64,000 nucleotides of DNA from a virus: positions 60,258 to 124,257 of the IMG/VR virus record IMGVR_UViG_3300034198_008248, one strand, 5' to 3'. This document shows positions 1 to 64,000 of the stretch, in pieces. Made by a program: the position numbers and the translations under genes. Position 1 is the first letter of the stretch, and the number at the start of each line of letters is the position of its first letter. Under the pieces are notes generated by a model. The model did no database searches. It was not told where the DNA came from and worked only from the letters and a program-made list of their open reading frames with translations.

Positions 1-30
1 CGGAGGCTTCTACATTAAAGCTATACTCGG
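1..30 (-). tRNA. partial tRNA (5' half), cut by window edge
   Basis: Read on the minus strand, this end shows a possible acceptor strand CCGAGTA, a two-base connector, a D stem GCTT/AAGC around an 8-nt loop, and the start of an anticodon stem. It sits 6 nt from the tRNA-Lys gene in the same orientation. The anticodon lies outside the window, so identity is unknown. Confidence 0.5.
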
Positions 31-36
31 ATAAAT

Positions 37-111
37 TGGTGAGTGTGACAGGACTCGAACCTGTAGCTTACTCCTTAAAAGGGAGTTATTCTACCATTGA
101 ATTACACACCC
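37..111 (-). tRNA. tRNA-Lys (UUU)
   Basis: The minus strand folds as a canonical cloverleaf: acceptor GGGTGTG/CACACTC, D stem ATTC/GAAT with a GG-containing loop, anticodon stem ACTCC/GGAGT around CTTTTAA (anticodon UUU), and T arm ACAGG-TTCGAGT-CCTGT. A73 and CCA are encoded in the DNA, unlike in the neighbouring tRNAs. It would read AAA/AAG, abundant in this AT-rich genome. Confidence 0.93.
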
Positions 112-112
112 G

Positions 113-207
113 TCTAGGTGGAGGGATTCGAACCCCCGATAGACAGACTCTTTCTGCCCACAACCGATTCCAAGTCGGCCCGATTACCAAGCTATCGCAA
201 CACCTAG
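113..207 (-). tRNA. type II tRNA with UGG anticodon (Ser/Leu-like body)
   Basis: Perfect 7-bp acceptor CTAGGTG/CACCTAG, T arm GGGGG-TTCGAAT-CCCTC and A73. A long variable arm (GGGCAGA/TCTGTCT, 7 bp) places it in the Ser/Leu/Tyr structural class. The anticodon stem GCCGA/TCGGT encloses CTTGGAA, so positions 34-36 read UGG (Pro codons), although Pro tRNAs have short variable loops. A one-base register shift would give GGA (Ser) but breaks the stem. There is also one extra base before the D stem, or base 26 is missing. CCA is not encoded. It is clearly a tRNA; its amino-acid identity is uncertain. Confidence 0.8.
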
Positions 208-294
208 TTATTATCCGATCATATCGCCTCGGATCACAGCCAATTCAACAGTTTTTTCATACTTCGTCGTCGTTAGAATTATACATCAACCTCG

Positions 295-366
295 CTCCCA
301 AGGTAGGTTCTGCCCCTACAACCTTTCGATTAACAGTCGAACGCACTGCTGTTGTGCTACATGGGA
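295..366 (-). tRNA. tRNA-Asn (GUU)-like, non-canonical elbow
   Basis: Anticodon stem TTCGA/TCGAA encloses CTGTTAA (anticodon GUU, Asn). The acceptor TCCCATG/CTTGGGA has one mismatch and is followed by G73, as in Asn tRNAs. The D arm GCAC-AACAGCA-GTGC lacks the GG pair. The T arm GTAGG-GGCAGAA-CCTAC lacks the TTC(A/G)A consensus, so the usual D-loop/T-loop contact cannot form. It may be a degraded gene, a tRNA mimic, or a divergent functional tRNA. Confidence 0.6.
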
Positions 367-448
367 TTTGTGCGCGTTTTATTTTTGGTTCTCTTTGGAC
401 TTATCACGCTTTTGTTATCCAAATCAGTTGGGTGCTATCCAACATCGG

Positions 449-537
449 TGTGAAGGGTGGAATTCGAATCCACATTGTTTACCCGTAGGGATTGGTTTTA
501 CAGACCAATGCAACACCACCATCGTTGCCGCCCGCAC
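449..537 (-). tRNA. tRNA-Tyr (GUA)
   Basis: Anticodon stem TTGGT/ACCAA encloses CTGTAAA (anticodon GUA). The D stem GCAA/TTGC has a GG-rich loop, a variable arm CCC-TAC-GGG is present as expected for bacterial tRNA-Tyr, and the T arm is GTGGA-TTCGAAT-TCCAC. Acceptor GTGCGGG/CCTTCAC has one mismatch. A73 is followed by CC but a full CCA is not encoded. The 5' end lies 1 bp from the stop of the S4-domain gene at 539. Confidence 0.88.
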
Positions 538-538
538 A

Positions 539-739
539 TTAGTCTTCAAACTCAAACACATCATCCACTTTAATTTTTCTATCATTCAATTTAACAGAAC
601 CTTGTTCCAGATCTCTTTTAATTTGTGATTTTGATTTCTCTGTGTTGAATGTATTCTTCCATATCCACTGAATAAAGTCAATAGCTTTGATGTATTTCAT
701 GGTGCGGCTGAAGGTAATCGAAACCTTCATGATTCGCAT
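539..739 (-). CDS. small S4-like RNA-binding domain protein
   Basis: About 66 residues from the ATG at 739; later ATGs at 730 and 700 are also possible. The C-terminal 35 residues contain SKSQIKRDLEQGSVKLND, which follows the S4 pattern seen at the end of tyrosyl-tRNA synthetases and ribosomal protein S4 (SKSEARRLI-x-GGV-x-VNG). No catalytic synthetase domain is present. The gene abuts the phage tRNA-Tyr on the same strand, so a role in binding tRNA or other RNA is an attractive inference. No late box precedes it. Confidence 0.5.
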   Translation of the reverse strand: MRIMKVSITFSRTMKYIKAIDFIQWIWKNTFNTEKSKSQIKRDLEQGSVKLNDRKIKVDDVFEFED

Positions 740-777
740 TACGAGCAAATCATAATCCCATCGTTAACACGCATATG

Positions 778-848
778 TAGGAATAGACAAAATCGAATTG
801 TCGTTCTCGCCGTATGAAAGCGTTGTCTTACCATTAGACGATATTCCA
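778..848 (-). tRNA. tRNA-Met (CAU)
   Basis: Acceptor TGGAATA/TATTCCT with a U1xU72 mismatch, D arm GTCT-AATGGTA-AGAC, anticodon arm ACGCT-TTCATAC-GGCGA (anticodon CAU, top pair A-A mismatched), and T arm GACAA-TTCGATT-TTGTC. CCA is not encoded. The anticodon stem lacks three consecutive G:C pairs, so this looks like an elongator-type or lysidine-modified Ile tRNA rather than an initiator. The choice cannot be made from sequence alone. Confidence 0.8.
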
Positions 849-860
849 GTTTGAATTGTG

Positions 861-940
861 AGCACACGGAGGAGTTGAACCTCTAGCTAATCTTATCGTC
901 ACAACCTGTGATACACTTAGCTCTATTTCATTTTCGCGCA
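861..940 (-). tRNA. degenerate tRNA-like element
   Basis: The 3' part resembles a tRNA: GAGG-TTCAACT-CCTC followed by GTGTGCT, which pairs with TGCGCGA at the 5' end at 5 of 7 positions. The middle does not form normal D and anticodon arms. It instead makes a long hairpin, AGCTAA/TTAGCT outside and TCACA-GGT-TGTGA inside. It lies in line with true tRNAs, so it is probably a decayed or remodelled tRNA gene. Confidence 0.4.
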
Positions 941-961
941 TTAGCCTATGTACCCATTATG

Positions 962-1034
962 TTGCGGGTGAGGAAATCGAATCCTCCTCTCCGGGATATG
1001 AACCCGGAATGGTCAACCAGACCACCTACCTGCG
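962..1034 (-). tRNA. probable initiator tRNA-fMet (CAU)
   Basis: The 73-nt cloverleaf has 5' CGCAGGT and 3' ACCCGCA, giving a C1xA72 mismatch, the hallmark of bacterial initiator tRNA. The anticodon arm CCGGG-TTCATAT-CCCGG provides the three consecutive G:C pairs (29-31/39-41) that direct initiators to the P site. The T arm is GAGGA-TTCGATT-TCCTC and the D stem GTGG/CCAT has a GG-containing loop. A73 follows; CCA is not encoded. An extra A4xC69 mismatch is present, and pair 11:24 is U:A instead of the A:U of E. coli initiators. Confidence 0.75.
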
Positions 1035-1036
1035 AT

Positions 1037-1259
1037 TTAAATTTTTATTCTTTTTTTCGGATCTATACCAAAACCTAAACATCTTTTTCTAACTGCGTTA
1101 TCAGATGCCCCTTGCTTAGGAGGTCCATACTTTATTCTAGTGTTTAATCAATAAAGTTCCTCCGTCAACAATCGGCGCGATTGTCTTTCCCTTCAAACAT
1201 CGGTTGGTAATTGGAGTGCATTTAGTTGTAAAGTTATTTAGTTTTTTGGTTATTATTTT
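1037..1259 (-). pseudogene. coding remnants upstream of the tRNA cluster
   Basis: No intact gene is found here. Two adjacent minus-strand frames look protein-like. Frame 1 (stop at 1137) contains KGKTIAPIVDGGTLLIKH. Frame 2 (stop at 1037) contains QGASDNAVRKRCLGFGID, resembling the recognition helix of helix-turn-helix tails on phage endonucleases (SDNAVRKWC-type). Neither frame has an ATG in a sensible place. The region also forms the hairpin at 1119-1163. I read it as a decayed gene; this is tentative. Confidence 0.3.
1119..1163. repeat. 45-bp interrupted palindrome
   Basis: Inverted repeats GGAGG/CCTCC and CTTTATT/AATAAAG are nested around a 13-nt loop. There is no T-tract, so it is not a standard terminator. 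It lies between the fMet tRNA and the first protein gene and could be an RNA-processing hairpin for the tRNA transcript. Confidence 0.45.
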
Positions 1260-1303
1260 TCAAGTTATTTTTTAATAATTCGAAAATTTCTTCTCTCGCT
1301 GTT

Positions 1304-1645
1304 TCATTTTATTAATTTTTTGAGTTTACCAAGAACCATTACAGCAGTTCTATCGGTGATCTTAGATGAATCCAAATCCTTTGATAGATGATCAATTATA
1401 TCAAATACTCTTTGTTTGTCAATAGCTCCAGATTCTTCTTGCTCATAAGGATTCTGTCCACTAGATTGAGATTGGTTGAATAAACTACCCTGCTCTATAC
1501 CGATCTTAGAACTAGCACTAGATAGGGTGTTCTTAGCGTCCTGTGGTGCCTGTGCGCCCCCTTTAATAGGTGGGCGATTCATTGCTAATCCACCCCAAGA
1601 TTCCTCTAGAATGTTCTCATACGCATCAAATAAACCTTTGTCCAT
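1304..1645 (-). CDS. hypothetical late protein, Gln/Ser-rich linker
   Basis: 113 residues. The start at 1645 is chosen because a late box at 1651-1657 sits exactly 5 nt upstream; the longer frame to 1696 would contain that box. The N-terminal half reads MDKGLFDAYENILEES and is followed by a low-complexity Gln/Ser/Gly stretch. The C-terminal 40 residues are predicted helical and end in basic residues (LGKLKKLIK). Architecture resembles the protein at 40662-41021. Probably a virion or head-associated small protein; function unknown. Confidence 0.7.
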   Translation of the reverse strand: MDKGLFDAYENILEESWGGLAMNRPPIKGGAQAPQDAKNTLSSASSKIGIEQGSLFNQSQSSGQNPYEQEESGAIDKQRVFDIIDHLSKDLDSSKITDRTAVMVLGKLKKLIK

Positions 1646-1649
1646 AATC

Positions 1650-4619
1650 TTATTTAAGTATTCTAATGGATGAGTATATATTGAAGAATTCTTCAAACGA
1701 TTCAGCTAAATTTCCACTTACGTCACTAGCCGTAATGGAATTGATATCATCATCTATCTTTATCAATTCTTTCTGCAAATCAACTATTTTAGAAACCCAC
1801 TCTGCACCATTTTCTGATTCCAAATAATTCTGTCTATATGTTTGAATAATTTCAGCTATCTTTTTCTTCAATTCCACTTTTTCAAAAAGTTCTTGATCTT
1901 TCCCATCAGCTAACATATACTTGATATTGACATTTTGCACAGTATTGATTCTAAAAATTCTACCCTCACTTTGTTCTATCGATTCTGGGGTCCAATCAAA
2001 ATCATTGATTAACATATTAGCAAAAGTATTCGGAAATGAAATACCAGTCCCACCCATTTTCATACTCATTATCAGAACCTTCGAATCCTTATGTTCCATA
2101 TTTTTCTTAACATTAATTATTTGATCTTTTGGTGTTCCGCTCAAATATGTGTAAACTTTCCATTTTGGATTTATATTTTGCAATTTTTCCGATAATTGTG
2201 TATATAATGACTTCCCTGACTGAGCAAAATTTGTAAATATTAGAACTTTAGATTTTGCATAGTTGTGTGTTGAATCGTTTTGGTTTTCTGTTATAATTTT
2301 GATTGTTTCATTCACGGTATCCTGCACCTTGAGTTGAGCAATACTCTCTCTAAATGCTATAAGTTTAGATATTTCCAAATCTTCGTCTTTGTACGATTTT
2401 AATTTGTGGTCTACCATGATTTTTAAAAGGTCTTTATTTATAGGATTTGATTTTTTTTCGATATTGGCATCAGGCATTTTTTCTCCTTTGGCCGCTCTCA
2501 TATCCTTTTTACTATGTCTGATATAAACACCCGTTAAGGATAACCACCGATGTAAATTTTCGGCTGCTTCCAACTGTTGCTCTATGGTTCCGTTCACATA
2601 CGCCTTTGTCGCGCCACCATAATTTTGTCCGTAATCATTGTCTAAATCATCCTCGTCGTTATAAACCTTTTTAGATGGTTTTCGTCTTATATCTTTAAGA
2701 ACCATACCACAAAATTCTTTTTTGAATTTTCCAATCGATATATTACCCAATGGATGACCCAATAATCTTAGTTGATTTCTAACATTTATAGGTTCGTTAG
2801 ATGATAATGTTGCTGTAGCTCCCCACCTTATGGGTATATTTTTGGATATCTTTTCTATGTTTGCCGATGTTATAACTACTTTACTTCCTCGTTTTTCGTG
2901 TTTGACTCTGTGCAATTCGTCTAGAATAAGAACTTTAAATTTTGTAAATAATAATTTATCTATGACATTTTCTAAATTATTTCCACTTGAAAAATTGGGA
3001 TATCTAAGAATCGTCCATCGTTTTGGGTTCATTGGATCTGTCGATATTTCTGATCTCGCCTCTTCTCCCAAAACATCTATTATTTCTTGCACTATTTGTT
3101 TTTGAACAGCTTTCAAAGTGACGATCAATACATTTTCTTTCTTTTCTCTGGTCAATAAATCAGCAGCATATATAAATTGTATAGTTTTCCCGGCTCCTGT
3201 TTCGGAGCCTAGAATAGCATACTTTCTAGATGTTAAAAATTTAACACCTTCTTTTTGTAAATCGTATAGTTCAAATTTACTATTGGGATAATTCTCATTT
3301 AATTTATTATCTATAATATTTTTAAATTGGGGATTCAATTCTCCTTCAGCCTTTTCTGAATCATCTATTACACCAATCTTAATCTTTTCCTTTATTATTT
3401 TTTCTAATTCCTTTATATCAAATTCAAATCTTTCCATTATATCTTTAAACATCATTAACTGCTTATAATCCGCTGATACTTCGTATCGATATAATGTAGA
3501 ATTCCAAGAATAATCATAAAATATATACTGTATTAAATTTTTCAAAAATTCCTTCGATTCAATTGGTTGATTTCTTACATACGATAATCCAATTTTATCG
3601 GACTCTAAATTCGTAAATATTAATCCTTTTTCGGATTCATTTTTTATCGGTTCTTCAACATCGGAATATAATGAATCTAATTCAGATGTGTTTAAACCGT
3701 ATTTATCAAATAAAGATTTGAGTATTTTATACTCACTTGGGCTGCTGGATATTAAATGATTTTTGGTATTGAAATCGAAAGCCATCAATTTTGGTGTATA
3801 TCCCCTAGACTTAGCATCTTGATACACACCATAAGATTTTGATTGTGGTAATTCTATTTGATGCTTTTTACCATATGGGGTGTTTATAGTTTTTACAAAT
3901 TTGATTGATAATTCTGATGATTTAGTTTCTTTGTTATTTGTTATAGGATTTTCTTCACTCGATGTTGTATTTCCAATCTCTTCGACTGTTACATTAGGAA
4001 AAACTAAAGCATTTATCAACTTAGCCAATTCTAATTTCACATAGAATTGTTTATCTCCTAAAGATTCTTTGTTTTTACTGAAAAATTTAAATCTTGGGTA
4101 ATCGTAATTACCGTAATTATCTGATTCCTTCGGTGTATTATTTTGAGAAAAGTATATATTTTGGGCTTGTTTTATTTGTTTAGATAAATTAGATCTTGGT
4201 GATATATCATCTGGATAAGTAACTAAAACCTTTCCGTATGATGTCTTGGTATGATCAATTATGATTTTCCTAGTTTCAGACTCAACCTCCTTCACTCTAT
4301 CCTTCAACAAATCTTTCACAGATATCTCCAGTTGGTCATAATTTCTAACTTGTGTGTTTTTATAATTTCTGAGTATTCTCATCATTCTGTACAATATTTG
4401 TACAGTTACGGCATCGTCTTCTTGATCAAAATAAGGTAAAATATATGTTCTCGAATTGATTTTATCTGTCTGATTCATACCGATATCGTTCTTTTCTGTC
4501 ACATCATCGGTATAATATAGATTCGTGAATATATCCTTGACTCTTTTAACTATATTACCAGAAACGATATCAGATGCATTGTTTTCGGTTAACAACATTA
4601 GTATCTTTTTAACTATCAT
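1650..4619 (-). CDS. SNF2-type SF2 helicase/ATPase
   Basis: 989 residues from the ATG at 4619, which follows a late box by 5 nt (the open frame extends to 4646). The first ~450 residues have no family I recognise. An SF2 helicase core follows: Q-like LYDLQKEGVKFL, Walker A GSETGAGKT near residue 470, DELH Walker B near 566, motif III GATAT near 598, and QSEGRIFR (motif VI) near 880. The C-terminal lobe ending in DGKDQELFEKV is typical of Swi2/Snf2 and RapA-like translocases. Likely a dsDNA translocase acting on phage DNA or on stalled polymerase; its late promoter suggests use late in infection. Confidence 0.85.
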   Translation of the reverse strand: MIVKKILMLLTENNASDIVSGNIVKRVKDIFTNLYYTDDVTEKNDIGMNQTDKINSRTYILPYFDQEDDAVTVQILYRMMRILRNYKNTQVRNYDQLEISVKDLLKDRVKEVESETRKIIIDHTKTSYGKVLVTYPDDISPRSNLSKQIKQAQNIYFSQNNTPKESDNYGNYDYPRFKFFSKNKESLGDKQFYVKLELAKLINALVFPNVTVEEIGNTTSSEENPITNNKETKSSELSIKFVKTINTPYGKKHQIELPQSKSYGVYQDAKSRGYTPKLMAFDFNTKNHLISSSPSEYKILKSLFDKYGLNTSELDSLYSDVEEPIKNESEKGLIFTNLESDKIGLSYVRNQPIESKEFLKNLIQYIFYDYSWNSTLYRYEVSADYKQLMMFKDIMERFEFDIKELEKIIKEKIKIGVIDDSEKAEGELNPQFKNIIDNKLNENYPNSKFELYDLQKEGVKFLTSRKYAILGSETGAGKTIQFIYAADLLTREKKENVLIVTLKAVQKQIVQEIIDVLGEEARSEISTDPMNPKRWTILRYPNFSSGNNLENVIDKLLFTKFKVLILDELHRVKHEKRGSKVVITSANIEKISKNIPIRWGATATLSSNEPINVRNQLRLLGHPLGNISIGKFKKEFCGMVLKDIRRKPSKKVYNDEDDLDNDYGQNYGGATKAYVNGTIEQQLEAAENLHRWLSLTGVYIRHSKKDMRAAKGEKMPDANIEKKSNPINKDLLKIMVDHKLKSYKDEDLEISKLIAFRESIAQLKVQDTVNETIKIITENQNDSTHNYAKSKVLIFTNFAQSGKSLYTQLSEKLQNINPKWKVYTYLSGTPKDQIINVKKNMEHKDSKVLIMSMKMGGTGISFPNTFANMLINDFDWTPESIEQSEGRIFRINTVQNVNIKYMLADGKDQELFEKVELKKKIAEIIQTYRQNYLESENGAEWVSKIVDLQKELIKIDDDINSITASDVSGNLAESFEEFFNIYSSIRILK
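1651..1657 (-). promoter_or_regulatory. late promoter box TTAAATA
   Basis: Box ends 5 nt before the ATG at 1645 and lies at the 3' end of the helicase gene. The sequence between box and ATG (AGATT) is identical to that at the 4625 promoter. Confidence 0.7.
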
Positions 4620-4624
4620 AATCT

Positions 4625-4631
4625 TATTTAG
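4625..4631 (-). promoter_or_regulatory. late promoter box CTAAATA
   Basis: Box ends 5 nt before the ATG at 4619 of the SNF2-type helicase. It confirms that start over the upstream in-frame ATG at 4646. Confidence 0.72.
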
Positions 4632-4711
4632 TCCTTTATTTATCATATCGGATATATTTCTACGCTCTTGATTTGAGCCATTTTGGAGACTAAATAATCG
4701 AACGAAACGAG

Positions 4712-4740
4712 TTGACTTTGAGAGGAAGATGGTTTAGAAT
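4712..4740 (+). promoter_or_regulatory. sigma70-like promoter for RNR operon
   Basis: TTGACT at 4712-4717, a 17-bp spacer, then TAGAAT at 4735-4740. It faces the class II ribonucleotide reductase and predicts a leader of about 28 nt before the ATG at 4775. A CTAAATA copy upstream (4690-4696) has no start codon near it. Confidence 0.75.
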
Positions 4741-4774
4741 CAAGCAAAGTTTACACGAACATTTATATAAAATT

Positions 4775-7075
4775 ATGAGCATTAAAGCACTATCAGATTA
4801 TACATTTTATTCTCGTTATGCGAGATACAACAAAGACAAAAAAAGAAGAGAAACATGGGAAGAAGCAGTGGGTAGGGTCTTTGAAATGCATAGGAAAAAA
4901 TATGCGAAACAAATAGAAGAACATCCAGAATTGGAAGAATTACTACAATTCGCACAATCCATGCAAAACAAAAAGAGGGTGTTGGCGGCACAGAGAACTC
5001 TACAATTTGCTGGCGATCCTATTGTTAAACATGAATTGAAAGTTTATAATTGTCTATTTACACACATTGATAGAAGTAGAGTATTTCAAGAAATTATGTA
5101 TTCTCTCCTATGTGGTTGCGGAGTCGGGTTTTCGGTTCAAAAGCAACATGTATCACAATTACCTAAATTTAATTACCGTAGAGAAGGTGCTGTAAAGACA
5201 AAATATATTATTGAAGATTCTATCGAAGGTTGGGCTGATGCTGTAGGAGTATTGATCGAATCTTATTTAGAAACTCCAAATAGTGAATATAGTGGTGCTT
5301 GGATAGATTTCGATTTTTCAAAAATTAGAGAAGAGGGGGCGTTGATTGCTGGACAATTTAAAGCTCCGGGTCCAGAAGGATTAAAAGCATCTTTGATTAA
5401 AGTAGAACGAGTATTAAAGGAGAGATTACACAATTCGGGAACAGGAGAATTTGTAGGAAAACTTCGCCCCATTGATGCTTATGATATCATCATGCATATC
5501 TCTGATGCTGTTTTATCAGGAGGTGTTCGACGTTCTGCTACTCTTTGCTTATTTTCACACGATGATGACGAAATGCTAAACGCCAAGATTGGTGATTGGT
5601 TTATTACTAATCCTCAACGTGGACGTTCCAATAACAGTGCTGCACTTTTAAAGGGTCATGTAACTCGCGCAGAATTTGCTAAACTAATGAAATCTACAAA
5701 AGAATTCGGAGAACCCGGATTTATTTGGATGGATGATTTAGATATTGGTTACAACCCATGTGTTGAAATTGGTATGTATCCTAAAACTAGAGATGGTCGT
5801 AGTGGATTTCAAGGATGTAATCTAACTGAGATTAATGGTAAATGGTGTGATAGTAAAGAAAACTTTTTAAAGGCTTGTGAAGCATCAGCGATTATAGGAA
5901 CTCTCCAAGCTGGTTATACTAATTTCAAGTATCTTTCTAAAGAATCGCAAGAAATTTTCGAAGAAGAAGCATTACTCGGATGCTCCATTACTGGTATGAT
6001 GGACAATCCAGATATTCTTTTTAATGAAGAAATACAACAAGCTGGGGTTAAGTTCATTCTAGAAACAAATGAGAAGGTCGCTAAACTACTCGGTATTAAA
6101 CCTTGCGCTAGATCTGGGTGCATTAAACCTGCGGGTAGCACTAGTTGTGTTCTTGGAACTGCGTCTGGTATTCATCCACATCACGCTAAAAGATATATTC
6201 GTAGAGTCCAAGCAAACAAGACAGAATTTTCTTTACAAGAAACCGAAAAAAGAAATCCTGCTGCTGTCGAGGAATCTGTATGGTCTTCTAACAAAACAGA
6301 TAAAGTTATTTCATTTTTATGCGAAGTTCCTCCGGGAGCTATTGTAAAAAACCAACTAAAAGCTGTGGATCTTTTAGAAAAGGTTAAGTTGACTCAGCAA
6401 AATTGGGTAGATTATGGAACAGTTGTCGAGCGTTGTGTCAATCCTAAAACTAGACATAATGTATCTAATACCATTACAGTAAAATCAGATGAATGGGATG
6501 ATGTTGAGAATTTCATATTTGATAATCAGCAATGGTTTGCTGGTATTTCGTTGTTATCCTCTTCGGGTGATCTGGACTATGCTCAAGCACCATTCGCTAC
6601 GGTATTAACTCCATTAGAACTTGTTAAGGAGTATGGTGATGCGTCTGTATTTGCATCAGGATTAATTGTAGATGGTCTTGCCGCTTTTAATAATAATTTA
6701 TGGAGAGCTTGTGACACTGTATTGGGATATGGTGAGAATTTAACACTTAGCCCCGGAGAACCAATTTATCCATCTACTAGAAATTATTCAGATTTAGCTT
6801 CGTATTTCATTAGAAAAGAAGCATATGAGAAATATAACAATAAAATTGATTGGATTCGTAGAGTTAAACAATTCGGTGATAGATATTTTGACGGTGACAT
6901 CAAACGAGCAACATATTGCATGAAGCATGTATCATTATGGAAAACGTGGTGTGATCTTAAACGTGAATATGTAGAATTAGATTGGACTCAGGTTGTTGAG
7001 GATCACGAAACACATATTAATGCTGATACAATGGGAGCACAAGCCTGTAGTGGTGGCTCATGTGAGCTTGTATGA
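4775..7075 (+). CDS. nrdJ: adenosylcobalamin-dependent (class II) ribonucleoside-triphosphate reductase
   Basis: 766 residues. It makes deoxynucleotides for phage replication using a B12 radical, so it needs no separate small subunit or oxygen. Family signatures: CLFTHIDRSRVFQEIMYSLL, GCGVGFSVQ, LSGGVRRSA, the active-site NPCVEI near residue 327 (thiyl Cys and Glu), GCNLTEIN, and AGSTSCVLGTASGIHPHHAK. The C-terminus carries the redox pair CSGGSC (residues 758-763) that passes electrons to the active site. Start 4775 (MSIKALSDYTFYSRYARY) is preferred over the frame opening at 4712, which would read through the promoter. Next gene overlaps by 4 bp (ATGA). Confidence 0.93.
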   Translation: MSIKALSDYTFYSRYARYNKDKKRRETWEEAVGRVFEMHRKKYAKQIEEHPELEELLQFAQSMQNKKRVLAAQRTLQFAGDPIVKHELKVYNCLFTHIDRSRVFQEIMYSLLCGCGVGFSVQKQHVSQLPKFNYRREGAVKTKYIIEDSIEGWADAVGVLIESYLETPNSEYSGAWIDFDFSKIREEGALIAGQFKAPGPEGLKASLIKVERVLKERLHNSGTGEFVGKLRPIDAYDIIMHISDAVLSGGVRRSATLCLFSHDDDEMLNAKIGDWFITNPQRGRSNNSAALLKGHVTRAEFAKLMKSTKEFGEPGFIWMDDLDIGYNPCVEIGMYPKTRDGRSGFQGCNLTEINGKWCDSKENFLKACEASAIIGTLQAGYTNFKYLSKESQEIFEEEALLGCSITGMMDNPDILFNEEIQQAGVKFILETNEKVAKLLGIKPCARSGCIKPAGSTSCVLGTASGIHPHHAKRYIRRVQANKTEFSLQETEKRNPAAVEESVWSSNKTDKVISFLCEVPPGAIVKNQLKAVDLLEKVKLTQQNWVDYGTVVERCVNPKTRHNVSNTITVKSDEWDDVENFIFDNQQWFAGISLLSSSGDLDYAQAPFATVLTPLELVKEYGDASVFASGLIVDGLAAFNNNLWRACDTVLGYGENLTLSPGEPIYPSTRNYSDLASYFIRKEAYEKYNNKIDWIRRVKQFGDRYFDGDIKRATYCMKHVSLWKTWCDLKREYVELDWTQVVEDHETHINADTMGAQACSGGSCELV

Positions 7076-7269
7076 TCACAAAATGTATATGTTATAATAT
7101 AACATTCAGGGATATATTGATTGATAATATGTCTCTGAATAACATATGCAATAAATGTAGGATGTGTAATCCTTATATACAAGAAGCTATAAAAACCGGA
7201 ATCACCGAATTCCCTATTGACTATTTTAAAAATTATGATAAATCTAAAAGAGATGAGATGGAAAGCTAA
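7072..7269 (+). CDS. small Cys-rich protein, BFD-like [2Fe-2S]/zinc candidate
   Basis: 65 residues, start codon overlapping the RNR stop (ATGA). It has CIC near the N-terminus and CNKCRMC near residues 27-33, then PYIQEAIKTG. This CxC...CxxC-x-(N/P)xI layout recalls small BFD-like iron-sulphur proteins, though the spacing is shorter than in bacterial BFD. Translational coupling to the reductase suggests a redox helper. That role is inferred only. Confidence 0.6.
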   Translation: MITKCICYNITFRDILIDNMSLNNICNKCRMCNPYIQEAIKTGITEFPIDYFKNYDKSKRDEMES

Positions 7270-7279
7270 GAGACATCGT

Positions 7280-7906
7280 ATGTCGGATGAAGAGGAAGAA
7301 GAAAAGGATTCGAAGACAATTACTGGATTTCCCTTATTTATAAATTCGCAGGAAGCTCAACAACCATCTTGTGGTATAAGAGTCGTAGAAAATAAACTAT
7401 TTTTCTATGGTGAAATAGATGAACAATCTTGCCTAGAATTAAACCGTGTCTTGGTGGAATTGGATACAAAATTACAAAACCTAAAAAACACTCTAGGTGA
7501 TGAGTATCTACCAGTCATTCATTTACATATCAATACACCGGGAGGTGAGATTTATGCAGCATTCTCTACAGTTGACACAATTCTAAATCTAAAATCAGAT
7601 GTATATACTTATGCTGATGGTTTAGTAGCATCCGCTGGAACTCTAATATCATCGGTGGGCAAAAAAAGATATTGTGGAAGACACGCACATATGCTAATTC
7701 ATCAATTATCAAGTGAAATTTATGGAACCTTTGCAGAGCTGCAAGCAGGTATGGATTCAGCAACAATGCTAATGAGGCTCCTAAAAGACTTCTATAAGAA
7801 GAATACAAAAATTCCCATGAAGAAATTGGATGAGTTGATGACTAAAGATATCTATCTTACTTCAGAAGAATGCGTTTCTTACGGTATTGTGGATTCTATT
7901 AAATAG
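7280..7906 (+). CDS. clpP-like: ClpP-like serine protease
   Basis: 208 residues from the ATG at 7280 (MSDEEEEEKD), just after the stop of the previous gene. It has the ClpP/crotonase fold signature: INTPGGEIYAAFSTVDTI, catalytic Ser in ASAGTLISS (about residue 118), His in HMLIHQL (about 140), and Asp in MTKDIYLTSEE (about 190). The acidic N-terminus is not typical. Bacterial ClpP needs ClpX/ClpA; no unfoldase is seen here, so it may borrow host partners or act alone. Its stop lies 1 bp from the convergent spike gene. Confidence 0.88.
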   Translation: MSDEEEEEKDSKTITGFPLFINSQEAQQPSCGIRVVENKLFFYGEIDEQSCLELNRVLVELDTKLQNLKNTLGDEYLPVIHLHINTPGGEIYAAFSTVDTILNLKSDVYTYADGLVASAGTLISSVGKKRYCGRHAHMLIHQLSSEIYGTFAELQAGMDSATMLMRLLKDFYKKNTKIPMKKLDELMTKDIYLTSEECVSYGIVDSIK

Positions 7907-7907
7907 T

Positions 7908-9494
7908 TTACACTAACTTTTGAGCTAACTTTCTCTCGTGTATTTGAGGTAAAGATTGAACCGTTGTTCCATGAGAATTCATACCCTCTTTATGAGCGAA
8001 TTCTCTCACCATTTCATTACTGGTAGTTAACCTCATAGGTATACCGTGATGATGGTGACTGTGGGGATAATTCAAAATAAGATCGTCGTCAGCTAAGGCA
8101 TATGATGGATACCATTGACCACCTATCAATGTCTCACTGATTACTAATCTTCTATTAGCATCTGTAGCGAATTTACCCAATACAGTTGTGTCTTGGGTCT
8201 GATGAACCTCTAAAGGTGCTGTTATATGCTGACAATACAATTCTCCTTCTACATATTGACCACCACCAACGATCAAATTTTTATTAATTCCTAATGATGA
8301 CTCAACATATACCTGACGGTTTGTTCTCAACACAATCGTTTTTAAGGATTGTAATTCCAATCCATTCTCAGAAGATATCTGAACTCCATGAGAAGCGTTT
8401 ATATTTATTTTTTTGAATCCTGCCTTTAAAGTAGCACCACCCAATTCCATAGGTCCAGTAGTTTTTAAATTGATACCACCAGAGCCAACCGTTCTAGCGA
8501 TTCTATTCCCTACTACTTTATCGTCATTCCCACATGGAAAATTAGAACTGTTATCTATCTCCTCTACATGAGGAACATAATCGTGATTTTTATAAGCACC
8601 AATTGTAGATATTAACATCTCTAGTGGTTGACTCCTACCCTTTTCATCTATTCTTATAGATGGATAATCGTTTATGGTCGCTCCGATTTGTTCATATCTA
8701 TGACGTTTAATAAAATTAATATCATCTCCACCATTACCCATTTTAGATTCTATTGGAGTTAATTTATCTTGAATATCTAAAATATCCTTATCAAGACTAA
8801 TAGAATTCAATGTCCATGTTCCACCTTCAGTCGATGAAGATACAGAACCACCAAACTCGACAACACCGGGAGCATTTGATCCAGATATACCAGCGGATTT
8901 TTCTATAAGTTTAGAATCTAACTTTCTATTTGTAGCTGGTTTGGTTTTTTTATAATCTAAGACTCTGGAGAATTCAACCACTTCATCCTTATCACTTTTC
9001 CTTATAGGAATACCCTTATATCCAGTGAATGTGTTAGAAACCGATAGAATATCATTACCAAGGGTTGGATTTTTTGATTTTTCTCCATTTAGATTTGTAG
9101 TTGTTCCATTAGGAATACTATATCCACCTCTGGTGGTTTTAAATTCGGAATTCTTTAGTGCTATTTCTCTATAAGTATTTTTCCAATCTTCAAATGCTTG
9201 AATTTGAGACTCATTAGTAAATCCTTTTAAAGTATAAGAATTTTCTCCAACTCTATTTGTCGAAACCTTATTGGTATAAACTGTTTTATCACCACCAGAA
9301 GTTTCAAAAATATCATTTACTACATTAGTCTGTTTATTATTTGTAGCTAATTCCGAGTTTACGACATTGGTAAAATTTATATTAGATCCAGATCTATGAG
9401 ATAATTTTATCTTCTCTTGTTCAGTGGTGTTATCGATATCTAAAGATCCACCACGTTGATTCAAGATTGTTTTGTTCCTATATATAAGAGACAT
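7908..9494 (-). CDS. gp5-C: gp5-like baseplate spike, beta-helical needle part
   Basis: 528 residues. Start 9494 is set by a late box 5 nt upstream; the open frame to 9521 includes the box. The N-terminal half is low-complexity Ser/Thr/Asn. From about residue 370 there are short strand-turn repeats (KINAS-GVQISSENGLELQS-type) like the triple beta-helix of gp5/VgrG. Near the end HSHHHHGIP resembles the His cluster that binds a metal at the tip of phage spikes. With the OB-domain gene just upstream it would rebuild a complete gp5; no lysozyme domain is present. Confidence 0.72.
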   Translation of the reverse strand: MSLIYRNKTILNQRGGSLDIDNTTEQEKIKLSHRSGSNINFTNVVNSELATNNKQTNVVNDIFETSGGDKTVYTNKVSTNRVGENSYTLKGFTNESQIQAFEDWKNTYREIALKNSEFKTTRGGYSIPNGTTTNLNGEKSKNPTLGNDILSVSNTFTGYKGIPIRKSDKDEVVEFSRVLDYKKTKPATNRKLDSKLIEKSAGISGSNAPGVVEFGGSVSSSTEGGTWTLNSISLDKDILDIQDKLTPIESKMGNGGDDINFIKRHRYEQIGATINDYPSIRIDEKGRSQPLEMLISTIGAYKNHDYVPHVEEIDNSSNFPCGNDDKVVGNRIARTVGSGGINLKTTGPMELGGATLKAGFKKININASHGVQISSENGLELQSLKTIVLRTNRQVYVESSLGINKNLIVGGGQYVEGELYCQHITAPLEVHQTQDTTVLGKFATDANRRLVISETLIGGQWYPSYALADDDLILNYPHSHHHHGIPMRLTTSNEMVREFAHKEGMNSHGTTVQSLPQIHERKLAQKLV

Positions 9495-9499
9495 ATTAG

Positions 9500-9506
9500 T
9501 ATTTAA
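9500..9506 (-). promoter_or_regulatory. late promoter box TTAAATA
   Basis: Box ends 5 nt before the ATG at 9494 and lies just before the stop region of the OB-domain gene. Confidence 0.68.
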
Positions 9507-9510
9507 GATA

Positions 9511-10248
9511 TCAACTGTCAAAGTCTATGGATTTCTTGACTCCTAGGATATTCATATTATCTGTATCATCGATAAGAGATAATTCTCTATAATCATGATA
9601 TTTACCGAAATAAACAGGATAATTAGAATCTCCTTCGTAATGAAATACCCAAACCTTTGACCCAACTTCTGGGATTCCAAACAATCCTTTGCCTTTGTTA
9701 ACATGTTTAGAGGGTGCATACGAAAACGAATATGGATTACATTTACCAGATAAATTTGAAATTGGGTTCGAGAAAGCATCACCTAATCGGGTTCCAAAAT
9801 TTTCATACAGAAAAGCTGGAGAAAATGAACCACTGGATAAAGTTGGTATTTCTGTAGTAGAAAATCCTTCCCCATAATTACAATCCGATATAACACATAG
9901 TTTACCGTCTTTATAAAATCTGAAATTATTAGATTCTCCAACTATAGGTGAGCATTGTTCAGCCCATGGTATAGCTTGAGCTATCTTTTCAAAAATATCA
10001 ACATCTGTCCAATCACCATTAGTCTCTTTATCATTCCATAATGTTTTTAAATTTTCACCAACACCTTTAACATGGATTTGATCATATTGCTCAAACCAAG
10101 AATCAAATGGTTGATTAGATAACTCGGGTATATAAACTTTGACACGATTCAACCCTAGAGGATCGTTTGTTTTTACTACAATTCCCCTATATGGTTTAAT
10201 ATCAACCCTTTTATACTCTTGACCACTACCACTACCTCTCACAAACAC
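9511..10248 (-). CDS. gp5-N: gp5-like baseplate hub OB-fold protein
   Basis: 245 residues if begun at the GTG at 10248. YRGIVVKTNDPLGLNRVKVYIPEL is the typical opening of the gp5/VgrG OB-fold, and the later GIPEVGSKVWVFHYEGDSNYPVYFG matches its last strands. It sits at the base of the tail spike. The start is doubtful: an ATG-initiated frame beginning at 10310 runs into this one through a slippery heptamer AAACCCG (10254-10248), so the real protein may start at 10310 and need a -1 frameshift. Directly upstream of the needle gene. Confidence 0.72.
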   Translation of the reverse strand: MFVRGSGSGQEYKRVDIKPYRGIVVKTNDPLGLNRVKVYIPELSNQPFDSWFEQYDQIHVKGVGENLKTLWNDKETNGDWTDVDIFEKIAQAIPWAEQCSPIVGESNNFRFYKDGKLCVISDCNYGEGFSTTEIPTLSSGSFSPAFLYENFGTRLGDAFSNPISNLSGKCNPYSFSYAPSKHVNKGKGLFGIPEVGSKVWVFHYEGDSNYPVYFGKYHDYRELSLIDDTDNMNILGVKKSIDFDS

Positions 10249-10310
10249 GGGTTTGGTGTTTCTATTGTTGAAGATTTATTAATGCGTCTTTTTAGTCTAG
10301 CTTGTCTCAT
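10239..10310 (-). CDS. short upstream frame that may feed the OB protein by -1 frameshifting
   Basis: 23 codons, starting MRQARLKRRINKSSTIETPN and stopping at 10239. It overlaps the start of the OB-domain frame. The overlap contains A AAC CCG, which fits the X XXY YYZ -1 slippery pattern. Slippage would join a basic tail to PVFVRGSGSG without a gap. A late box lies 26 nt upstream of its ATG. Alternatives are a genuine GTG start at 10248 or a one-base assembly error. Confidence 0.45.
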   Translation of the reverse strand: MRQARLKRRINKSSTIETPNPCL

Positions 10311-10336
10311 TTTTCTTTAATTTCTTCTGATAATAG

Positions 10337-10343
10337 TATTTAA
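10337..10343 (-). promoter_or_regulatory. late promoter box TTAAATA (distant)
   Basis: Box lies 26 nt before the ATG at 10310, unlike the usual 5-9 nt. It likely drives the two-gene gp5 unit and would leave a real leader of about 20 nt. Confidence 0.5.
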
Positions 10344-10346
10344 TAA

Positions 10347-10381
10347 GAAAAACCTTTCAGAATTCCTCCCGAAAGGTTTTT
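10347..10381 (-). terminator. intrinsic terminator after 10408 gene
   Basis: Hairpin AACCTTTC/GAAAGGTT flanked by A- and T-runs on both sides, so it could work in both directions. It follows the stop at 10408. The same hairpin plus flank 'tagctatgataacaaac' recurs at 10935-10986. Confidence 0.75.
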
Positions 10382-10407
10382 AGCTATGATAACAAACATC
10401 TATATCC

Positions 10408-10896
10408 TTATTTATAAGGAATGGTATTTTTTGGGAATCTTTTAGGAACGTAATCATCTTTATCCTTTTTTTTGAAGAATGGGAGGTACTGTAAATAGTA
10501 ATTAAAAATGTTTGTATTTTTAAAATAATAAATCTGATACCACGATTCCTTGTGTGGGGAATCGGTATAATTATCATCATATTTCAATCGTTCGATTTGT
10601 TGAATAATGGCTCTATTTTTTCTAGCGAATTTTTTCAAATCCGATAGATTTTTAAAATAAAGACCGTATACATAATCTTCTACTTTCAAATGTTGTTTAA
10701 GTTTTCTATAATTTCTACAAAGCAACATAGACGTATCGATCTTGTGTCGAATTGGCAATGATAAATTCTTTTTAAATTCATCCAGTTTTTTTAGGCCCGC
10801 CACATTTTGTGTAAATAAATTGATCACATTCTGTTTATGTGACTCGGGAATTTTTTGTAATTCTGCTTCGAATTTTTCAATTTCTTCTTTATACAT
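10408..10896 (-). CDS. hypothetical basic helical protein
   Basis: 162 residues from MYKEEIEKFEAELQKIPES, chosen because the late box at 10905-10911 lies 8 nt upstream; ATGs at 10905 and 10926 are alternatives. The protein is Lys-rich and mostly helical, ending in a basic Pro/Lys tail (KKKDKDDYVPKRFPKN). No family recognised. It is bracketed by two copies of the same terminator, so it forms a one-gene transcription unit. Confidence 0.68.
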   Translation of the reverse strand: MYKEEIEKFEAELQKIPESHKQNVINLFTQNVAGLKKLDEFKKNLSLPIRHKIDTSMLLCRNYRKLKQHLKVEDYVYGLYFKNLSDLKKFARKNRAIIQQIERLKYDDNYTDSPHKESWYQIYYFKNTNIFNYYLQYLPFFKKKDKDDYVPKRFPKNTIPYK

Positions 10897-10904
10897 ATCA
10901 CTCA

Positions 10905-10911
10905 TATTTAA
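10905..10911 (-). promoter_or_regulatory. late promoter box TTAAATA
   Basis: Box ends 8 nt before the ATG at 10896. Another ATG (10905) overlaps the box itself and would be untranscribed if the start site follows T4 spacing. Confidence 0.55.
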
Positions 10912-10934
10912 TTTTATGACGTTCATTGTCAACA

Positions 10935-10970
10935 AAAAAACCTTTCAGAATTTCACCTGAAAGGTTTTAG
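10935..10970 (-). terminator. intrinsic terminator after 10993 gene
   Basis: 12-bp perfect stem AAAACCTTTCAG/CTGAAAGGTTTT followed by T's in the minus orientation, 23 nt after the stop at 10993. Near-duplicate of the terminator at 10347-10381. Confidence 0.8.
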
Positions 10971-10992
10971 CTATGATAACAAACAACGAGAA

Positions 10993-11442
10993 TTAATAAC
11001 CCAATAGACGCTTACGACGAGAATCTTGTGTAGATACTTCATGAGTGGCTGATAGAGCAGATGTTGGAACAGTTGTGGTTGTAGATAACCAAGGAAATAC
11101 TGTGTAATCACCGGGAGTCGTTTTAACCACAGCGAAATTTGATGTTGTTAAATTAGCTGGGATATTAAAGACAGATCCAGCAACATTGACTGTGACCGAT
11201 GGATAAGCTGTAAGATTGAATGTTGGTAGAGAACTGGTTGCAATAGTGAGAGTAACTGGATTAAATGCAATACCAACGTCATCAGTCGATAGAGAAACAA
11301 TACCCACATTTCTGGATGCAAATACTACACCAGCACCAGAAAGAAAAGATACGCCAGTAGCTGATAATGATGTTCCCACTAATGGTGGGAATCCTGTTTT
11401 AGCGGCAGATAAAAGATTTGTCTGAAAAATATAATTAGCCAT
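10993..11442 (-). CDS. putative virion surface/decoration protein
   Basis: 149 residues, very rich in Ser, Thr, Val and Ala, with alternating strand-like segments and a basic tail SRRKRLLGY. No charged catalytic motif. It has a late box 5 nt from its ATG and its own terminator and lies in the virion block. Composition fits a small beta-sandwich decoration or fibre-tip protein. The family was not recognised and the assignment is by context. Confidence 0.6.
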   Translation of the reverse strand: MANYIFQTNLLSAAKTGFPPLVGTSLSATGVSFLSGAGVVFASRNVGIVSLSTDDVGIAFNPVTLTIATSSLPTFNLTAYPSVTVNVAGSVFNIPANLTTSNFAVVKTTPGDYTVFPWLSTTTTVPTSALSATHEVSTQDSRRKRLLGY

Positions 11443-11447
11443 ATTAT

Positions 11448-11454
11448 TATTTAG
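11448..11454 (-). promoter_or_regulatory. late promoter box CTAAATA
   Basis: TTTGACTAAATA, ending 5 nt before the ATG at 11442. Confidence 0.72.
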
Positions 11455-11488
11455 TCAAATTGGGAATATTTCACAATATATTAAATAG

Positions 11489-12010
11489 TTAAAAATTTCT
11501 GCTTAGGTGGAGTTCGGTTTCATCTCCATTATTTTGTTCATGTGATATATCAAATCCTTCTATTTTGGGAATTAAATATTTTTTATATAAAGAGGTTCGA
11601 TTATTCCCCTTAGATGATATAGTTAATACTCTAACATCATAATTATCACCATCATAATCTATGAAAGAATTTGTTATATCTATAATTGTTGCAAAGATTC
11701 TAAATGCATTCCCGGTTCCAGTCTTTTCAATATCCAATTGATATTCACCATTTTCTCTTTGACCTTTGATCATTCCAAAAGCTATTTCCCAGTATGTATC
11801 ATTATATCTATTTTGCCTAGCATACCACATATACGGTGTTCCATTTTCAGTCTTAAAATGAATCATTTGAACAGGGTCTAATACATCTTTGGGATATTCT
11901 TCTCCATCATCATCCCAATCATCGATCACTTGCGATGTTTTAAATGTATTCTTCCATGGGTATGGGTTATCCAAACTTTCAAATATAGTAAATAACTGAT
12001 CAAACTTCAT
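11489..12010 (-). CDS. hypothetical late protein
   Basis: 173 residues, MKFDQLFTIFES start. The middle has YMWYARQNRYNDTYWEIAFG and RIFATIIDITNSFI, followed by NNRTSLYKKYLIPKI. This GNNRxxLYxK ending resembles the acyl-CoA-binding corner of GNAT acetyltransferases, but the rest of that fold is not evident. Late box 6 nt upstream of the ATG. Function unknown; probably made late. Confidence 0.65.
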   Translation of the reverse strand: MKFDQLFTIFESLDNPYPWKNTFKTSQVIDDWDDDGEEYPKDVLDPVQMIHFKTENGTPYMWYARQNRYNDTYWEIAFGMIKGQRENGEYQLDIEKTGTGNAFRIFATIIDITNSFIDYDGDNYDVRVLTISSKGNNRTSLYKKYLIPKIEGFDISHEQNNGDETELHLSRNF

Positions 12011-12016
12011 ATTAAA

Positions 12017-12023
12017 TATTTAG
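12017..12023 (-). promoter_or_regulatory. late promoter box CTAAATA
   Basis: Box ends 6 nt before the ATG at 12010 and overlaps the stop codon of the endonuclease-tail remnant at 12020-12088. Confidence 0.68.
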
Positions 12024-12088
12024 TAATTATTCAATTCGTATAATTTACTACCACAATCCCAAATCTTAAAATATTTTTCATTTTTCAT
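12020..12088 (-). pseudogene. duplicated C-terminal tail of homing endonuclease
   Basis: A 22-codon open stretch reads MKNEKYFKIWDCGSKLYE and then four different residues before a stop. The neighbouring endonuclease ends MKREKYFKIWDCGSKLYE plus WTKF. A 29-bp perfect direct repeat (12051-12079 and 12137-12165) underlies the match. It is best read as the remnant of a second, related endonuclease gene. Confidence 0.75.
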
Positions 12089-12105
12089 TGGATATATGGG
12101 GGAGG

Positions 12106-13677
12106 TTAAAATTTAGTCCACTCATAAAGTTTTGACCCACAATCCCAAATCTTAAAATATTTTTCTCTTTTCATTATTTCTTCTTCTGTCAGAGACTCAT
12201 CGTAAGAAGGCATATCAACTAGCTTATGCTTTTGAAATTTGACTCTGTGTTCTCTAGTTTTGAACGTTTTAGTATACCAATAGTTTGGTGTAGTATTTTT
12301 AACAAAAGTGAAGCCTATTTTATTATACATATCACCATTACTCCATCTTCGATCAGCATATGAATAGATTTTAGTGGGGTTTATATTTTTTATAAAATGA
12401 GCTAATAATTTACTCGCACCACCAACTACATTAAAATTAAAGATCGTACAATATCTACCAAGTTCCCATTCCCCCTCTACGGGTTTGTGTCCAGTTGAAG
12501 TTCTTCCTTTATTAAATGTCATTACTGCAACGAGCCTATTTTTATATGTTAAACCGTATTTATAAGAGGAACCTATAGCACCTTGAATGTGATATTTTTC
12601 CAAAAATTTACTACATATATTCGAATCCAATTCAATTATTTTACATTTTCTGGCGTGTATTTTTCTCTTGTTTTGTCCAACTGAATTTTTAATTTTATTT
12701 AAAACTATTCGTTTCTTTACTGGATTATACATTTCATCATCAAATATTGTAAATAATTTTATTCCATTCTCTTCGCATTCGTTTAGTTTATTAACATGAT
12801 TTGGTTTTGCGTAACTAGGACCAGCGGTAGAGTGCCAATATAACCCACATAGTTCTATTCCAAACATTTTATCTGGAACAAATAGATCTATTTCTTTACC
12901 AGATGGTAGCTTTCTGTATCGATATTTGTAATCCACCTCTAATGATTCTAGCAATTCTTTACAAACAACTTCATGTTTAGATCCTGTAGGTTCGCAATAA
13001 TTACATATAGGAGAACTTCCATTATCACATGAGGATATAAAACTAGATTTACATTTATTACATGACCAAGGATATTGTTTATATCCTCTCACTCCACCGA
13101 ATTCTTCTAATGAGAAAAGAGGTTTACAGTGGGTAAATTTTTTAATAAGATTGGTATATGATCTTTTTAGATGCGCCTCTTTTGTTTTAAGGATTTGTTC
13201 AGGAGAATTCTTTTTCCCTCTAACACTCTCTTTATATTCATCAGTCTGTGTGTAGTTTGATACACCATATTTTTCAATATTAGAATCTTTTATTTTTCTC
13301 TTACCCTCTTCACTAGCAAGATAATTACTTGTTCCATATTTTTCTAAGTTTGATTGCTTTCTGACTTCCACCACCTCAGAGAAATTATCAAATCTACATT
13401 TATTACTACAATACTTCATAAACTCCTTCGTGGTAGTATTAAATTTTGTATCAAATCCACAGACACATTTAGGTGTTTCATAAATATCATTCAGATAACA
13501 ATACAGCATTAATGTGTGTGATTTTTGTAGTTTAGTGTCTATTCTTTTTTTGATATGATCCAGAGCTTCCTTACCGATGATTAATTCAGTAAGCTTTGGT
13601 TTAAAAAATCTTAGAGATCCTTTGTATTGTTCCTTGGATACTTTTAGAAGTTTGTCTTTGATGTCGATATCTGTCAT
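12106..13677 (-). CDS. homing endonuclease, Vsr/PD-(D/E)XK-like with zinc ribbons
   Basis: 523 residues. The N-terminal part has repeated helix-loop units (EKYGTSNYLASEEGKRKIKD / EKYGVSNYTQTDEYKESVRG) and two zinc-binding segments (CVCG...CSNKC and CNKC...CNYC). The middle has GSKHEVVCKELLES, then KEIDLFVPDKMFGIELCGLYWHS, a D-x(n)-E-x-C/K core like Vsr-type and I-Bth0305I-like nucleases. The C-terminal ~200 residues include a GNAT-like stretch and the WDCGSKLY tail. It lies between two late genes next to the capsid gene and is a free-standing mobile element. Late box 5 nt upstream. Confidence 0.75.
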   Translation of the reverse strand: MTDIDIKDKLLKVSKEQYKGSLRFFKPKLTELIIGKEALDHIKKRIDTKLQKSHTLMLYCYLNDIYETPKCVCGFDTKFNTTTKEFMKYCSNKCRFDNFSEVVEVRKQSNLEKYGTSNYLASEEGKRKIKDSNIEKYGVSNYTQTDEYKESVRGKKNSPEQILKTKEAHLKRSYTNLIKKFTHCKPLFSLEEFGGVRGYKQYPWSCNKCKSSFISSCDNGSSPICNYCEPTGSKHEVVCKELLESLEVDYKYRYRKLPSGKEIDLFVPDKMFGIELCGLYWHSTAGPSYAKPNHVNKLNECEENGIKLFTIFDDEMYNPVKKRIVLNKIKNSVGQNKRKIHARKCKIIELDSNICSKFLEKYHIQGAIGSSYKYGLTYKNRLVAVMTFNKGRTSTGHKPVEGEWELGRYCTIFNFNVVGGASKLLAHFIKNINPTKIYSYADRRWSNGDMYNKIGFTFVKNTTPNYWYTKTFKTREHRVKFQKHKLVDMPSYDESLTEEEIMKREKYFKIWDCGSKLYEWTKF

Positions 13678-13682
13678 AAGAG

Positions 13683-13689
13683 TATTTAA
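13683..13689 (-). promoter_or_regulatory. late promoter box TTAAATA
   Basis: Box ends 5 nt before the ATG at 13677 of the homing endonuclease. Confidence 0.68.
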
Positions 13690-13733
13690 CCATATGCTCC
13701 TAAAATGTCAACAAATATCGTTCCAGACACGAA

Positions 13734-13765
13734 GAAACCAGAGGATCTTCGGTTCCTCTGGTTTC
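13734..13765 (-). terminator. intrinsic terminator after capsid gene
   Basis: 12-bp perfect stem GAAACCAGAGGA/TCCTCTGGTTTC around an 8-nt loop that reads TCTTCGGT on the plus strand. It lies 50 nt after the capsid stop. The T-tract is short (TTTCTTC), so it may act as an RNA-stabilising 3' hairpin as well as a terminator. Confidence 0.75.
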
Positions 13766-13814
13766 AATTTGATTCGTATTGTTACTAGGCTGTAACTAGT
13801 TGATTTGTAATGAC

Positions 13815-15290
13815 TTACAAATACACGCTAGTACTTCCGGGTGTAAACGCAACGCCTAGTCCCTTGACTACAATAATATGGTAATAAAGATTTGCACCGA
13901 AGATGTTGTTAACGATACCGTAACGGGTCATTAGACCAACGCGAGGTGTGAAGTTAACAGGATCGATAGCTCTTTGAACCATGATTGGAATATATGGACA
14001 ATAGATTATTCCCGTATCATAATACTCAGAACCTTTATAACCCATCAAGCAATACTCGACTGCATCAGTGCGAGTTGGACGATATCCATTGTCTCCGTAT
14101 AGAGTTGAGTTCTGTGTCTCGGTACGAGTGTCACGATAAACGGTGAAACGAGATCCAACAGTACCAACTTTAGCGATACCAACACCAGCAGTAGAAACTG
14201 TGCCATTGATTTCGTATACCTTGAAGTCAGGAAGCATTTCGAGGATACTGCAAACGCGAGGAGTAGCGATAACAAAGTTAGCGGCACCTCTACGGTTACG
14301 AGCAGCCATACGACCAGCTTCGATTACAAGACGTTGATAGAATGTAAGATTACGTTCAGCAGTCCAACGACCATCAGCACTTACTGGACTCCAGATGGAG
14401 ATACCAGCACCATAACCAGCGTTAAACGCGGCTTGGATCATACGCATAACAACTTCACGGTCGATTTCGGCTTGAATTTCATAAGACATAGCATTAGTAA
14501 GCTCGCCATCGATGTCGATGCCTTGCATATTTTTGATATCTTGTTCAAGTTCGATAGACCAACGGGTAGCAAGTCTGCGAGTTCCAGCTTCGACTGAGGT
14601 TTTTTCAAACTTCATTTCGATTTGTGGAATACGACCAGTGTTCTCGTAGTTTTCGAGTAGTTGTGCGACACCTGTATCTTGTAGACTGAAGCCCCATTCT
14701 GCGTGACCACTTAAGGCAGCAGAGCTAACACCAGTAAAACGAGTATCAAGAAGTTGATAGCCAAGTTCCGAGGACGGGACAGTGGATAGAGACGGACTTG
14801 TAGGACCGTTTCCACCATATCCAAGACCTGGGTTTGTGCCACGAGTTCCAACACTTGTTTGACCAACGTGATCGGTTTCATTTAGGAAGTTTGATTGATA
14901 TGCATAACGCAGAGCGAAAGCTAGACCAACCGGACCACCCATAGGTTGAACACCGCAAATCTCGTTGGAGATAAGTTCAGGGAAAGTACGACGAATCATA
15001 GGAATGAGAATCTTAGGAAGGCGGGAGTCTCCAGTAGCATATCCGTCAGCTTTGACAAGACCTTGTGTTGCATTGGCCCCAGCAGTAGCTCCGAAAATAC
15101 CAGCAGAAGAGTTTCCAGCTTCTTCGATACACCATCTTTCTTGGTTTTCTAATAGCATCGCAGTTGTCTTATAGACATGCTCGTTTTGAATGGCTGGGAT
15201 AGAATTACTTTCGTAATCTAGAACCTTAGCCCATTTTCTAACAAGCCCTTGAATTTTGCTTTCATTACCAGTTTGTGGAATTTCTTTCAT
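13815..15290 (-). CDS. gp23: major capsid protein, gp23-like
   Basis: 491 residues. It forms the hexamers of the prohead. NEICGVQPMGGPVGLAFALRY near residues 100-120 is the hallmark of T4-type capsid proteins; the following EWGFSLQDTGVAQLLENYENTGRIPQ and EAGTRRLATRWSIELEQD segments are also typical. The N-terminal ~65 residues, ending around LLENQERWCIEEAG, would be the delta domain removed by gp21; the exact cut is not certain. A weaker late-like box (GAAATA) lies 7 nt upstream. A strong terminator follows. Placed after gp22 and gp21 as in T4. Confidence 0.95.
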   Translation of the reverse strand: MKEIPQTGNESKIQGLVRKWAKVLDYESNSIPAIQNEHVYKTTAMLLENQERWCIEEAGNSSAGIFGATAGANATQGLVKADGYATGDSRLPKILIPMIRRTFPELISNEICGVQPMGGPVGLAFALRYAYQSNFLNETDHVGQTSVGTRGTNPGLGYGGNGPTSPSLSTVPSSELGYQLLDTRFTGVSSAALSGHAEWGFSLQDTGVAQLLENYENTGRIPQIEMKFEKTSVEAGTRRLATRWSIELEQDIKNMQGIDIDGELTNAMSYEIQAEIDREVVMRMIQAAFNAGYGAGISIWSPVSADGRWTAERNLTFYQRLVIEAGRMAARNRRGAANFVIATPRVCSILEMLPDFKVYEINGTVSTAGVGIAKVGTVGSRFTVYRDTRTETQNSTLYGDNGYRPTRTDAVEYCLMGYKGSEYYDTGIIYCPYIPIMVQRAIDPVNFTPRVGLMTRYGIVNNIFGANLYYHIIVVKGLGVAFTPGSTSVYL

Positions 15291-15318
15291 ATAATTTTAT
15301 TTCTTTCTATATTTGTTC

Positions 15319-15333
15319 AGGTCATTGTGACCT
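15319..15333. repeat. small hairpin between capsid and scaffold genes
   Basis: AGGTCA-TTG-TGACCT, a 6-bp perfect palindrome with a 3-nt loop and no T-run. It could be an RNA-processing or stability element separating gp22 and gp23 messages. Confidence 0.4.
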
Positions 15334-15358
15334 CATAAGCGTTGTGAGATTTTTAGAC

Positions 15359-16255
15359 TTAGGATACTTTTTTGGTCCCCCAAGTTTTGGAAAGCTCTGA
15401 GATATACATGTCACCATGGCTATCATCATTATTATTTAGTGATTCTTCTACAATTTTTTGTCTAGGAACCACATCGGGCTTGACAGACCGATTATTGATT
15501 GCTTCTTCTTTAAGAGTTACAAGTTTTTCTTTCTCTTGTTTCTCAAATAGACGAAGCGTATAATCAAAGTTTTCATTAATAAACTTAACAGATTTACCAT
15601 CTAGAGCTTTACGGATAAAGTTCTTTTTGGTTTCTGGTAGTTTAGCAGTTTTCTCTTCTAGAAGAGACTTAACCTGAACCTTTTCATAAGATTCGGTTAA
15701 CTTATTAAGTTTACCTTTGAGTGAGTTGTTTTCTTCTTCTAACTTATCGATTCTATTTTTACCATCTAGAACAGCACCTTTAATAGAATTATTGACCATA
15801 GCAACATCAACACCCAGAACTGCTCTCATGTTCTCAAGAACATTATAAGCGGATTTGTTTTTAACAGCTTGGGCAATATCTTGAGCATCGACTGCTTCAG
15901 CGATGTATGCGTCAATGAATTGTCCAACAGTTTCAACGATTTGTTTTTTGAAATTTTTAGCACCTTTATCTAAGTCCTTATTGATCTTACGCTCATAAAG
16001 TTTAACTACCTTAACGAGTTTAGATGCATTGTTCTTATCAACGGCTTCAACCAGACGCTTCATTTTCTTAGTGCGATCTTTATCAAGCACAGTGATAAGT
16101 GATTTTAGTTTATCAGCATATTGATCATCCTGTTCGATCAATGCAGCTTCTACTGCAAGTTCAACTTTGGAATCAAAAGCTTCTTGAATGGCATTCAAAG
16201 ATTCTTCGGTTAGAATCTTTTGAACATCTTCTGAAAACAGATTTTTAAGGCTCAT
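15359..16255 (-). CDS. gp22: prohead core scaffold, gp22-like
   Basis: 298 residues, highly helical and charged, with long coiled-coil stretches (DKLEEENNSLKGKLNKLTESYEKVQ). It begins MSLKNLFSEDVQKILTEESL, like T4-type scaffolds, and lies between the protease/core genes and the capsid gene. It would be assembled inside the prohead and digested by gp21. Ends with SELSKTWGTKKVS. Late box 5 nt upstream of ATG. Confidence 0.9.
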   Translation of the reverse strand: MSLKNLFSEDVQKILTEESLNAIQEAFDSKVELAVEAALIEQDDQYADKLKSLITVLDKDRTKKMKRLVEAVDKNNASKLVKVVKLYERKINKDLDKGAKNFKKQIVETVGQFIDAYIAEAVDAQDIAQAVKNKSAYNVLENMRAVLGVDVAMVNNSIKGAVLDGKNRIDKLEEENNSLKGKLNKLTESYEKVQVKSLLEEKTAKLPETKKNFIRKALDGKSVKFINENFDYTLRLFEKQEKEKLVTLKEEAINNRSVKPDVVPRQKIVEESLNNNDDSHGDMYISELSKTWGTKKVS

Positions 16256-16260
16256 AGATA

Positions 16261-16267
16261 TATTTAG
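16261..16267 (-). promoter_or_regulatory. late promoter box CTAAATA
   Basis: Box ends 5 nt before the ATG at 16255 of the scaffold gene. Confidence 0.72.
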
Positions 16268-16276
16268 TCTTTTGTA

Positions 16277-16897
16277 TTAAAATAATGGTGTATTTAACTC
16301 AGCTTTAATTTTTTTAGCTAGTTTTTGTTCTACTATCCTTTTAAGATAGTCATCAGCTTTAGAATAATTTTTAGAAAGAACGGAATTAACAAATCTATGT
16401 ATAGTTGCGTTTTCCTCATAGGACTCCTTTACACAGTTAGGGACTTTTCTATCACCTTTCTTTTTCATTCCTTTTTTCACGTAACCCTTCCAACAGGATT
16501 TAGATTCTTCATCTTCATCATTCTTGTTTTTTCTATTATAAGAACCTTTACCTTTTTTGGGTGTTTCTACTTTAGTCGCTGGAGCGAATTTTTTACGATC
16601 CTTCACGTTGGGTCCTTTGAATGTGACCTTTCCTGATTTCTTCATTTGTTTAGAAAGTGATTGTTCGTCTTCTTCTCCTTTTCGAATAGTATCTCTGGAA
16701 GGCTTTTTGGATTTATTTTGTTTTTTGATATTGCTACCAATTTCTTTATCGTCATACAAATTTCCTAAATTAGCTGGTTTGCGTTTTCCTCTTACTGGGA
16801 CACCCTCTTCCTTGGCTTTACCAAACTCCTTTTTCTCTTGTTGAGATTTAGGATGTCTAAGCCACTTGGGTTGTTCTTTTTTCTTAGAATTGCTCAT
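16277..16897 (-). CDS. Lys-rich prohead core-associated protein
   Basis: 206 residues with extreme Lys content and little hydrophobic core for the first 120 residues. A CWKGYVKKGMKKKGDRKVPNC element follows, a short Cys-bounded motif common in phage and algal-virus proteins. The C-terminus HRFVNSVLSKNYSKADDYLK ... NTPLF resembles the short core proteins (gp67/gp68-like) encoded beside gp21/gp22 in T4-like phages. Likely packaged in the prohead and partly cleaved. Late box 5 nt from ATG. Confidence 0.65.
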   Translation of the reverse strand: MSNSKKKEQPKWLRHPKSQQEKKEFGKAKEEGVPVRGKRKPANLGNLYDDKEIGSNIKKQNKSKKPSRDTIRKGEEDEQSLSKQMKKSGKVTFKGPNVKDRKKFAPATKVETPKKGKGSYNRKNKNDEDEESKSCWKGYVKKGMKKKGDRKVPNCVKESYEENATIHRFVNSVLSKNYSKADDYLKRIVEQKLAKKIKAELNTPLF

Positions 16898-16902
16898 AAT
16901 AG

Positions 16903-16909
16903 TATTTAA
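16903..16909 (-). promoter_or_regulatory. late promoter box TTAAATA
   Basis: Box ends 5 nt before the ATG at 16897; it overlaps the last codons of the protease gene. Confidence 0.68.
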
Positions 16910-17577
16910 TTAAGAGAGTTGATAAATTTTATAACTTGTTCACGTAGATAAGAATCAGCATCTTTTCTTGGAATTTTTGAGATACCCTTATCAAATCGAG
17001 AATAAAATTCTTCATATTTTCCATTATCGCCGATAACAAACTCACGAGATTCCAAAATTCCGTTAACAAATGCTGTTGGGAAACTTGGGTCGGCTACCAT
17101 ATCCCAAGCAACAATATGTAAATTCCTGACGATATTATGATCGGTTGACTCTTCTAAGGTTCCCAAAGATCTAGTAGAAACTCCAAGCGATACACCTTGA
17201 TTAATCAAACCTTTAACCAAATTACCAATTGGTAAACCTTCTCCTGATAAAATTTTAGATTTACCATACCAAGTCCCATTGTCTTCATATAACTTAGTTA
17301 CCATATGACAGGCACGTTCTGGATTTACCTCACTGGTGCTACTGTGATTCAATTCACCCATCGATCTATTGGTATTAACCATTTCATTAATGTATCTCGA
17401 AATATCTCTATCTAATTCTTCTTTAGGATATACACGTTTGTTTTTATTTTTCGCAACACCTGTGTATGGTCCTTGAATATATAGAGTGCTCCCTGTTCCA
17501 AGTTTGTTTTGTTCTTCTACAATTTCCATACCATCGAAGATGTTTTGGTCTGGATACATCAATTTTAATCGTAACAT
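16906..17577 (-). CDS. gp21: prohead maturation protease, gp21-like
   Basis: 223 residues, serine protease of the herpes/T4 prohead type. Catalytic His in MGELNHSS (about residue 79) and Ser in GVSLGVSTRSLG (about 135), followed by VAWDMVADPSFPTAFV. It digests scaffold and trims the capsid protein. It lies upstream of the core and capsid genes as in T4. Late-like box GTAAATA 5 nt from the ATG. Confidence 0.92.
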   Translation of the reverse strand: MLRLKLMYPDQNIFDGMEIVEEQNKLGTGSTLYIQGPYTGVAKNKNKRVYPKEELDRDISRYINEMVNTNRSMGELNHSSTSEVNPERACHMVTKLYEDNGTWYGKSKILSGEGLPIGNLVKGLINQGVSLGVSTRSLGTLEESTDHNIVRNLHIVAWDMVADPSFPTAFVNGILESREFVIGDNGKYEEFYSRFDKGISKIPRKDADSYLREQVIKFINSLN

Positions 17578-17582
17578 ACTAT

Positions 17583-17589
17583 TATTTAC
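17583..17589 (-). promoter_or_regulatory. late promoter box GTAAATA
   Basis: Variant box ending 5 nt before the ATG at 17577 of the protease gene. Confidence 0.6.
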
Positions 17590-17593
17590 ACAT

Positions 17594-18082
17594 TTAAATT
17601 AAGAAATCTAATTTTACAGGGTAAAATCCATCCTTTTTAGTATAAGCCAACAATAAAAACTCCATATCATTCTTTTCACAGAACTTTATAGCGTATTTCC
17701 ACTTAGCGTTGTTTGTTACCCAAGTTGATTGTTCAACCAATAAAGCTGATTTTTTCTTCTTGGATCGGGGATCTGGTTTAACAGTTTCTCTTTCAGACTT
17801 AAGTTCTATCAGATATTTTTTAATCTTGTCACCTTCTCTGATTTCAACATAATTATCTGTAAAATATGTTCGATCTTTCCTTTTAACAGGATCGTAGTAT
17901 TTTACAGTTACACCCTCACTACTCCATCTTAGAACATTATCATTCGAATCTAACCATCTCATGAATTCTAATTCAATACCAGATCTATACATCGGAACAT
18001 CTTGACCGATTAATTTACTCTCATTTTTTGGATGAAAATATCCTTGTTTGAATTTACAATTTCTTGGAGATGGATTTATCAT
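17594..18082 (-). CDS. gp4: head-completion nuclease-like protein, gp4-like
   Basis: 162 residues. MYRSGIELEFMRWLDSNDNVLRWSSEGVTVKYYDP is the characteristic opening of gp4/gp50 head-completion proteins, followed by TYFTDNYVEI and KKYLIELKSERETVKP, giving the D...ExK nuclease-type core. In T4 the protein acts on the filled head before tail joining. Its start overlaps no late box; it is probably co-transcribed from 21130 with the two genes upstream. Confidence 0.85.
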   Translation of the reverse strand: MINPSPRNCKFKQGYFHPKNESKLIGQDVPMYRSGIELEFMRWLDSNDNVLRWSSEGVTVKYYDPVKRKDRTYFTDNYVEIREGDKIKKYLIELKSERETVKPDPRSKKKKSALLVEQSTWVTNNAKWKYAIKFCEKNDMEFLLLAYTKKDGFYPVKLDFLI

Positions 18083-18089
18083 TCGTTAA

Positions 18090-18461
18090 TTAAGGGTTCT
18101 CCTCTGGTAAAACAATATGTTCTTCTTCAGGATATACAATTTTAAATAACCCATCCTCACCCAAAACAACGGGTTTTCTCATACCTATTGAAGCAATGGA
18201 ATCAACTCCTCTTTGATTGAGAATAAAATTAATCCCATTGGCTGTCTCTGCATGTTTTTGGAATATATTATTCATTTCGACAGGACCTTTCTGGTTCATC
18301 ATCTCGATCAATAGATTGTCTTCAGTTTCCCAAAATATATCCATTGCTTTATTGAGATTAAATGCAGCAGATTTGATATTGTTGATAAGAAGTTCTAATT
18401 GATCATTGATTTCAATAAGACGTTTTTCTGTTTCGGTTTTATCAGGTAATATAGTTATCAT
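18090..18461 (-). CDS. hypothetical virion-operon protein
   Basis: 123 residues. The first 75 are helical (ETEKRLIEINDQLELLINNIKSAAFNLNKAMD) and the tail is acidic and Pro-rich. It lies 7 nt before gp4 and 2 nt after the tail-fibre gene, so it belongs to that transcript. No recognised family. Confidence 0.7.
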   Translation of the reverse strand: MITILPDKTETEKRLIEINDQLELLINNIKSAAFNLNKAMDIFWETEDNLLIEMMNQKGPVEMNNIFQKHAETANGINFILNQRGVDSIASIGMRKPVVLGEDGLFKIVYPEEEHIVLPEENP

Positions 18462-18463
18462 GA

Positions 18464-21130
18464 TTAGTTATTGCATCTTGTTATGGATAAAAAGCTCCCG
18501 ATATCCAATGTAGTATTAGCAGCGGCAACAGCATTTGTTTGGGCGATTTGAACTGATATCGTTCCCGCTGACGTAACTACCAGTTTACCCTTTCTCCAAG
18601 TTACTTGTGATCTATTCGATGGTGCTGATTCAACTAATACATTTCTTGATACTAAAGCATTCACAACAGAACCTGCCGTTGTAGCATTATCCAAGATTCT
18701 ATAAGTGGTTCCTGTGGCTGTCGCGGTGCCAGTAAAGTTAATACGATCTTTAACACCAGAGGTTGCGTAAGAGGCGTTGCCGTTGTGGATTAAAATACAA
18801 TCAATGTAATAAGTGCCTACAGGAAGATCAAATGTTAGATCAGGGACGTTTTTATACGTTGTTGTATTAACATCTGAATCGAATTGTGCGGATAATGCTC
18901 CAATATAAGATGTTGCATAAGCTGTGTCTCCTAATTGTTTTGTCAGAACATCATTAGGTGATAATGCGCTTAACAGTCCTTGACCATTAGCGGTTATCTT
19001 ACCTGTAGCTGTAGTAGTTCCAAGCAAAGTGGTGTTACCCGATACATTAAATGTCCCATTAACGTCTAGTCTAGTTGATGGGGATGAAGTTCCTATGCCT
19101 ACGTTACCCTGTATAATAGCTCCATTTGTAGGTGCTGTAAGAAGAGTGTAGCTTGTTCCGACAACCATGTTCCCATTTACTACAAATTTCGAAGTTATAT
19201 TGCCAACATAAGGTCCCACAGCTAGCCCACCGCCACCCCTGCCGACATACAGTGTTTGAGAACTATTTAAATTAATGTTAGGAATAGAAAAATGAGTTCC
19301 ATAGAAAAGTGTGCTTCCAAATGGTCCATCCAAAGTTAGCAAAACTGATTCCTCAGTTTTATCGTCTCTTATGTAAAGCCCGCCTCGGTTATTAAACTGT
19401 GAGTAGGTTGTTGCATCAAAATTGAATTCAGCAAGATTCGCAGTTTGGGACGCTGCACCCTGAACAATTAAACCCTTAGTTGCGGCAGAAATGGATAACA
19501 CATCAAGCCTAGCAGTAGGTGATATAGTGCCTATACCAACTCTATTATTAACACTATCAACAAATAATGTGTTAGAATCTACTGTAAGATTATTAGTTAC
19601 AGATAAACCACCTGTGACAGTTCCACCAGACAATGGTAGATAATCCATCGGTGGATTAATCCAAGAAGCACTATTAGATTGAACTGTGGTGTAAGTATTT
19701 TGCCAATTTCCTGATAATGTGGATACATCTGAACCCCCACCTCCAACAGTAATACCCAAATAATTAGATGCTGATATTGTTCCTACTACGGTCAAGTCTC
19801 CATTCATCATCCCACCATCAGCAAATTGTTGAGCGACTGAACCACCACCAGAATAAACAGCGATATATTTTCTTAAATCTGTTTTATAATTTTCGAATTT
19901 ATTATGGATGATAGAATCATATTCCTTTTTGAGTTTATCTAGATTGACTTTTTCTGGATCTTTTTTCTTAGATTCTAAAATATATTCGACTGGTTTTTCT
20001 TTAGGAATTTTTTTGATTTCCTCCAACAAATCCATTTTAGATTTATTGACCAAATCAATAATATATTTTCTAGATTCCTCTGTTACATCGAATGTTTTTT
20101 CTTGAATGTTTACGATTCGTTCATCAAAATATTTTTCGATATCAGATAATTGACTCTCAATTTTTTCATTGATTTCCTTATCAATTTTTTCAACTAAAGT
20201 TTTGACATTGCCAGCACGGCTGAGTGCTTTGTTTACCCCTTTATTTATATTATCATTGAGTTCAATATTAGCCTTTTGAATAACTGATAATTCTTTAGAA
20301 ACACTTTCCACTAAAGTTTTTTCAGCTTTGCTTCCCAATTTTCCTTCCAAATTTGATTCTATAGAAGAAACTTTCTCGACTATTTGTAAGGCAATTTCAT
20401 TTAAATCCTTTTCCAATTTCGGATAAACGCTTTCGTTGTATAGCCTTTTGATGAGAGATTTGATTTTTGTGTCAAAAATCAATGAAGCATTTTTGAAGTC
20501 CTTTTTTAATTCAAGCTTCAAATCTTCCTTAATATCAGAAGCTCTATTATCAAACCCGTCTTTTAGTTCATAATAATTGTTGCTATATTCCTTTAATATC
20601 TCACCCTTCAGTTTATCAGAAATATTAGTAAATTCACTGACCAAACTCTCTCTAGCTTTCTCTAAGACATTTTTAAGAAGCTTATTGTTTTTCTTGGATT
20701 CGGATGAAAGTTCATTAGCTTCCAAGATCTTGGCTCTTTTTATAGCCTTTCTAGCTTCCTCTTTAGCTCTCTCTATTTGCTCCAAAATTTCCTGTTTAGA
20801 TTCAGATAGTGTATCTTCATCTATATTATCAGTTTCCAAAACAAAATCTTCGTGGTCTATAGGTAATTCAATATTTGACTCGTTGAACAGAATCTCGGAT
20901 TGTCCTTTGATGAGGACAAATGGATATAATACTTCCTCTCCTTCAACAATGATAGGAATTTGAACCACTGGATGTCCCTTATAATCAGAGATTTTTTCTA
21001 GTGGATATTTCTGTTCATTTAGTTCAACCTCAAAAACACCAAAGAAAATTTCTTCAAAATTTTCAACCTGTATGATGTTTAGTGGAGAATTTGTTGAAGT
21101 ATGGTTAACTTCTTCGCCAAATAATTTCAT
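18464..21130 (-). CDS. large tail-fibre/virion fibre protein
   Basis: 888 residues. Residues 1-90 form a distinct head domain; about 95-400 is a long charged coiled coil (EQIERAKEEARKAIKRAK and similar). After a Gly-rich joint (SGGGSV) the C-terminal half has fibre repeats such as NRVGIGTISPTARLDV and GNVGIGTSSPSTRLDV, common in long phage fibres, then a beta-rich tip. No chaperone domain (peptidase S74) is visible. Host recognition or a head/neck whisker are both possible. Late box 7 nt from ATG. Confidence 0.8.
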   Translation of the reverse strand: MKLFGEEVNHTSTNSPLNIIQVENFEEIFFGVFEVELNEQKYPLEKISDYKGHPVVQIPIIVEGEEVLYPFVLIKGQSEILFNESNIELPIDHEDFVLETDNIDEDTLSESKQEILEQIERAKEEARKAIKRAKILEANELSSESKKNNKLLKNVLEKARESLVSEFTNISDKLKGEILKEYSNNYYELKDGFDNRASDIKEDLKLELKKDFKNASLIFDTKIKSLIKRLYNESVYPKLEKDLNEIALQIVEKVSSIESNLEGKLGSKAEKTLVESVSKELSVIQKANIELNDNINKGVNKALSRAGNVKTLVEKIDKEINEKIESQLSDIEKYFDERIVNIQEKTFDVTEESRKYIIDLVNKSKMDLLEEIKKIPKEKPVEYILESKKKDPEKVNLDKLKKEYDSIIHNKFENYKTDLRKYIAVYSGGGSVAQQFADGGMMNGDLTVVGTISASNYLGITVGGGGSDVSTLSGNWQNTYTTVQSNSASWINPPMDYLPLSGGTVTGGLSVTNNLTVDSNTLFVDSVNNRVGIGTISPTARLDVLSISAATKGLIVQGAASQTANLAEFNFDATTYSQFNNRGGLYIRDDKTEESVLLTLDGPFGSTLFYGTHFSIPNINLNSSQTLYVGRGGGGLAVGPYVGNITSKFVVNGNMVVGTSYTLLTAPTNGAIIQGNVGIGTSSPSTRLDVNGTFNVSGNTTLLGTTTATGKITANGQGLLSALSPNDVLTKQLGDTAYATSYIGALSAQFDSDVNTTTYKNVPDLTFDLPVGTYYIDCILIHNGNASYATSGVKDRINFTGTATATGTTYRILDNATTAGSVVNALVSRNVLVESAPSNRSQVTWRKGKLVVTSAGTISVQIAQTNAVAAANTTLDIGSFLSITRCNN

Positions 21131-21137
21131 TCGAGAT

Positions 21138-21144
21138 TATTTAG
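21138..21144 (-). promoter_or_regulatory. late promoter box CTAAATA
   Basis: ATTTGACTAAATA, ending 7 nt before the ATG at 21130 of the fibre gene. Confidence 0.68.
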
Positions 21145-21165
21145 TCAAATGGAATATTTTGTCAA

Positions 21166-22305
21166 TTATCCAACAAACATCATCGGAGGTGCGCTAGTGT
21201 GACCACCCTCAATGAGAAATTCTTCCAATGCTTGTTTTTCAGAAACACCTTCTTGTAAAACAGATTCACCATTTAAAGTCCCACCACCCAATAAAGTCAC
21301 CCCTGTTATGTGTGTTAGTATACGACCCCACATAATTTTAGACAATGCTGTGGCATAATCGAGAACCCATTTTTCTTTTACAATATCTTTCAGTGGGCGT
21401 TCAACATAACATTCCAAGACTCCATAAAATCTATTTGATTTTGGTTGTGGCATAAGTCTCAAGTATTGTGTTCTTGGATCGAAATGTATATCTCTTTTTA
21501 TAGCTAAGAGTTTTTCTCTAGTATCTTGCCAGTCTTTTACAGTATGCCATGATAATAAATCAAATCCGAAATTACCCATAGCGTAAGAATAGTATGTTTG
21601 TTGTGCCATTGTTTGTTCCATAGAAAACAATGTATTGACACCACTAGAGCTTCCTTCCACGAAATCAATTACATCAATGACTTTTCGATAATCCATAACA
21701 TCGTAATCAAACATGTTGTTATATTTTACAACATTTTCAACTTCTTCACATTGAACCGTGAAAGGTTTTTTTGGTGATACAATGAATAATGAACTTAAAG
21801 ATGAATTAAATGCTGTCAATTGTGAATATGTAGATTCCTCCATTACCTGCATTGCTGGTAAACCATCAGATGGGATAGAAGAACTTAAGGTAGAACTTGA
21901 CACGAAATATGAACTGGGTATGGCTGATGTGAGAATGTATAAATTTTCTCTTAAGGTAACATTATAATCTGGATTGGATTTTTTGACCTCATTTAATTTT
22001 TCTGATAAAGTAAATCCTGTATTAGCGACTGTGAAAAGATGGTCCAATCTAAGACCTTTATTTTTATCATATAGATTGCTATCAAATATCAAATACTCCT
22101 TTGTATACCCAGCATATTGTGTATAAAATTCACAAGCCATGCTAATAGAATCGTATAATTGGTCAGGGTGAAGTTCAACATTGATCATTGGATGACCCAA
22201 CATTCTCAAAATTCTAGCACCCAAAGCTTGAAAACACTCTATCTTAGACGATAGATTTGTGCTCATAAAGGCTGATATTGGTTGAACATTACACAATTCT
22301 GACAT
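21166..22305 (-). CDS. gp13: neck protein, gp13-like
   Basis: 379 residues. ARILRMLGHPMINVELHPDQLYDSI is a typical N-terminal segment of T4-like neck/connector proteins; FDLLSWHTVKDW and WVLDYATALSKIMWGRIL, then GVTLLGGGTLNGESV and a C-terminal PPMMFVG, match the later part of the same family. It would seal the portal after packaging. Directly follows the portal gene in the late block. Late box 5 nt from ATG. Confidence 0.75.
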   Translation of the reverse strand: MSELCNVQPISAFMSTNLSSKIECFQALGARILRMLGHPMINVELHPDQLYDSISMACEFYTQYAGYTKEYLIFDSNLYDKNKGLRLDHLFTVANTGFTLSEKLNEVKKSNPDYNVTLRENLYILTSAIPSSYFVSSSTLSSSIPSDGLPAMQVMEESTYSQLTAFNSSLSSLFIVSPKKPFTVQCEEVENVVKYNNMFDYDVMDYRKVIDVIDFVEGSSSGVNTLFSMEQTMAQQTYYSYAMGNFGFDLLSWHTVKDWQDTREKLLAIKRDIHFDPRTQYLRLMPQPKSNRFYGVLECYVERPLKDIVKEKWVLDYATALSKIMWGRILTHITGVTLLGGGTLNGESVLQEGVSEKQALEEFLIEGGHTSAPPMMFVG

Positions 22306-22310
22306 AAAAC

Positions 22311-22317
22311 TATTTAA
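22311..22317 (-). promoter_or_regulatory. late promoter box TTAAATA
   Basis: Box ends 5 nt before the ATG at 22305; it is back-to-back with the plus-strand box at 22322-22328, forming a divergent late promoter pair. Confidence 0.72.
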
Positions 22318-22321
22318 TCAA

Positions 22322-22328
22322 TTAAATA
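22322..22328 (+). promoter_or_regulatory. late promoter box TTAAATA (plus strand)
   Basis: Box ends 5 nt before the plus-strand ATG at 22334. Only 4 bp separate it from the minus-strand box. Confidence 0.7.
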
Positions 22329-22333
22329 TTTTC

Positions 22334-22624
22334 ATGGCTCTGACTGATAATAATGGAACACAATATTATGCGATTTCTTGTGGAATTCCCTCAACTACAA
22401 CAAATCTCAGTTCTAATAATTCAACCGGGTATTATCGAAATTCTGCAAATGAATTTATTTTATGGGGTCAATCAACACAATATGCGTCTGTAACATCCAA
22501 TAATGGATCTCAAAATTATTTTTATAAGTGTAATACACCATCCACAACAATTAATTTGACAGCTAATAATTATACTGGGTATTATTATAGTTCAGCGTTT
22601 AACTGTGTGAGTTTCTGTGATTAA
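22334..22624 (+). CDS. small two-repeat Asn/Thr/Tyr-rich protein
   Basis: 96 residues on the strand opposite its virion neighbours, with its own late box. Two ~45-residue repeats share NNG(T/S)Q-x-Y ... C-x2-PSTT-x-NL-x2-NN-x-TGYY, each with one conserved Cys. Composition suits a small extracellular or virion surface beta-protein. Stop overlaps the portal stop by 4 bp. No known family recognised. Confidence 0.65.
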   Translation: MALTDNNGTQYYAISCGIPSTTTNLSSNNSTGYYRNSANEFILWGQSTQYASVTSNNGSQNYFYKCNTPSTTINLTANNYTGYYYSSAFNCVSFCD

Positions 22625-24435
22625 GCTTGTGGTTCTTCACCAACTATAGGTAATTCTGGTGGATTTCCCGCATTTGGGGGTGGTTCTTCACCACCACCGA
22701 TATCCATTCCTCCACCCATATCTGGTGGCATTCCACCTCCACCCATAGGTGGTGCTCCTCCACCCATATTACCACCTTCGGCTGGAGCACCAGCTTGGGC
22801 TTGTTGTAATAGTTGATTCTTGAAGTCTGGACCCATCGTTAACAACATATTCAATTCCCATTCCAGAGCCATTTGCAAACGAAGAAATTCGTTATTAGCT
22901 AAGATTTCTTTATCAGTAAATCCAAGAGCCTTTTTCATAGCGAAAGCAGTGGCTATTTTTCCACTAGAAATCATATTACTGAAAGAGTTGATCTTTAATT
23001 CCATCTTTTGGTTATTTCTAAGTTCATAGAAATTAGATGGAGGATTGAAAATAACATTTATATTTTGCTCAGTTAAATCATACTCCTTAAACATTTTACG
23101 TAGTTTAAGATGCGTGATGAATCCTCTTTTTAGACCAGAGGCGAATTTTTGCTGTTGGCGCATGATCATCCTTGCAAATTTCAATTCTTCACGTAGAATG
23201 TCTGCACCATCTCGAAACGAGTCGTCTGGATCTAAACGAGAGGTTGGTGTTTTCAAAGAACGATAAAGTTTCTTGATGAAGAAATACAACCCTTCCATTT
23301 GATCATCACCTGATTGTCCACCGATTTCTTGAACAGTTGTAGGTTCTGTCCCTTGTCTTTTAGCAAACCAATAAGAATCTAGGGTTGATTGAGGACTATA
23401 TTTCTTAACAATATCTCCCTGATCGGCATCAAATGTTTTGGTGGACCAATATTGAGCTTGTAGTTTTCTAAGATACGCTTCAGCTTGTGGAACAGGTAAT
23501 CTACCAACGTCTACGTTAAAAACAAATCGTAAAGGAGCATGGACCATTCTATGGATGACAATAGCATCCTCCATCATGGATAACTGACGATATGCTCGTC
23601 TAGCGTTTTCAATAAATGGAACAATAAACTCCTTAGTGTCATTATATGAAGAGTTATTGATATAAACTACTTGATTTTCCTCATAAGGAATTGGTTCATA
23701 TTTTTCTACTTTTCTAGGATCATTTTTATCGAAAATAGGCTTTTGGTAAAGAAATCCTTTAACCAACATATTCTGTATATTTCCATAAACTGGATCGATC
23801 AAATCAGAAGGGATATTGATAACCCCAAGCACACCTTCATTCACATAATCCTCATGAATAATCTGTTCAAAATATAATTCCCCTTCAATTAAAAATTGTC
23901 TAAAATATTGCCAACCATTATTATGGAGATCATAATGCTCCATATATTTTTCAAATTCTTTCATAATCTCTTCCTTTTTATCGGATTCAATTTCTGAATT
24001 TTTGAATTTTAATTTTACAATGTCATCGTTTTCATCAGGATTTATCGTCTCATCGCAAATTTCATCCAAAGCATCGGCAATTTCTGAGAACGCAGCCATG
24101 GTTCGATAATCGCGCATACGTCCCGGTTTATCCTCAGACGCCGTAGCATACATGATATTCGAGAAACTCTTATCTTGCTCAATAGCAGAGAAAGCTGTAT
24201 TATTATAATCATTGCTTAGAGTTACAGAATTTTTCGCAATCGCCTCTGGACGGCGCATCCCGACATGTTGGAAATACTTATATTTTGGATTTTTAGACTC
24301 ATCAGAATCTAAAACATTATAATTATATGGTAATCGATTCTTCAAATATGAAGTCATCGATCTATCATATGTCGATGATTTTCCATCTCTAGAAATATTT
24401 GTGCGATTATTTGGATTGTTCATCAAACCTGCCAT
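22621..24435 (-). CDS. gp20: portal protein, gp20-like
   Basis: 604 residues from MAGLMNNPNNRT. Start 24435 is set by a late box 5 nt upstream; the longer frame to 24453 runs through that box. It contains the T4-type portal segments YRTMAAFSEIADALDEICDE, GELYFEQIIHED, MMEDAIVIHRMVHAPLR and RLDPDDSFRDGADILREEL. The dodecameric portal nucleates the prohead and is the DNA channel. The C-terminal ~60 residues are Gly/Pro/Met-rich and probably disordered. Confidence 0.95.
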   Translation of the reverse strand: MAGLMNNPNNRTNISRDGKSSTYDRSMTSYLKNRLPYNYNVLDSDESKNPKYKYFQHVGMRRPEAIAKNSVTLSNDYNNTAFSAIEQDKSFSNIMYATASEDKPGRMRDYRTMAAFSEIADALDEICDETINPDENDDIVKLKFKNSEIESDKKEEIMKEFEKYMEHYDLHNNGWQYFRQFLIEGELYFEQIIHEDYVNEGVLGVINIPSDLIDPVYGNIQNMLVKGFLYQKPIFDKNDPRKVEKYEPIPYEENQVVYINNSSYNDTKEFIVPFIENARRAYRQLSMMEDAIVIHRMVHAPLRFVFNVDVGRLPVPQAEAYLRKLQAQYWSTKTFDADQGDIVKKYSPQSTLDSYWFAKRQGTEPTTVQEIGGQSGDDQMEGLYFFIKKLYRSLKTPTSRLDPDDSFRDGADILREELKFARMIMRQQQKFASGLKRGFITHLKLRKMFKEYDLTEQNINVIFNPPSNFYELRNNQKMELKINSFSNMISSGKIATAFAMKKALGFTDKEILANNEFLRLQMALEWELNMLLTMGPDFKNQLLQQAQAGAPAEGGNMGGGAPPMGGGGMPPDMGGGMDIGGGEEPPPNAGNPPELPIVGEEPQA

Positions 24436-24440
24436 ATGAG

Positions 24441-24447
24441 TATTTAA
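24441..24447 (-). promoter_or_regulatory. late promoter box TTAAATA
   Basis: Box ends 5 nt before the ATG at 24435 of the portal gene, inside the longest open frame. Confidence 0.72.
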
Positions 24448-24457
24448 TGTCAATCAA

Positions 24458-25525
24458 TTAAATAACAACGATTTCGTAATTATTAGAAATCCATCCAGCA
24501 CTATTAGACGTAACTAATGTAAATAATCCACTACTCAAAAATTCTGATGTGAGAGAGATTGAAGCTATGTTGTCATTTACCACTTCAATTAAACTATCCG
24601 GTAATTTGTAAGCAGATATTGTCGGATGTTTGAATGTAGTTATTTTTTTGTATTCTAACCCACTAATAACATTATTGGAACTCAAAAACCATTCGTTATC
24701 GAAATTAAACCTTTTACCGTATAAAGTTATGATATTGTCATTCAGTGAATTTATCGTTATCGATGATCTATAAGACTTACCGTTTATGAATTCGTTTGTG
24801 ATTTCTGGATAAGCTGAGATAGATATGACATCTACTGGATAGGAAGACAACCCATTGAGTGTGAAGTCTGAACCAGTTCCAAGAGTATAAAAACTATTAT
24901 TAACAACATAAATCGGAGCAACTGTTGTCTCCAATGCTGGGAAAATCCATCCCTTTATAGTAAAGGATGTATTAGCAATAATCCTATGCTTTTCTGCTTT
25001 ATCAACTTCAATAGGTTCTTCGTAATCAAAAGAACCAGACCAAGATACTTCTGATCTCAATTCATCATCAAAATCCATCCCAAATTCTTCTGGAACTTTC
25101 CAAGAGATTATAAAATATGGATTACAATAGGGTATAATATTCGATACGATTTGATCTATATCCTCTTTGTAATGAGCTATTACTGAAACGTCTATATCAC
25201 AAGATACAGGTATTGGCATAGGAATCTTTGCAACATTTTTAGAATTAACATGATGACGATACATATGTTGATCCTTATGCTGAACTCTGTCTGGATCGCG
25301 CTTTAGATTCTTTCTATTGATCGAAATCGCAGGTAAAGTTATATTCTTAGCTGGATTTACTATATCGAAAAGGGCTCTTTGTTTAGAACCATTGATATAT
25401 CTAACATTTATTTTTTCTTTCGGAATACCGTTTTTATCATATCTATATAAAAACATTCCATCAAATGCCGCTACAAATTGCGACATCATGTTATAAGCCT
25501 CTCGAAAATAAGAATAGTTATGCAC
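24458..25525 (-). CDS. gp15: tail sheath completion protein, gp15-like
   Basis: 355 residues with a GTG start 6 nt after a late box. NVRYINGSKQRALFDI and ITLPAISINRKNLKRDPDR, then PVSCDIDVSVIAHYKEDIDQIVSNIIPYCNPYF, match the gp15 pattern (small-molecule-like 'VPVAYGPKQ' and 'QIVEQILPYF' segments). gp15 caps the tail before head joining. It is longer than T4 gp15 (272 residues) by a C-terminal beta-rich extension. Upstream of the portal gene. Confidence 0.68.
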   Translation of the reverse strand: MHNYSYFREAYNMMSQFVAAFDGMFLYRYDKNGIPKEKINVRYINGSKQRALFDIVNPAKNITLPAISINRKNLKRDPDRVQHKDQHMYRHHVNSKNVAKIPMPIPVSCDIDVSVIAHYKEDIDQIVSNIIPYCNPYFIISWKVPEEFGMDFDDELRSEVSWSGSFDYEEPIEVDKAEKHRIIANTSFTIKGWIFPALETTVAPIYVVNNSFYTLGTGSDFTLNGLSSYPVDVISISAYPEITNEFINGKSYRSSITINSLNDNIITLYGKRFNFDNEWFLSSNNVISGLEYKKITTFKHPTISAYKLPDSLIEVVNDNIASISLTSEFLSSGLFTLVTSNSAGWISNNYEIVVI

Positions 25526-25531
25526 TAATCA

Positions 25532-25538
25532 TATTTAG
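25532..25538 (-). promoter_or_regulatory. late promoter box CTAAATA
   Basis: Box ends 6 nt before a GTG start at 25525. It overlaps the stop of the helicase gene upstream. Confidence 0.65.
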
Positions 25539-27152
25539 TTACTGAAATCTATCTATGAAAAACTTCGGCAACTTCTTCTTATTTCTATGAACAGCGTCAA
25601 AAATACTTCCATCTAAAATATACGTCACACATTCATCATCCAAAGATCGAACCCCACGACCACAAGCTTGGATTAATGTTTTCAACATAGCATTGGAATA
25701 CCAATCTCTATCAATCTTCATTAACTTTTCAACTCGGATATCTTTGGTAGGTAGCCAAGGTGCTTTCAAAAGAATTTGAAATTTTCCAAGATCACCCTTC
25801 AAATCAACCCCATAAGTCATGCTAGGACTCACTAGGACAGTGGGTTCCTTACTTCGCTCATGAATGTCCAGAAGTTCCTCATTACGCACTCCACCTTCTC
25901 TACATAGCAAACGAGAAGACTTTACGTTGTTTCTAATATAGTCGGTTATAAACTGAGTGTGGGTATGAATAATTCCCTTTTCGTCCTTATGCTCTTCCAA
26001 CAATTCCGAAACCTGTTTAGCGATTTTTGGAAGCATTTGATCCATATTTTTGAAATTTAATTTCTGCGAAGCTAAGATATAAATTGGTGCTTTCTCGGAA
26101 TCAAAAGCAGAATCAACCTCAATATATTCGTAATCTGTTATCCCTAAATTTTTACAGAAATTATGTGGATCAATGATTGTAGCAGACATAATAACAACAC
26201 GATCAGCGTGGTCAAACAAAAAGCTAGAAAGTTTATCAACCTTTAAAGGTATGAATCTAATTTTTTTGTCAACTCTTTCAATTAGATATTCTGAATCGTA
26301 ATAAGTCCCAATGAGAATTTCTAAACTAGATTGTAGATTCAATAATTTAGAATATTCACCCTTCTTTTTATTGAATTCCATTGGATCATTCTTACCTTCT
26401 TTAAAGTATTCCTTATATGATTCCACATTAGTTGAAACATTTCTAAGAAGTTCAGATAACCAATTGACAACTTTAGCAGGCTTTTCTTCTACTGGAAATG
26501 AAGAAACAGAGGTGTTAGTCTTCATAAGAAAAGGGATATCTACTTCGCATGTGAATTGCGAGACGAGTTGTTCCTCCAACTCCGATCCCTCATCACAAAC
26601 CAAAATTTCTCTCTTCTTCAAGTGCTCTGGTAAAGAGAAGAACATACTGTAATTTAATGCTGCAAATCTACTCTTCAACATCTTATTCCTCTGATTGTAA
26701 TACGGACATTTGTTAGCTTTCCAACAATCGTTTTTCATTCCCTTAACGTAGATACAAGGAGCAACATCTACTGTCATTTCATCATCCACTTTACACTGAT
26801 AGTTGCTTTGACCTTTTAATACTCCTGTTTCTGAGAAAGTATTTTTATATTGATCTTGAAGAGATTTAGTGATTGTTAATGCATAGCAACCAAAGGTTTC
26901 ATCACCCATAACACTCAACCCATCCTCCCCAAATATAGAATAATTATCTACATTTTCTTTAAATTTCTCCGATGGCTCATTGGTAGAATTCGATAAAGTT
27001 AGAGGAAGGTGGCCTTTCCCCGATCCGGTGGGAGCATTCACAATAACATATTTTTTACCATCCGAAAAAGCCTTCTCTATCTTTTTTAGAATGGTTGTCT
27101 GGGATTTGTTTGGAGAATATCCCTCTGGAAAATTTAAAATTAAGTTGGTCAT
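25539..27152 (-). CDS. DinG/XPD-like SF2 helicase with Fe-S-type cysteines
   Basis: 537 residues. Walker A region NAPTGSGKGHLPL lies near residue 38; the usual Thr/Ser after the Lys is Gly. Four cysteines at about 130-165 (YQCK, APCIY, NDCW, NKCPYY) match the Fe-S cluster domain of DinG/XPD helicases. Walker B is VCDEGSEL, motif III VIMSATI, and motif VI QACGRGVRS. It would unwind DNA 5' to 3' in repair or recombination. It has a strong sigma70-like promoter instead of a late box, unlike its neighbours. Confidence 0.8.
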   Translation of the reverse strand: MTNLILNFPEGYSPNKSQTTILKKIEKAFSDGKKYVIVNAPTGSGKGHLPLTLSNSTNEPSEKFKENVDNYSIFGEDGLSVMGDETFGCYALTITKSLQDQYKNTFSETGVLKGQSNYQCKVDDEMTVDVAPCIYVKGMKNDCWKANKCPYYNQRNKMLKSRFAALNYSMFFSLPEHLKKREILVCDEGSELEEQLVSQFTCEVDIPFLMKTNTSVSSFPVEEKPAKVVNWLSELLRNVSTNVESYKEYFKEGKNDPMEFNKKKGEYSKLLNLQSSLEILIGTYYDSEYLIERVDKKIRFIPLKVDKLSSFLFDHADRVVIMSATIIDPHNFCKNLGITDYEYIEVDSAFDSEKAPIYILASQKLNFKNMDQMLPKIAKQVSELLEEHKDEKGIIHTHTQFITDYIRNNVKSSRLLCREGGVRNEELLDIHERSKEPTVLVSPSMTYGVDLKGDLGKFQILLKAPWLPTKDIRVEKLMKIDRDWYSNAMLKTLIQACGRGVRSLDDECVTYILDGSIFDAVHRNKKKLPKFFIDRFQ

Positions 27153-27160
27153 CTACTGAA

Positions 27161-27189
27161 ATTATACTCACAAAGATACCAAAAGTCAA
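27161..27189 (-). promoter_or_regulatory. sigma70-like promoter for DinG-like gene
   Basis: TTGACT (27184-27189), 17-bp spacer and TATAAT (27161-27166), near consensus. Only 8 nt separate the -10 box from the ATG at 27152, so the transcript would be almost leaderless. It lies between the genes at 27186 and 27152. Confidence 0.85.
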
Positions 27190-27521
27190 GCAGATAAAGT
27201 GATTACATGGAGATAATTGTCGTGCAGTCTGGAAGCTTCTGATTTATTCATAAGTTTCATCTTCCAGTATAATTCTTCTGTTCTTGGGCAAAATGCTGAC
27301 AATGAATAATCAAACAAATAACCTTTGGGATTTTTAACAACTCTAAACGGATAAGGCAAATCATACTCTATAGTTTTTTCTTCATTCTCCAATTTAAATC
27401 GTATGAAAAATTGTTTTGTATTAAAAACCTTAACCTTACCTTTTTTAATCGATTTCCCGTCTATTTGAAAATCTACATTTTTTAACACGATATCTTTAAG
27501 ATCATTCTCCAGTTTAATCAT
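27186..27521 (-). CDS. hypothetical protein
   Basis: 111 residues, MIKLENDLKDIVLKNVDFQ start. The first 70 residues look like a small beta-barrel (KVKVFNTKQFFIRFKLENEEK) and the remainder helical. Between the helicase and the conserved protein at 27551. No family recognised. Confidence 0.68.
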   Translation of the reverse strand: MIKLENDLKDIVLKNVDFQIDGKSIKKGKVKVFNTKQFFIRFKLENEEKTIEYDLPYPFRVVKNPKGYLFDYSLSAFCPRTEELYWKMKLMNKSEASRLHDNYLHVITLSA

Positions 27522-27550
27522 GATGTTACTTACAACAATTTAAAAATTAA

Positions 27551-28096
27551 TCAAGTGATAGAGTCTATCCATTGTGATTTTTGCCCAAAGGACATTGGCG
27601 CAAATACCTTATCATAATATTTCCAAAAAGTTTCATCTCCGGGTATTGTCTGTCTTAGATAGCATGTGTCCATACTCACATTGCGATATTTGCATTGTAT
27701 TATATCCCAAACCACTACGATGTTGTGTTTTACTTCGTCCAACCTCCTGCTTGTCTTTGGTTCTTCAAAAGAAAGAGATCGTTTTCCTCTTTCAGATACT
27801 TGGATGTTTCTACATAATGTGCATAGCATTCTCCTAACCTCCGGTCTTCCCGGTGCTCTCTCGGGTCTTCTACGCACAAAAACAATCTCACAGACATTAT
27901 TAGTGAGTATATTTTTTAACTCACCTCTTTGAATTTGTCTATCAGATTGTTTAATTTGAGATTGATAATTCTCTTCTTCTTTGTAACCATCGATCTCTTG
28001 CCAACTTTTTAAGAATCGACCCCAAGCATCACGAAGATTTCCTTTAGAGTCCTGCCAAATTCTTTCATATCTGTCTTTGGTAGAACGCTTCGCCAT
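27551..28096 (-). CDS. conserved T4-like hypothetical (RRRPERAPGRPE family)
   Basis: 181 residues. NVCEIVFVRRRPERAPGRPEVRRMLCT followed by RLDEVKHNIVVVWDI ... YRNVSMDTC and DETFWKYYDKVFAPM is a pattern I recall from T4-like phage proteins of unknown function (DUF2693-like; the exact family name is uncertain). The N-terminal 55 residues are charged. Late box 5 nt from the ATG. The basic central motif suggests nucleic-acid binding. Confidence 0.75.
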   Translation of the reverse strand: MAKRSTKDRYERIWQDSKGNLRDAWGRFLKSWQEIDGYKEEENYQSQIKQSDRQIQRGELKNILTNNVCEIVFVRRRPERAPGRPEVRRMLCTLCRNIQVSERGKRSLSFEEPKTSRRLDEVKHNIVVVWDIIQCKYRNVSMDTCYLRQTIPGDETFWKYYDKVFAPMSFGQKSQWIDSIT

Positions 28097-28100
28097 TCAA

Positions 28101-28745
28101 TTATTTAGTTGCCATGATGGATACAAACGGAGAATCAGAATTATAATCCATAATAATATGTGGGTAAGTATCCGCTAAATATTTCTCCATTAATTTTTTA
28201 AAAAGACTTACTCTTGAAGGATCTTTCCCATTTGCCTTTATACAAATAGCCTTTAGATTTATATGATTCTGGGAATCACCCCAAAGGCTATCCAACATAG
28301 CACCCTTCAATCCAGAAAATAACCCCTTTGCAGCTAAACCAACTTCTCCTGTGGTATGTTGACGACCTCTTTCATCTTTGAAAGATATATAACACATTCT
28401 GTCGGTAGGTTTTAGATCTGAAAAATGTTTATTATATAAGCGAAACGCTTCGGTGGGTGAATCATTTTTATTATTTGCTAAAGTATTGTTGATTATGGTA
28501 TCGTTTGTTTTCTTAGGATTTAAGAAACTGAAAAAAACATAAAACGATTGACCATTGTTCAATACAACCTCATACACATCCTCGGTCCCATTCGCGGATT
28601 CACCAGAGGATATTTTTTTCAAACTTTCCCATAACAAAACTGAATCTGATCCCATTCCAGATTCGAATAAATAATCCCAATCGAAATTACCACGACTTAT
28701 ATCTTCGTATAATTCACCCAGAGTTGTCTTGTCGTAGTCTTTCAT
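28101..28745 (-). CDS. hypothetical protein
   Basis: 214 residues from MKDYDKTTLGELYEDISRG; a GTG two codons upstream is the alternative. The middle has EDVYEVVLNNGQSFYVFFSFLN and YISFKDERGRQHTTGEVG, and it ends in a mixed alpha/beta region. Start overlaps the stop of the GroES-like gene. No family recognised. Confidence 0.7.
   Translation of the reverse strand: MKDYDKTTLGELYEDISRGNFDWDYLFESGMGSDSVLLWESLKKISSGESANGTEDVYEVVLNNGQSFYVFFSFLNPKKTNDTIINNTLANNKNDSPTEAFRLYNKHFSDLKPTDRMCYISFKDERGRQHTTGEVGLAAKGLFSGLKGAMLDSLWGDSQNHINLKAICIKANGKDPSRVSLFKKLMEKYLADTYPHIIMDYNSDSPFVSIMATK
28102..28108 (-). promoter_or_regulatory. late promoter box CTAAATA
   Basis: Box ends 5 nt before the ATG at 28096; it overlaps the last codons of the upstream gene. 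Confidence 0.7.
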
Positions 28746-28747
28746 AA

Positions 28748-29179
28748 TCACTTAGCTTTACAAATACCAAACAATCTTTGCTCATTAAGGAATAGACCGT
28801 TCTTCATAGTCCCATGACCCTCTACTTCTAGATTAGTAATTGGGATTCCCATATTGTTCGGGAAAACTACAATGTCACCAACATTAACCCAACGAACTTG
28901 AGGACCAGTCAAAACAACCTTACCCTTTCTCCAAGCATTGTGAATTTGATTGACTGGAATGGCAATACCCTTTCTTAGAATGTAATCACCAGCAGCTTCG
29001 TCCATAACAATATCAGCATATTCAACTAAAATAATATCATCGAGAAGTTGAGAGAAGATGTAATCATCTAATCCAAAATCACTCGGTAAAGATCGATCAG
29101 AGAGATCAATATGTGATTTTTGAACAGGTGCGTGGTCAATTGAAATTGGATCTCGTTCGATGTGAATTGCTCTTTGCAT
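28748..29179 (-). CDS. GroES/gp31-like co-chaperonin
   Basis: 143 residues. ILVEYADIVMDEAAGDYILRKGIAIPV, then RKGKVVLTGPQVRWVNVGDIVVFPNNMGIPI, and a final FLNEQRLFGICK follow the GroES beta-barrel plan, with the loop between AAGDYIL and WRKGK in place of the usual mobile loop. T4 gp31 replaces GroES for folding the capsid protein; a similar job is plausible. A box ATAAATA lies 7 nt upstream. Confidence 0.6.
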   Translation of the reverse strand: MQRAIHIERDPISIDHAPVQKSHIDLSDRSLPSDFGLDDYIFSQLLDDIILVEYADIVMDEAAGDYILRKGIAIPVNQIHNAWRKGKVVLTGPQVRWVNVGDIVVFPNNMGIPITNLEVEGHGTMKNGLFLNEQRLFGICKAK

Positions 29180-29185
29180 AGGACT

Positions 29186-29470
29186 TTATTTATTTTGTCT
29201 TTTCACATTGTCAACTTCGTCGTGTGGAACGAAAATGCGTTTATGACAATATTTACACAACATTGATTCATGTGTGTATTTCCTATCATCAAAACTCCCC
29301 CAATTATAGTAACATATTTGAAAATAGTGACCACTTTCCTCACATTCATCTTGTAATTTTTTCTCTAATGTGTGATATTTTTCAATATGAGGGTGCAATA
29401 TTTTAGATCTTTCCTCCGATTCTAGTGTCCTCAATTCGATTCTCTTAGCTTTAATTTCTTCCTTGTTCAT
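29186..29470 (-). CDS. small zinc-ribbon-like protein
   Basis: 94 residues. The N-terminal half is a charged helix. CEESGHYFQIC and MLCKYCHKRIFVPHDE provide cysteine/His pairs for one metal site. Start overlaps the gp62-like gene by 20 bp. Function unknown. Confidence 0.7.
   Translation of the reverse strand: MNKEEIKAKRIELRTLESEERSKILHPHIEKYHTLEKKLQDECEESGHYFQICYYNWGSFDDRKYTHESMLCKYCHKRIFVPHDEVDNVKRQNK
29187..29193 (-). promoter_or_regulatory. late promoter box ATAAATA
   Basis: Box ends 7 nt before the ATG at 29179 of the GroES-like gene and overlaps the stop of the preceding gene. Confidence 0.5.
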
Positions 29471-29795
29471 AATATTCCAATTCTCTCTTAGACATGAATT
29501 CTGGTATATGCTGAATTTCTGACTTTTCTTCTTCCTTATATTTTCTCTTGATATATTCTGATTTTCTCCTCTTCAATTTTGGAATGATAGAATCGAAGAA
29601 TTTGAATTGTTCGTCCTTTTCCTTGAATAGATTGGAGTATACATTCAAAGTATCATTAATATAATCACAATACTTACCAGAATCGTAGAATGAAAAGGTT
29701 TTCGTAGTTATATGTGGATTAAATTCCTGAATCAGATCAGCATCCAATTCGGTTTTATTCTTTTCGTGTAGTAGATAATTTACAGCGTCGAACAT
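29451..29795 (-). CDS. gp62: clamp-loader small subunit, gp62-like
   Basis: 114 residues. MFDAVNYLLHEKNKTE..DADLIQEFNPHITTKTFSF then a helix and IIPKLKRRKSEYIKRKYKEEE resemble the short gp62 subunits of T4-like phages (EFNPYLVNR ... PKKKR-x2-YIKK ... YF-x-YS). If right, it pairs with a gp44 ATPase outside this window to load the sliding clamp. T4 gp62 is longer (187). Confidence 0.5.
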   Translation of the reverse strand: MFDAVNYLLHEKNKTELDADLIQEFNPHITTKTFSFYDSGKYCDYINDTLNVYSNLFKEKDEQFKFFDSIIPKLKRRKSEYIKRKYKEEEKSEIQHIPEFMSKRELEYYEQGRN

Positions 29796-29796
29796 A

Positions 29797-30570
29797 TTAT
29801 AATAAATGTGATATATCTATTTTTCCATCGGAAATATGCTTTATTGTAATCTCTTCTTCCCCAAAGTCAAACATTTTCTTCAATTTCATACATTTATCAT
29901 ATTCTTCGTCATCTGGGATGATCGAATATTTTCTATAAAGTAAATTCATTTTTTCCAACTGTTTATAAGCAATTTCTCCTGTTTTAGCCTCGTGTTCATC
30001 CGGTGTAAAACAACATGAATGATAATTAACTCCACCGAAATGATATATAAAATCTTTATTTTTTGAATCTCTTTCAACCTTCAACTTAGTGATACTATCA
30101 TGTAATTCAATATCTTGATATATTCTGATATCATTTTTGTAACCACCAACCCGGAACCACTCACTCTTCTTAAAAGACATCGCGTTGTGTGGACAAGAAT
30201 TCGATTTTTTAAAAACATCACCGTAAATTATATAAGATTCTAAATTTCTATATCCGTTAATATCTTCTTTATCATACTGATTCATATGATTAGATATTCT
30301 ATCTGGAGTAAATATATCATCATCATCTAAAGGAAATATTATATCAGCATCTTTGGCTAAGATTGCTATATTTCTTTTATCGGATATCGTCATCCTCTTG
30401 TTACAATTTATGACTGTAACATCCGATCTATCACAACAGATTTGAATATGTTTGTCATCATTAACTACGACCAAATGTTTATCATCGTAAGTTTGATTCG
30501 TGAAAGATGATAGCATTCTGTTTAGGTAAGGAACCCTACCTATGGTTGGACATATTACCAATGCTTTCAT
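29797..30570 (-). CDS. family 2 glycosyltransferase
   Basis: 257 residues from MKALVICPTIGRVPYLNRML. Start 30570 overlaps the previous stop (ATGA). GT-A fold signs: N-terminal CPTIGR-x4-L-x-RML, FPLDDDDIF (metal-binding DxD) near residue 90 and an acceptor-side W..GGY. Last gene of the glycan cluster. It probably adds a sugar to DNA, protein or a host glycan. Confidence 0.85.
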   Translation of the reverse strand: MKALVICPTIGRVPYLNRMLSSFTNQTYDDKHLVVVNDDKHIQICCDRSDVTVINCNKRMTISDKRNIAILAKDADIIFPLDDDDIFTPDRISNHMNQYDKEDINGYRNLESYIIYGDVFKKSNSCPHNAMSFKKSEWFRVGGYKNDIRIYQDIELHDSITKLKVERDSKNKDFIYHFGGVNYHSCCFTPDEHEAKTGEIAYKQLEKMNLLYRKYSIIPDDEEYDKCMKLKKMFDFGEEEITIKHISDGKIDISHLL

Positions 30571-31241
30571 TTTACAAATTCTAGAAATTTTTGACAATTG
30601 AATATTTTATCAAATAAAAAATTATCAGTATGTGCATCCCAATTATCATCTATATCAGTCCAACAATTTTTAGAATATATATCAATCGATAATATCAATT
30701 CTTCAAACATTTTAATATCATAATGTGATTCACCTATCAAATTATTAAAATTAACTATTTTGATTGTTTTATTGTATTTTTTATTTATAAAATTAGAAAA
30801 ATTTATTATTTTGTTTTCATGTTTCTGTGTATTATATTTATCGGATCTTCTATAATAGTAGAACATCACAACATCATTAGAATCTTCTAACCAAGATTTG
30901 GTTCTGTTCAATTTTCTACACAAACTATCTAAATTATTTATATTATCTAAATGAAAAAATGACATAACATTCCAAGAATATATATTATCTCGATCTATTG
31001 AATACTTTTTGTTAATCCATTTACTATAAATTATATTATGTTTAGGATAATAATTATACGATTCGTTTATTAAAAAATTCCGATCTAAAATATAACTGAA
31101 ATCATTTTCTATTATATATTTCACACCATCCAAATTAATCAATACGTTATCGAATAATCCGTGTGGTCCATTTATTATACCACATCTTCTCAACTGTTTA
31201 TCTAAAAGACACGTTTCACCTATTATTATTTTATTTTTCAT
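30567..31241 (-). CDS. DUF1796-like putative papain-fold protein
   Basis: 224 residues. GETCLLDKQLRRCGIINGPHGLFDNVLIN matches the DUF1796 opening (C-x2-(A/D)-x-QL-x2-x-GL-x2-xPFDW), where the Cys is the proposed nucleophile. A His/Asp pair is less obvious. The family occurs in polysaccharide and glycan clusters. Low GC and high Asn/Ile. Confidence 0.6.
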   Translation of the reverse strand: MKNKIIIGETCLLDKQLRRCGIINGPHGLFDNVLINLDGVKYIIENDFSYILDRNFLINESYNYYPKHNIIYSKWINKKYSIDRDNIYSWNVMSFFHLDNINNLDSLCRKLNRTKSWLEDSNDVVMFYYYRRSDKYNTQKHENKIINFSNFINKKYNKTIKIVNFNNLIGESHYDIKMFEELILSIDIYSKNCWTDIDDNWDAHTDNFLFDKIFNCQKFLEFVK

Positions 31242-31873
31242 TGTGTGCTTCTATTATATCCAATATGGTAACAAACTGTGGGATTCAACAACACAGCTTT
31301 ATAATTAAAATTTTTAACATATAAGGAACACTCCAATTCATCAACATGTTTCTTTATTCCGCTTGGAAACATTTTCAAATAATCACTTTTTCGACGCAAT
31401 CCCGGATTCCAAGAATATCCACACCAGCAATCTCTAAAATTTGGATCGACGTATCTATAAGAGAAATCTTCTAATATCTCATTTTCACCAATTGTTTTGT
31501 GTGGGTTATCGTGTTCATGACGCAACCAAACTTGGTGTATATCTGGATTGTTTTCTAATATTTTGATAGAATTTAAAATATACGGGCTTTTATTATCGAA
31601 ATACCAATCATCTTCCAAATGAAAAATATATTCATTTTTAGCATTGGAGAATAAAATATCTAAAGATTTTTTTTGTCCTATATTTTTTGAGTTGCAAATC
31701 ACTTCAAAATCTTTACCATACTCTCTAAATACTGAATTATTCGACTCTGGATCATCGCAAATAATCGTAAAATCATCAATAGCATATGAATTAGTATCAA
31801 GAAAAGAATCTATGGTGGATTTTAATAAATCTAAACGGCCACAAGTGGTTAGTGTTACTGATATAGGTTTCAT
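31238..31873 (-). CDS. family 2-like glycosyltransferase
   Basis: 211 residues. PISVTLTTCGRLDLLKSTIDSFL is the nucleotide-sugar binding start, and FHLEDDWYFD the metal-binding acidic motif near residue 92. The C-terminal half has WNPGLRRKSDYLKMFPSG. Overlaps both neighbours by 4 bp, so it is part of one operon. Confidence 0.85.
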   Translation of the reverse strand: MKPISVTLTTCGRLDLLKSTIDSFLDTNSYAIDDFTIICDDPESNNSVFREYGKDFEVICNSKNIGQKKSLDILFSNAKNEYIFHLEDDWYFDNKSPYILNSIKILENNPDIHQVWLRHEHDNPHKTIGENEILEDFSYRYVDPNFRDCWCGYSWNPGLRRKSDYLKMFPSGIKKHVDELECSLYVKNFNYKAVLLNPTVCYHIGYNRSTQ

Positions 31874-32595
31874 ATAATTTTTTTTATTTTTTTAGATATA
31901 TTTTCAAATTCTTCATACTGTTGTTTCTCAGAAAAGGTGTAATGTATCCCAGAACCAGTGTCAATATTGAATTTACTCAATCTTTTTAGATATTCCTGAT
32001 GCTTGTTGTATCTATAATCAAATGATATATTTTTATAGTGTAGTAATTTTAAATCATCATATATCGTTATATCAACCCCCCCACCATAATTTAAAATAGG
32101 ATTCGCTTGATGACAACCCAATGAGTAGTTAATTTGTTTTATTTCATTAGGATTAAAAATACATATTTTATCGTAGTTGATTGAGCGAATCCCCATATTG
32201 ATTTCATTTAATATATCTTTCTGTGGAAATTTTTCTGACCACATATCATATCCCAATGGCCTATAGAGATATTCATCGGTATTTTTTAAAAAATCTATAA
32301 TATTAGGATGATATAAAAATTCGTCGGCATCAACTATTATAGTATAATCGGCTGATGAGTTTTTCCAACAATTATTTTTAATATCTAAATATACAGAATC
32401 GTCTAGTTTGGAGTTAGTGTCATATGGTATGATATTAATTTTACATCTATCGAAATTATTCAATATTTCTAATGTTTTATCTGTTGACATGTTATCGTAA
32501 ACATTGATAATATCACAAAAATTTGAATAATGATCGAGAAAAAAAGGTAGAATTTTTTCCTCATTGTAAGTTATAGTGTATAATTCAATATTCAT
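31870..32595 (-). CDS. glycosyltransferase, Glyco_tranf_2_4-like
   Basis: 241 residues. IELYTITYNEEKILPFFLDHYSNFCD, then VYDNMSTDKTLEIL and IIVDADEFLYHP form the pattern of PF13704-type transferases (NEE-x2-L-x2-(F/W), D-x-STD, DxDEF). The C-terminal GGGVDITIYDDLKLLHYKN is also typical. Neighbour overlap is 4 bp downstream. Confidence 0.85.
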   Translation of the reverse strand: MNIELYTITYNEEKILPFFLDHYSNFCDIINVYDNMSTDKTLEILNNFDRCKINIIPYDTNSKLDDSVYLDIKNNCWKNSSADYTIIVDADEFLYHPNIIDFLKNTDEYLYRPLGYDMWSEKFPQKDILNEINMGIRSINYDKICIFNPNEIKQINYSLGCHQANPILNYGGGVDITIYDDLKLLHYKNISFDYRYNKHQEYLKRLSKFNIDTGSGIHYTFSEKQQYEEFENISKKIKKII

Positions 32596-32599
32596 AATA

Positions 32600-33235
32600 T
32601 TAATTGTGTATGTATAAAGTTTGAGGTATTTTAACTATTTTACTATTTCTCTCGGGTATTTTCCTCTTCAACTCTTCGACCAACGACCAATCTGCTGCGA
32701 AGTTTCGCCATTTAAACCCGACATTTTTTAATAAAGATGTCTTTGTCGCAAAATTGCCAATGTCGATAAAATTAACTTCTAATTTAGATTCAATATAACC
32801 ATTGTATGGTATGTTATCTCGTAAATGATTTAGAACAAAATCACAAAATACCATATCAACATTTTCAAAAATTTTTGTTGCTTTGTCAAATTCTTCAATA
32901 AACGTTGGGACGTAATAATTATCGAATCCGGTCATTATAGTGTATTCGCAATCGCTTTGATATATTCCATATTCCCTCGGAGTATGTCCCCAATCATTAT
33001 ATCGTTTTTTTAAAGTGTGAAAGGAGATGTTATCGTGTTCGTATCTATCGACAAATTTATATAAATTTGAATCAAACCCATCGGATACTATCGTGATATT
33101 CCAATTATTAGAAGTCTGAGATAAAAAGCAGTTTATAATGACATCCAACATAGTATTACAATTGTAAGTTGGTATAACAATGTTAAACTTATTAACAATC
33201 TTATGATTTCTTATACAAGATCCTAAATTATCCAT
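32600..33235 (-). CDS. family 2 glycosyltransferase
   Basis: 211 residues. FNIVIPTYNCNTMLDVIINCFLSQ is the standard GT2 start, with ITIVSDG and a metal-site equivalent MTGFDNYYVPTFIEEF; the acidic motif is reduced to FDN, which is unusual. The C-terminal FKWRNFAADWSLVEEL contains the acceptor helix. Stop codon overlaps nothing. Confidence 0.8.
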   Translation of the reverse strand: MDNLGSCIRNHKIVNKFNIVIPTYNCNTMLDVIINCFLSQTSNNWNITIVSDGFDSNLYKFVDRYEHDNISFHTLKKRYNDWGHTPREYGIYQSDCEYTIMTGFDNYYVPTFIEEFDKATKIFENVDMVFCDFVLNHLRDNIPYNGYIESKLEVNFIDIGNFATKTSLLKNVGFKWRNFAADWSLVEELKRKIPERNSKIVKIPQTLYIHN

Positions 33236-33237
33236 AA

Positions 33238-34005
33238 TTAAAATTTGAAGTAAATGGTTGTGAATGGGTTCGAAAGTATGTGTGGTATTATTTCAGAATG
33301 ATCATCAATTTTATTGATCCATCTATCAAATCTCACATCTTTCATATCATTAAATATATTCGAAAATCTTTGAATATTTTTATCGACCCACCATTCGTAG
33401 TGGAAAGATATTAACAATTCAAGATTATATTTTTTTCCATACTCAAATAGAGAATTTAAGATATTTTCTTCTCCACCTTCAATATCAACTTTGACAAACG
33501 ATACATCCGAAAATGGGAACATATCATCTATTTTTTGCATTGGAATACCCTTCACCTCTCTGTCGGTGACAAATAACGATTCGTTTTTTATTTGACTAGT
33601 CGAAGAACCAAGTCCTTCTTTTTGGAAATTTTCATTAAATTGATTGACTCCAAAAATAATATCTGATTCTGATGAATACACTGGACGATTTAAAGGAATA
33701 ACATTTTCACAATTCGATGATTTTAAATTTTTTAGTAAAGTATCATATGCCACTGGATCAGCATCTATAGATAACACATTTTTAAATTTTTTAGATAACC
33801 AAATAGAGGTCGCTCCGATCCAAGCACCCATGTCAATTGCATTTTTTTTTGAATCCTGTACATTTTCAAAAAATTCAAATGTTTCAGGTTCCCATGATTC
33901 TGATACAAATCTTTCAATGAACCAATTAAAACATGCAATGTTTTTGTTTGACTCTTTCTCAAAGTTATATTCAACTCCTCTAATATTACAAATTACTTTA
34001 TCCAT
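33238..34005 (-). CDS. FkbM-family methyltransferase
   Basis: 255 residues. NAIDMGAWIGATSIWLSK is the SAM-binding loop, VLSIDADPVAYDTLLKNL motif II, and VSFVKVDIEGGEENIL the FkbM signature. It would O-methylate sugars of the structure built by the neighbouring glycosyltransferases. Overlaps the upstream transferase by 13 bp. Confidence 0.88.
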   Translation of the reverse strand: MDKVICNIRGVEYNFEKESNKNIACFNWFIERFVSESWEPETFEFFENVQDSKKNAIDMGAWIGATSIWLSKKFKNVLSIDADPVAYDTLLKNLKSSNCENVIPLNRPVYSSESDIIFGVNQFNENFQKEGLGSSTSQIKNESLFVTDREVKGIPMQKIDDMFPFSDVSFVKVDIEGGEENILNSLFEYGKKYNLELLISFHYEWWVDKNIQRFSNIFNDMKDVRFDRWINKIDDHSEIIPHILSNPFTTIYFKF

Positions 34006-34676
34006 TTATTCAAAAATTTTTGTTGTTGATTATGTGTTAATTCTTGATATCTATCATTCAGTAAATCATGTGATCCACTTACCATATGATAAACCTTGCT
34101 ATTATTCATCAAAGCGTGCTTAATATTAAAAGATTCTAGTGTCATTGCGTAATCATTATCTTGATACCAAAAATCAAATTGTTCGTCAAACAACCCACAT
34201 TCACCAATAATATCTCTATGTAATAAAATACACCACCCACAAATTTCCTTCGAGACTGTATATCCTTCTACAATATCACCACTAGGATTTTGATGCAAAT
34301 GCCAATTGGGACATCTAGGAGAAAATGATCTAATGTTGGGATATTTTTCAATGATTTTCTTCGCTTCAGATAACCAATCTTTGGTAAAGAATAAGTCATT
34401 ATTACAAATAAGAATCCATTCAGAATCAGGATCAGTTTGATCGATCCCTATATTTAGGAATCTATTATACCCAAAAGAATCTTTTGGGTGGATGATTTTA
34501 CATCCGGGATATAAAAACCCATTTGTCTGAAAATCTAATATTGATTGAGATTCTACTACAATTATGTCTACATCATTACAATGATCTGATACCCTGAGAC
34601 TATTTATTGTCCGACTCGTCAAGCCGTAATGAGACAAATCGAAAGTATTACTTAATATTATAGCATCAATCATCAT
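33993..34676 (-). CDS. family 2 glycosyltransferase
   Basis: 227 residues. IDAIILSNTFDLSHYGLTSRTINSL, then FGYNRFLNIGIDQT and WILICNNDLFFTKDWL (NND metal motif, about residue 95), CGWCILLHRDIIGECGLFDE and FWYQDNDYAM are GT-A features of a rhamnosyltransferase-like protein. Start overlaps the upstream stop (ATGA). Confidence 0.87.
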   Translation of the reverse strand: MMIDAIILSNTFDLSHYGLTSRTINSLRVSDHCNDVDIIVVESQSILDFQTNGFLYPGCKIIHPKDSFGYNRFLNIGIDQTDPDSEWILICNNDLFFTKDWLSEAKKIIEKYPNIRSFSPRCPNWHLHQNPSGDIVEGYTVSKEICGWCILLHRDIIGECGLFDEQFDFWYQDNDYAMTLESFNIKHALMNNSKVYHMVSGSHDLLNDRYQELTHNQQQKFLNKWIK

Positions 34677-35500
34677 GGTTTAATTGTCTTTAAAAATTTT
34701 AAAACGTTATCTTCAGTTTGATCAGGAACCCCATCATATCCAAAAGGTGTGACCCCAAATTTTGATTTAAAATAATCATACGATTTATACATATTAGTTC
34801 TCCACTCTTCCATCTTTTCTTTCGTCTTAATCGTGGATGATTCTTCAGAACATGCTTGTTCTTCAATATAATCACACGAATTGGCCAGATCAGCCCACCA
34901 CCAATAAGGTGTTGAATAACCTTTCAAAGCTAATTCATAACTATGCGAAACATGATCAAAAGCATTTTTAAAATTCTCATCAATCAACCCTACATCTTCT
35001 AAAGATTTTCGCGTGTAATAACAAAACGCTCCGACACAATGTTGATTCAGAGCAATGGAAACGTTATCGGAGTATTTCACAACTAATCTTGGATGTGGTT
35101 CTCCTTTCGAGATTCCATTTTTATTGGCTGGACCATGGTACCCAAACATCATATGTTGAATTCCTGTAGCTTTGGATGCTTTGATGTATGCTTCAAAAAT
35201 TTGATCATTTTTAATCAGCATATCATCTTCAATTAAGAAGATGTGATCACAATCTTTATTCAATAAATGTTTCAATGCTAAATTTTTGGATTTTGCGACC
35301 CCTAAATTTTCCATATTATTTCTAACGTAGAAATTGTATCCCTCTACTTCCAAATCATCTCCATCATTTATAATGATAAACTCACAATCATTTCTATACT
35401 TGATAGAATCTAATAATTTATTAAGCATAGATTTCCTGTTACATGTCAGGATTCCTATTCCGATCTTTTCAACCTTTGACATATCACATCCACTCAACAT
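34673..35500 (-). CDS. family 2 glycosyltransferase
   Basis: 275 residues; MSKVEKIGIGILTCNRKSML (start at 35482) is an alternative beginning. FIIINDGDD, NLGVAKSKNLALKHLL and IFLIEDDMLI (EDD) mark the GT-A domain. VGLIDENFKNAFDHVSHSYELALKG resembles the acceptor side. First transferase of the operon after the kinase gene. Confidence 0.86.
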   Translation of the reverse strand: MLSGCDMSKVEKIGIGILTCNRKSMLNKLLDSIKYRNDCEFIIINDGDDLEVEGYNFYVRNNMENLGVAKSKNLALKHLLNKDCDHIFLIEDDMLIKNDQIFEAYIKASKATGIQHMMFGYHGPANKNGISKGEPHPRLVVKYSDNVSIALNQHCVGAFCYYTRKSLEDVGLIDENFKNAFDHVSHSYELALKGYSTPYWWWADLANSCDYIEEQACSEESSTIKTKEKMEEWRTNMYKSYDYFKSKFGVTPFGYDGVPDQTEDNVLKFLKTIKP

Positions 35501-35501
35501 A

Positions 35502-36239
35502 TTATCTTTGTGTTTTGATTTGATTCATTAAGGATTTGATCTGAGCATCTTTACCCATCTCAGCTTGTTGTTCACCCAACATCTGTTCAAGAAGATCAAC
35601 ATTACTTGGATCTAAGATACTATTAGTAGTCTCGATTAGATCTCCTTTATAGTCAATAAATTCTCCAATAAACCAAATTCTATCATCTACACTCTTACCA
35701 TCTACTTGAATAATGGCTGGGCAATCTTCTTTCGGGAAGAAAATATCAGATTCCAAATTCTCACAATATTGATGATATAAATCACCGAAAATTTGATCAG
35801 TATCTTTAATAAATTGTAGATCGGTATCACGCATTCCATCATCTACGATTTTGATTTCTGGATCATAACGTAGCATGAAAATGATATCTAAATTTTTCAA
35901 GGATTCTCTAACTAGAGAGATTGAAGCCGCGCACACCTCATCAGATATCAAATTTTTACTATTTGCGTATAGTGTATATACTAGATTATCAAGAGGGCAA
36001 CGATCGTAAATGACTTTAGATTTCTCTCCATATTTTTCTTGCTCCTTCATCATCCAATCCAAAATCAATAATTGAGTTTCTTCAGATGTATTAGAAGAAT
36101 GTGATAAATTAGATTCAGTGATCACATCTCTATATGTTTTTGTTGGACTCACGAACATGGGCCATTTATCACGAAATAATTTGACTAATGTTGACTTCCC
36201 GGTGTTTGCTGCACCAACCATGGCAATTCTCATATCCAT
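35502..36239 (-). CDS. NadR/AAA_28-like P-loop kinase
   Basis: 245 residues. RIAMVGAANTGKSTLVKLF is Walker A; VIYDRCPLDNLVYTLY and IIFMLRYDPEI are the base- and lid-side motifs of the NadR/Ttd14-like kinase group. Substrate is unknown (nucleoside, ribosylnicotinamide or similar). A TTAAATA copy lies 9 nt upstream of ATG and a TTGACT further up, so both an early and a late start are possible. Heads the long minus-strand run to the glycan cluster. Confidence 0.8.
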   Translation of the reverse strand: MDMRIAMVGAANTGKSTLVKLFRDKWPMFVSPTKTYRDVITESNLSHSSNTSEETQLLILDWMMKEQEKYGEKSKVIYDRCPLDNLVYTLYANSKNLISDEVCAASISLVRESLKNLDIIFMLRYDPEIKIVDDGMRDTDLQFIKDTDQIFGDLYHQYCENLESDIFFPKEDCPAIIQVDGKSVDDRIWFIGEFIDYKGDLIETTNSILDPSNVDLLEQMLGEQQAEMGKDAQIKSLMNQIKTQR

Positions 36240-36291
36240 AATTTACCATATTTAACTAAAAAGTCAATCACTTGATTTTATAAAATATGTA

Positions 36292-36298
36292 TTAAATA
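36292..36298 (+). promoter_or_regulatory. late-type box TTAAATA
   Basis: Box ends 7 nt before the plus-strand ATG at 36306 of the PhoH-like gene. GGAGG directly abuts this ATG, too close to act as a normal Shine-Dalgarno site. Confidence 0.5.
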
Positions 36299-36305
36299 AT
36301 GGAGG

Positions 36306-37046
36306 ATGACACCTAAAAAAGCACCTCGCAAGAGGAAAGAGTCGGTTGATGTTACAGAAGAATTCACTAAACAATACAAAAAGAATTTCGACTGTTCTAA
36401 TATAGTAATCAAAAAACCATTCCCATTCACAGATAATCACACTGCTTTTTATTACCTGACACAAAATGATAAAACTAATATGGTTTTCTTGGATGGACCC
36501 GCTGGTTCAATGAAGAGCTACATCTCTGTTTATTCTGCAATGGAAATGCTTAGGGATAGAAAAGTAGATAAAATCATTTATATAAGAACTGTTGTTGAGA
36601 GTGCATCAAAATCTTTGGGATATCTTAAAGGTGACGAGAACGAAAAATTCGCAGCTTACACGCTACCTTTAATTGAAAAAATCTCAGAAATCACTGACAA
36701 ACCAACTGTCAGTGCATTACTTGAACAAGAGTATGTCAAAGCTATGCCTGTAAACTTCGTCAGGGGTCTTACATTCAATAATGCTGTGGTCATCATCGAT
36801 GAAGCTCAGAACGCTACTAGAAGCGAATTAACAACCATTATGACTCGTTTTGGTAGAGGATCGAAATATATCATTTGTGGAGACGCCAAACAAAGTGATA
36901 TTAAAGACTCAGGGTTTACTAAAGTCTTCGAATTATTCGATACTGAATTTTCAAGAAAGAATCATATTCATTGTATGAAGTTTGACATACACGATATTTC
37001 GAGATCTGCTATACTCAAACATATAACTCAAGTTCTCTCGGTGTAG
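36306..37046 (+). CDS. phoH: PhoH-like P-loop ATPase
   Basis: 246 residues. FLDGPAGSMKSYISVYSAMEML is Walker A (about residue 63), IIYIRTVVESASKSLGYLKGDENEK the PhoH signature, VIIDEAQNATRSELTTIMTRFG Walker B, and YIICGDAKQSDI motif III. PhoH proteins are RNA-linked ATPases/helicases common in large phages; the exact role in infection is unknown. Single-gene unit between two minus-strand blocks, closed by a strong terminator. Confidence 0.92.
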   Translation: MTPKKAPRKRKESVDVTEEFTKQYKKNFDCSNIVIKKPFPFTDNHTAFYYLTQNDKTNMVFLDGPAGSMKSYISVYSAMEMLRDRKVDKIIYIRTVVESASKSLGYLKGDENEKFAAYTLPLIEKISEITDKPTVSALLEQEYVKAMPVNFVRGLTFNNAVVIIDEAQNATRSELTTIMTRFGRGSKYIICGDAKQSDIKDSGFTKVFELFDTEFSRKNHIHCMKFDIHDISRSAILKHITQVLSV

Positions 37047-37054
37047 CATCAAAT

Positions 37055-37089
37055 AAAAAAACCCTCTCAGTAATTTGAGAGGGTTTTTT
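37055..37089. terminator. bidirectional intrinsic terminator
   Basis: Stem CCCTCTCA/TGAGAGGG with A-run before and T-run after, extending to AAAAAACCC...GGGTTTTTT. It follows the PhoH gene on the plus strand and the gene at 37146 on the minus strand. Confidence 0.92.
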
Positions 37090-37145
37090 ATGCAAGAAGT
37101 TTTTTTATAAACTGTGCTGTTGTGAGCTTATCGTTTTTACACAGA

Positions 37146-37379
37146 TTATAACCAACGTTTACATGTTAAACTCATTCCATTAACATCGGTTGTAGATTCT
37201 TCTAGATTAATCAATCCATGACTCTTTACGTGATTTTCATATAGTTCAGCCAACGCTTTCCCGTCTCTGGTGTTCAAAATTCCTTCAAGAAATCCCAAAG
37301 ATACGTTACATTCGCTGCTATTTAAAACTGGTCTACCTCCAACCATGTTTACCTGATCAGGTTCTTTATAGTGATTCAT
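37146..37379 (-). CDS. hypothetical small protein
   Basis: 77 residues, MNHYKEPDQVNMVGGRPVLNSS. No motif recognised. It has the best match to the T4 late consensus in the window (TATAAATA) 6 nt before the ATG, and a terminator 57 nt after the stop. Confidence 0.7.
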   Translation of the reverse strand: MNHYKEPDQVNMVGGRPVLNSSECNVSLGFLEGILNTRDGKALAELYENHVKSHGLINLEESTTDVNGMSLTCKRWL

Positions 37380-38172
37380 TTTCTTTATTTATATGGTTTT
37401 GAACACATTCTTTGAAAATTTGTATACATTCTTCAGAGAAACCTTTCTGTAAATCAAAAATTTTCATATTATCTTGAAATAAAACAAATGGTGAGTGTGT
37501 TGCAATTATAATCTGATACTCCTTTGTTAGGTCAGCTAAAAGCTTATATAATTCTACTTGTTTTGGAAGAGACAAAGCTCTCTCAGGCTCATCCAAAATC
37601 AACGTAGGTTTTCCATCTCTGGGTAGAGATCTTATGTAATCGGACTCCGCTCTTTGTGTAGGATGCGCGGAAACATATTGGGTCAAATCTGGTGGATTCT
37701 TAGCCATATTTAGAAGTTTATTCAACTTAATCATCCGATATTGTCCAGAAGAAGGCTTATCCATCAGATATTGAAATTGTTCTTGCTCAGTGGTCATTCC
37801 ATCTTCTGAAAGAGAGATGTTATTAGAGAACCAAGCCCATTCATCGATTTTAATATCTCCATCATTATAAAATGATGCAATTCCATCCCATTCTACGACA
37901 CAATCAGTTGAGGCTGGACAATAGGCTCTATAAACCCAAGGAAAATGTTCTTTACATTGTGCTCCTAGAGCTAATTCTGAGCTAATTTTAGACCATCCAC
38001 CCTTTTCAATTCCACAATAAGACTTGATCATCTTCAGAATACATGACTTACCAAATCCATTCGGAGCTAGTAAAACATTCACTTTATCTGCTTCAAAATC
38101 AAACTTAATGCCCGGATAAAATCCCGGCATTTGTGTTAGAAATCCATTTAAAATTTTAATTGATTTAACCAT
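37366..38172 (-). CDS. ABC/RecF-type ATPase
   Basis: 268 residues from MVKSIKILNGFLTQMPGFYPG. Start 38172 directly follows the stop of the preceding gene; the longer open frame overlaps it fully. VNVLLAPNGFGKSCILKMI is Walker A (about residue 34), TLILDEPERALSLPKQVELYKLLADL holds signature-like and Walker B elements (about 190), and IIIATHSPFVLF the switch His. The family includes OLD/AAA_15-like ATPases with DNA-repair or anti-phage roles. No nuclease domain is fused. Confidence 0.8.
   Translation of the reverse strand: MVKSIKILNGFLTQMPGFYPGIKFDFEADKVNVLLAPNGFGKSCILKMIKSYCGIEKGGWSKISSELALGAQCKEHFPWVYRAYCPASTDCVVEWDGIASFYNDGDIKIDEWAWFSNNISLSEDGMTTEQEQFQYLMDKPSSGQYRMIKLNKLLNMAKNPPDLTQYVSAHPTQRAESDYIRSLPRDGKPTLILDEPERALSLPKQVELYKLLADLTKEYQIIIATHSPFVLFQDNMKIFDLQKGFSEECIQIFKECVQNHINKENESL
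37386..37393 (-). promoter_or_regulatory. late promoter TATAAATA (perfect T4 consensus)
   Basis: Full 8-bp T4 late consensus ending 6 nt before the ATG at 37379. It lies across the end of the ABC-type ATPase gene. Confidence 0.75.
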
Positions 38173-38173
38173 A

Positions 38174-38437
38174 TTATCGATTGTTAGTTGACCACGGTGT
38201 TCCCTCAAACCATCCAGTTCCACTATAAACTTTATTATTGATAGGTGCTCCTCTTGGTCCTTGTGGGATTGGTTTAATAGGCTGTGGAGTTGATTGTTCC
38301 TCGACCTTTTGAATAGCTTCTTCTGGTGTTGGTGCAATGGCTACGGTTTCTCCTGTAGTAGCCATAAACTGTTCTCCAAATTTCTTAACTTGGATCTTGA
38401 AATTATCATCTTCTATTGCTTGAATTTCTATATTCAC
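38174..38437 (-). CDS. hypothetical Pro/Gly-tailed protein
   Basis: 87 residues with a GTG start. The N-terminal part reads NIEIQAIEDDNFKIQVKKFG and the C-terminal 45 residues are Pro/Gly/Asn-rich and probably disordered. The promoter places the GTG at about +1. It precedes the ATPase by 1 bp, suggesting a shared function. Confidence 0.62.
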   Translation of the reverse strand: MNIEIQAIEDDNFKIQVKKFGEQFMATTGETVAIAPTPEEAIQKVEEQSTPQPIKPIPQGPRGAPINNKVYSGTGWFEGTPWSTNNR

Positions 38438-38443
38438 AACAAT

Positions 38444-38471
38444 ATTAAAGCATATGATATCAATATGTCAA
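38444..38471 (-). promoter_or_regulatory. sigma70-like promoter
   Basis: TTGACA (38466-38471), 16-bp spacer and TTTAAT (38444-38449). The GTG start at 38437 begins 6 nt after the -10 box, predicting a leaderless message for the two-gene ATPase operon. Confidence 0.7.
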
Positions 38472-39022
38472 GGAGTTGATTGTGGATTATTTGCCGAAGT
38501 AGACAAAACCCTTTTTCTTTTCTTCTTTTTGGGTTTCCTGCCACCTGTTACTGCGTCTTTTGCGCTCAAATCTCGAACAATATTTCCATCTTTATCAACT
38601 AAGAATATTTTTTGAGGATTTGATTCTCCAACTGAAATAAATTCTGGTCGAATTTTGACCAAAACTTTATATAATTGTTTCTCATCTCCCGGTTGCATTT
38701 TTACTTTATACACGTTATTATCCACTAAAGAATATCCTTGATTCTTTAATTTGTTTTCAATATATGTAGCTTCAGGAGTAGTTGCTTTAATCAATCGTTT
38801 ATTTAAATCTTTGATAGAATCCACTACACCTTTAATCGGATTATATAATTCAGGAGCCATTTTTTCAGAGGCAAATTTTCCAATTGCTAATGCCCCTTTT
38901 GCAGTTCTACCTGCTAAACTAGCGGTATTTTTAACACCTTGGACAGATTTTTGTGCTAGGTTGCTCCAAAATCCTTCAGCTAAAAGTTCTCTCTGTGTGT
39001 ATTTTCTAATATCCTTTTTCAT
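38468..39022 (-). CDS. hypothetical late/virion-like protein
   Basis: 184 residues. N-terminal MKKDIRKYTQRELLAEGFWSNL, a helical Ala/Gly/Lys stretch, a central KNQGYSLVDNNVYKVKMQPGD fold and a basic tail (KPKKKKRKR). The N-terminal 'RELLxEGFW' is often seen in small phage virion-associated proteins. Its ATG overlaps the TGA of a duplicated protease tail, marking an insertion site. Confidence 0.65.
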   Translation of the reverse strand: MKKDIRKYTQRELLAEGFWSNLAQKSVQGVKNTASLAGRTAKGALAIGKFASEKMAPELYNPIKGVVDSIKDLNKRLIKATTPEATYIENKLKNQGYSLVDNNVYKVKMQPGDEKQLYKVLVKIRPEFISVGESNPQKIFLVDKDGNIVRDLSAKDAVTGGRKPKKKKRKRVLSTSANNPQSTP

Positions 39023-39075
39023 AAATCAACCTCCATATTTTTTCCAGCTACATCAACCAGTGATACGTCTAAGAG
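39019..39075 (-). pseudogene. duplicated 3' end of the retropepsin-like gene
   Basis: Reads LLDVSLVDVAGKNMEVDL then stop, against LIDVSLVDVAGKNLQVDI at the end of the intact gene (39770). About 74% identical at the DNA level, mostly third-position changes. Both copies end in TGA overlapping the next gene's ATG. The GIY-YIG gene lies between the two copies. Confidence 0.85.
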
Positions 39076-39773
39076 TGTAATATTAGATAATCTTTTTTGT
39101 GTTTAGCCGCTCTCAGTTTTTCTTTAGTTTCATCGGAATGTTTAAATCCTAGAGCGTATCTATTTCCCCTCCTAAACATACTCATCTTAGCCTTAGCTTC
39201 TTCAGAATGTTTTGACCCTAATCTAATTTGTCTAAGTTTTTCTTTAGATTCGATGGACATTTTTTTACCTAGATTGAGTTGTCTCATTTTTTCTTTATGT
39301 TCCTCAGTGTGAGGTTTTCCACGTTTACCCAATTTCGACTGTCTAATTTTTTCCTTGGTTTCTTCTGAATGTTTTCTACCCATTTGTCCTAAACTTATAT
39401 TTCTTTTAGTTTCCTCGGAACTTTTAACCCCTGTTCTATCATTAGAAGATTTACATATATTATAACCATTTTTAGGATTTGTAGAATCAAATAATTCTAT
39501 GTAATACTTCTCCTTTTCTAAAAGGATATCATTATCTTTCAATTTATTGAAATCTTGAATGATTTCTAATATTTCAATATTAAACGAATCCCACCCATGT
39601 TTTATTATAGCATTTTCAAAATAATAACGACCATTAGATTTTTTTTCACAACTTTTATGACAACTCAATCTGTAATATAAATTGACAGATTTACCTATAT
39701 AAATTTTTCCGTTATTGATACACGTCAATTTATATACACCAGCTTCTTTGGGATATTTAATATTATTTTTCAT
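39069..39773 (-). CDS. GIY-YIG homing endonuclease with NUMOD3 repeats
   Basis: 234 residues. AGVYKLTCINNGKIYIGKSVNLYYRLSCHKS is the GIY-YIG nuclease core with a catalytic Arg and Glu region following. The second half has five KHSEETKEKIRQ...LGKK-type NUMOD3 DNA-binding repeats. It begins at the TGA of the protease gene (ATGA) and its last bases overlap a second copy of that gene's 3' end, showing that it entered there. Free-standing mobile element. Confidence 0.9.
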   Translation of the reverse strand: MKNNIKYPKEAGVYKLTCINNGKIYIGKSVNLYYRLSCHKSCEKKSNGRYYFENAIIKHGWDSFNIEILEIIQDFNKLKDNDILLEKEKYYIELFDSTNPKNGYNICKSSNDRTGVKSSEETKRNISLGQMGRKHSEETKEKIRQSKLGKRGKPHTEEHKEKMRQLNLGKKMSIESKEKLRQIRLGSKHSEEAKAKMSMFRRGNRYALGFKHSDETKEKLRAAKHKKDYLILHS

Positions 39774-40210
39774 ATATCTACTTGTAAATTTTTTCCGGCT
39801 ACATCCACTAGCGAAACATCGATTAGTGCATTTAGGTTTTGACTTATGAAATTCTTCCCTACTAATATTTTATGAGCATTCTCAGACCTATTACCAATAG
39901 AAAATGGAACATCTTTAAAGACCTTGTTTCCAAATTTCACATCAAATAAAACCACAGGACGTTCTTCTTTATTACCTGCACCTAGATTAATCGTAATTGT
40001 GTCCTTTAATTCTTTCTCAACGCTTATACCACCTTCAGTAGTGAATCTGACTAGTTTTCCATCACTTTCAATATCCTCACCATGAAGAACATTGAATGCA
40101 CCATTTCCAGAATCAAGCTTAGATTTTATGGGTCCAATGCCATCCAAAGTAAGAATCTCTTCGAGTCCTACTATGAGTTTTTCCATAAAAAATTGCTTAA
40201 AACTGATCAT
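39770..40210 (-). CDS. putative retropepsin-like aspartyl protease
   Basis: 146 residues. ILTLDGIGPIKSKLDSGNGAFNVLHGEDI resembles the (D)TG-active-site opening of the RimK-associated/Zn_protease aspartyl family, with DSG in place of DTG. SIGNRSENAHKILVGKNFISQ...LIDVS corresponds to the 'LLGR-x-FL-x(n)-(L/I)VD' segment. Such one-domain proteases work as dimers. Target unknown; the late context suggests virion processing. Its 3' end is the homing site described above. Confidence 0.6.
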   Translation of the reverse strand: MISFKQFFMEKLIVGLEEILTLDGIGPIKSKLDSGNGAFNVLHGEDIESDGKLVRFTTEGGISVEKELKDTITINLGAGNKEERPVVLFDVKFGNKVFKDVPFSIGNRSENAHKILVGKNFISQNLNALIDVSLVDVAGKNLQVDI

Positions 40211-40653
40211 TAAATTTTCACATCTTCAAATCCATCATTAGCAAAATCCGCAACGTCATCCAATTCATTCCAGACATCTGAAATATAATCTTCAGCCTTG
40301 ATGATTTTAGCAACCATCCAAGTATCTAGTTTATCACTTTCACAATGATTTAGAAGAATATCAGCGCGTTTGATCAATTTACGTAGAGCTTTAACAATGA
40401 TCTCATTATCTAGATCATCATCCTCGTCTTCAAAAATATCATCATCCTCGAAAATATCATCATCCTCGAAAATATCATCATCTCCCATCTCTGGTTCAAC
40501 CATTAAAGGTTTTTCCATTGTAATGATAGCTTCTGCATCTTCATCTTCGAATGTATTGTAGTCATTATAATAATCAGCATATTTCTGATCATTCGGAGTT
40601 GTATAGCTTTCCCAGATTACATCATTTTCTTCTCTCTTAAATTTCTTACCCAT
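40210..40653 (-). CDS. acidic protein with tandem DDDIFED repeat
   Basis: 147 residues. The middle has three copies of DDIFED encoded by an 18-bp tandem repeat. The C-terminal 60 residues (VKALRKLIKRADILLNHCESDKLDTWMVAKIIKAEDYISDVWNEL) look like a conserved helical domain seen in other phage proteins. Late box 5 nt from ATG. It could be an internal head or assembly protein; function unknown. Confidence 0.72.
   Translation of the reverse strand: MGKKFKREENDVIWESYTTPNDQKYADYYNDYNTFEDEDAEAIITMEKPLMVEPEMGDDDIFEDDDIFEDDDIFEDEDDDLDNEIIVKALRKLIKRADILLNHCESDKLDTWMVAKIIKAEDYISDVWNELDDVADFANDGFEDVKI
40429..40482. repeat. 18-bp tandem repeat (3 copies)
   Basis: Unit 'atcatcatcctcgaaaat', in frame within the acidic protein gene. 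Slippage would change the protein by six residues at a time. Confidence 0.85.
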
Positions 40654-40658
40654 TATAT

Positions 40659-40665
40659 TATTTAG
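40659..40665 (-). promoter_or_regulatory. late promoter box CTAAATA
   Basis: Box ends 5 nt before the ATG at 40653; it overlaps the stop region of the 40662 gene. Confidence 0.7.
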
Positions 40666-41021
40666 TTGATTTTGTTAAGTTGTTTTCTGAGATCTCCACC
40701 AGATGTTGAAGATGATATAATTCCTAGAACACTTGGTAAAATTTCTTCTCTAGAATTCTTATATTTTTTCATTTGCATTTGACTCTGGAGATTGAGTAAA
40801 GTATTAGCTTGCTCTGGAGAAGGCTCGAATAAAGCAGCATCAATCATATCAGCAATATACTTATCTTCCCCAGCAGATGACAGAGGCATTATCTCCTCTT
40901 GAGGTTGTGGTGCAGCTTGAGCATCTCCAGATGGCTGTTCTTGACTCATATCAGGCATTTCACCCTCTTCTTTGATGATTTTTAGACAGGTATCAATCAA
41001 CCTTAAAGTTTTTGATTTCAT
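40662..41021 (-). CDS. hypothetical Gln/Pro-linker protein
   Basis: 119 residues. A short N-terminal helix (RLIDTCLKIIKEEGE), a Gln/Pro/Ala linker, then a helical C-terminus (SPEQANTLLNLQSQMQMKKYKNSREEILPSVLGI). Same three-part plan as the late protein at 1304-1645, without clear sequence identity. 3 nt after the preceding gene, so likely from the 41480 promoter. Confidence 0.68.
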   Translation of the reverse strand: MKSKTLRLIDTCLKIIKEEGEMPDMSQEQPSGDAQAAPQPQEEIMPLSSAGEDKYIADMIDAALFEPSPEQANTLLNLQSQMQMKKYKNSREEILPSVLGIISSSTSGGDLRKQLNKIN

Positions 41022-41024
41022 AAA

Positions 41025-41474
41025 TTAATAGTTAACTTGGATTGGTCCAGCTCTTCTAGCTTGTTGTAATGATCGCTCTAGTTCTCTAGTAGAATCTTCG
41101 TAAGTTTTAACAGCTTGACCAGCTAATTGTTGACGTTTTTTCATCGCTTGTTTAGCTCTCTGAGCAGATGTTCCAAGCATTCTACCAGCTACACCTTTCA
41201 ATCCAGATGCAGCAGTATTACCCAACTTTTCAACTTCTTGATCAACCTTGTATGTTCCTACTCCAGCCTCGATACTTTCAGCTTCTTCTTCATTATCCAT
41301 GCCTGATACTTGTAGGGGTATTTCCTTACTCCCAGTATCTACAAAAATCATACCAGACAACCTATCTAATCTTACGTTAACATCTTTAGATTTTAAAAAA
41401 TCAATGAGATCCCATTTAGGATCTTCTGTATTTTCTGGATTATATTCTTCTAGGATTGAAAGAAAACGACTCAT
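41025..41474 (-). CDS. hypothetical helical late protein
   Basis: 149 residues. N-terminal FLSILEEYNPENTEDPKW domain, then a Gly/Ala hinge (LGNTAASGLKGVAGRMLG) and a basic helix rich in Gln/Arg. Late box ATAAATA 5 nt from the ATG. Probably structural; no family recognised. Confidence 0.68.
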   Translation of the reverse strand: MSRFLSILEEYNPENTEDPKWDLIDFLKSKDVNVRLDRLSGMIFVDTGSKEIPLQVSGMDNEEEAESIEAGVGTYKVDQEVEKLGNTAASGLKGVAGRMLGTSAQRAKQAMKKRQQLAGQAVKTYEDSTRELERSLQQARRAGPIQVNY

Positions 41475-41479
41475 ACATA

Positions 41480-41486
41480 TATTTAT
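41480..41486 (-). promoter_or_regulatory. late promoter box ATAAATA
   Basis: Box ends 5 nt before the ATG at 41474. Confidence 0.66.
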
Positions 41487-42022
41487 GACATCAGGCTCAT
41501 TTTATTGGCGACATCATAAAAATGCGTTCCCATATCTTTCAATCCAGTTTTTTCTAGATATTTTTTAATATGTTTAAAACTCTTCGGTTTGGTGTCTTTT
41601 TGAAAGAATATTTCTAATCTCGGAGTCAATCCAGCATCGTTTGTTTCGACTTTTTCAATAACTTCAGAAAAATCCATAACATCTTCTAAGATTTTGAATC
41701 CAAAGATTGATTTTAATTTTCTTAATAGGGAATTTCTGAATTTATCCTTAGTTAGAGAATTGCTATAAAAACATAATCTGTAATTAGATTCTTGACTTAT
41801 AATATGTTCGCAAACTATTTTTAGGAAAGCATGTGAGTATATTGTTTTATTATAGCTTTTAGAAAAATCGAATGTAACATCAATAAACATTGCTCTTAAT
41901 ATTTTAGCGAAAAATATATTAGTCTCTCTAAAAACTGTATCGATATCAGTAAAAATTATACGTTCGTCATGAAAAATGATTTTTGTATAATTTTCCTCAG
42001 TTTTGATCTCGTAATGGTTCAT
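41483..42022 (-). CDS. hypothetical protein
   Basis: 179 residues. Begins MNHYEIKTEENYTKIIFHDERIIFTDID, then helical, ending DMGTHFYDVANKMSLMS. Start overlaps the end of the 81-residue gene by 26 bp, so the two are probably co-translated. No family recognised. Confidence 0.65.
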   Translation of the reverse strand: MNHYEIKTEENYTKIIFHDERIIFTDIDTVFRETNIFFAKILRAMFIDVTFDFSKSYNKTIYSHAFLKIVCEHIISQESNYRLCFYSNSLTKDKFRNSLLRKLKSIFGFKILEDVMDFSEVIEKVETNDAGLTPRLEIFFQKDTKPKSFKHIKKYLEKTGLKDMGTHFYDVANKMSLMS

Positions 42023-42242
42023 ATAAATTTAGGTAAAAGGCTTGACCAATTGGATCATCCATGGGCTGTATTCCCACAATTTCCGAGCAAAGTCCAACAT
42101 TTGGTGTTTTATAAAATAATGTTTTGTATAGTGCTATTTTCCATTTCCATCGAAATTGTTGAGATGGTTGAGATCCACCAAATCTTTTCCTATAAATTTG
42201 TTTATGGAGTCGTTTCCTATATACCCTATTTGTATTTTTCAT
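41997..42242 (-). CDS. small basic protein ending in a capsid-like motif
   Basis: 81 residues. The first 45 are very basic (YRKRLHKQIYRKRF). Then GLCSEIVGIQPMDDPIGQAFYL mirrors ISNEICGVQPMGGPVGLAFAL of the capsid protein at 13815-15290. The rest of the capsid fold is absent, so it is either a fragment or a mimic. Preceded by a sigma70-like promoter. Confidence 0.6.
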   Translation of the reverse strand: MKNTNRVYRKRLHKQIYRKRFGGSQPSQQFRWKWKIALYKTLFYKTPNVGLCSEIVGIQPMDDPIGQAFYLNLYEPLRDQN

Positions 42243-42251
42243 TGTAAATTC

Positions 42252-42279
42252 AGAATATCAGGGTTTCTCTCAATGTCAA
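42252..42279 (-). promoter_or_regulatory. sigma70-like promoter
   Basis: TTGACA (42274-42279), 16-bp spacer and TATTCT (42252-42257). The ATG at 42242 starts 9 nt after the -10 box. A plus-strand TTGACA at about 42295 faces the other way toward the 42366 gene. Confidence 0.65.
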
Positions 42280-42353
42280 GTTTATAATTTTCATTTGACA
42301 TTTTTCAAATATATTGATTATTTGTTATCATCTGAAAATATTAACATGTTTGA

Positions 42354-42360
42354 TTAAATA
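42354..42360 (+). promoter_or_regulatory. late-type box TTAAATA
   Basis: Box ends 5 nt before the plus-strand ATG at 42366. Confidence 0.62.
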
Positions 42361-42365
42361 TATTT

Positions 42366-42761
42366 ATGACAGATTGGATCTTTAATGACGTTGAGCTTAA
42401 AACCTTGGAAGACTTTCCTATAAATTGTTTTGGTTTTGTTTATAAAATAACAAATATTACAAAAAATAAAACATATGTTGGGAAAAAATTTTTATACCAC
42501 ATTATCAAAAAAAAGATAGGGAGTAAAACAAAAAGAATCAAGAGAGAAAGCGATTGGAAAAAATATTGTGGTTCAAATGAAGAATTAAAGATTGATATAT
42601 CAACCGGGGATATTATAAAGAGGGAAATATTACATTTATGTAATTTTGAAAAACAATTGACATATTATGAATTAAAATATTTATTCATAAACGAGGTTTT
42701 GGAGAAAGATAATTATTATAATAATAATATAAACGGAAAATTTTATAGAAAAGATATATGA
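42366..42761 (+). CDS. GIY-YIG-like phage endonuclease family protein
   Basis: 131 residues. FGFVYKITNITKNKTYVGKKFLYH is the GIY-YIG strand-turn-strand (YKI...YVG), followed by KRESDWKKYCGSNEELKIDIS and KREILHLC ... YYELKYLFINEVL. This is a widespread small phage family related to Seg-type nucleases. It may be a homing nuclease or a fixed phage protein. Stop overlaps the next start by 4 bp. Confidence 0.78.
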   Translation: MTDWIFNDVELKTLEDFPINCFGFVYKITNITKNKTYVGKKFLYHIIKKKIGSKTKRIKRESDWKKYCGSNEELKIDISTGDIIKREILHLCNFEKQLTYYELKYLFINEVLEKDNYYNNNINGKFYRKDI

Positions 42762-44173
42762 ATTTAGAAGAAGCCAACATCAAATTGAAACCATTTGGGT
42801 GGGGAATACATTCAAATTATGAAAAGTTTTACAAATCATGCCTATTAATGTGTGATAATGGACACATTTATAAAAATGTCCCGTATTCCGTTGTTAATAG
42901 AAAAAGAAGTTGTAAATTCTGTAGTGGTGATTGTTTGAACACAGAAACGATGAATAAAAAATTGAATAGTTATGGATTTCAATTGGTTGGGAATTATAAT
43001 CCAACTTTAAAAAAACACAAACTTAAATGTTTACATTGTGAAACTGAAACATTTAAAAGAATATATGATATTTTTAAAATAGAATCCACAATAGGGTGTA
43101 AAATATGTAGAACCAATAAACATAAAGAGAAAATAAATTCTAAACAAGTCAATAAAAATATAAAAAAGCTTAAGAATCTAAACTTTTATAATTTTTCAAT
43201 TGATGAATCATTCATATCATCAAATTGTCAGAAAGGTCATAAAAACCTATTCCAGTCTGATAAATTTTTGAAAAATATTTTTTGTGAACAATGTGTATCC
43301 GATCATTGTTTGACCAATCATATTAATATCGTGAATAAAAATTGTGAAAAATGGAACGTTTCCTGTAGTTCTTGTGGATATAGTTGGGAAACTGCTCCAA
43401 CCAAATTGCTGAGTTCTAATGGATGCATACTATGCAATTTTACAGATAAAAGTTTGGGCAACAGATGGAGGCCAACAGACGAGCAATATAAATATTTCTT
43501 AAAACTTCGCGGGTTTTCTGTAGATTCCACTGAAATTATAAAAAACTCAACAAAAAAAATTAAAATGACCTGTCCAAATGGACATCATATATGTATCACC
43601 CCTTCTATAATTTTAAGAAATCCATCATATCAATGTGGAAAATGTATAGGTAAGGCGAAGTTGACATATGGAGATATATGCGAAAGATTGAAAGGAAAAG
43701 AAATAACATTATTGGATCATAATCCACCCGGAGTTAAACAAAAAGCAAAGTTTAGATGTGATGTTTGTGAAAACACATGGTTCACTAAAATTGATTGTGT
43801 TATAAACAGTAAATCTGGATGTCCATTCTGTTGTACAAAGGGATTCAATCAAAGCAAAGATGGATTTTTCTATATACACAAAATCACTCATTTTAGTGGA
43901 AAAGAAGGTCTAAAAATTGGAATAACAAATAATATACATAAGAGAAAATTGGCGCAATGTAGATTATCAAATTCAAAGTTTGATACGGTTTATAATGTTA
44001 AGGCTTCTGGGGTTGATATATTGAGATTAGAAAGATTTATAAAGAAAAAATATAAAAACAATTTTAAATTTTTTACTAAGGATGAATTAAGTGATGGTTA
44101 TACGGAATCTATTGATGTTTCTTTTTATGAAAATATAATAAATGATGTTAATGATGAATTATTTAATATATAA
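42758..44173 (+). CDS. multi-zinc-ribbon protein with C-terminal GIY-YIG/T5orf172-like nuclease
   Basis: 471 residues. At least six CxxC pairs (CKFCSG, CLHCET, CKICRT, CEQCVS, CSSCGY, CGKCIG, CDVCEN, CPFC) form repeated DUF4379-like zinc ribbons across residues 30-375. The C-terminal ~100 residues, FFYIHKITHFSGKEGLKIGITNNIHKRK ... LRLERFIKKKY, resemble the T5orf172/GIY-YIG fold. Likely a homing endonuclease that reads DNA through its ribbons. Very AT-rich and Asn/Lys-rich compared with flanking genes. Confidence 0.78.
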   Translation: MNLEEANIKLKPFGWGIHSNYEKFYKSCLLMCDNGHIYKNVPYSVVNRKRSCKFCSGDCLNTETMNKKLNSYGFQLVGNYNPTLKKHKLKCLHCETETFKRIYDIFKIESTIGCKICRTNKHKEKINSKQVNKNIKKLKNLNFYNFSIDESFISSNCQKGHKNLFQSDKFLKNIFCEQCVSDHCLTNHINIVNKNCEKWNVSCSSCGYSWETAPTKLLSSNGCILCNFTDKSLGNRWRPTDEQYKYFLKLRGFSVDSTEIIKNSTKKIKMTCPNGHHICITPSIILRNPSYQCGKCIGKAKLTYGDICERLKGKEITLLDHNPPGVKQKAKFRCDVCENTWFTKIDCVINSKSGCPFCCTKGFNQSKDGFFYIHKITHFSGKEGLKIGITNNIHKRKLAQCRLSNSKFDTVYNVKASGVDILRLERFIKKKYKNNFKFFTKDELSDGYTESIDVSFYENIINDVNDELFNI

Positions 44174-44505
44174 TTTCTTTGTACTATCGGGATGATTATT
44201 TCTAATTAAGTATATAATCCCCATATAATCACTAATATTCTCAGGTAATCCTATCCAATCTGACATGTAATTACTTAATAAGCTGTCAAATTGAAATTAT
44301 TTTAAACTTTTTCTATTTTCCCCATTGACTTTTACTTTTTCGTAAATTAGTTATGGGTGTAGTGGGCGGGCTCTGGTACAATTATTAATAAAAATAAATC
44401 ATAATCTATTAGTATTAATCTTAATCAATGTACAATAATAAAGATTTACAGTTTTGTCGCTCCGCGACTATTATTGTACTTATAGTGTGCCCAAAAATCT
44501 AAAAG
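44174..44505. other. 332-bp non-coding region
   Basis: No convincing gene. It holds a plus-strand TTGACT-N17-TAGTTA candidate promoter (44325-44353), a local GC-rich patch (44355-44376), three copies of a GTACAAT(A/T)ATT-type element, and the inverted repeat at 44430-44479. It lies between convergent genes. Possible small RNA, replication origin or insertion scar. Confidence 0.5.
44430..44479. repeat. 11-bp inverted repeat with inner hairpin
   Basis: GTACAATAATA (44430-44440) and TATTATTGTAC (44469-44479) are perfect inverted copies. Inside, GTCGC-TCC-GCGAC (44456-44468) forms a second hairpin directly against the right arm. A related GTACAATTATT lies at 44376. Confidence 0.85.
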
Positions 44506-44760
44506 TCAAGCTTTTCTTTTCGATTTTTTCTTCTTTTTCTTCACCAAACCATTTCTGGATAAAATATCACCTTCGAAAATCGATTTAGGAATGCGTGTAT
44601 CGCCCGCTGCATAATTGTCCCCATTAGGTTCACCAAGATCATCCACAGAGTCTTGTGGAGTGCCAAACATGCCACCCTCACCAGCACTCATGTCTTCAAG
44701 AATCTGATCATAAAGATCGGCAATCTTTTTCTCTTCTAAACTTGACAATCTTAGGCTCAT
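44506..44760 (-). CDS. hypothetical small late protein
   Basis: 84 residues. MSLRLSSLEEKKIADLYDQILEDM helix, then a Gly/Asp-rich part (YAAGDTRIPKSIFEGDI) and a basic KKKKKKSKRK tail. 'GDTRIPK' also occurs near the start of the capsid protein (GDSRLPKILIP), hinting at a head role. Late box 7 nt from ATG. Confidence 0.7.
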   Translation of the reverse strand: MSLRLSSLEEKKIADLYDQILEDMSAGEGGMFGTPQDSVDDLGEPNGDNYAAGDTRIPKSIFEGDILSRNGLVKKKKKKSKRKA

Positions 44761-44767
44761 ATGTTAT

Positions 44768-44774
44768 TATTTAA
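44768..44774 (-). promoter_or_regulatory. late promoter box TTAAATA
   Basis: Box ends 7 nt before the ATG at 44760, and overlaps the short upstream region of the divergent YopX-like gene. Confidence 0.62.
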
Positions 44775-44778
44775 TGAT

Positions 44779-45231
44779 ATGAATTCTAGAGAATTTAAAT
44801 TTAGATTGTGGAATGAAACATATCGAGAAATGTTTTACAATTCTTTATCGAAAAATAAAGATTATGACGAAAAATTGTATTTGACTCTTTATGGTAAAGT
44901 TAGAGGAGATTTTAAACATTGTGGTGATGTGGATTGTTCTGAAAATTATGTGATTCAACAATACACCGGATTAAAGGATAAAAACGAAAAAGAAATTTAT
45001 GAAGGTGATATTTTAAAGATTTATGGTGTGAAACAACCCACCCCAATTTTTAATACTGGAGAACTTTCTAAAGAATCTCCACACGATATATACGAGGTTA
45101 TTTGGTTTAGAGTATCCCCCGGATTTGGATTAAAACGAGACAACATGATTTCTTATATGGATTATTCTTACCGTGCTCTTAGTGAAGTCATTGGAAATAT
45201 TTATGAAAACCCAGAATTATTGAATTTATGA
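44779..45231 (+). CDS. YopX-like protein
   Basis: 150 residues from MNSREFKFRLWNE, the usual YopX beginning; the upstream ATG at 44761 overlaps the divergent late box. QQYTGLKDKNEKEIYEGDILKIYG and a final ALSEVIGNIYENPELL are the family hallmarks. YopX proteins are common phage proteins of unknown function. Overlaps the UvsY-like gene by 4 bp. Confidence 0.9.
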   Translation: MNSREFKFRLWNETYREMFYNSLSKNKDYDEKLYLTLYGKVRGDFKHCGDVDCSENYVIQQYTGLKDKNEKEIYEGDILKIYGVKQPTPIFNTGELSKESPHDIYEVIWFRVSPGFGLKRDNMISYMDYSYRALSEVIGNIYENPELLNL

Positions 45232-45635
45232 AAGATTACGAAAAAGAATACGAGCGTCTCAAAAAAGACACAGCAGAATGGTGTTCGATTAACTTGACGA
45301 ACATTGGAGATAAAACTAAACAAGCCATTGGAAGAAAGCAGTGGGTAGTTGCTAGGCTCTTTGATTACAAGAGAGATTTATTGAAACTTAAAAAGGAGAA
45401 AGAGAATCTTAAGAAGATAATTACAGAAAAGCTTATAGAAAAATCCCCAGTCAACTTAGATAAGTCAACCATGGCAGCGATTGATAATTCTCCCCAATTA
45501 GAGGAGATCAATGAACAGATCAAGGATTGTGAATTTTTAATCACATACCTCGAATACAGCGTAAAGATGTATGCTTACATTGCACAAGATATCAAAAACC
45601 TTTTGGATGCTCATCGATTAGAGACATCTGAATAG
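45228..45635 (+). CDS. uvsY: UvsY-like recombination mediator
   Basis: 135 residues, all helical. The pattern of a basic central helix (KQWVVARLFDYKRDLLKLKKEKENLKK), an acidic spacer and LITYLEYSVKMYAYIAQDIKNLLD at the end follows phage UvsY (which loads UvsX on ssDNA). Size matches T4 UvsY (137). It precedes uvsW as in T4. Its last 44 bp overlap the opposing GIY-YIG gene. Confidence 0.65.
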   Translation: MKDYEKEYERLKKDTAEWCSINLTNIGDKTKQAIGRKQWVVARLFDYKRDLLKLKKEKENLKKIITEKLIEKSPVNLDKSTMAAIDNSPQLEEINEQIKDCEFLITYLEYSVKMYAYIAQDIKNLLDAHRLETSE

Positions 45636-46482
45636 CGGTTTCGATGGTTATAAATCTATTTTTAATTATAGATTTCATTTTGCCATTCATTAAGGAGTTT
45701 GCGTGAGTCTTATCAAAATTAAAATGTTTAGCAAATTGAACACGAGAATCGAATTTCAATACTTTCTTTTCTTTTGTGTCATATACTTCAACAGACTTTG
45801 TGAATGTCCCCTTAGATGGTGCCATTGTATATCTGCCGTATTTCAACGTTTTAGCTTTTCCACTTACTAATAAGCAAACATCTGCAATGGCGATTTTTAT
45901 AAACTTCCCACATTCGGATAATGAATTGAATGATAAATATTTTTCTTCTTTATTATCGAAAATTGTGACTGGGTGCCGTAAACCGGGTTTTGGGTGATTT
46001 CTGCTGATGGGTCGATTATCTAGAATGTATTGGGTAGTAGGCTCAAGAACCCATGTTAATTTATAATGCAAATATTTACCAGAAGATATTTTTCCAATAT
46101 AACTATTAGAACACCCAATATATCTAGCAGCTAATAAGTTGGATTTAAAAGTTTTTATTTCTCCCGTTTTTAAATTTTTTAAAGTTATCATATTTCCATC
46201 ACCATCTTTAGTTGGACCTCCCTCACCACCACGACTCTCGTTGTAAAGTGTTATTTTATGTTCTTTGATGAGTTTTATCTCCTCATTTAATACGGATTTT
46301 TCGTCAGAGTTTCGATAAACTATATCAGAAGACCAATTATCGTTTATGAATTGTCTAACCCGAGGATTACTGGATCTTTTAAAATGTCTTTGTATTCTAT
46401 TATAAGAATCATTAGCCTTTCCTATATATCTAATCGTTTTATTCTCATCATACAACATATAAACATAAAATGTTTTAATCAT
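45592..46482 (-). CDS. GIY-YIG homing endonuclease
   Basis: 296 residues from MIKTFYVYMLYDENKTIRYIGKANDSYNRIQRHF; start 46482 set by a late box 5 nt upstream. After the GIY-YIG core come NUMOD-like modules (KNLKTGEIKTFKSNLLAARYIGCSNSYIGKISSGK and two similar repeats). It sits on the strand opposite the replication genes and overlaps the uvsY 3' end, consistent with insertion beside uvsY. Confidence 0.88.
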   Translation of the reverse strand: MIKTFYVYMLYDENKTIRYIGKANDSYNRIQRHFKRSSNPRVRQFINDNWSSDIVYRNSDEKSVLNEEIKLIKEHKITLYNESRGGEGGPTKDGDGNMITLKNLKTGEIKTFKSNLLAARYIGCSNSYIGKISSGKYLHYKLTWVLEPTTQYILDNRPISRNHPKPGLRHPVTIFDNKEEKYLSFNSLSECGKFIKIAIADVCLLVSGKAKTLKYGRYTMAPSKGTFTKSVEVYDTKEKKVLKFDSRVQFAKHFNFDKTHANSLMNGKMKSIIKNRFITIETAIQMSLIDEHPKGF

Positions 46483-46487
46483 GTGTG

Positions 46488-46494
46488 TATTTAA
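46488..46494 (-). promoter_or_regulatory. late promoter box TTAAATA
   Basis: Box ends 5 nt before the ATG at 46482 of the GIY-YIG gene, inside the longest open frame. Confidence 0.65.
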
Positions 46495-46544
46495 CATAGT
46501 AGTAGAATTTTTATAAATTACAGATAGAGGATTTAAAAATTTCA

Positions 46545-46572
46545 TTGACAATTAATGATCGTGTGATACAGT
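46545..46572 (+). promoter_or_regulatory. sigma70-like promoter for replication block
   Basis: TTGACA (46545-46550), 16-bp spacer and TACAGT (46567-46572), 26 nt before the ATG at 46599. It would drive the run of genes through uvsW, 55, 47 and 46. Confidence 0.72.
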
Positions 46573-46598
46573 TATATTCAAACAGAAGAATATTGATT

Positions 46599-47051
46599 AT
46601 GCCTACAAAGGAAAGAATTAAAAAATCGATACCCGAGTCATTCGATGCTAGGGATTGGGCTGAAGAATTTGTATCAATGGTTAAAAATAAACCAGAAATA
46701 GCTACAGATGAAGAAACTATGATAGGGTGGTTTTCGAACTCTATTATGAGAGGATGGGATGAACATGGTTCAAGAACAGCCAAAGAAGAAAAATGGATTT
46801 ATATTTTAACCAATTGGCAAACAGGACAAACAGTGGCAGTCTATTCCAAGGAACCGACCATGGATCAATGTCATCGAGATTATTCGCACCATCTTGGTAA
46901 AGATTTAATTTGGGCGTTTCCACATTGGTTGCCAGAATCAGGTCAAGGTGCTGATTGGAATTGTTCATTAATTAAATGGAAACTCGATTCGGTTAATAGA
47001 TTTAGGGATGTTGTTGATTTTAAAAGTTTAAAATACGAAAAGATAGATTGA
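46599..47051 (+). CDS. hypothetical protein
   Basis: 150 residues from MPTKERIKKSIPESFDARDWAEEF; the longer frame overlaps the promoter. Contains GWFSNSIMRGWDEHGSR and a C-terminal WAFPHWLPESGQGADWNCSLI. Trp-rich; no family recognised. First gene of the replication transcript. Confidence 0.72.
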   Translation: MPTKERIKKSIPESFDARDWAEEFVSMVKNKPEIATDEETMIGWFSNSIMRGWDEHGSRTAKEEKWIYILTNWQTGQTVAVYSKEPTMDQCHRDYSHHLGKDLIWAFPHWLPESGQGADWNCSLIKWKLDSVNRFRDVVDFKSLKYEKID

Positions 47052-47053
47052 TT

Positions 47054-47443
47054 ATGGAATTTAAAACTAAAGAAGAATTTGAAAAGTATACAGGATCAAA
47101 TCTTAGATGTATTGATGCTGTTTATTCCAAACCAGATAAACATTACATTTACCCAACTTGTGAAATCTTTGATAAGGAATTAGTTCCAGAGTCATCTCAT
47201 ACAAAATTTATCCATGATACATTGAATAATTTCGTTCTAGATGCTGTGGTAGCACAATCTATGGGTGAATCAGTAGAAGATTTAACATCTAACCAGAAAT
47301 TGGGTATTTTTATCGGAGCAGGTATTCCATTAAAGTATGAACATGGAAAATTTTCAACTTTATACGATGTTGAAATTTCTATGGTAGATGGAAAATATAA
47401 GGTATCATATACCATACCAAAATTTAATAATACATATTGTTAA
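47054..47443 (+). CDS. hypothetical protein
   Basis: 129 residues, MEFKTKEEFEKYTGSNLRCID start, just after the previous stop. A mixed alpha/beta protein with a C-terminal strand pair (YDVEISMVDGKYKVSYTIP). No family recognised. Confidence 0.7.
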   Translation: MEFKTKEEFEKYTGSNLRCIDAVYSKPDKHYIYPTCEIFDKELVPESSHTKFIHDTLNNFVLDAVVAQSMGESVEDLTSNQKLGIFIGAGIPLKYEHGKFSTLYDVEISMVDGKYKVSYTIPKFNNTYC

Positions 47444-47444
47444 T

Positions 47445-47792
47445 ATGATACCTACAGATAATTTTTTTAAAGGTATGGAGGTTGTCATGGTTTATGGAGA
47501 TTGCGATATACCATACGAAGGTGCATTGGTAGTGGATGTTATATATCCTAATAGTGTATATGTATCTGACATGGATGGAAACAATATCGGAAATAGGGGT
47601 TGTGCCGAATTACAACCTAAATGTGGAAGGAAGGGTTGTAATAATGCAGCATATTACTGGTCCGATGCATCTAACGGAAATAAAAGATTCAGATGTCTGA
47701 AATGTTCAGATTCTTTTTTATATCCTGATCTTTGGAAACCCATAAAATGGGAGCGTGATGAGATGGATACAATCAGATTCTATTTGAAATGA
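47445..47792 (+). CDS. small KOW/SH3-like protein with zinc-binding cysteines
   Basis: 115 residues from MIPTDNFFKGMEVVMVYGDC. The first 60 form a small barrel-like segment (GALVVDVIYPNSVYVSDMDG); CGRKGCNNAAYY ... RFRCLKCSDS supplies four cysteines for one zinc. Overlaps uvsW by 4 bp. Function unknown. Confidence 0.7.
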   Translation: MIPTDNFFKGMEVVMVYGDCDIPYEGALVVDVIYPNSVYVSDMDGNNIGNRGCAELQPKCGRKGCNNAAYYWSDASNGNKRFRCLKCSDSFLYPDLWKPIKWERDEMDTIRFYLK

Positions 47793-49204
47793 TTACTGTA
47801 GATTACAACAAATCATATAGAAAGGGTAAGATCAAATGCGATCTTAATACCTTTAATATGATTCGTGAACATTTCTCACAGAAGGTTGAAGATATAGACT
47901 TTGTTAGAAAAAAGGCTAACAATTATAAAATACCAGACACAACATACGCGATTCAGGAATCTGGTATGTTTGATTTTGGATTGTATGATGAGCTTCTATC
48001 TTTTCTGAAACAAAATGATATCGAGTATGAGTTAACTAATGAATTTCGTTCTAGATTGGAATGCGATTTCGAAATTCCAGAAATATATGATGGTCTAAAT
48101 TACAAGCATAGATATTATGGATTAGAGACTTTAGACTCTGCCTTGAAACAAGGCTATGGAACCGTTTTGTGGGCTACAGGAGCAGGTAAGTCTCTATGTC
48201 AGGCGTCTCTTATCGAAAACGTGTGGAGATGCTCAGGAAAGAGCTTTAAATGCCTTTTAATTGTTCCCGGATTAAACTTAGTATCACAGTTATTGGAAAA
48301 CTTTGAAGAGTATGGTGTAAATTTTACATATTCTGGTTGGACTGGTGGAGTAAAGGGAATGAAGCTTCAAAATACGGATGTTGTTATTTGTAATACAGAG
48401 AATTTCTGTAAAAAGTTTTCTGAAAATTTGAAGTGGATAAAAAAGGTAGATCTATTATTAGTTGATGAATGTCACAAGATAAATGCTTCTTCAACGGTAT
48501 CCAAATTAATACAAAAAATAAACACTCCACATAAATTCGGTTTTACTGGAACTCTACCAAAGGATAAAATCGACTACTGGAAGGTTATTGGAACATTCGG
48601 ACCTATAATTTACGAAAAAAATAGTAAAGAATTGAGAGAAGAAGGTTTTCTTTCAAATGTGGAGATACGAATAGTTAAGATAAATCATCTCGATTCTCGT
48701 AATATGAATTATCGTCAAGAGTTGAGATACATTTACACATCTCCTAGGAGACACACTTTAGTTAGAAATCTTGTCAGAAAATTGAATGGTAATGTTTTGA
48801 TTATCGTGAATCATACCGAACATGGATTGGATACTCTTGATATGATGTCTTCAATATCTGATAAGAAATGTTTTTTTATCAATGGGGAAGTTCCTGTCGA
48901 AGAAAGAATGAAGATAATAAATGAGATGGAGGAGAATAGTAATATTGTTACAGTAGCTAACTCGACTTGCTTCTCCACAGGTATTAATATCAAAAATCTT
49001 CCATATATTATATTTTTATCTGGTGGTAGAAGTTTCATCAGAATCGTTCAGTCAATTGGTCGAGGACTTAGGTTACACCCATCAAAAAATAAGTTGACTT
49101 TATTTGATATCTGTGATAATCTTAAGTATTCGATGGAACATGTCGAGGAAAGAAAGATTTTTTATGATGGAGAAAGTATTGAATGGAAGGAGACAGAACT
49201 ATGA
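47789..49204 (+). CDS. uvsW: UvsW-like SF2 helicase
   Basis: 471 residues. A ~110-residue N-terminal domain precedes the helicase core: Q motif YGLETLDSALKQG, Walker A WATGAGKS (about residue 130), LLIVPGLNLVSQL, LLLVDECHKI (DECH, about 225), FGFTGTLP, and QSIGRGLRLH. UvsW unwinds branched DNA and R-loops, switching T4 from origin to recombination-driven replication. Between uvsY and gene 55, as in T4-like genomes. Confidence 0.92.
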   Translation: MITVDYNKSYRKGKIKCDLNTFNMIREHFSQKVEDIDFVRKKANNYKIPDTTYAIQESGMFDFGLYDELLSFLKQNDIEYELTNEFRSRLECDFEIPEIYDGLNYKHRYYGLETLDSALKQGYGTVLWATGAGKSLCQASLIENVWRCSGKSFKCLLIVPGLNLVSQLLENFEEYGVNFTYSGWTGGVKGMKLQNTDVVICNTENFCKKFSENLKWIKKVDLLLVDECHKINASSTVSKLIQKINTPHKFGFTGTLPKDKIDYWKVIGTFGPIIYEKNSKELREEGFLSNVEIRIVKINHLDSRNMNYRQELRYIYTSPRRHTLVRNLVRKLNGNVLIIVNHTEHGLDTLDMMSSISDKKCFFINGEVPVEERMKIINEMEENSNIVTVANSTCFSTGINIKNLPYIIFLSGGRSFIRIVQSIGRGLRLHPSKNKLTLFDICDNLKYSMEHVEERKIFYDGESIEWKETEL

Positions 49205-49644
49205 AGGACGAAAATAAAGAAAATTATTATGTCTCACCGAAAGTTTTCAAGGATCAGATTCAAAAATATTACGAGAGTGATATTATGACAGATGAGCTTG
49301 CAATTAACCTCGTTAAAATAGCTGAAGGGCTTAGTTACAAATATAACTTCATCAATTACACATGGAAGGATGAGATGGTTGGTGATGCATTGGTGAAAAT
49401 GTATGCTGCTTTACAATCTAAAAAATTCCGAATTGATTCAGAGTTTTCTCCATTCGGATACTTCAACCAAATAGCTTGGCACGCTTTTTGTAATAGAATT
49501 AAAAAGGAAAAAAGGCAACACGATGGTTTGGAAGAATACAAACAAAGAGTATATGAAGATGCGATGCATGATCCATCTTTTCAAGGCCATATTTATGTTA
49601 AACCACATCTAGAATCAGATGAGAACGATGGAGATTACGAATAA
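49201..49644 (+). CDS. gp55: late transcription sigma factor, gp55-like
   Basis: 147 residues from the ATG at 49201, overlapping the uvsW stop. DELAINLVKIAEGLSYKYNFINYTWKDEMVGDALVKMYAAL then FSPFGYFNQIAWHAFCNRIKKEKRQ follows T4 gp55 ([47 protein letters not shown]), which is a minimal region-2 sigma binding the late box. It is shorter than T4 gp55 (185). It is the obvious reader of the CTAAATA boxes in this window. Confidence 0.9.
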   Translation: MKDENKENYYVSPKVFKDQIQKYYESDIMTDELAINLVKIAEGLSYKYNFINYTWKDEMVGDALVKMYAALQSKKFRIDSEFSPFGYFNQIAWHAFCNRIKKEKRQHDGLEEYKQRVYEDAMHDPSFQGHIYVKPHLESDENDGDYE

Positions 49645-49646
49645 TT

Positions 49647-50057
49647 ATGTTTAATACTTATAAAATAGATAACTCATATAGAGGACCATCTAAGATAGAT
49701 GTAACTGAGAAAAGAGCACCAACCGATGAATCTGTTCGACTTTTGAATGAGATGCAACAGAAGGCTTTTGATAATGTTTTATCATGTGTTCAATTAGACA
49801 ATAACGAGTTGAAGGATATTACTTGGTGGATATATTATGATCCATATACTTTCTCAGAAAAGGCTAGAGTTAGATTTATGTTGAATGGTCGTCTTTTCGA
49901 TAAAGACATTATTCTACCGTGCCAATACACCAAATCAGAAGAAATACCAAAATTGATAATGAATAAAGTTTTGGAATACATTGCTATAGAGGTTACTGTA
50001 AAATTGTTCGAGAATAATACAAATATAAGACAGTTTAAGGAAATTTATAAAAGATAA
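49647..50057 (+). CDS. hypothetical protein between 55 and 47
   Basis: 136 residues. MFNTYKIDNSYRGPSKIDVTEKRAPTDES start, a helical centre and KARVRFMLNGRLFDKDIILP strand pair. The stop overlaps the gp47 start. Position suggests an accessory role in recombination or late transcription. Confidence 0.72.
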   Translation: MFNTYKIDNSYRGPSKIDVTEKRAPTDESVRLLNEMQQKAFDNVLSCVQLDNNELKDITWWIYYDPYTFSEKARVRFMLNGRLFDKDIILPCQYTKSEEIPKLIMNKVLEYIAIEVTVKLFENNTNIRQFKEIYKR

Positions 50058-51076
50058 TGTTAAAAAAATCTAAAGTGGCTATATTCTCAGATCTACATCT
50101 CGGAATTCATAATAATTCCGAAGATTGGCATAAAATTGCTCTGTGGTGGGCGGATTGGATTGTGAAAGAGTTGACAGAAAAGAAAATTAAAGATATTTTC
50201 TTCCTTGGAGACTTTTTCGATAATAGATCAGAAATATCTGTTCAAACTCTCCACTTAGCATCAGAGATTCTTAATAAATTTAAGGATTTTAATATGCTTA
50301 TGATCATTGGTAATCATGATGCATTCTATAAGAATAGATCTGATATTCATAGTATGGGATTGGCATCTGGTCATCCAAACATAACAATCGTTGATAAGAA
50401 TTTTGAGTTTGAAGACTACGGTAAGAAATTTGCTTTTGTGCCATGGAATAATGAACTCCCAGATGGAAAATTTGATTATATTTTCGGACATTTTGAAATT
50501 GTAAGTTTCAAAATGAACAATTTCAAGGTATGCGATCATGGATTATCTCCAATTGATTTTCTTGGATCGAAAACAGATAGTGTATTTTCAGGACATTTTC
50601 ATCGTAGAAGTATGGGATCATATAACGAAGGTAGAATCTTATATGTCGGGAATACTTTCCCAATGGACTTTGCTGATGTTGATAACACTAAGGGTTATCA
50701 TATTCTCGATGTTGAAACCGGAGGATTTGAGTTTTTTGAAAATACAATATCTCCAAAATTTAAAAAATTCAATTTATCTAAAATTAAATCGATAACTGAA
50801 GATTATATTAAAAACAATATAGTCAAGATGGTTGTTGATATGGAAGTGGACGATAAAAAACTAGATAAGTTCCGTGTATATCTGAACAAATTCAGACCGT
50901 ATCGCTTGATTATTGAACACAATGTTGTAAAATCGACAATCGATAGCGTTGAAGAAATCGATGCGATCAATATCCCAGATATGATGGATGAGTTTGTTGT
51001 CCAATTAAAACTGGAGGAAGAGCAAGAGGGACGAGTGGATGACATAATTAAGGAACTGTATGAAAGAAATAAGTGA
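50057..51076 (+). CDS. gp47: recombination nuclease subunit, gp47/Mre11-like
   Basis: 339 residues. Calcineurin-type phosphoesterase motifs: FSDLHLG (residue 9-15), FFLGDFFDNR (about 50), IIGNHDAFY (about 85) and VFSGHFHRR (about 178). With gp46 it resects DNA ends to feed UvsX recombination. Overlaps the next small gene by 17 bp. Confidence 0.95.
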   Translation: MLKKSKVAIFSDLHLGIHNNSEDWHKIALWWADWIVKELTEKKIKDIFFLGDFFDNRSEISVQTLHLASEILNKFKDFNMLMIIGNHDAFYKNRSDIHSMGLASGHPNITIVDKNFEFEDYGKKFAFVPWNNELPDGKFDYIFGHFEIVSFKMNNFKVCDHGLSPIDFLGSKTDSVFSGHFHRRSMGSYNEGRILYVGNTFPMDFADVDNTKGYHILDVETGGFEFFENTISPKFKKFNLSKIKSITEDYIKNNIVKMVVDMEVDDKKLDKFRVYLNKFRPYRLIIEHNVVKSTIDSVEEIDAINIPDMMDEFVVQLKLEEEQEGRVDDIIKELYERNK

Positions 51077-51248
51077 AGAAAATTATATTGGTAAATGTTT
51101 TAGAGTTATTTTACCAAATGGTATCCTAACAGCATTTAAATGTAATTACCATAAAGGAGATTTTATAGGGAATGATACGTTTGGTGCTATATGGCACAAA
51201 AGATATTGCAAATCTTATGAAGAAATTTACCGAGAAATGAATGAATGA
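51060..51248 (+). CDS. hypothetical small protein
   Basis: 62 residues, MKEISEENYIGKCFRVILPNG. Likely a small beta-barrel. Located between genes 47 and 46; the final codons carry a short GAATGAATGA repeat that overlaps the next start. Confidence 0.62.
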   Translation: MKEISEENYIGKCFRVILPNGILTAFKCNYHKGDFIGNDTFGAIWHKRYCKSYEEIYREMNE

Positions 51249-51482
51249 ATGAAAGAAATAAGGAAAGGTCAAAATTGGAGAGTAAAAAAATCTGAAACAA
51301 CTTGGGGAGGTATTCGTATTGTTGATGTGTTGAGTGATGGGAGATTTTTGGTGGATATAGCAACAGAACCTTATACGAGGGATGTAGTGAAAACTAAGGA
51401 AGAAATTTTGAATGGTTATAATCTAGATAATTGTAGATATATCTATAGAAAAGATGGAAGCATCGCCGCTATACAAGGATGA
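51249..51482 (+). CDS. hypothetical small protein
   Basis: 77 residues. GQNWRVKKSETTWGGIRIVDVLSDGRFLVDIAT suggests an SH3/KOW-like barrel. Overlaps the gp46 start by 4 bp. Function unknown. Confidence 0.65.
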   Translation: MKEIRKGQNWRVKKSETTWGGIRIVDVLSDGRFLVDIATEPYTRDVVKTKEEILNGYNLDNCRYIYRKDGSIAAIQG

Positions 51483-53278
51483 AAAATGTAAAATATAAAA
51501 ATTTAAAAATCAAAAATTTCCTAAGTGTTGGAAATGAATTAATCGAGATTGATTTTCAAAAGGGATTACACCAAATAGATGGTATAAATTCTGATATCCC
51601 AGACCGTAAAAACGGTGTCGGTAAAACTGTCGTGACTAATGCTCATTTCTTTGCTTTGTTTGGAGAAACGATCAACAAAATCAAATCAGAATTTGTGATC
51701 AATAATGTCACAAAATCGAATGGTTTGGTCGAACTTGAATTTGACGTTGAAACATCTCAAGGAACTAAATCATACACCATTAAAAGACACGTTAAAAAAG
51801 CATCTAAGGTGGAACTTTGGGAAGGTGATGAGGATATAACAAAATCCACTATTAAAGAAACTGACAAATATATTTGTGATCTATTATCCACAAATCCAGA
51901 TATTTATCGTTGCTGTGATGTTATAACAGTTCGAGATACTGTTCCATTTATGCAGATGGAAGCTAAAGATAAACGTGCATTCACAGAAACCATTTTTTCT
52001 ATTGATGTTTTTGGGGTTATGTTGAAAGATCTAAAGAAAATGATCACAGAAACCAAAAAAGATAAAGATGTTTCATCTGCTAAAGTTTCTGAAATTGAAA
52101 GAAGTCTAAAATCTTTAATTGATCAGAAAGAGATTATCAAAAAACAAATCGAAGAACGAGACGAAATTCTACGGAAGAGGAGAGATGATCTAGATGTTAG
52201 AATACAATGCGCCACAGATGAAATTCAAAAATATCAATTAGTGGAACTAACTAAGTTCCAGTCCAATTTGAAAAAGTTGGAATCAGCAATCTACGACATA
52301 GATTCTAAAATAGGTGAATGTCATATGACTATAACAACCAATGAGCATTTTATTGCTGGTATTAAAGATAAATTGAAGAAAATGTCGGATATTAAATCAG
52401 GTGTCAGATGCGAAAAATGTCTTCAGGATATTGATCATACCCATACTGAGCTGATCGAAGTGGAAAAGGAATCTGCGAATATTTTGTTGAAAAATTATGA
52501 AGATGCTCTTGTAGAATTACATAAAGAGTTAGTAAAAAATAGAGAAACCAAAAATAAATTGGTTAGCAAACAGACACAAATCCAAAGATCCCTAGAAGAA
52601 GCTAAGACAGATATTCTCAAAAAGCAAAATTTGGAGAAAAATTTGGAACAATTATTAGAGTCTAAAAAAGATTTGGATGATGATATGAATATATCTAATT
52701 TGTCAATTGCGTCCTTTGATGCGAATATTGACTCTACGAGTGAAAGACTCGATGAGGAAAGTAAAAATCTTACTGAATTACAGCAAAAATTATCAGATTA
52801 TGATATCTGTAAGTTTATCTTAGGAGAAGAAGGTGTAAAAAGTTTTGTAGTTAAAAAACTACTAGATCTTTTAAACAACACAATCGAAAAATATTTAATC
52901 GATCTTGGACTAAGTGTTAGAGTTAAGTTTGATGAGTATTTTGAAGAGATTGTTACTTCTGGAGGTAAACAATTTTCTTATAAAAACGCTTCTGGAGCAG
53001 AAAAGAAGTCTCTGGATTTTGCGTGTTGTTTTGCTTTCTCTGATATGAGAAAGAAGATCAATCAAGTCACATCAAATGTTGAGTGGATGGACGAATGTTT
53101 GGATTCTGCGGTAGATACAGTTGGTCTTGAGAAAATTATCAATATTATCAAGGACAGAATCGATAAAAATGATACATGTGTTTATTTGATATCTCACCGT
53201 AAGGAAGTTAAGGATAAAATTGATGGTGAAATCATCATGCTTGAAAAATCTGGTAATGTCACTAGGAGAATAAATTGA
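51479..53278 (+). CDS. gp46: recombination ATPase subunit, gp46/Rad50-like
   Basis: 599 residues. RKNGVGKTVVTNAHFFALFGE is Walker A (about residue 43); the middle is coiled coil with a zinc hook CEKC near residue 311; the C-terminal lobe has FSYKNASGAEKKSLDFACCFAFSDM (signature-like) and WMDECLDSAVD (Walker B). Partner of gp47. Stop is followed directly by the TTGACA of the next promoter. Confidence 0.95.
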   Translation: MKNVKYKNLKIKNFLSVGNELIEIDFQKGLHQIDGINSDIPDRKNGVGKTVVTNAHFFALFGETINKIKSEFVINNVTKSNGLVELEFDVETSQGTKSYTIKRHVKKASKVELWEGDEDITKSTIKETDKYICDLLSTNPDIYRCCDVITVRDTVPFMQMEAKDKRAFTETIFSIDVFGVMLKDLKKMITETKKDKDVSSAKVSEIERSLKSLIDQKEIIKKQIEERDEILRKRRDDLDVRIQCATDEIQKYQLVELTKFQSNLKKLESAIYDIDSKIGECHMTITTNEHFIAGIKDKLKKMSDIKSGVRCEKCLQDIDHTHTELIEVEKESANILLKNYEDALVELHKELVKNRETKNKLVSKQTQIQRSLEEAKTDILKKQNLEKNLEQLLESKKDLDDDMNISNLSIASFDANIDSTSERLDEESKNLTELQQKLSDYDICKFILGEEGVKSFVVKKLLDLLNNTIEKYLIDLGLSVRVKFDEYFEEIVTSGGKQFSYKNASGAEKKSLDFACCFAFSDMRKKINQVTSNVEWMDECLDSAVDTVGLEKIINIIKDRIDKNDTCVYLISHRKEVKDKIDGEIIMLEKSGNVTRRIN

Positions 53279-53302
53279 CAATATAAAATCGATATTTAAA
53301 TA
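53275..53302 (+). promoter_or_regulatory. hybrid promoter: TTGACA plus late box TTAAATA
   Basis: TTGACA (53275-53280), 16-bp spacer and TAAATA (53297-53302); the last seven bases also form the late box TTAAATA, 5 nt before the ATG at 53308. It may be read both early and late. Confidence 0.65.
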
Positions 53303-53307
53303 TAGGT

Positions 53308-54501
53308 ATGTTTCTAAATTCTAGTCCATTTGTAAGCCCATTCCCAGCATCACCTTTTCAGAATACTAATAAAACAGTTGTTCAAGAAGAACAGCCAAAA
53401 GAGAATAGGTATTTAAATTTTAATGCTGGTAATGATGGATGCATGGCTTATCGAAGAGGCTTTTTATCCAATCACATCAGATTAGCTGGGATTGGTGATG
53501 TGACGGATATGACGAAAATGATTTTAGATAAATCGTTTTATAGAGATATTAAAACAATTACCCTACAGAGGCAAGCTACCGATCATCATAAAGAATTCAT
53601 GAAATTCTTGAAATCCATTCAACCAGAAATGGGATTCAAGTTAATTTATGAAGTTGATGATGTAGTTTTCAGAGAAGAAATTCCTGATTATAATGCTTCG
53701 AAATTTGGATTTGATGATGACAATATTCGCCAAAATTGCATCGATATGATCAATATGGTGGACGAGGTTACAGTTACGTGTAAGTTCATGCGTGATCTAT
53801 ATATAGAAAAGACTGGTAAAAAGGAGATCACTGCGATTCCAAATTTCATGCCTTATTGGTGGATTGGTCATCAGTATGATTATCGAAAAATTTGCGACAA
53901 TTTCGAAAAATATAAAAGAAAACCAAGAATAGTATATGCTGGATCTGGTGCTCATTTTGATATGAAAAACAAAGTGGGTCAACAGGATGACTTTTCACAT
54001 GTTCTAAAATTCATTATCGATAATCGACATAAGTATCAGTTTGTCTTTATTGGTGCCTATCCACCTCCTTTACAGCCTTACGTTGTGGCGCGTGAGATTG
54101 AGTTCCATCCATGGAAAAGTCTTTTAGAATATCCCACATTCTTAGCTTCTCTAAATGCTCAATTGTTCATCGCTCCCCTACAAGATAATAATTTCAATAA
54201 GGCTAAATCTGATATCAAATTTATCGAAGCTGCTCAATTAGGAATTCCTTGTCTGTGTCAGGATTTGGTGACTTATTCGAGTGCTCCAGATTTCTTGAGA
54301 TTCACAACTGCTGAAGATTTAGAGGATAAAATTCAAAAACTTCTCAAGAATAAAGCAGGATATTATCGTCTGGTTGATGATTTGAGAAAAGTTGGATCAA
54401 CTAGATTCCTAGAGCTTGAACCGAATGTTGGTAGTTTCATGGATGTTTTGAATACTGAATACGGGTCAAGGGATCGAAAATTTCTGAAAATGTGGAATTG
54501 A
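53308..54501 (+). CDS. GT-B glycosyltransferase
   Basis: 397 residues. YLNFNAGNDGCMAYRRGFLSNHI opens the acceptor-side domain; RKPRIVYAGSGAHF starts the nucleotide-sugar domain; FIAPLQDNNFNKAKSDIKFIEAAQLGIPCLC is the GT4-type E-x7-E donor-binding region (KSDIKFIEAA). It is embedded between recombination genes and the polymerase, far from the glycan cluster, so a DNA-base sugar transferase role is a possibility but unproven. Confidence 0.8.
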   Translation: MFLNSSPFVSPFPASPFQNTNKTVVQEEQPKENRYLNFNAGNDGCMAYRRGFLSNHIRLAGIGDVTDMTKMILDKSFYRDIKTITLQRQATDHHKEFMKFLKSIQPEMGFKLIYEVDDVVFREEIPDYNASKFGFDDDNIRQNCIDMINMVDEVTVTCKFMRDLYIEKTGKKEITAIPNFMPYWWIGHQYDYRKICDNFEKYKRKPRIVYAGSGAHFDMKNKVGQQDDFSHVLKFIIDNRHKYQFVFIGAYPPPLQPYVVAREIEFHPWKSLLEYPTFLASLNAQLFIAPLQDNNFNKAKSDIKFIEAAQLGIPCLCQDLVTYSSAPDFLRFTTAEDLEDKIQKLLKNKAGYYRLVDDLRKVGSTRFLELEPNVGSFMDVLNTEYGSRDRKFLKMWN

Positions 54502-54525
54502 CTTTGGTTTTTCGGATGCTAGAAT
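54498..54525 (+). promoter_or_regulatory. sigma70-like promoter for polymerase operon
   Basis: TTGACT (54498-54503, overlapping the previous stop), 16-bp spacer and TAGAAT (54520-54525). The ATG at 54533 begins 7 nt after the -10 box, so the message would be essentially leaderless. Confidence 0.78.
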
Positions 54526-54532
54526 CTCTTTC

Positions 54533-54949
54533 ATGAGAAAAAGCTCTAAAATTTGGAAAATTGAAAAATTTGGACACGAATTTTACTCGGGACAATGCAT
54601 CACAATCACTAGGACGAAATCACCGATAGATGTCCAACTGATATACGAATCAGAGTTAGATTGCTTATTGGACATAGTAACCGAACCCGAAAATCGAGGG
54701 TTGAAGGTTTATAAACATCAAAGTAAAGAGATATGTGATGTAGATCTTAAAACTAAGAAACAATTTGTCCTACTTAGACAAAAGGATAATGATTATTATT
54801 GTTCATATTCTAGATATTATGAATTAGAAAAGGCGAATGATCTAATTTCCGCTGGAACACACGAATTAGCTTTCAAATTTTTAGAGGATAGTGAATACGA
54901 TTCTTATGAAAGAACTGTTTATCATTGGGTTGAAGCTTTTTTACAATAA
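54533..54949 (+). CDS. hypothetical protein upstream of polymerase
   Basis: 138 residues. MRKSSKIWKIEKFGHEFYSGQCITITRTKS; middle YESELDCLLDIVTEPE; helical C-terminus. First gene of the polymerase transcript, 3 nt before gene 43. Function unknown. Confidence 0.72.
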   Translation: MRKSSKIWKIEKFGHEFYSGQCITITRTKSPIDVQLIYESELDCLLDIVTEPENRGLKVYKHQSKEICDVDLKTKKQFVLLRQKDNDYYCSYSRYYELEKANDLISAGTHELAFKFLEDSEYDSYERTVYHWVEAFLQ

Positions 54950-54952
54950 AAT

Positions 54953-57526
54953 ATGTATAGAAACTGCGTATATTCAAACAGAGATCGAATGATCCACCTT
55001 TTTACTTGGGATGCCTATGGAAATAGGGTAAAACAAGAAATACCATACAAGCCATATATCATGCTTGAGGATAAGAGTGGTCCTTTCAGAAGCATCTATG
55101 GAACGACCCTCAAAAAGAGGGAGTTCGAAACTCAATACGATAGGGGAAAATTTACCAAAGAATCTGGTGTTAAAAGGATATTTGAAAACATCACACCATA
55201 TCAGCAATTTTTAATCGATGAATATTATAGAGATTCTGAAAAAGAGGAATTTTCACAATATCCCCTCAAGGTTTGTTATATCGACATCGAAAATCCAGCA
55301 TCAGATCGTCAGCCAAATGTCGAATTAGCTGATACAGTTATAAATTTGCTGACATGCTATGATACAGAGACTAAGAGATATACCGTTTTTGGGTTGAAAG
55401 CATATAAACCAAAGAAAGATAATGTTGATTATTATCACTGTAAATCAGAGCACGATCTCTTAAAGAGATTCATCGGACACTTCTCAAGTGATTATCCTGA
55501 TGTATTGTGTGGATGGAACAGTAATGGTTACGATGTTCCTTATTTGATAAATCGAATAACGTTTGAATTGGGTAAAGATTGGGCAGATGAATTGTCTCCT
55601 ATAGGTAGAATATACGAGAAGGTTAACAAGGCTGGAAAATTCGGAAAAACCTCAAAAGAATATGTCATTGAAGGTGTATCATGTCTCGACTATCTTGTAA
55701 TGTATCAAAAATTTAAGATATTCAACAAACCAGAAGATTATAAATTGGATACTGTTGGAGAACATGAGGTTGGAGTTAATAAGATTGATTATGATGGAAC
55801 CCTTTGGGATCTATCTGTCAACGATTGGGAAACTTATGTTGATTATAACCTACGAGATGTAGAACTATTAATTATACTTGATGAGAAATTGCAGTATATC
55901 AACCTTATACGATTTCTATCACATGCGGGGTTGTGTGGGCTATCGCAAGCGATTGATACCGTTCCGGTAATTAATGGTGCTGTAGCCATCAAAGCTAGAC
56001 AGCATAACAAATATATTTCTACATTTTATAGGACTCTTAAAGATGGAAAGAATCCGGGTGGTGCTGTTCAAGACCCAAAGGTTGGTCACGTTCGAAATGT
56101 TGTATCTTTCGATGCTAATTCGCTTTACCCAAGTATTATGATATCTTTGAATATCTCTCCAGAGACTAAATTAGGTAGTCTTGAGACTATTGGAGACGAC
56201 TATAATATACATCATGTTTCAGGTAGAACATTTACACTCAACAAAGACGCCTTTGCCAAATATTTAAAGGAGGAGAAGGTTGCAATATCAAAATCTAAAC
56301 ATTTATTCACACAAAAAGAGAAGGGATTGATGCCAGAATTCTTAGAGAACCTTTACACAAAAAGGAAGAACATGAAGAATCTTGGTAAAGAGAAGGAAGG
56401 TTATTTAAACGATAATAAGGATAAGTTATCTCCAGAAGAAATAAAAAACCTAGAATCTGAGATCCAAAAATGCGACACATTCCAAAACGCTTATAAGATT
56501 TGTCTAAATTCTATGTATGGTTACATGGGAAATGCTTATGCTCCTTTAGGTGATGATGATATTGCGGCATCAATTACATTGACTGGACAAGCAATCAATG
56601 GAAAAAACAGAGATTTGTTTGTGGAATATATGCAGAATACATATGGAATTTCTGATGAGGAAGCAGAGAATTGTTGTATTGGGGCTGATACAGACTCAGG
56701 ATATTTCTCTCTTCATATTTTAGAAGATAAGTATGGATTGAATCTTTTAGAGGGAGATAAAATATCAGATAAATTCTATGAAGAGTGTGATAAAATATCT
56801 GATTATATCAACACACATATATCCGAATGGGTTTCTAAAAAATTTAGATCCTTGGATTCTAGGATTGTGTATAAAAGGGAATCTGTTTGTGATGCTGGAA
56901 TTTTCTTAGAAAAGAAACAATACGTTTTGCATGTATTAGATGATGAAGGTCTTAAAGTCAACAAATTCAAATACAAGGGTGTTGCTGTGGTTACTGGAAA
57001 AATGCCAAAGGTGGTTAAACCATACATCAAGACTGTAATAGAATGTCTAATCTTAGAAAAGAATAGAGAAAAGTGTAATTCTTATTTTAATGACGCATAT
57101 GAAAAGTTTAAATCTTTGCCGTATCATAACATATGCAATATTAGTGGAATGAATAATTATGAAGAATATTCTAGAAAGTGTGATGCGTTGAAAACTGCTA
57201 AGGGAATGCCTGTCGCTTTGAAGGCAGCATATAGACACGATTACATAATCAAAGAATTTAAACTTAATAACAAATACCCGAAGTTTAAAAGTGGGGATAA
57301 AGTTAGATTTGTTAGTTTAAAAACACCGAATAGATATGGTTTGGAGACAATCGCTTTCCATAACAAATATCCAAAAGAATTTGAAGACCTTTTTGAGGTC
57401 GACTATGAGAAACAGTTTGATAAAATTGTATTCGCATCAGTTAAAGCGTTTTACAACGCAGTAAATTGGACATTACGAAAACCAAACGAAAATGTTAGAG
57501 TAGAATTAGAGGATTTTCTCAGTTAA
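54953..57526 (+). CDS. gp43: DNA polymerase, family B (gp43-like)
   Basis: 857 residues. Proofreading exonuclease: CYIDIENP (about residue 109), LCGWNSNGYDVPYLINRI, and DYNLRDVELL. Polymerase: VVSFDANSLYPSIMISLN (motif A, about 385), KICLNSMYGYMGN (motif B), GADTDSGYFS (motif C, about 578). Length matches T4 gp43 (898). It replicates phage DNA together with the clamp, clamp loader and helicase. Confidence 0.97.
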   Translation: MYRNCVYSNRDRMIHLFTWDAYGNRVKQEIPYKPYIMLEDKSGPFRSIYGTTLKKREFETQYDRGKFTKESGVKRIFENITPYQQFLIDEYYRDSEKEEFSQYPLKVCYIDIENPASDRQPNVELADTVINLLTCYDTETKRYTVFGLKAYKPKKDNVDYYHCKSEHDLLKRFIGHFSSDYPDVLCGWNSNGYDVPYLINRITFELGKDWADELSPIGRIYEKVNKAGKFGKTSKEYVIEGVSCLDYLVMYQKFKIFNKPEDYKLDTVGEHEVGVNKIDYDGTLWDLSVNDWETYVDYNLRDVELLIILDEKLQYINLIRFLSHAGLCGLSQAIDTVPVINGAVAIKARQHNKYISTFYRTLKDGKNPGGAVQDPKVGHVRNVVSFDANSLYPSIMISLNISPETKLGSLETIGDDYNIHHVSGRTFTLNKDAFAKYLKEEKVAISKSKHLFTQKEKGLMPEFLENLYTKRKNMKNLGKEKEGYLNDNKDKLSPEEIKNLESEIQKCDTFQNAYKICLNSMYGYMGNAYAPLGDDDIAASITLTGQAINGKNRDLFVEYMQNTYGISDEEAENCCIGADTDSGYFSLHILEDKYGLNLLEGDKISDKFYEECDKISDYINTHISEWVSKKFRSLDSRIVYKRESVCDAGIFLEKKQYVLHVLDDEGLKVNKFKYKGVAVVTGKMPKVVKPYIKTVIECLILEKNREKCNSYFNDAYEKFKSLPYHNICNISGMNNYEEYSRKCDALKTAKGMPVALKAAYRHDYIIKEFKLNNKYPKFKSGDKVRFVSLKTPNRYGLETIAFHNKYPKEFEDLFEVDYEKQFDKIVFASVKAFYNAVNWTLRKPNENVRVELEDFLS

Positions 57527-57532
57527 AAAATT

Positions 57533-57781
57533 ATGACAATAAATCAAGCTTACTGTAAAGGACTGGACGATAGCGAGGCTATTACTATCAAAATACTAAC
57601 TCAGTTGATATACGATCAACCACTAGACTCTTACAACAATCCAGAATTAGAGAAATTAAAAAACGCTCTCAGGATTCAACTAGATTACATCAATGGATTG
57701 GCTAACAATAAAAAGAGTAATGTAGGTAAATACGCTAAAAAAGAACTTGATAATTCAAGAGCATTACTTGACTCTCAGTAA
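57533..57781 (+). CDS. hypothetical small protein
   Basis: 82 residues, mostly helical, MTINQAYCKGLDDSEAITIKILTQL. Within the polymerase operon, 6 nt after the gene 43 stop. No family recognised. Confidence 0.7.
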   Translation: MTINQAYCKGLDDSEAITIKILTQLIYDQPLDSYNNPELEKLKNALRIQLDYINGLANNKKSNVGKYAKKELDNSRALLDSQ

Positions 57782-57802
57782 TAATATGATAAATTTAGGT
57801 GT

Positions 57803-58147
57803 ATGACAAATAAGCACGTAGCAATTATCGACCATGTGGGTCGAAATATTATCGGAAAATTGGTCGAAGAAACTGATTCTGTAATCACTATTCAGAATCC
57901 AGTTATTCTACACGTTCAACCTCAACAAAACGGACAATTGGAGGTTCAGACATTCCCAACATTTTTCTTCGAGTTCATTGATAAGAGTAATAGAGATAAG
58001 AATGCTTGGACTTACACGAAGTCAAATGTTGTGACTAGTAATGTAGTTCTGGATGAACGCATTCTCTCTCAATATGAGAAGATCAATACTCCACCAGAAG
58101 AACCAAAACAAACCCAACCTAAAGTTATTAGTATTGATGACATCTGA
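57803..58147 (+). CDS. Sm-like conserved phage protein
   Basis: 114 residues. KHVAIIDHVGRNIIGKLVEETDSVITIQNPVILHVQP looks like the strand pattern of Sm/LSm-type folds, followed by TFFFEFIDKSNRDKNAWTY and a Pro-rich tail. A similar protein is frequent beside uvsX in T4-like phages in my recollection; function unknown. Overlaps the next start by 8 bp. Confidence 0.72.
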   Translation: MTNKHVAIIDHVGRNIIGKLVEETDSVITIQNPVILHVQPQQNGQLEVQTFPTFFFEFIDKSNRDKNAWTYTKSNVVTSNVVLDERILSQYEKINTPPEEPKQTQPKVISIDDI

Positions 58148-58334
58148 TAACTTTTGCTATTGGTTACAGGGATGGTTTGAGTTAAACGATACCATAGATC
58201 ATAGTTCAGGAGCAACACCCGAAACAATGAATATGATTCGTTCACATCTTGAATTAGTCTTTAGAAAAGAAACTTTAGGGTATGAATTAATCAATACAAG
58301 ATTCACAGGACTTTCAACCAACCCACTTTGTTAA
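58140..58334 (+). CDS. conserved small phage protein (NFCYWLQGWFEL)
   Basis: 64 residues from MTSDNFCYWLQGWFELND. The NFCYWLQG(Y/W)FE motif and a following helix that ends in HLELVF are typical of a widespread small phage family of unknown function. The longer frame starting at 58053 overlaps the previous gene and is rejected. Confidence 0.82.
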   Translation, partial: TSDNFCYWLQGWFELNDTIDHSSGATPETMNMIRSHLELVFRKETLGYELINTRFTGLSTNPLC

Positions 58335-58338
58335 AATT

Positions 58339-59556
58339 ATGGATAGAGATATTAAAAAAGCACTCGATTCTCTTAACGAGATTGATATCAGTGCAAAGTA
58401 TTTAAATGAATCGTTTTTAGGAGACGATGATTGGATTGATACCGGGAGTTTAATGCTTAATGCATTGATTTCTGGATCAACAAAGAGGGGAATTCCCAAA
58501 GGACGTATTACACAGTTTGTAGGTGCTTCCCAGACTTTCAAGAGTGGTTTCCTTTTACAAATCTTAGCAAATGCTCAAAGACAAGGAATGGGTGTTGTAT
58601 TATTCGATACAGAAGGTGGTATCGATGCTGTAGGTGCTAAGAGATTTGGTTTGGATGTTAATAAAGTCAAATATTCCAATCCTAAATCCATCGAACAATG
58701 TCGAAATGGTGTGATGAAAATTTTAACCCATGTAGAAGAAAACAATCTACATGGTAAGATCATTATCGCTATCGATTCAGTTGCTAATATGCTTTCAGCA
58801 ATGGAGAAAACTAGAATGGAAAAGGATAGTGAATCTGCTGATATGGGAACATTCGCTAAATCTGTTAAAAGTCTTCTTAAGACTTGCAACATCTACTCAA
58901 CTATCACAAAATGTCCGATTATTATGACTAACCATATTTATGATAATCCAGCACAGATGTTTCCAACAATTGAGAAAGATATTGCTGGTGGAAAAGCTGC
59001 TGTATATCTTCCAACTACAACAGTTCAACTTGCTAGAAAATTAGTTGCTGATGATGGTGGAAAAACACTCGAATCTAAACTTGCTGCTGGTCAGAAGAAG
59101 TATTCAGGTGTTGTAATCAGAGCATTAACCGTAAAGAATCGCTTGATTAAGCAATATCTTGAAGGTGAAATGTATCTATCATTCTCAACAGGTCTTAACA
59201 GATATTATGGATTAGCTGAGTTGATGAAAGGTCTAGAGATTATTGATAATAAGGGATCTACTTACTATGATTGGAACGGTAATAAGCTAGGATATCTCAA
59301 ATCTTGGTCTAAAGATAAGGATCTTTGGGAAAATACCTTAATTCCAGAGTTTGAAAAGAGAATTCAAAAGGAGTGGACATACGGTGTTGATTATGTGGAA
59401 GAAATACCAACAGAATTTGATGATGACGAGGAAGAATTGGTGGAAGAATCATCGAATCCACTAGATACTTTGAAAAAGCTGAAACAAAAGGTTTCAGATA
59501 AGTTAGATCACATTGAAGAAACATCATCTAATGACCAAGGAGATAATCCTGATTGA
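58339..59556 (+). CDS. uvsX: RecA-like recombinase UvsX
   Basis: 405 residues. FVGASQTFKSGFLLQILANAQ is Walker A (residues 62-69), GVVLFDTEGGID follows, and IIAIDSVANMLS is Walker B. T4 UvsX is 391 residues and has the same GxxxTxKS P-loop. The acidic C-terminus is expected. It does strand exchange with UvsY, gp46/47 and UvsW. It overlaps the convergent gene by 49 bp; its terminator lies inside that gene. Confidence 0.95.
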   Translation: MDRDIKKALDSLNEIDISAKYLNESFLGDDDWIDTGSLMLNALISGSTKRGIPKGRITQFVGASQTFKSGFLLQILANAQRQGMGVVLFDTEGGIDAVGAKRFGLDVNKVKYSNPKSIEQCRNGVMKILTHVEENNLHGKIIIAIDSVANMLSAMEKTRMEKDSESADMGTFAKSVKSLLKTCNIYSTITKCPIIMTNHIYDNPAQMFPTIEKDIAGGKAAVYLPTTTVQLARKLVADDGGKTLESKLAAGQKKYSGVVIRALTVKNRLIKQYLEGEMYLSFSTGLNRYYGLAELMKGLEIIDNKGSTYYDWNGNKLGYLKSWSKDKDLWENTLIPEFEKRIQKEWTYGVDYVEEIPTEFDDDEEELVEESSNPLDTLKKLKQKVSDKLDHIEETSSNDQGDNPD

Positions 59557-59945
59557 TTAGCTGCACCCTTAGCCCTATTACCTCTACCGTTTAGAGGTCT
59601 ATTGACATACGATCTAATTTTAGATTCATTTGTCAAATCTTCAACAAGCTGAACTCTAATTTGGGGGTTCAGCTTGTTTTTTAATAGATCACACATAAAA
59701 TGTTTTAATGTTGGAGAACTATGTTTTTTTCTTTCTTCTCCGTAAACGTCTTTGACCTCGGATGGTAAACATCTCCAAATATAATCCCAAATAGCAAAAG
59801 TTGGAGCGTTTGTTTCTCCATACATTCTCATAATTTTCAAACATTGAGCATAAGCATTGTTTAATTGTTGATCGAATGCTAGAAAAGTTGCTGGTCTAGC
59901 CATTTCTATCATTAATTCTCTATATAATGTATCAAATTCACTCAT
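59508..59945 (-). CDS. hypothetical protein with embedded opposing terminator
   Basis: 145 residues. MSEFDTLYRELMIEMARPATF, central WDYIWRCLPSEVKDVYGEERKKH, C-terminal basic Gly/Asn-rich tail (NGRGNRAKGAANQSG). Shares an EMAR(P/A)(T/A) segment with its upstream neighbour. Start overlaps that gene's stop. Function unknown. Confidence 0.72.
   Translation of the reverse strand: MSEFDTLYRELMIEMARPATFLAFDQQLNNAYAQCLKIMRMYGETNAPTFAIWDYIWRCLPSEVKDVYGEERKKHSSPTLKHFMCDLLKNKLNPQIRVQLVEDLTNESKIRSYVNRPLNGRGNRAKGAANQSGLSPWSLDDVSSM
59644..59682 (+). terminator. intrinsic terminator for uvsX, inside opposing gene
   Basis: 11-bp perfect stem ACAAGCTGAAC (59644-59654) and GTTCAGCTTGT (59667-59677) followed by a run of T's. 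It lies 88 nt after the uvsX stop but wholly within the coding sequence of the minus-strand gene 59508-59945. Confidence 0.88.
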
Positions 59946-61644
59946 TTACGATCATCCAATGGTTGTAATTTTTGACTTTCTTAAATCCTCTATCTACAAA
60001 TTGACCCTTTTGTTTAGAGAATTTATTATCCCTATTTACTTGCTCGGTCATATAACTTAATACTGATTCTTGAACAGGTTGCCAATCTGATGCCTGTTGA
60101 TAAGCTGATTCTAAGGCGGCGTTCATACGAGCAATACTTTGTTTTAATTGTGTTGCATATTCAGGTTCAGCATATTTCAATTGCTCTTCAGCATTTTGAA
60201 TCTTGATTTGTAAATCATCAATTGTTTTTTGATAAGGATTCTTTTGTTGCTTTGGTTCGGGAGATTGCTCTTTACCCAAACTAGCTTCCATTTTTTGTAG
60301 ACGAAGTTCTTCCTTTGTTGTGTCTTGACCAGCATCTTGCATATTAGCGATAACTGCCTTTTGTCTAATAATAGCCTTTGTTAAACCGGAATCGGGAGAT
60401 TTAGAAATATTTTCACCAGAAGCAAATGCTCTCAATTTCTCCTTAGCATCCATTAAATTATTAGATTTTCTAAAGTCTAATCTTTCTAAATTAAATTCTT
60501 GTAAAGCCTTACGAAATTCGTACCAAGCTTTAAATAGTTCCCCCCCATCCCCTTGAAATATTTTTCTTAAAACTCTTAGATCAAAGCCAGCATAAGGCTG
60601 TTCATCGGTTTCAGTATAATCTTCAGGTGCTTCGGTTTCATATAATTCTTTAAACTCTCTTCCAAGAGCCATGAATAAAGCGGATGCGGATTTATTCCCA
60701 GAATCAGCCATTTTATCAGATAAACTAACCATTTTCTCCATGAATTTTTCTGGAGATGGTTTATTTTGAAGACTGGCGAATGATGTGACGATATCGTTTA
60801 GTGACTTTTCAAAATTCTCTCGTTTCCACATCACCAAAATCTGAGCTAATTTATCTGGACGACCAGAATTATCGACAATTTCATCCATTTCAATTTCACC
60901 AGAATCATATAATTCCTTATATGATAAAATTCCTTCTTTTAATGTTTCTGCGGCATCCTCGATCCATCCCTGAACATCACCATAAGGATTTTCCAGATCG
61001 GATTTGGATGCTTCTGTTTGAGATTCTGGATTGTTTGTTTTTTTAAGTTTTCTAGATTCATATAATGCTTTACGAAGTCTAGGTTCAAGATAAGATGTCA
61101 ATTTAGTATATTGAAGATATGACATCGGGTATGTACCAGAACTAGTCAATTCTTTCATCCTACGATTGACACCTATACGAAGATTGGAGTTTAATCTTTC
61201 TACCTCGTCACTATCATCTGATGATATATAATCAAGCATCTTCGAATCTAAATCACTTCCATCTTCTGTGGTTGATTCCTCCGCTTTATCCTCAAAAATA
61301 GAGTTCCAGAAAGATATTAATTCTTTAGAATCAATTTTACCTTCGTTTAAAAGTGTATCCATGATCTTTGCCCAATTCGCAAAACGAGCATTGCTATTCG
61401 TGGCTATAGATTTATAATAATTCATAACACTTTCATCTTGTCTATTTAAAAATGTTTCGGTGAAATTATACAATCGGTTTCTTATTTGACTGGTTTGTGA
61501 TGGATTAACGTCTCCACTATTTTTAATATTTGCGTATAATGAAACATATGCATCTCTAACTTCTGGAAAATTTCCAAAAATAGATGTTGCGCGAGCCATC
61601 TCGGTAAAAATATCCGCACGTTCTACGAAATAATCAAAATTCAT
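59938..61644 (-). CDS. large helical late protein, unknown
   Basis: 568 residues from MNFDYFVERADIFTEMARATS; start 61644 set by a late box 5 nt upstream. Mostly helical and polar, with Ser/Glu-rich and Gln/Pro linkers and a 60-residue C-terminal segment (DDLQIKIQNAEEQLKYAEPEYATQLKQSIARM). No enzyme motif. Length and lateness suggest an internal head or tail protein. Confidence 0.72.
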   Translation of the reverse strand: MNFDYFVERADIFTEMARATSIFGNFPEVRDAYVSLYANIKNSGDVNPSQTSQIRNRLYNFTETFLNRQDESVMNYYKSIATNSNARFANWAKIMDTLLNEGKIDSKELISFWNSIFEDKAEESTTEDGSDLDSKMLDYISSDDSDEVERLNSNLRIGVNRRMKELTSSGTYPMSYLQYTKLTSYLEPRLRKALYESRKLKKTNNPESQTEASKSDLENPYGDVQGWIEDAAETLKEGILSYKELYDSGEIEMDEIVDNSGRPDKLAQILVMWKRENFEKSLNDIVTSFASLQNKPSPEKFMEKMVSLSDKMADSGNKSASALFMALGREFKELYETEAPEDYTETDEQPYAGFDLRVLRKIFQGDGGELFKAWYEFRKALQEFNLERLDFRKSNNLMDAKEKLRAFASGENISKSPDSGLTKAIIRQKAVIANMQDAGQDTTKEELRLQKMEASLGKEQSPEPKQQKNPYQKTIDDLQIKIQNAEEQLKYAEPEYATQLKQSIARMNAALESAYQQASDWQPVQESVLSYMTEQVNRDNKFSKQKGQFVDRGFKKVKNYNHWMIVNE

Positions 61645-61649
61645 GATAC

Positions 61650-61656
61650 TATTTAG
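61650..61656 (-). promoter_or_regulatory. late promoter box CTAAATA
   Basis: Box ends 5 nt before the ATG at 61644, inside the longest open frame and at the 3' end of the Dam gene. Confidence 0.72.
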
Positions 61657-62378
61657 TCGTTTCGTGTCCAAATAACTTCAGTAGAACGCTTTCTACCTTT
61701 ACCAACACCTTTCAATTCGCATAGATCAGAAAAATCTAGCCAAGATGCTCCATTACTCTCACAAACAATCGTTTGTCCCGGTCTGGTTTTACACCATTCA
61801 CCCAATTTTTCGTAATCTATGTGTTTATTCGATTTCCTATACCATTTTCCTTCTTTGATATAGGGTGGATCAATGAACCAAGTTGCAGGTTCAGTATGTC
61901 TTTCAGAATTCTCCCAAGATTCATGATAAACTTTCCAATGCCCAATCTTAGAAACTGTTTTCGCTAGTCTTTCCCTACAGCCAGTTCCCCAAAAATTAAG
62001 AGTCAAATCAGGCCAAATTCTTTTTTCTGTAGCCCATTTAGATAATCTTTTATTGGGATTTTGTTTTGCAGATGCTAACCAGTAACCAATAGCCCACTTC
62101 GCCTCCTGACAAATATTATAATCATCCACACTTTCACCCGGAGCAATCAGGGGCAAATTCATGATATCTTCTGGTTCTGATTTTATAAGAAAATCTAAAA
62201 CACCAGCAATAATTTCATCCTTTTCATATAAAATAACATTTTTTTCTGGATATAAACATGAATATCCAGCCGCTCCCGCGAAAGGTTCAATGATTGTGTC
62301 GTAAATTGGTTTTGGGTATTTATATGCTATTCTAGTCTTGGACCCAAAATATCCAAAGAGAACTGTTTCTGCTGTCAT
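61653..62378 (-). CDS. dam: Dam-type N6-adenine DNA methyltransferase
   Basis: 241 residues, D12/alpha class. FGYFGSKTRIAYKYPK (SAM-side FxGxK), IEPFAGAAGYSCLYPEKNVILYEKDE (motif I), and TWFIDPPYIKEGKWYR (catalytic DPPY). Recognition sequence cannot be read from the protein. It may protect phage DNA or mark late DNA. Late box 6 nt from ATG. Confidence 0.9.
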   Translation of the reverse strand: MTAETVLFGYFGSKTRIAYKYPKPIYDTIIEPFAGAAGYSCLYPEKNVILYEKDEIIAGVLDFLIKSEPEDIMNLPLIAPGESVDDYNICQEAKWAIGYWLASAKQNPNKRLSKWATEKRIWPDLTLNFWGTGCRERLAKTVSKIGHWKVYHESWENSERHTEPATWFIDPPYIKEGKWYRKSNKHIDYEKLGEWCKTRPGQTIVCESNGASWLDFSDLCELKGVGKGRKRSTEVIWTRND

Positions 62379-62384
62379 TGAAGG

Positions 62385-62391
62385 TATTTAG
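62385..62391 (-). promoter_or_regulatory. late promoter box CTAAATA
   Basis: Box ends 6 nt before the ATG at 62378 of the methyltransferase. Confidence 0.68.
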
Positions 62392-62430
62392 GGTCTTGAC
62401 TCAGGAAGTCACCCGTGCTAGGATTGGTCC

Positions 62431-63135
62431 ATGGAGATTAAAAGAGTTCGGTATATATCCGCCACATCTAAGGATAATTCAGAAAAAACAACCATCCACC
62501 AATCGACTAGGAAATTGTGTGTAGATTTTGTTGGTCATGCTGCACATTGGTATCTATTAAACAATAAAGAAAAGCTATCTAAAAGATATAATGAAGCCAT
62601 TGAAGATGCTATTTCTGACGATATAGATTGTTTGATTTTAGTTCATGACGATGTGATTCTAGAAGAAGACCCAATCCCCAAATTAGAGAAATTATTTGAT
62701 GAATATGATGTAGTTGGGGTTGCTGGAGCATCTAAAATAGAATTGAAGTTACCCGCATTGTGGCATTTGATGGGTGGAGGATTTCAAGGAGGGAATCTAC
62801 ATGGATGTGTTCAACATGCTTATAGGGGAGAGATAGGACATTTACAAAAATACCCTTCAAACTTTGGACCATATCCACACCGAGCAGTAATGATTGATGG
62901 TGTTTTTATGGCTTTAAATAGAGAAGCTATGGAGACGTTAAGATTTGACGAAAATAATCCTTGTAAATTTCACTTCTATGATTTAGACTTTAGCCTCAAT
63001 GCACACTTAGCTGGATTGAAAGTTGGAGTTGGTGATATTTTAATTACTCATGAATCTCCGGGATTGAGAGAATTTACAGAGGATTTTTTGAACGGTGAAC
63101 GATGGTTCTTAAACAAATATGCTGGATCAAACTGA
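62431..63135 (+). CDS. glycosyltransferase, Glyco_tranf_2_5-like
   Basis: 234 residues. RYNEAIEDAISDDIDCLILVHDDVIL, MIDGVFMALNREAMETLRFDE and FHFYDLDFSLNAHLAGLKVGVGDILITHESPG match the PF13712-type transferase pattern (HDDV metal site; FYDLDFSLxAH). It overlaps the next gene by 17 bp. Second transferase outside the glycan cluster. Confidence 0.85.
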   Translation: MEIKRVRYISATSKDNSEKTTIHQSTRKLCVDFVGHAAHWYLLNNKEKLSKRYNEAIEDAISDDIDCLILVHDDVILEEDPIPKLEKLFDEYDVVGVAGASKIELKLPALWHLMGGGFQGGNLHGCVQHAYRGEIGHLQKYPSNFGPYPHRAVMIDGVFMALNREAMETLRFDENNPCKFHFYDLDFSLNAHLAGLKVGVGDILITHESPGLREFTEDFLNGERWFLNKYAGSN

Positions 63136-63340
63136 ATTAATTGCGGAATTGGTTTCATTCCACCAAAAATTAATAATCTTAGCCTTGAGATCAGATGATA
63201 ATTATAGAAATTATCGCGGAGTATCAACAGAAGAGATTTTTGAGTTAGAAAAGAAATTGAATTATAGATATTTGGATTTACCAAAGGATTTACAGGATAA
63301 AATAATAGAGGTTAGAAAAGAGAAATACGGAATAATATGA
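63119..63340 (+). CDS. hypothetical small protein
   Basis: 73 residues, helical, MLDQTELIAELVSFHQKLIILAL. It overlaps both neighbours (17 bp and 4 bp), typical of a translationally coupled run leading to the helicase. Function unknown. Confidence 0.7.
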   Translation: MLDQTELIAELVSFHQKLIILALRSDDNYRNYRGVSTEEIFELEKKLNYRYLDLPKDLQDKIIEVRKEKYGII

Positions 63341-63846
63341 CAGATGAAGAAATAAAAGATGCTTGTTCTTTGGGTAAGATTAAAGATATGCAAGTTAATG
63401 TGGATCAGATAAGAGAAAATAGGAAAAAAATCTGTAATGATGAGGAAAAAAATAAACACGATGCTGTAGAGAAAGCATTGTCTCTATTATCACAAGCGGG
63501 TGTGATGGCATACATATATGCGGATCTTCCTAATATGTTGCATCCATCGACTATACCTAGCATATACCAATTTAATACAATTTTATCTCTGTGTAAATTT
63601 GATGAGGATGGTAATCAAACTAAAGAATCAATGGAAAGATTGTCGATTTATAACAGTTTCTTATGGTTGACATTATTCGAGACGATAACAAATCAATCAA
63701 ATATCGCTCAACATCTAGGTTTAGATAAACTAGATAGATCTGACCCAAAAACGATAGTCAAGAAAATGGATTTCTTTACAAAATTTATGTGGGAATGTTT
63801 ATATACAGCAAACGAATACGGTAAAAAACATAAAGATGACCCTTGA
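63337..63846 (+). CDS. hypothetical protein preceding the replicative helicase
   Basis: 169 residues, helical. MTDEEIKDACSLGKIKDMQVNVDQ start; NIAQHLGLDKLDRSDPKTIVKKM near the end. It overlaps the helicase start by 11 bp. The position suits a helicase-associated factor, but no similarity to T4 gp59 is evident to me. Confidence 0.7.
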   Translation: MTDEEIKDACSLGKIKDMQVNVDQIRENRKKICNDEEKNKHDAVEKALSLLSQAGVMAYIYADLPNMLHPSTIPSIYQFNTILSLCKFDEDGNQTKESMERLSIYNSFLWLTLFETITNQSNIAQHLGLDKLDRSDPKTIVKKMDFFTKFMWECLYTANEYGKKHKDDP

Positions 63847-64000
63847 CTTGGATTTTTTTGAAACTGTGATAGCATATAAAGCGATCACTGACCCTGTATA
63901 CTTAAACACTATTGCAGATTATGTAAAACCAGAATACTTTGAAAACCAAAACATAGCCGAATACTTCAAAATCGTAAATGACTTTTACGAAAAGAGAAAA
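63836..64000 (+). CDS. gp41: replicative helicase N-terminus, gp41/DnaB-like (partial)
   Basis: 55 codons before the window ends: MTLDLDFFETVIAYKAITDP, then LNTIADYVKPEYFENQNIAE and KIVNDFYEKR. A VxYKxxxDPxYLxxIxDYVxPEYFxxxxI pattern is the N-terminal domain opening of phage DnaB-type helicases. The ATPase motifs lie outside. The start overlaps the stop of the preceding gene. Confidence 0.7.
   Translation, partial: MTLDLDFFETVIAYKAITDPVYLNTIADYVKPEYFENQNIAEYFKIVNDFYEKRK

Follow-up and report, generated by a model that had tools for sequence, protein, structure and literature searches.

The minus-strand gene at positions 962–1034 of the window, by which we mean the whole 64,000-nucleotide stretch of viral DNA analysed, most likely encodes a phage initiator tRNA (tRNA-fMet). 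The initiator tRNA starts every bacterial protein. Our reading of the CAU tRNA at this site (tRNA positions 1–73) draws on an ARAGORN call, the sequence itself, covariance models and the pairs of the tertiary core. Phage initiator tRNAs have been known since 1975; what is unusual about this one is the small, phage-only family to which it belongs, in which two pairs of the tRNA core are inverted.

The window comes from a 124 kb IMG/VR record, and the same virus is also represented by a 202 kb contig (L009/G001). It is a T4-like myovirus, with genes for a major head protein, portal, UvsX-like recombinase and DNA polymerase. The major head protein is ~33% identical to its best cultivated matches, which are cyanophages, and has many metagenomic relatives. 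The tRNA lies in a cluster of minus-strand tRNA genes that includes tRNA-Lys (UUU; 40–111; ARAGORN and Rfam), tRNA-Pro (UGG; 112–207; ARAGORN), tRNA-Asn (GUU; 295–366; Rfam, 50.9 bits, missed by ARAGORN), tRNA-Tyr (GUA; 447–537; ARAGORN) and a second CAU tRNA (778–848). A DNA helicase gene (1650–4646, minus strand; phrog_62, E 6e-48) adjoins the 962–1034 tRNA. A short open stretch at 1035–1160 (minus strand; KYGPPKQGASDNAVRKRCLGFGIDPKKRIKI) ends immediately upstream of this tRNA and may represent the remaining tail of a gene since lost.

Structure and identity of the 962–1034 tRNA

ARAGORN places the gene at 961–1034 on the minus strand as a tRNA-Met with anticodon CAT, the tRNA body being 962–1034. 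Read 5' to 3', the tRNA is CGCAGGU AG GUGG UCUGGUUGA CCAU U CCGGG UUCAUAU CCCGG AGAG GAGGA UUCGAUU UCCUC ACCCGCA A, a complete cloverleaf with a CAU anticodon. The original prediction had pointed to two initiator hallmarks, and both can be read directly from the sequence. Positions 1 and 72 are C1xA72 and form no Watson-Crick pair, and the anticodon stem under the CAU loop has three consecutive G:C pairs, G29G30G31:C39C40C41. The acceptor also has G2:C71, C3:G70, G5:C68 and A73. A second acceptor mismatch, A4xC69, recurs in a homologue from the related genome G006, whose acceptor is the same (C1xA72 and A4xC69). CCA is not encoded, and the pair at 53:61 is an unusual A53:U61.

Comparison with host initiators separates what is shared from what has changed. 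The E. coli metZWV initiator has in common with the window tRNA C1xA72, G2:C71, C3:G70, A73, G29–31:C39–41 and CAU. Host initiators have U8:A14 and G15:C48 in the tertiary core, whereas in the window tRNA both pairs are inverted, to A8:U14 and C15:G48. The D-stem has U11:A24 in place of the purine 11:pyrimidine 24 combination of hosts (A11:U24, a secondary formylation determinant), and the anticodon loop is UUCAUAU rather than CUCAUAA, with U32 and U38 in place of C32 and A38. The general Rfam tRNA model scores the gene at 24.9 bits, below its 29-bit cut-off. Despite this, the match is not due to chance since initiator and elongator/Ile2 covariance models both recover the tRNA over its full length (E 5.6e-9 and 1.4e-6 in 2 kb). 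The tRNA is real, with the hallmarks first described for it.

The two covariance models were built from 45 bacterial initiators (R1) and from 23 CAU elongator or Ile2-type tRNAs (R2). A score with the initiator model is not specific alone, a tRNA-Lys reaching 41.9 bits, so that it is the difference between the models that counts. The 962–1034 tRNA scores 40.2 bits with the initiator model and 24.8 with the elongator/Ile2 model, a 15-bit gap in favour of the initiator. As yardsticks, E. coli fMet tRNA gives 93.6 versus 46.7 bits and E. coli elongator Met tRNA 54.8 versus 87.5. The second CAU tRNA of the window (778–848; U1xU72, loop UUCAUAC; Rfam tRNA 50.7 bits) is probably elongator Met, at 35.5 bits with the initiator model and 45.5 with the elongator/Ile2 model. 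A third, from the same virus (G000:30387–30462), gives 21.0 and 73.9 bits and has the Ile2-like acceptor pairs C4:G69 and C5:G68. The 962–1034 tRNA lacks the features of a lysidine-type Ile2 tRNA, having C1xA72, A4xC69 and G5:C68 instead. Covariance scoring, proposed at the outset as a check, therefore sides with the initiator, and no high-scoring assignment to elongator Met or Ile2 emerged. A normal triad of CAU tRNAs thus seems to be present in the virus, the other two being elongator-Met-like and Ile2-like. With those roles filled, the 962–1034 tRNA is most likely the initiator.

Viral initiator-type tRNAs and their function

A tRNA-fMet of phage T5 was reported by Chen et al. (1975, PNAS 72:558), as cited in PMC4810235. 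By that description T5 resembles the window virus in having a phage-encoded formylmethionine tRNA beside a phage elongator Met tRNA. T5 is an unrelated phage, however, and fMet identity is given there as biochemical, whereas we infer it for the window tRNA. Cyanophages, large marine tailed phages rich in tRNA genes, are also said to carry tRNA-fMet (review PMC4810235) and so share an initiator tRNA with the window virus. Because annotations usually label phage CAU tRNAs as plain tRNA-Met, initiators among them are easily missed; 346 records among annotated phages match the E. coli fMet tRNA.

We scanned viral contigs using a pattern that leaves positions 1, 72, 32, 37 and 38 free, and found host initiators with the same pattern. 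The first 120 matching viral stretches yielded at least 85 well-formed CAU tRNAs with GGG/CCC. Among these matches listed, 67% of the 85 have an unpaired 1:72, compared with 1.8% of the 443 other tRNAs that these loci contain (Fisher p 4e-46, among the matches listed); the proportion in 90 host initiators is 98%. This contrast indicates that the two initiator hallmarks go together in viruses as they do in hosts. The loop CTCATAA occurs in 56 of the 85 viral tRNAs listed versus 89 of 90 in hosts, and A11:U24 in 30 of the 85 listed versus 87 of 90. Viral initiator-type tRNAs are hence common, and their structure is looser than that of host initiators at 1:72, 11:24 and the loop. The earlier generalization that phage CAU tRNAs are usually of elongator or Ile type was too strong given at least 85 viral CAU tRNAs with GGG/CCC, and with phage initiators both known and common, initiator identity alone is not exceptional. 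A search in which all phage initiators appeared to have a UUCAUAU loop reflected a query artefact, as the unbiased scan makes clear. Three initiator-type CAU tRNAs (L403:18411–18499, L438:4887–4975 and L423:2762–2855) have a variable region of ~20 nt, unusual for initiators.

An ordinary initiator role in phage translation is the most likely function. The host CCA enzyme would add CCA to the phage tRNA, host MetRS would charge it via its CAU anticodon, and the host formylase would be expected to accept the Met-tRNA because 1:72 is open and flanked by G2:C71 and C3:G70. IF2 would then bring it to the P site, where it may enlarge the fMet-tRNA pool, or replace host tRNA lost in infection, for starting phage proteins. 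MetRS recognises CAU, and formylase recognises the open 1:72, with A11:U24 secondary (PMC4611024). Domains of peptide deformylase, formyltransferase and IF3 were not found in the 12 records searched from the clade to which the virus belongs.

The altered anticodon loop could carry a more specific meaning, namely that its changes shield the phage tRNA when defence enzymes cut the loop of the host initiator, making the phage tRNA a nuclease-resistant replacement. Enteric VapC cleaves tRNA-fMet between A38 and C39 (PMC4105405), the position at which the window tRNA has U38, and a general nuclease-evasion model for phage tRNAs has been published (PMC10264068). U38 is found in 13 of the 85 viral GGG/CCC CAU tRNAs listed versus 0 of 90 host initiators, and loops other than CTCATAA in 29 of the 85 listed versus 1 of 90. 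Some altered loops (UUCAUAC), however, mark elongator-like tRNAs, for which reason we dropped the counting of every altered loop as nuclease evasion. Moreover, U38 is present in only 5 of the 57 viral tRNAs listed with an unpaired 1:72, most initiators of the clade keep CTCATAA, and Shigella phages mostly avoid encoding tRNA-fMet (PMC10264068). Protection from nucleases is thus a possible but unlikely explanation.

TAAATA boxes fused to start codons

The original prediction tied the tRNA to messages that seem to start at the AUG, and this premise is well supported. In 16 of the 71 window ORFs, TAAATA stops exactly 5 nt short of the ATG, and spacings of 5–7 nt bring the count to 22 of 71. Two such boxes, both on the minus strand and 5 nt before ATG, are the late-promoter-like box at 16261–16266 (gene 15359–16255) and the box at 11448–11453 (gene 10993–11442). 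The larger genomes of the clade, which we delimited by the major head protein, have 14–41 ORFs each with TAAATA at exactly 5 nt, and SD-like motifs precede ~1–7% of clade ORFs. In T4 and cyanophage S-ShM2 the same script places the box mostly 21–28 nt upstream of ATG; the late promoters of S-ShM2, a phage compared solely in this spacing, are leadered, unlike those predicted for the window virus. T4 late transcription begins about six bases after the TAAATA box. Combined with the 5-nt spacing, this predicts transcription starting at or beside the AUG, and suggests that leaderless late mRNAs may be the rule in a whole T4-like clade (G001–G020).

Initiator-type tRNAs are near-constant in the same clade. 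Unpaired-1:72 CAU tRNAs are present in G001, G004, G006, G012, G014, G015, G016 and G017, and in G002, where ARAGORN missed it. G005 has a U1:A72 CAU tRNA with A11:U24 and ambiguous scores (68.3 versus 65.3 bits). Of the 10 clade records with an untruncated tRNA cluster, 9 or 10 accordingly have an initiator-type CAU tRNA. The G020 contig starts inside the cluster and the fragment G011 is without any tRNA, so neither is evidence of absence.

The phage could thus be supplying extra initiator tRNA specialised for leaderless late messages that start at the AUG. The box spacing, the scarcity of SD-like motifs and the near-constancy of the tRNA all fit such a supply, and a review describes leaderless translation as reliant on IF2, opposed by IF3 and perhaps carried out by 70S ribosomes (PMC4611024). 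The specific link between leaderless messages and the tRNA did not gain support, however. The survey loci listed, all with initiator-type tRNAs, contain 1 box-ATG start in 806 ORFs, so such tRNAs are common in phages without the fusion, and T5 and cyanophages carry initiator tRNAs as well (PMC4810235). The family of the window tRNA itself occurs in Ochrobactrum phage OC (45 kb) and in G026, which have no box-ATG spacing, and in G024/G025, which have very few. Whether relatives with the fusion also carry the tRNA had been proposed as a check; nearly all of them have an initiator-type tRNA, but the inverted-core family is found without the fusion too. Co-occurrence within the clade is not independent, as its members share ancestry, and with both traits in nearly all its genomes the clade cannot separate cause from descent. 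We therefore consider specialisation for leaderless messages improbable and retain the ordinary initiator role. A T4-like clade that joins a box fused to the AUG with a near-constant initiator-type tRNA nevertheless allows a direct test of how leaderless messages relate to initiator supply.

The inverted-core family and gene exchange

We define the inverted-core family by A8:U14 together with C15:G48, and it has six distinct members. A D-arm of GTGGTC-GGTT-GACCATT marks this small lineage, which comprises the window virus, G006, G027, G024/G025, G026 and Ochrobactrum phage OC. Both inverted pairs are present in every member, the window tRNA included, and among the 875 tRNAs parsed the two occur together in none outside the lineage. 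The closest cultivated relative is the tRNA-Met phiOC_p277 of Ochrobactrum phage vB_OspM_OC (MT028491), which shares with the window tRNA the D-arm, C1xA72, A8:U14, C15:G48 and the UUCAUAU loop, and differs in its stem (GGU:GCC), its encoded CCA and its paired acceptor 4:69. Besides this tRNA, the 45 kb of OC that include its tRNA cluster contain a single further CAU tRNA, a clear elongator Met, which makes the OC family member an initiator by exclusion. On this sequence evidence, the window tRNA belongs to a phage-borne lineage far diverged from host initiators. Matches to the D-arm pattern in L449, L451, L454–L457, L459 and L223 have no tRNA fold, nor do the matches to GGGNTCATNNCCC in G011 and G017 represent CAU anticodon arms.

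Neither hallmark is uniform across the family. Positions 1:72 are CxA in three members, U:A in two and unpaired in one, whose bulged acceptor calls for manual alignment. Positions 29–31 read GGG, GCC, GGU, AGU, UGU and UGU, with three G:C pairs only in the window virus. Absence of the hallmark pairs from all relatives, named beforehand as an outcome that would speak against an initiator, was not what we observed, as an unpaired C1xA72 recurs in relatives; GGG/CCC, however, is kept in no relative in the family or the clade. GGG/CCC in the window gene may hence reflect drift rather than selection. In E. coli, a mutant in which all three stem pairs are altered undergoes charging and formylation but does not function in initiation (PMC10486304), which makes the relaxed stems of the family relatives a puzzle.

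The unconserved stem and the elongator-like 11:24 would also suit an elongator Met or Ile2 tRNA that merely resembles an initiator, and U1:A72 in two family members, the low Rfam score, A4xC69 and A53:U61 likewise count against initiator identity. The covariance scores lie 15 bits toward the initiator, though, the open 1:72 is accompanied by A73, G2:C71 and C3:G70, and the virus already has elongator-like and Ile2-like CAU tRNAs, all of which renders an elongator or Ile2 identity quite improbable. It is similarly doubtful that inverted core and relaxed anticodon stem denote a phage-only initiator lineage adapted to start phage messages with less reliance on host quality control (for example, by 70S initiation on leaderless late mRNAs) or to escape host enzymes that target the normal initiator. 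As an initiator lineage with both core pairs inverted, the family could serve as a natural experiment on which features an initiator must have to be formylated and to enter the P site.

The site of the gene differs between close relatives. We compared strains L009 and L010 on the basis of their helicase-gene flank, which is 97–99% identical. L010 is without the window's tRNA gene and has a different C1xA72 CAU tRNA at the same site, together with a tRNA-Glu, the 5' half of another initiator-type tRNA and a GIY-YIG endonuclease gene (SegE-like). As judged from these strains, initiator-type genes replace one another where the window tRNA lies, and replacement there by another C1xA72 CAU tRNA suggests that function is kept while the gene changes. 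That the gene is decaying, or is functionless cargo of an endonuclease-rich tRNA cluster, as A4xC69, the low Rfam score and its place in a short strain-swapped patch (in L010, the endonuclease gene and tRNA fragment) might imply, is highly unlikely given that all four stems are otherwise intact, that A4xC69 is common to the diverged G006 homologue and that several distinct phages retain the family.

Within L010:8711–9585, the 5' half of an initiator tRNA resembling that of G017 is cut at C34, the GIY-YIG ORF spans 8776–9534 and the full initiator-type tRNA (9511–9585) overlaps the end of that ORF. From this layout, the endonuclease element seems to disrupt one initiator tRNA and to provide a second. 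In G006, two different initiator-type CAU tRNAs, both with C1xA72, are adjacent (L366:1625–1696 and 1704–1778). Elongator-like CAU tRNAs combining U1xU72 with a UUCAUAC loop occur in the window (778–848, minus strand), G006 (L366:1786–1858) and G004 (L395:12970–13044), and U1xU72 is also frequent in the tRNA-Gln (UUG) of the clade.
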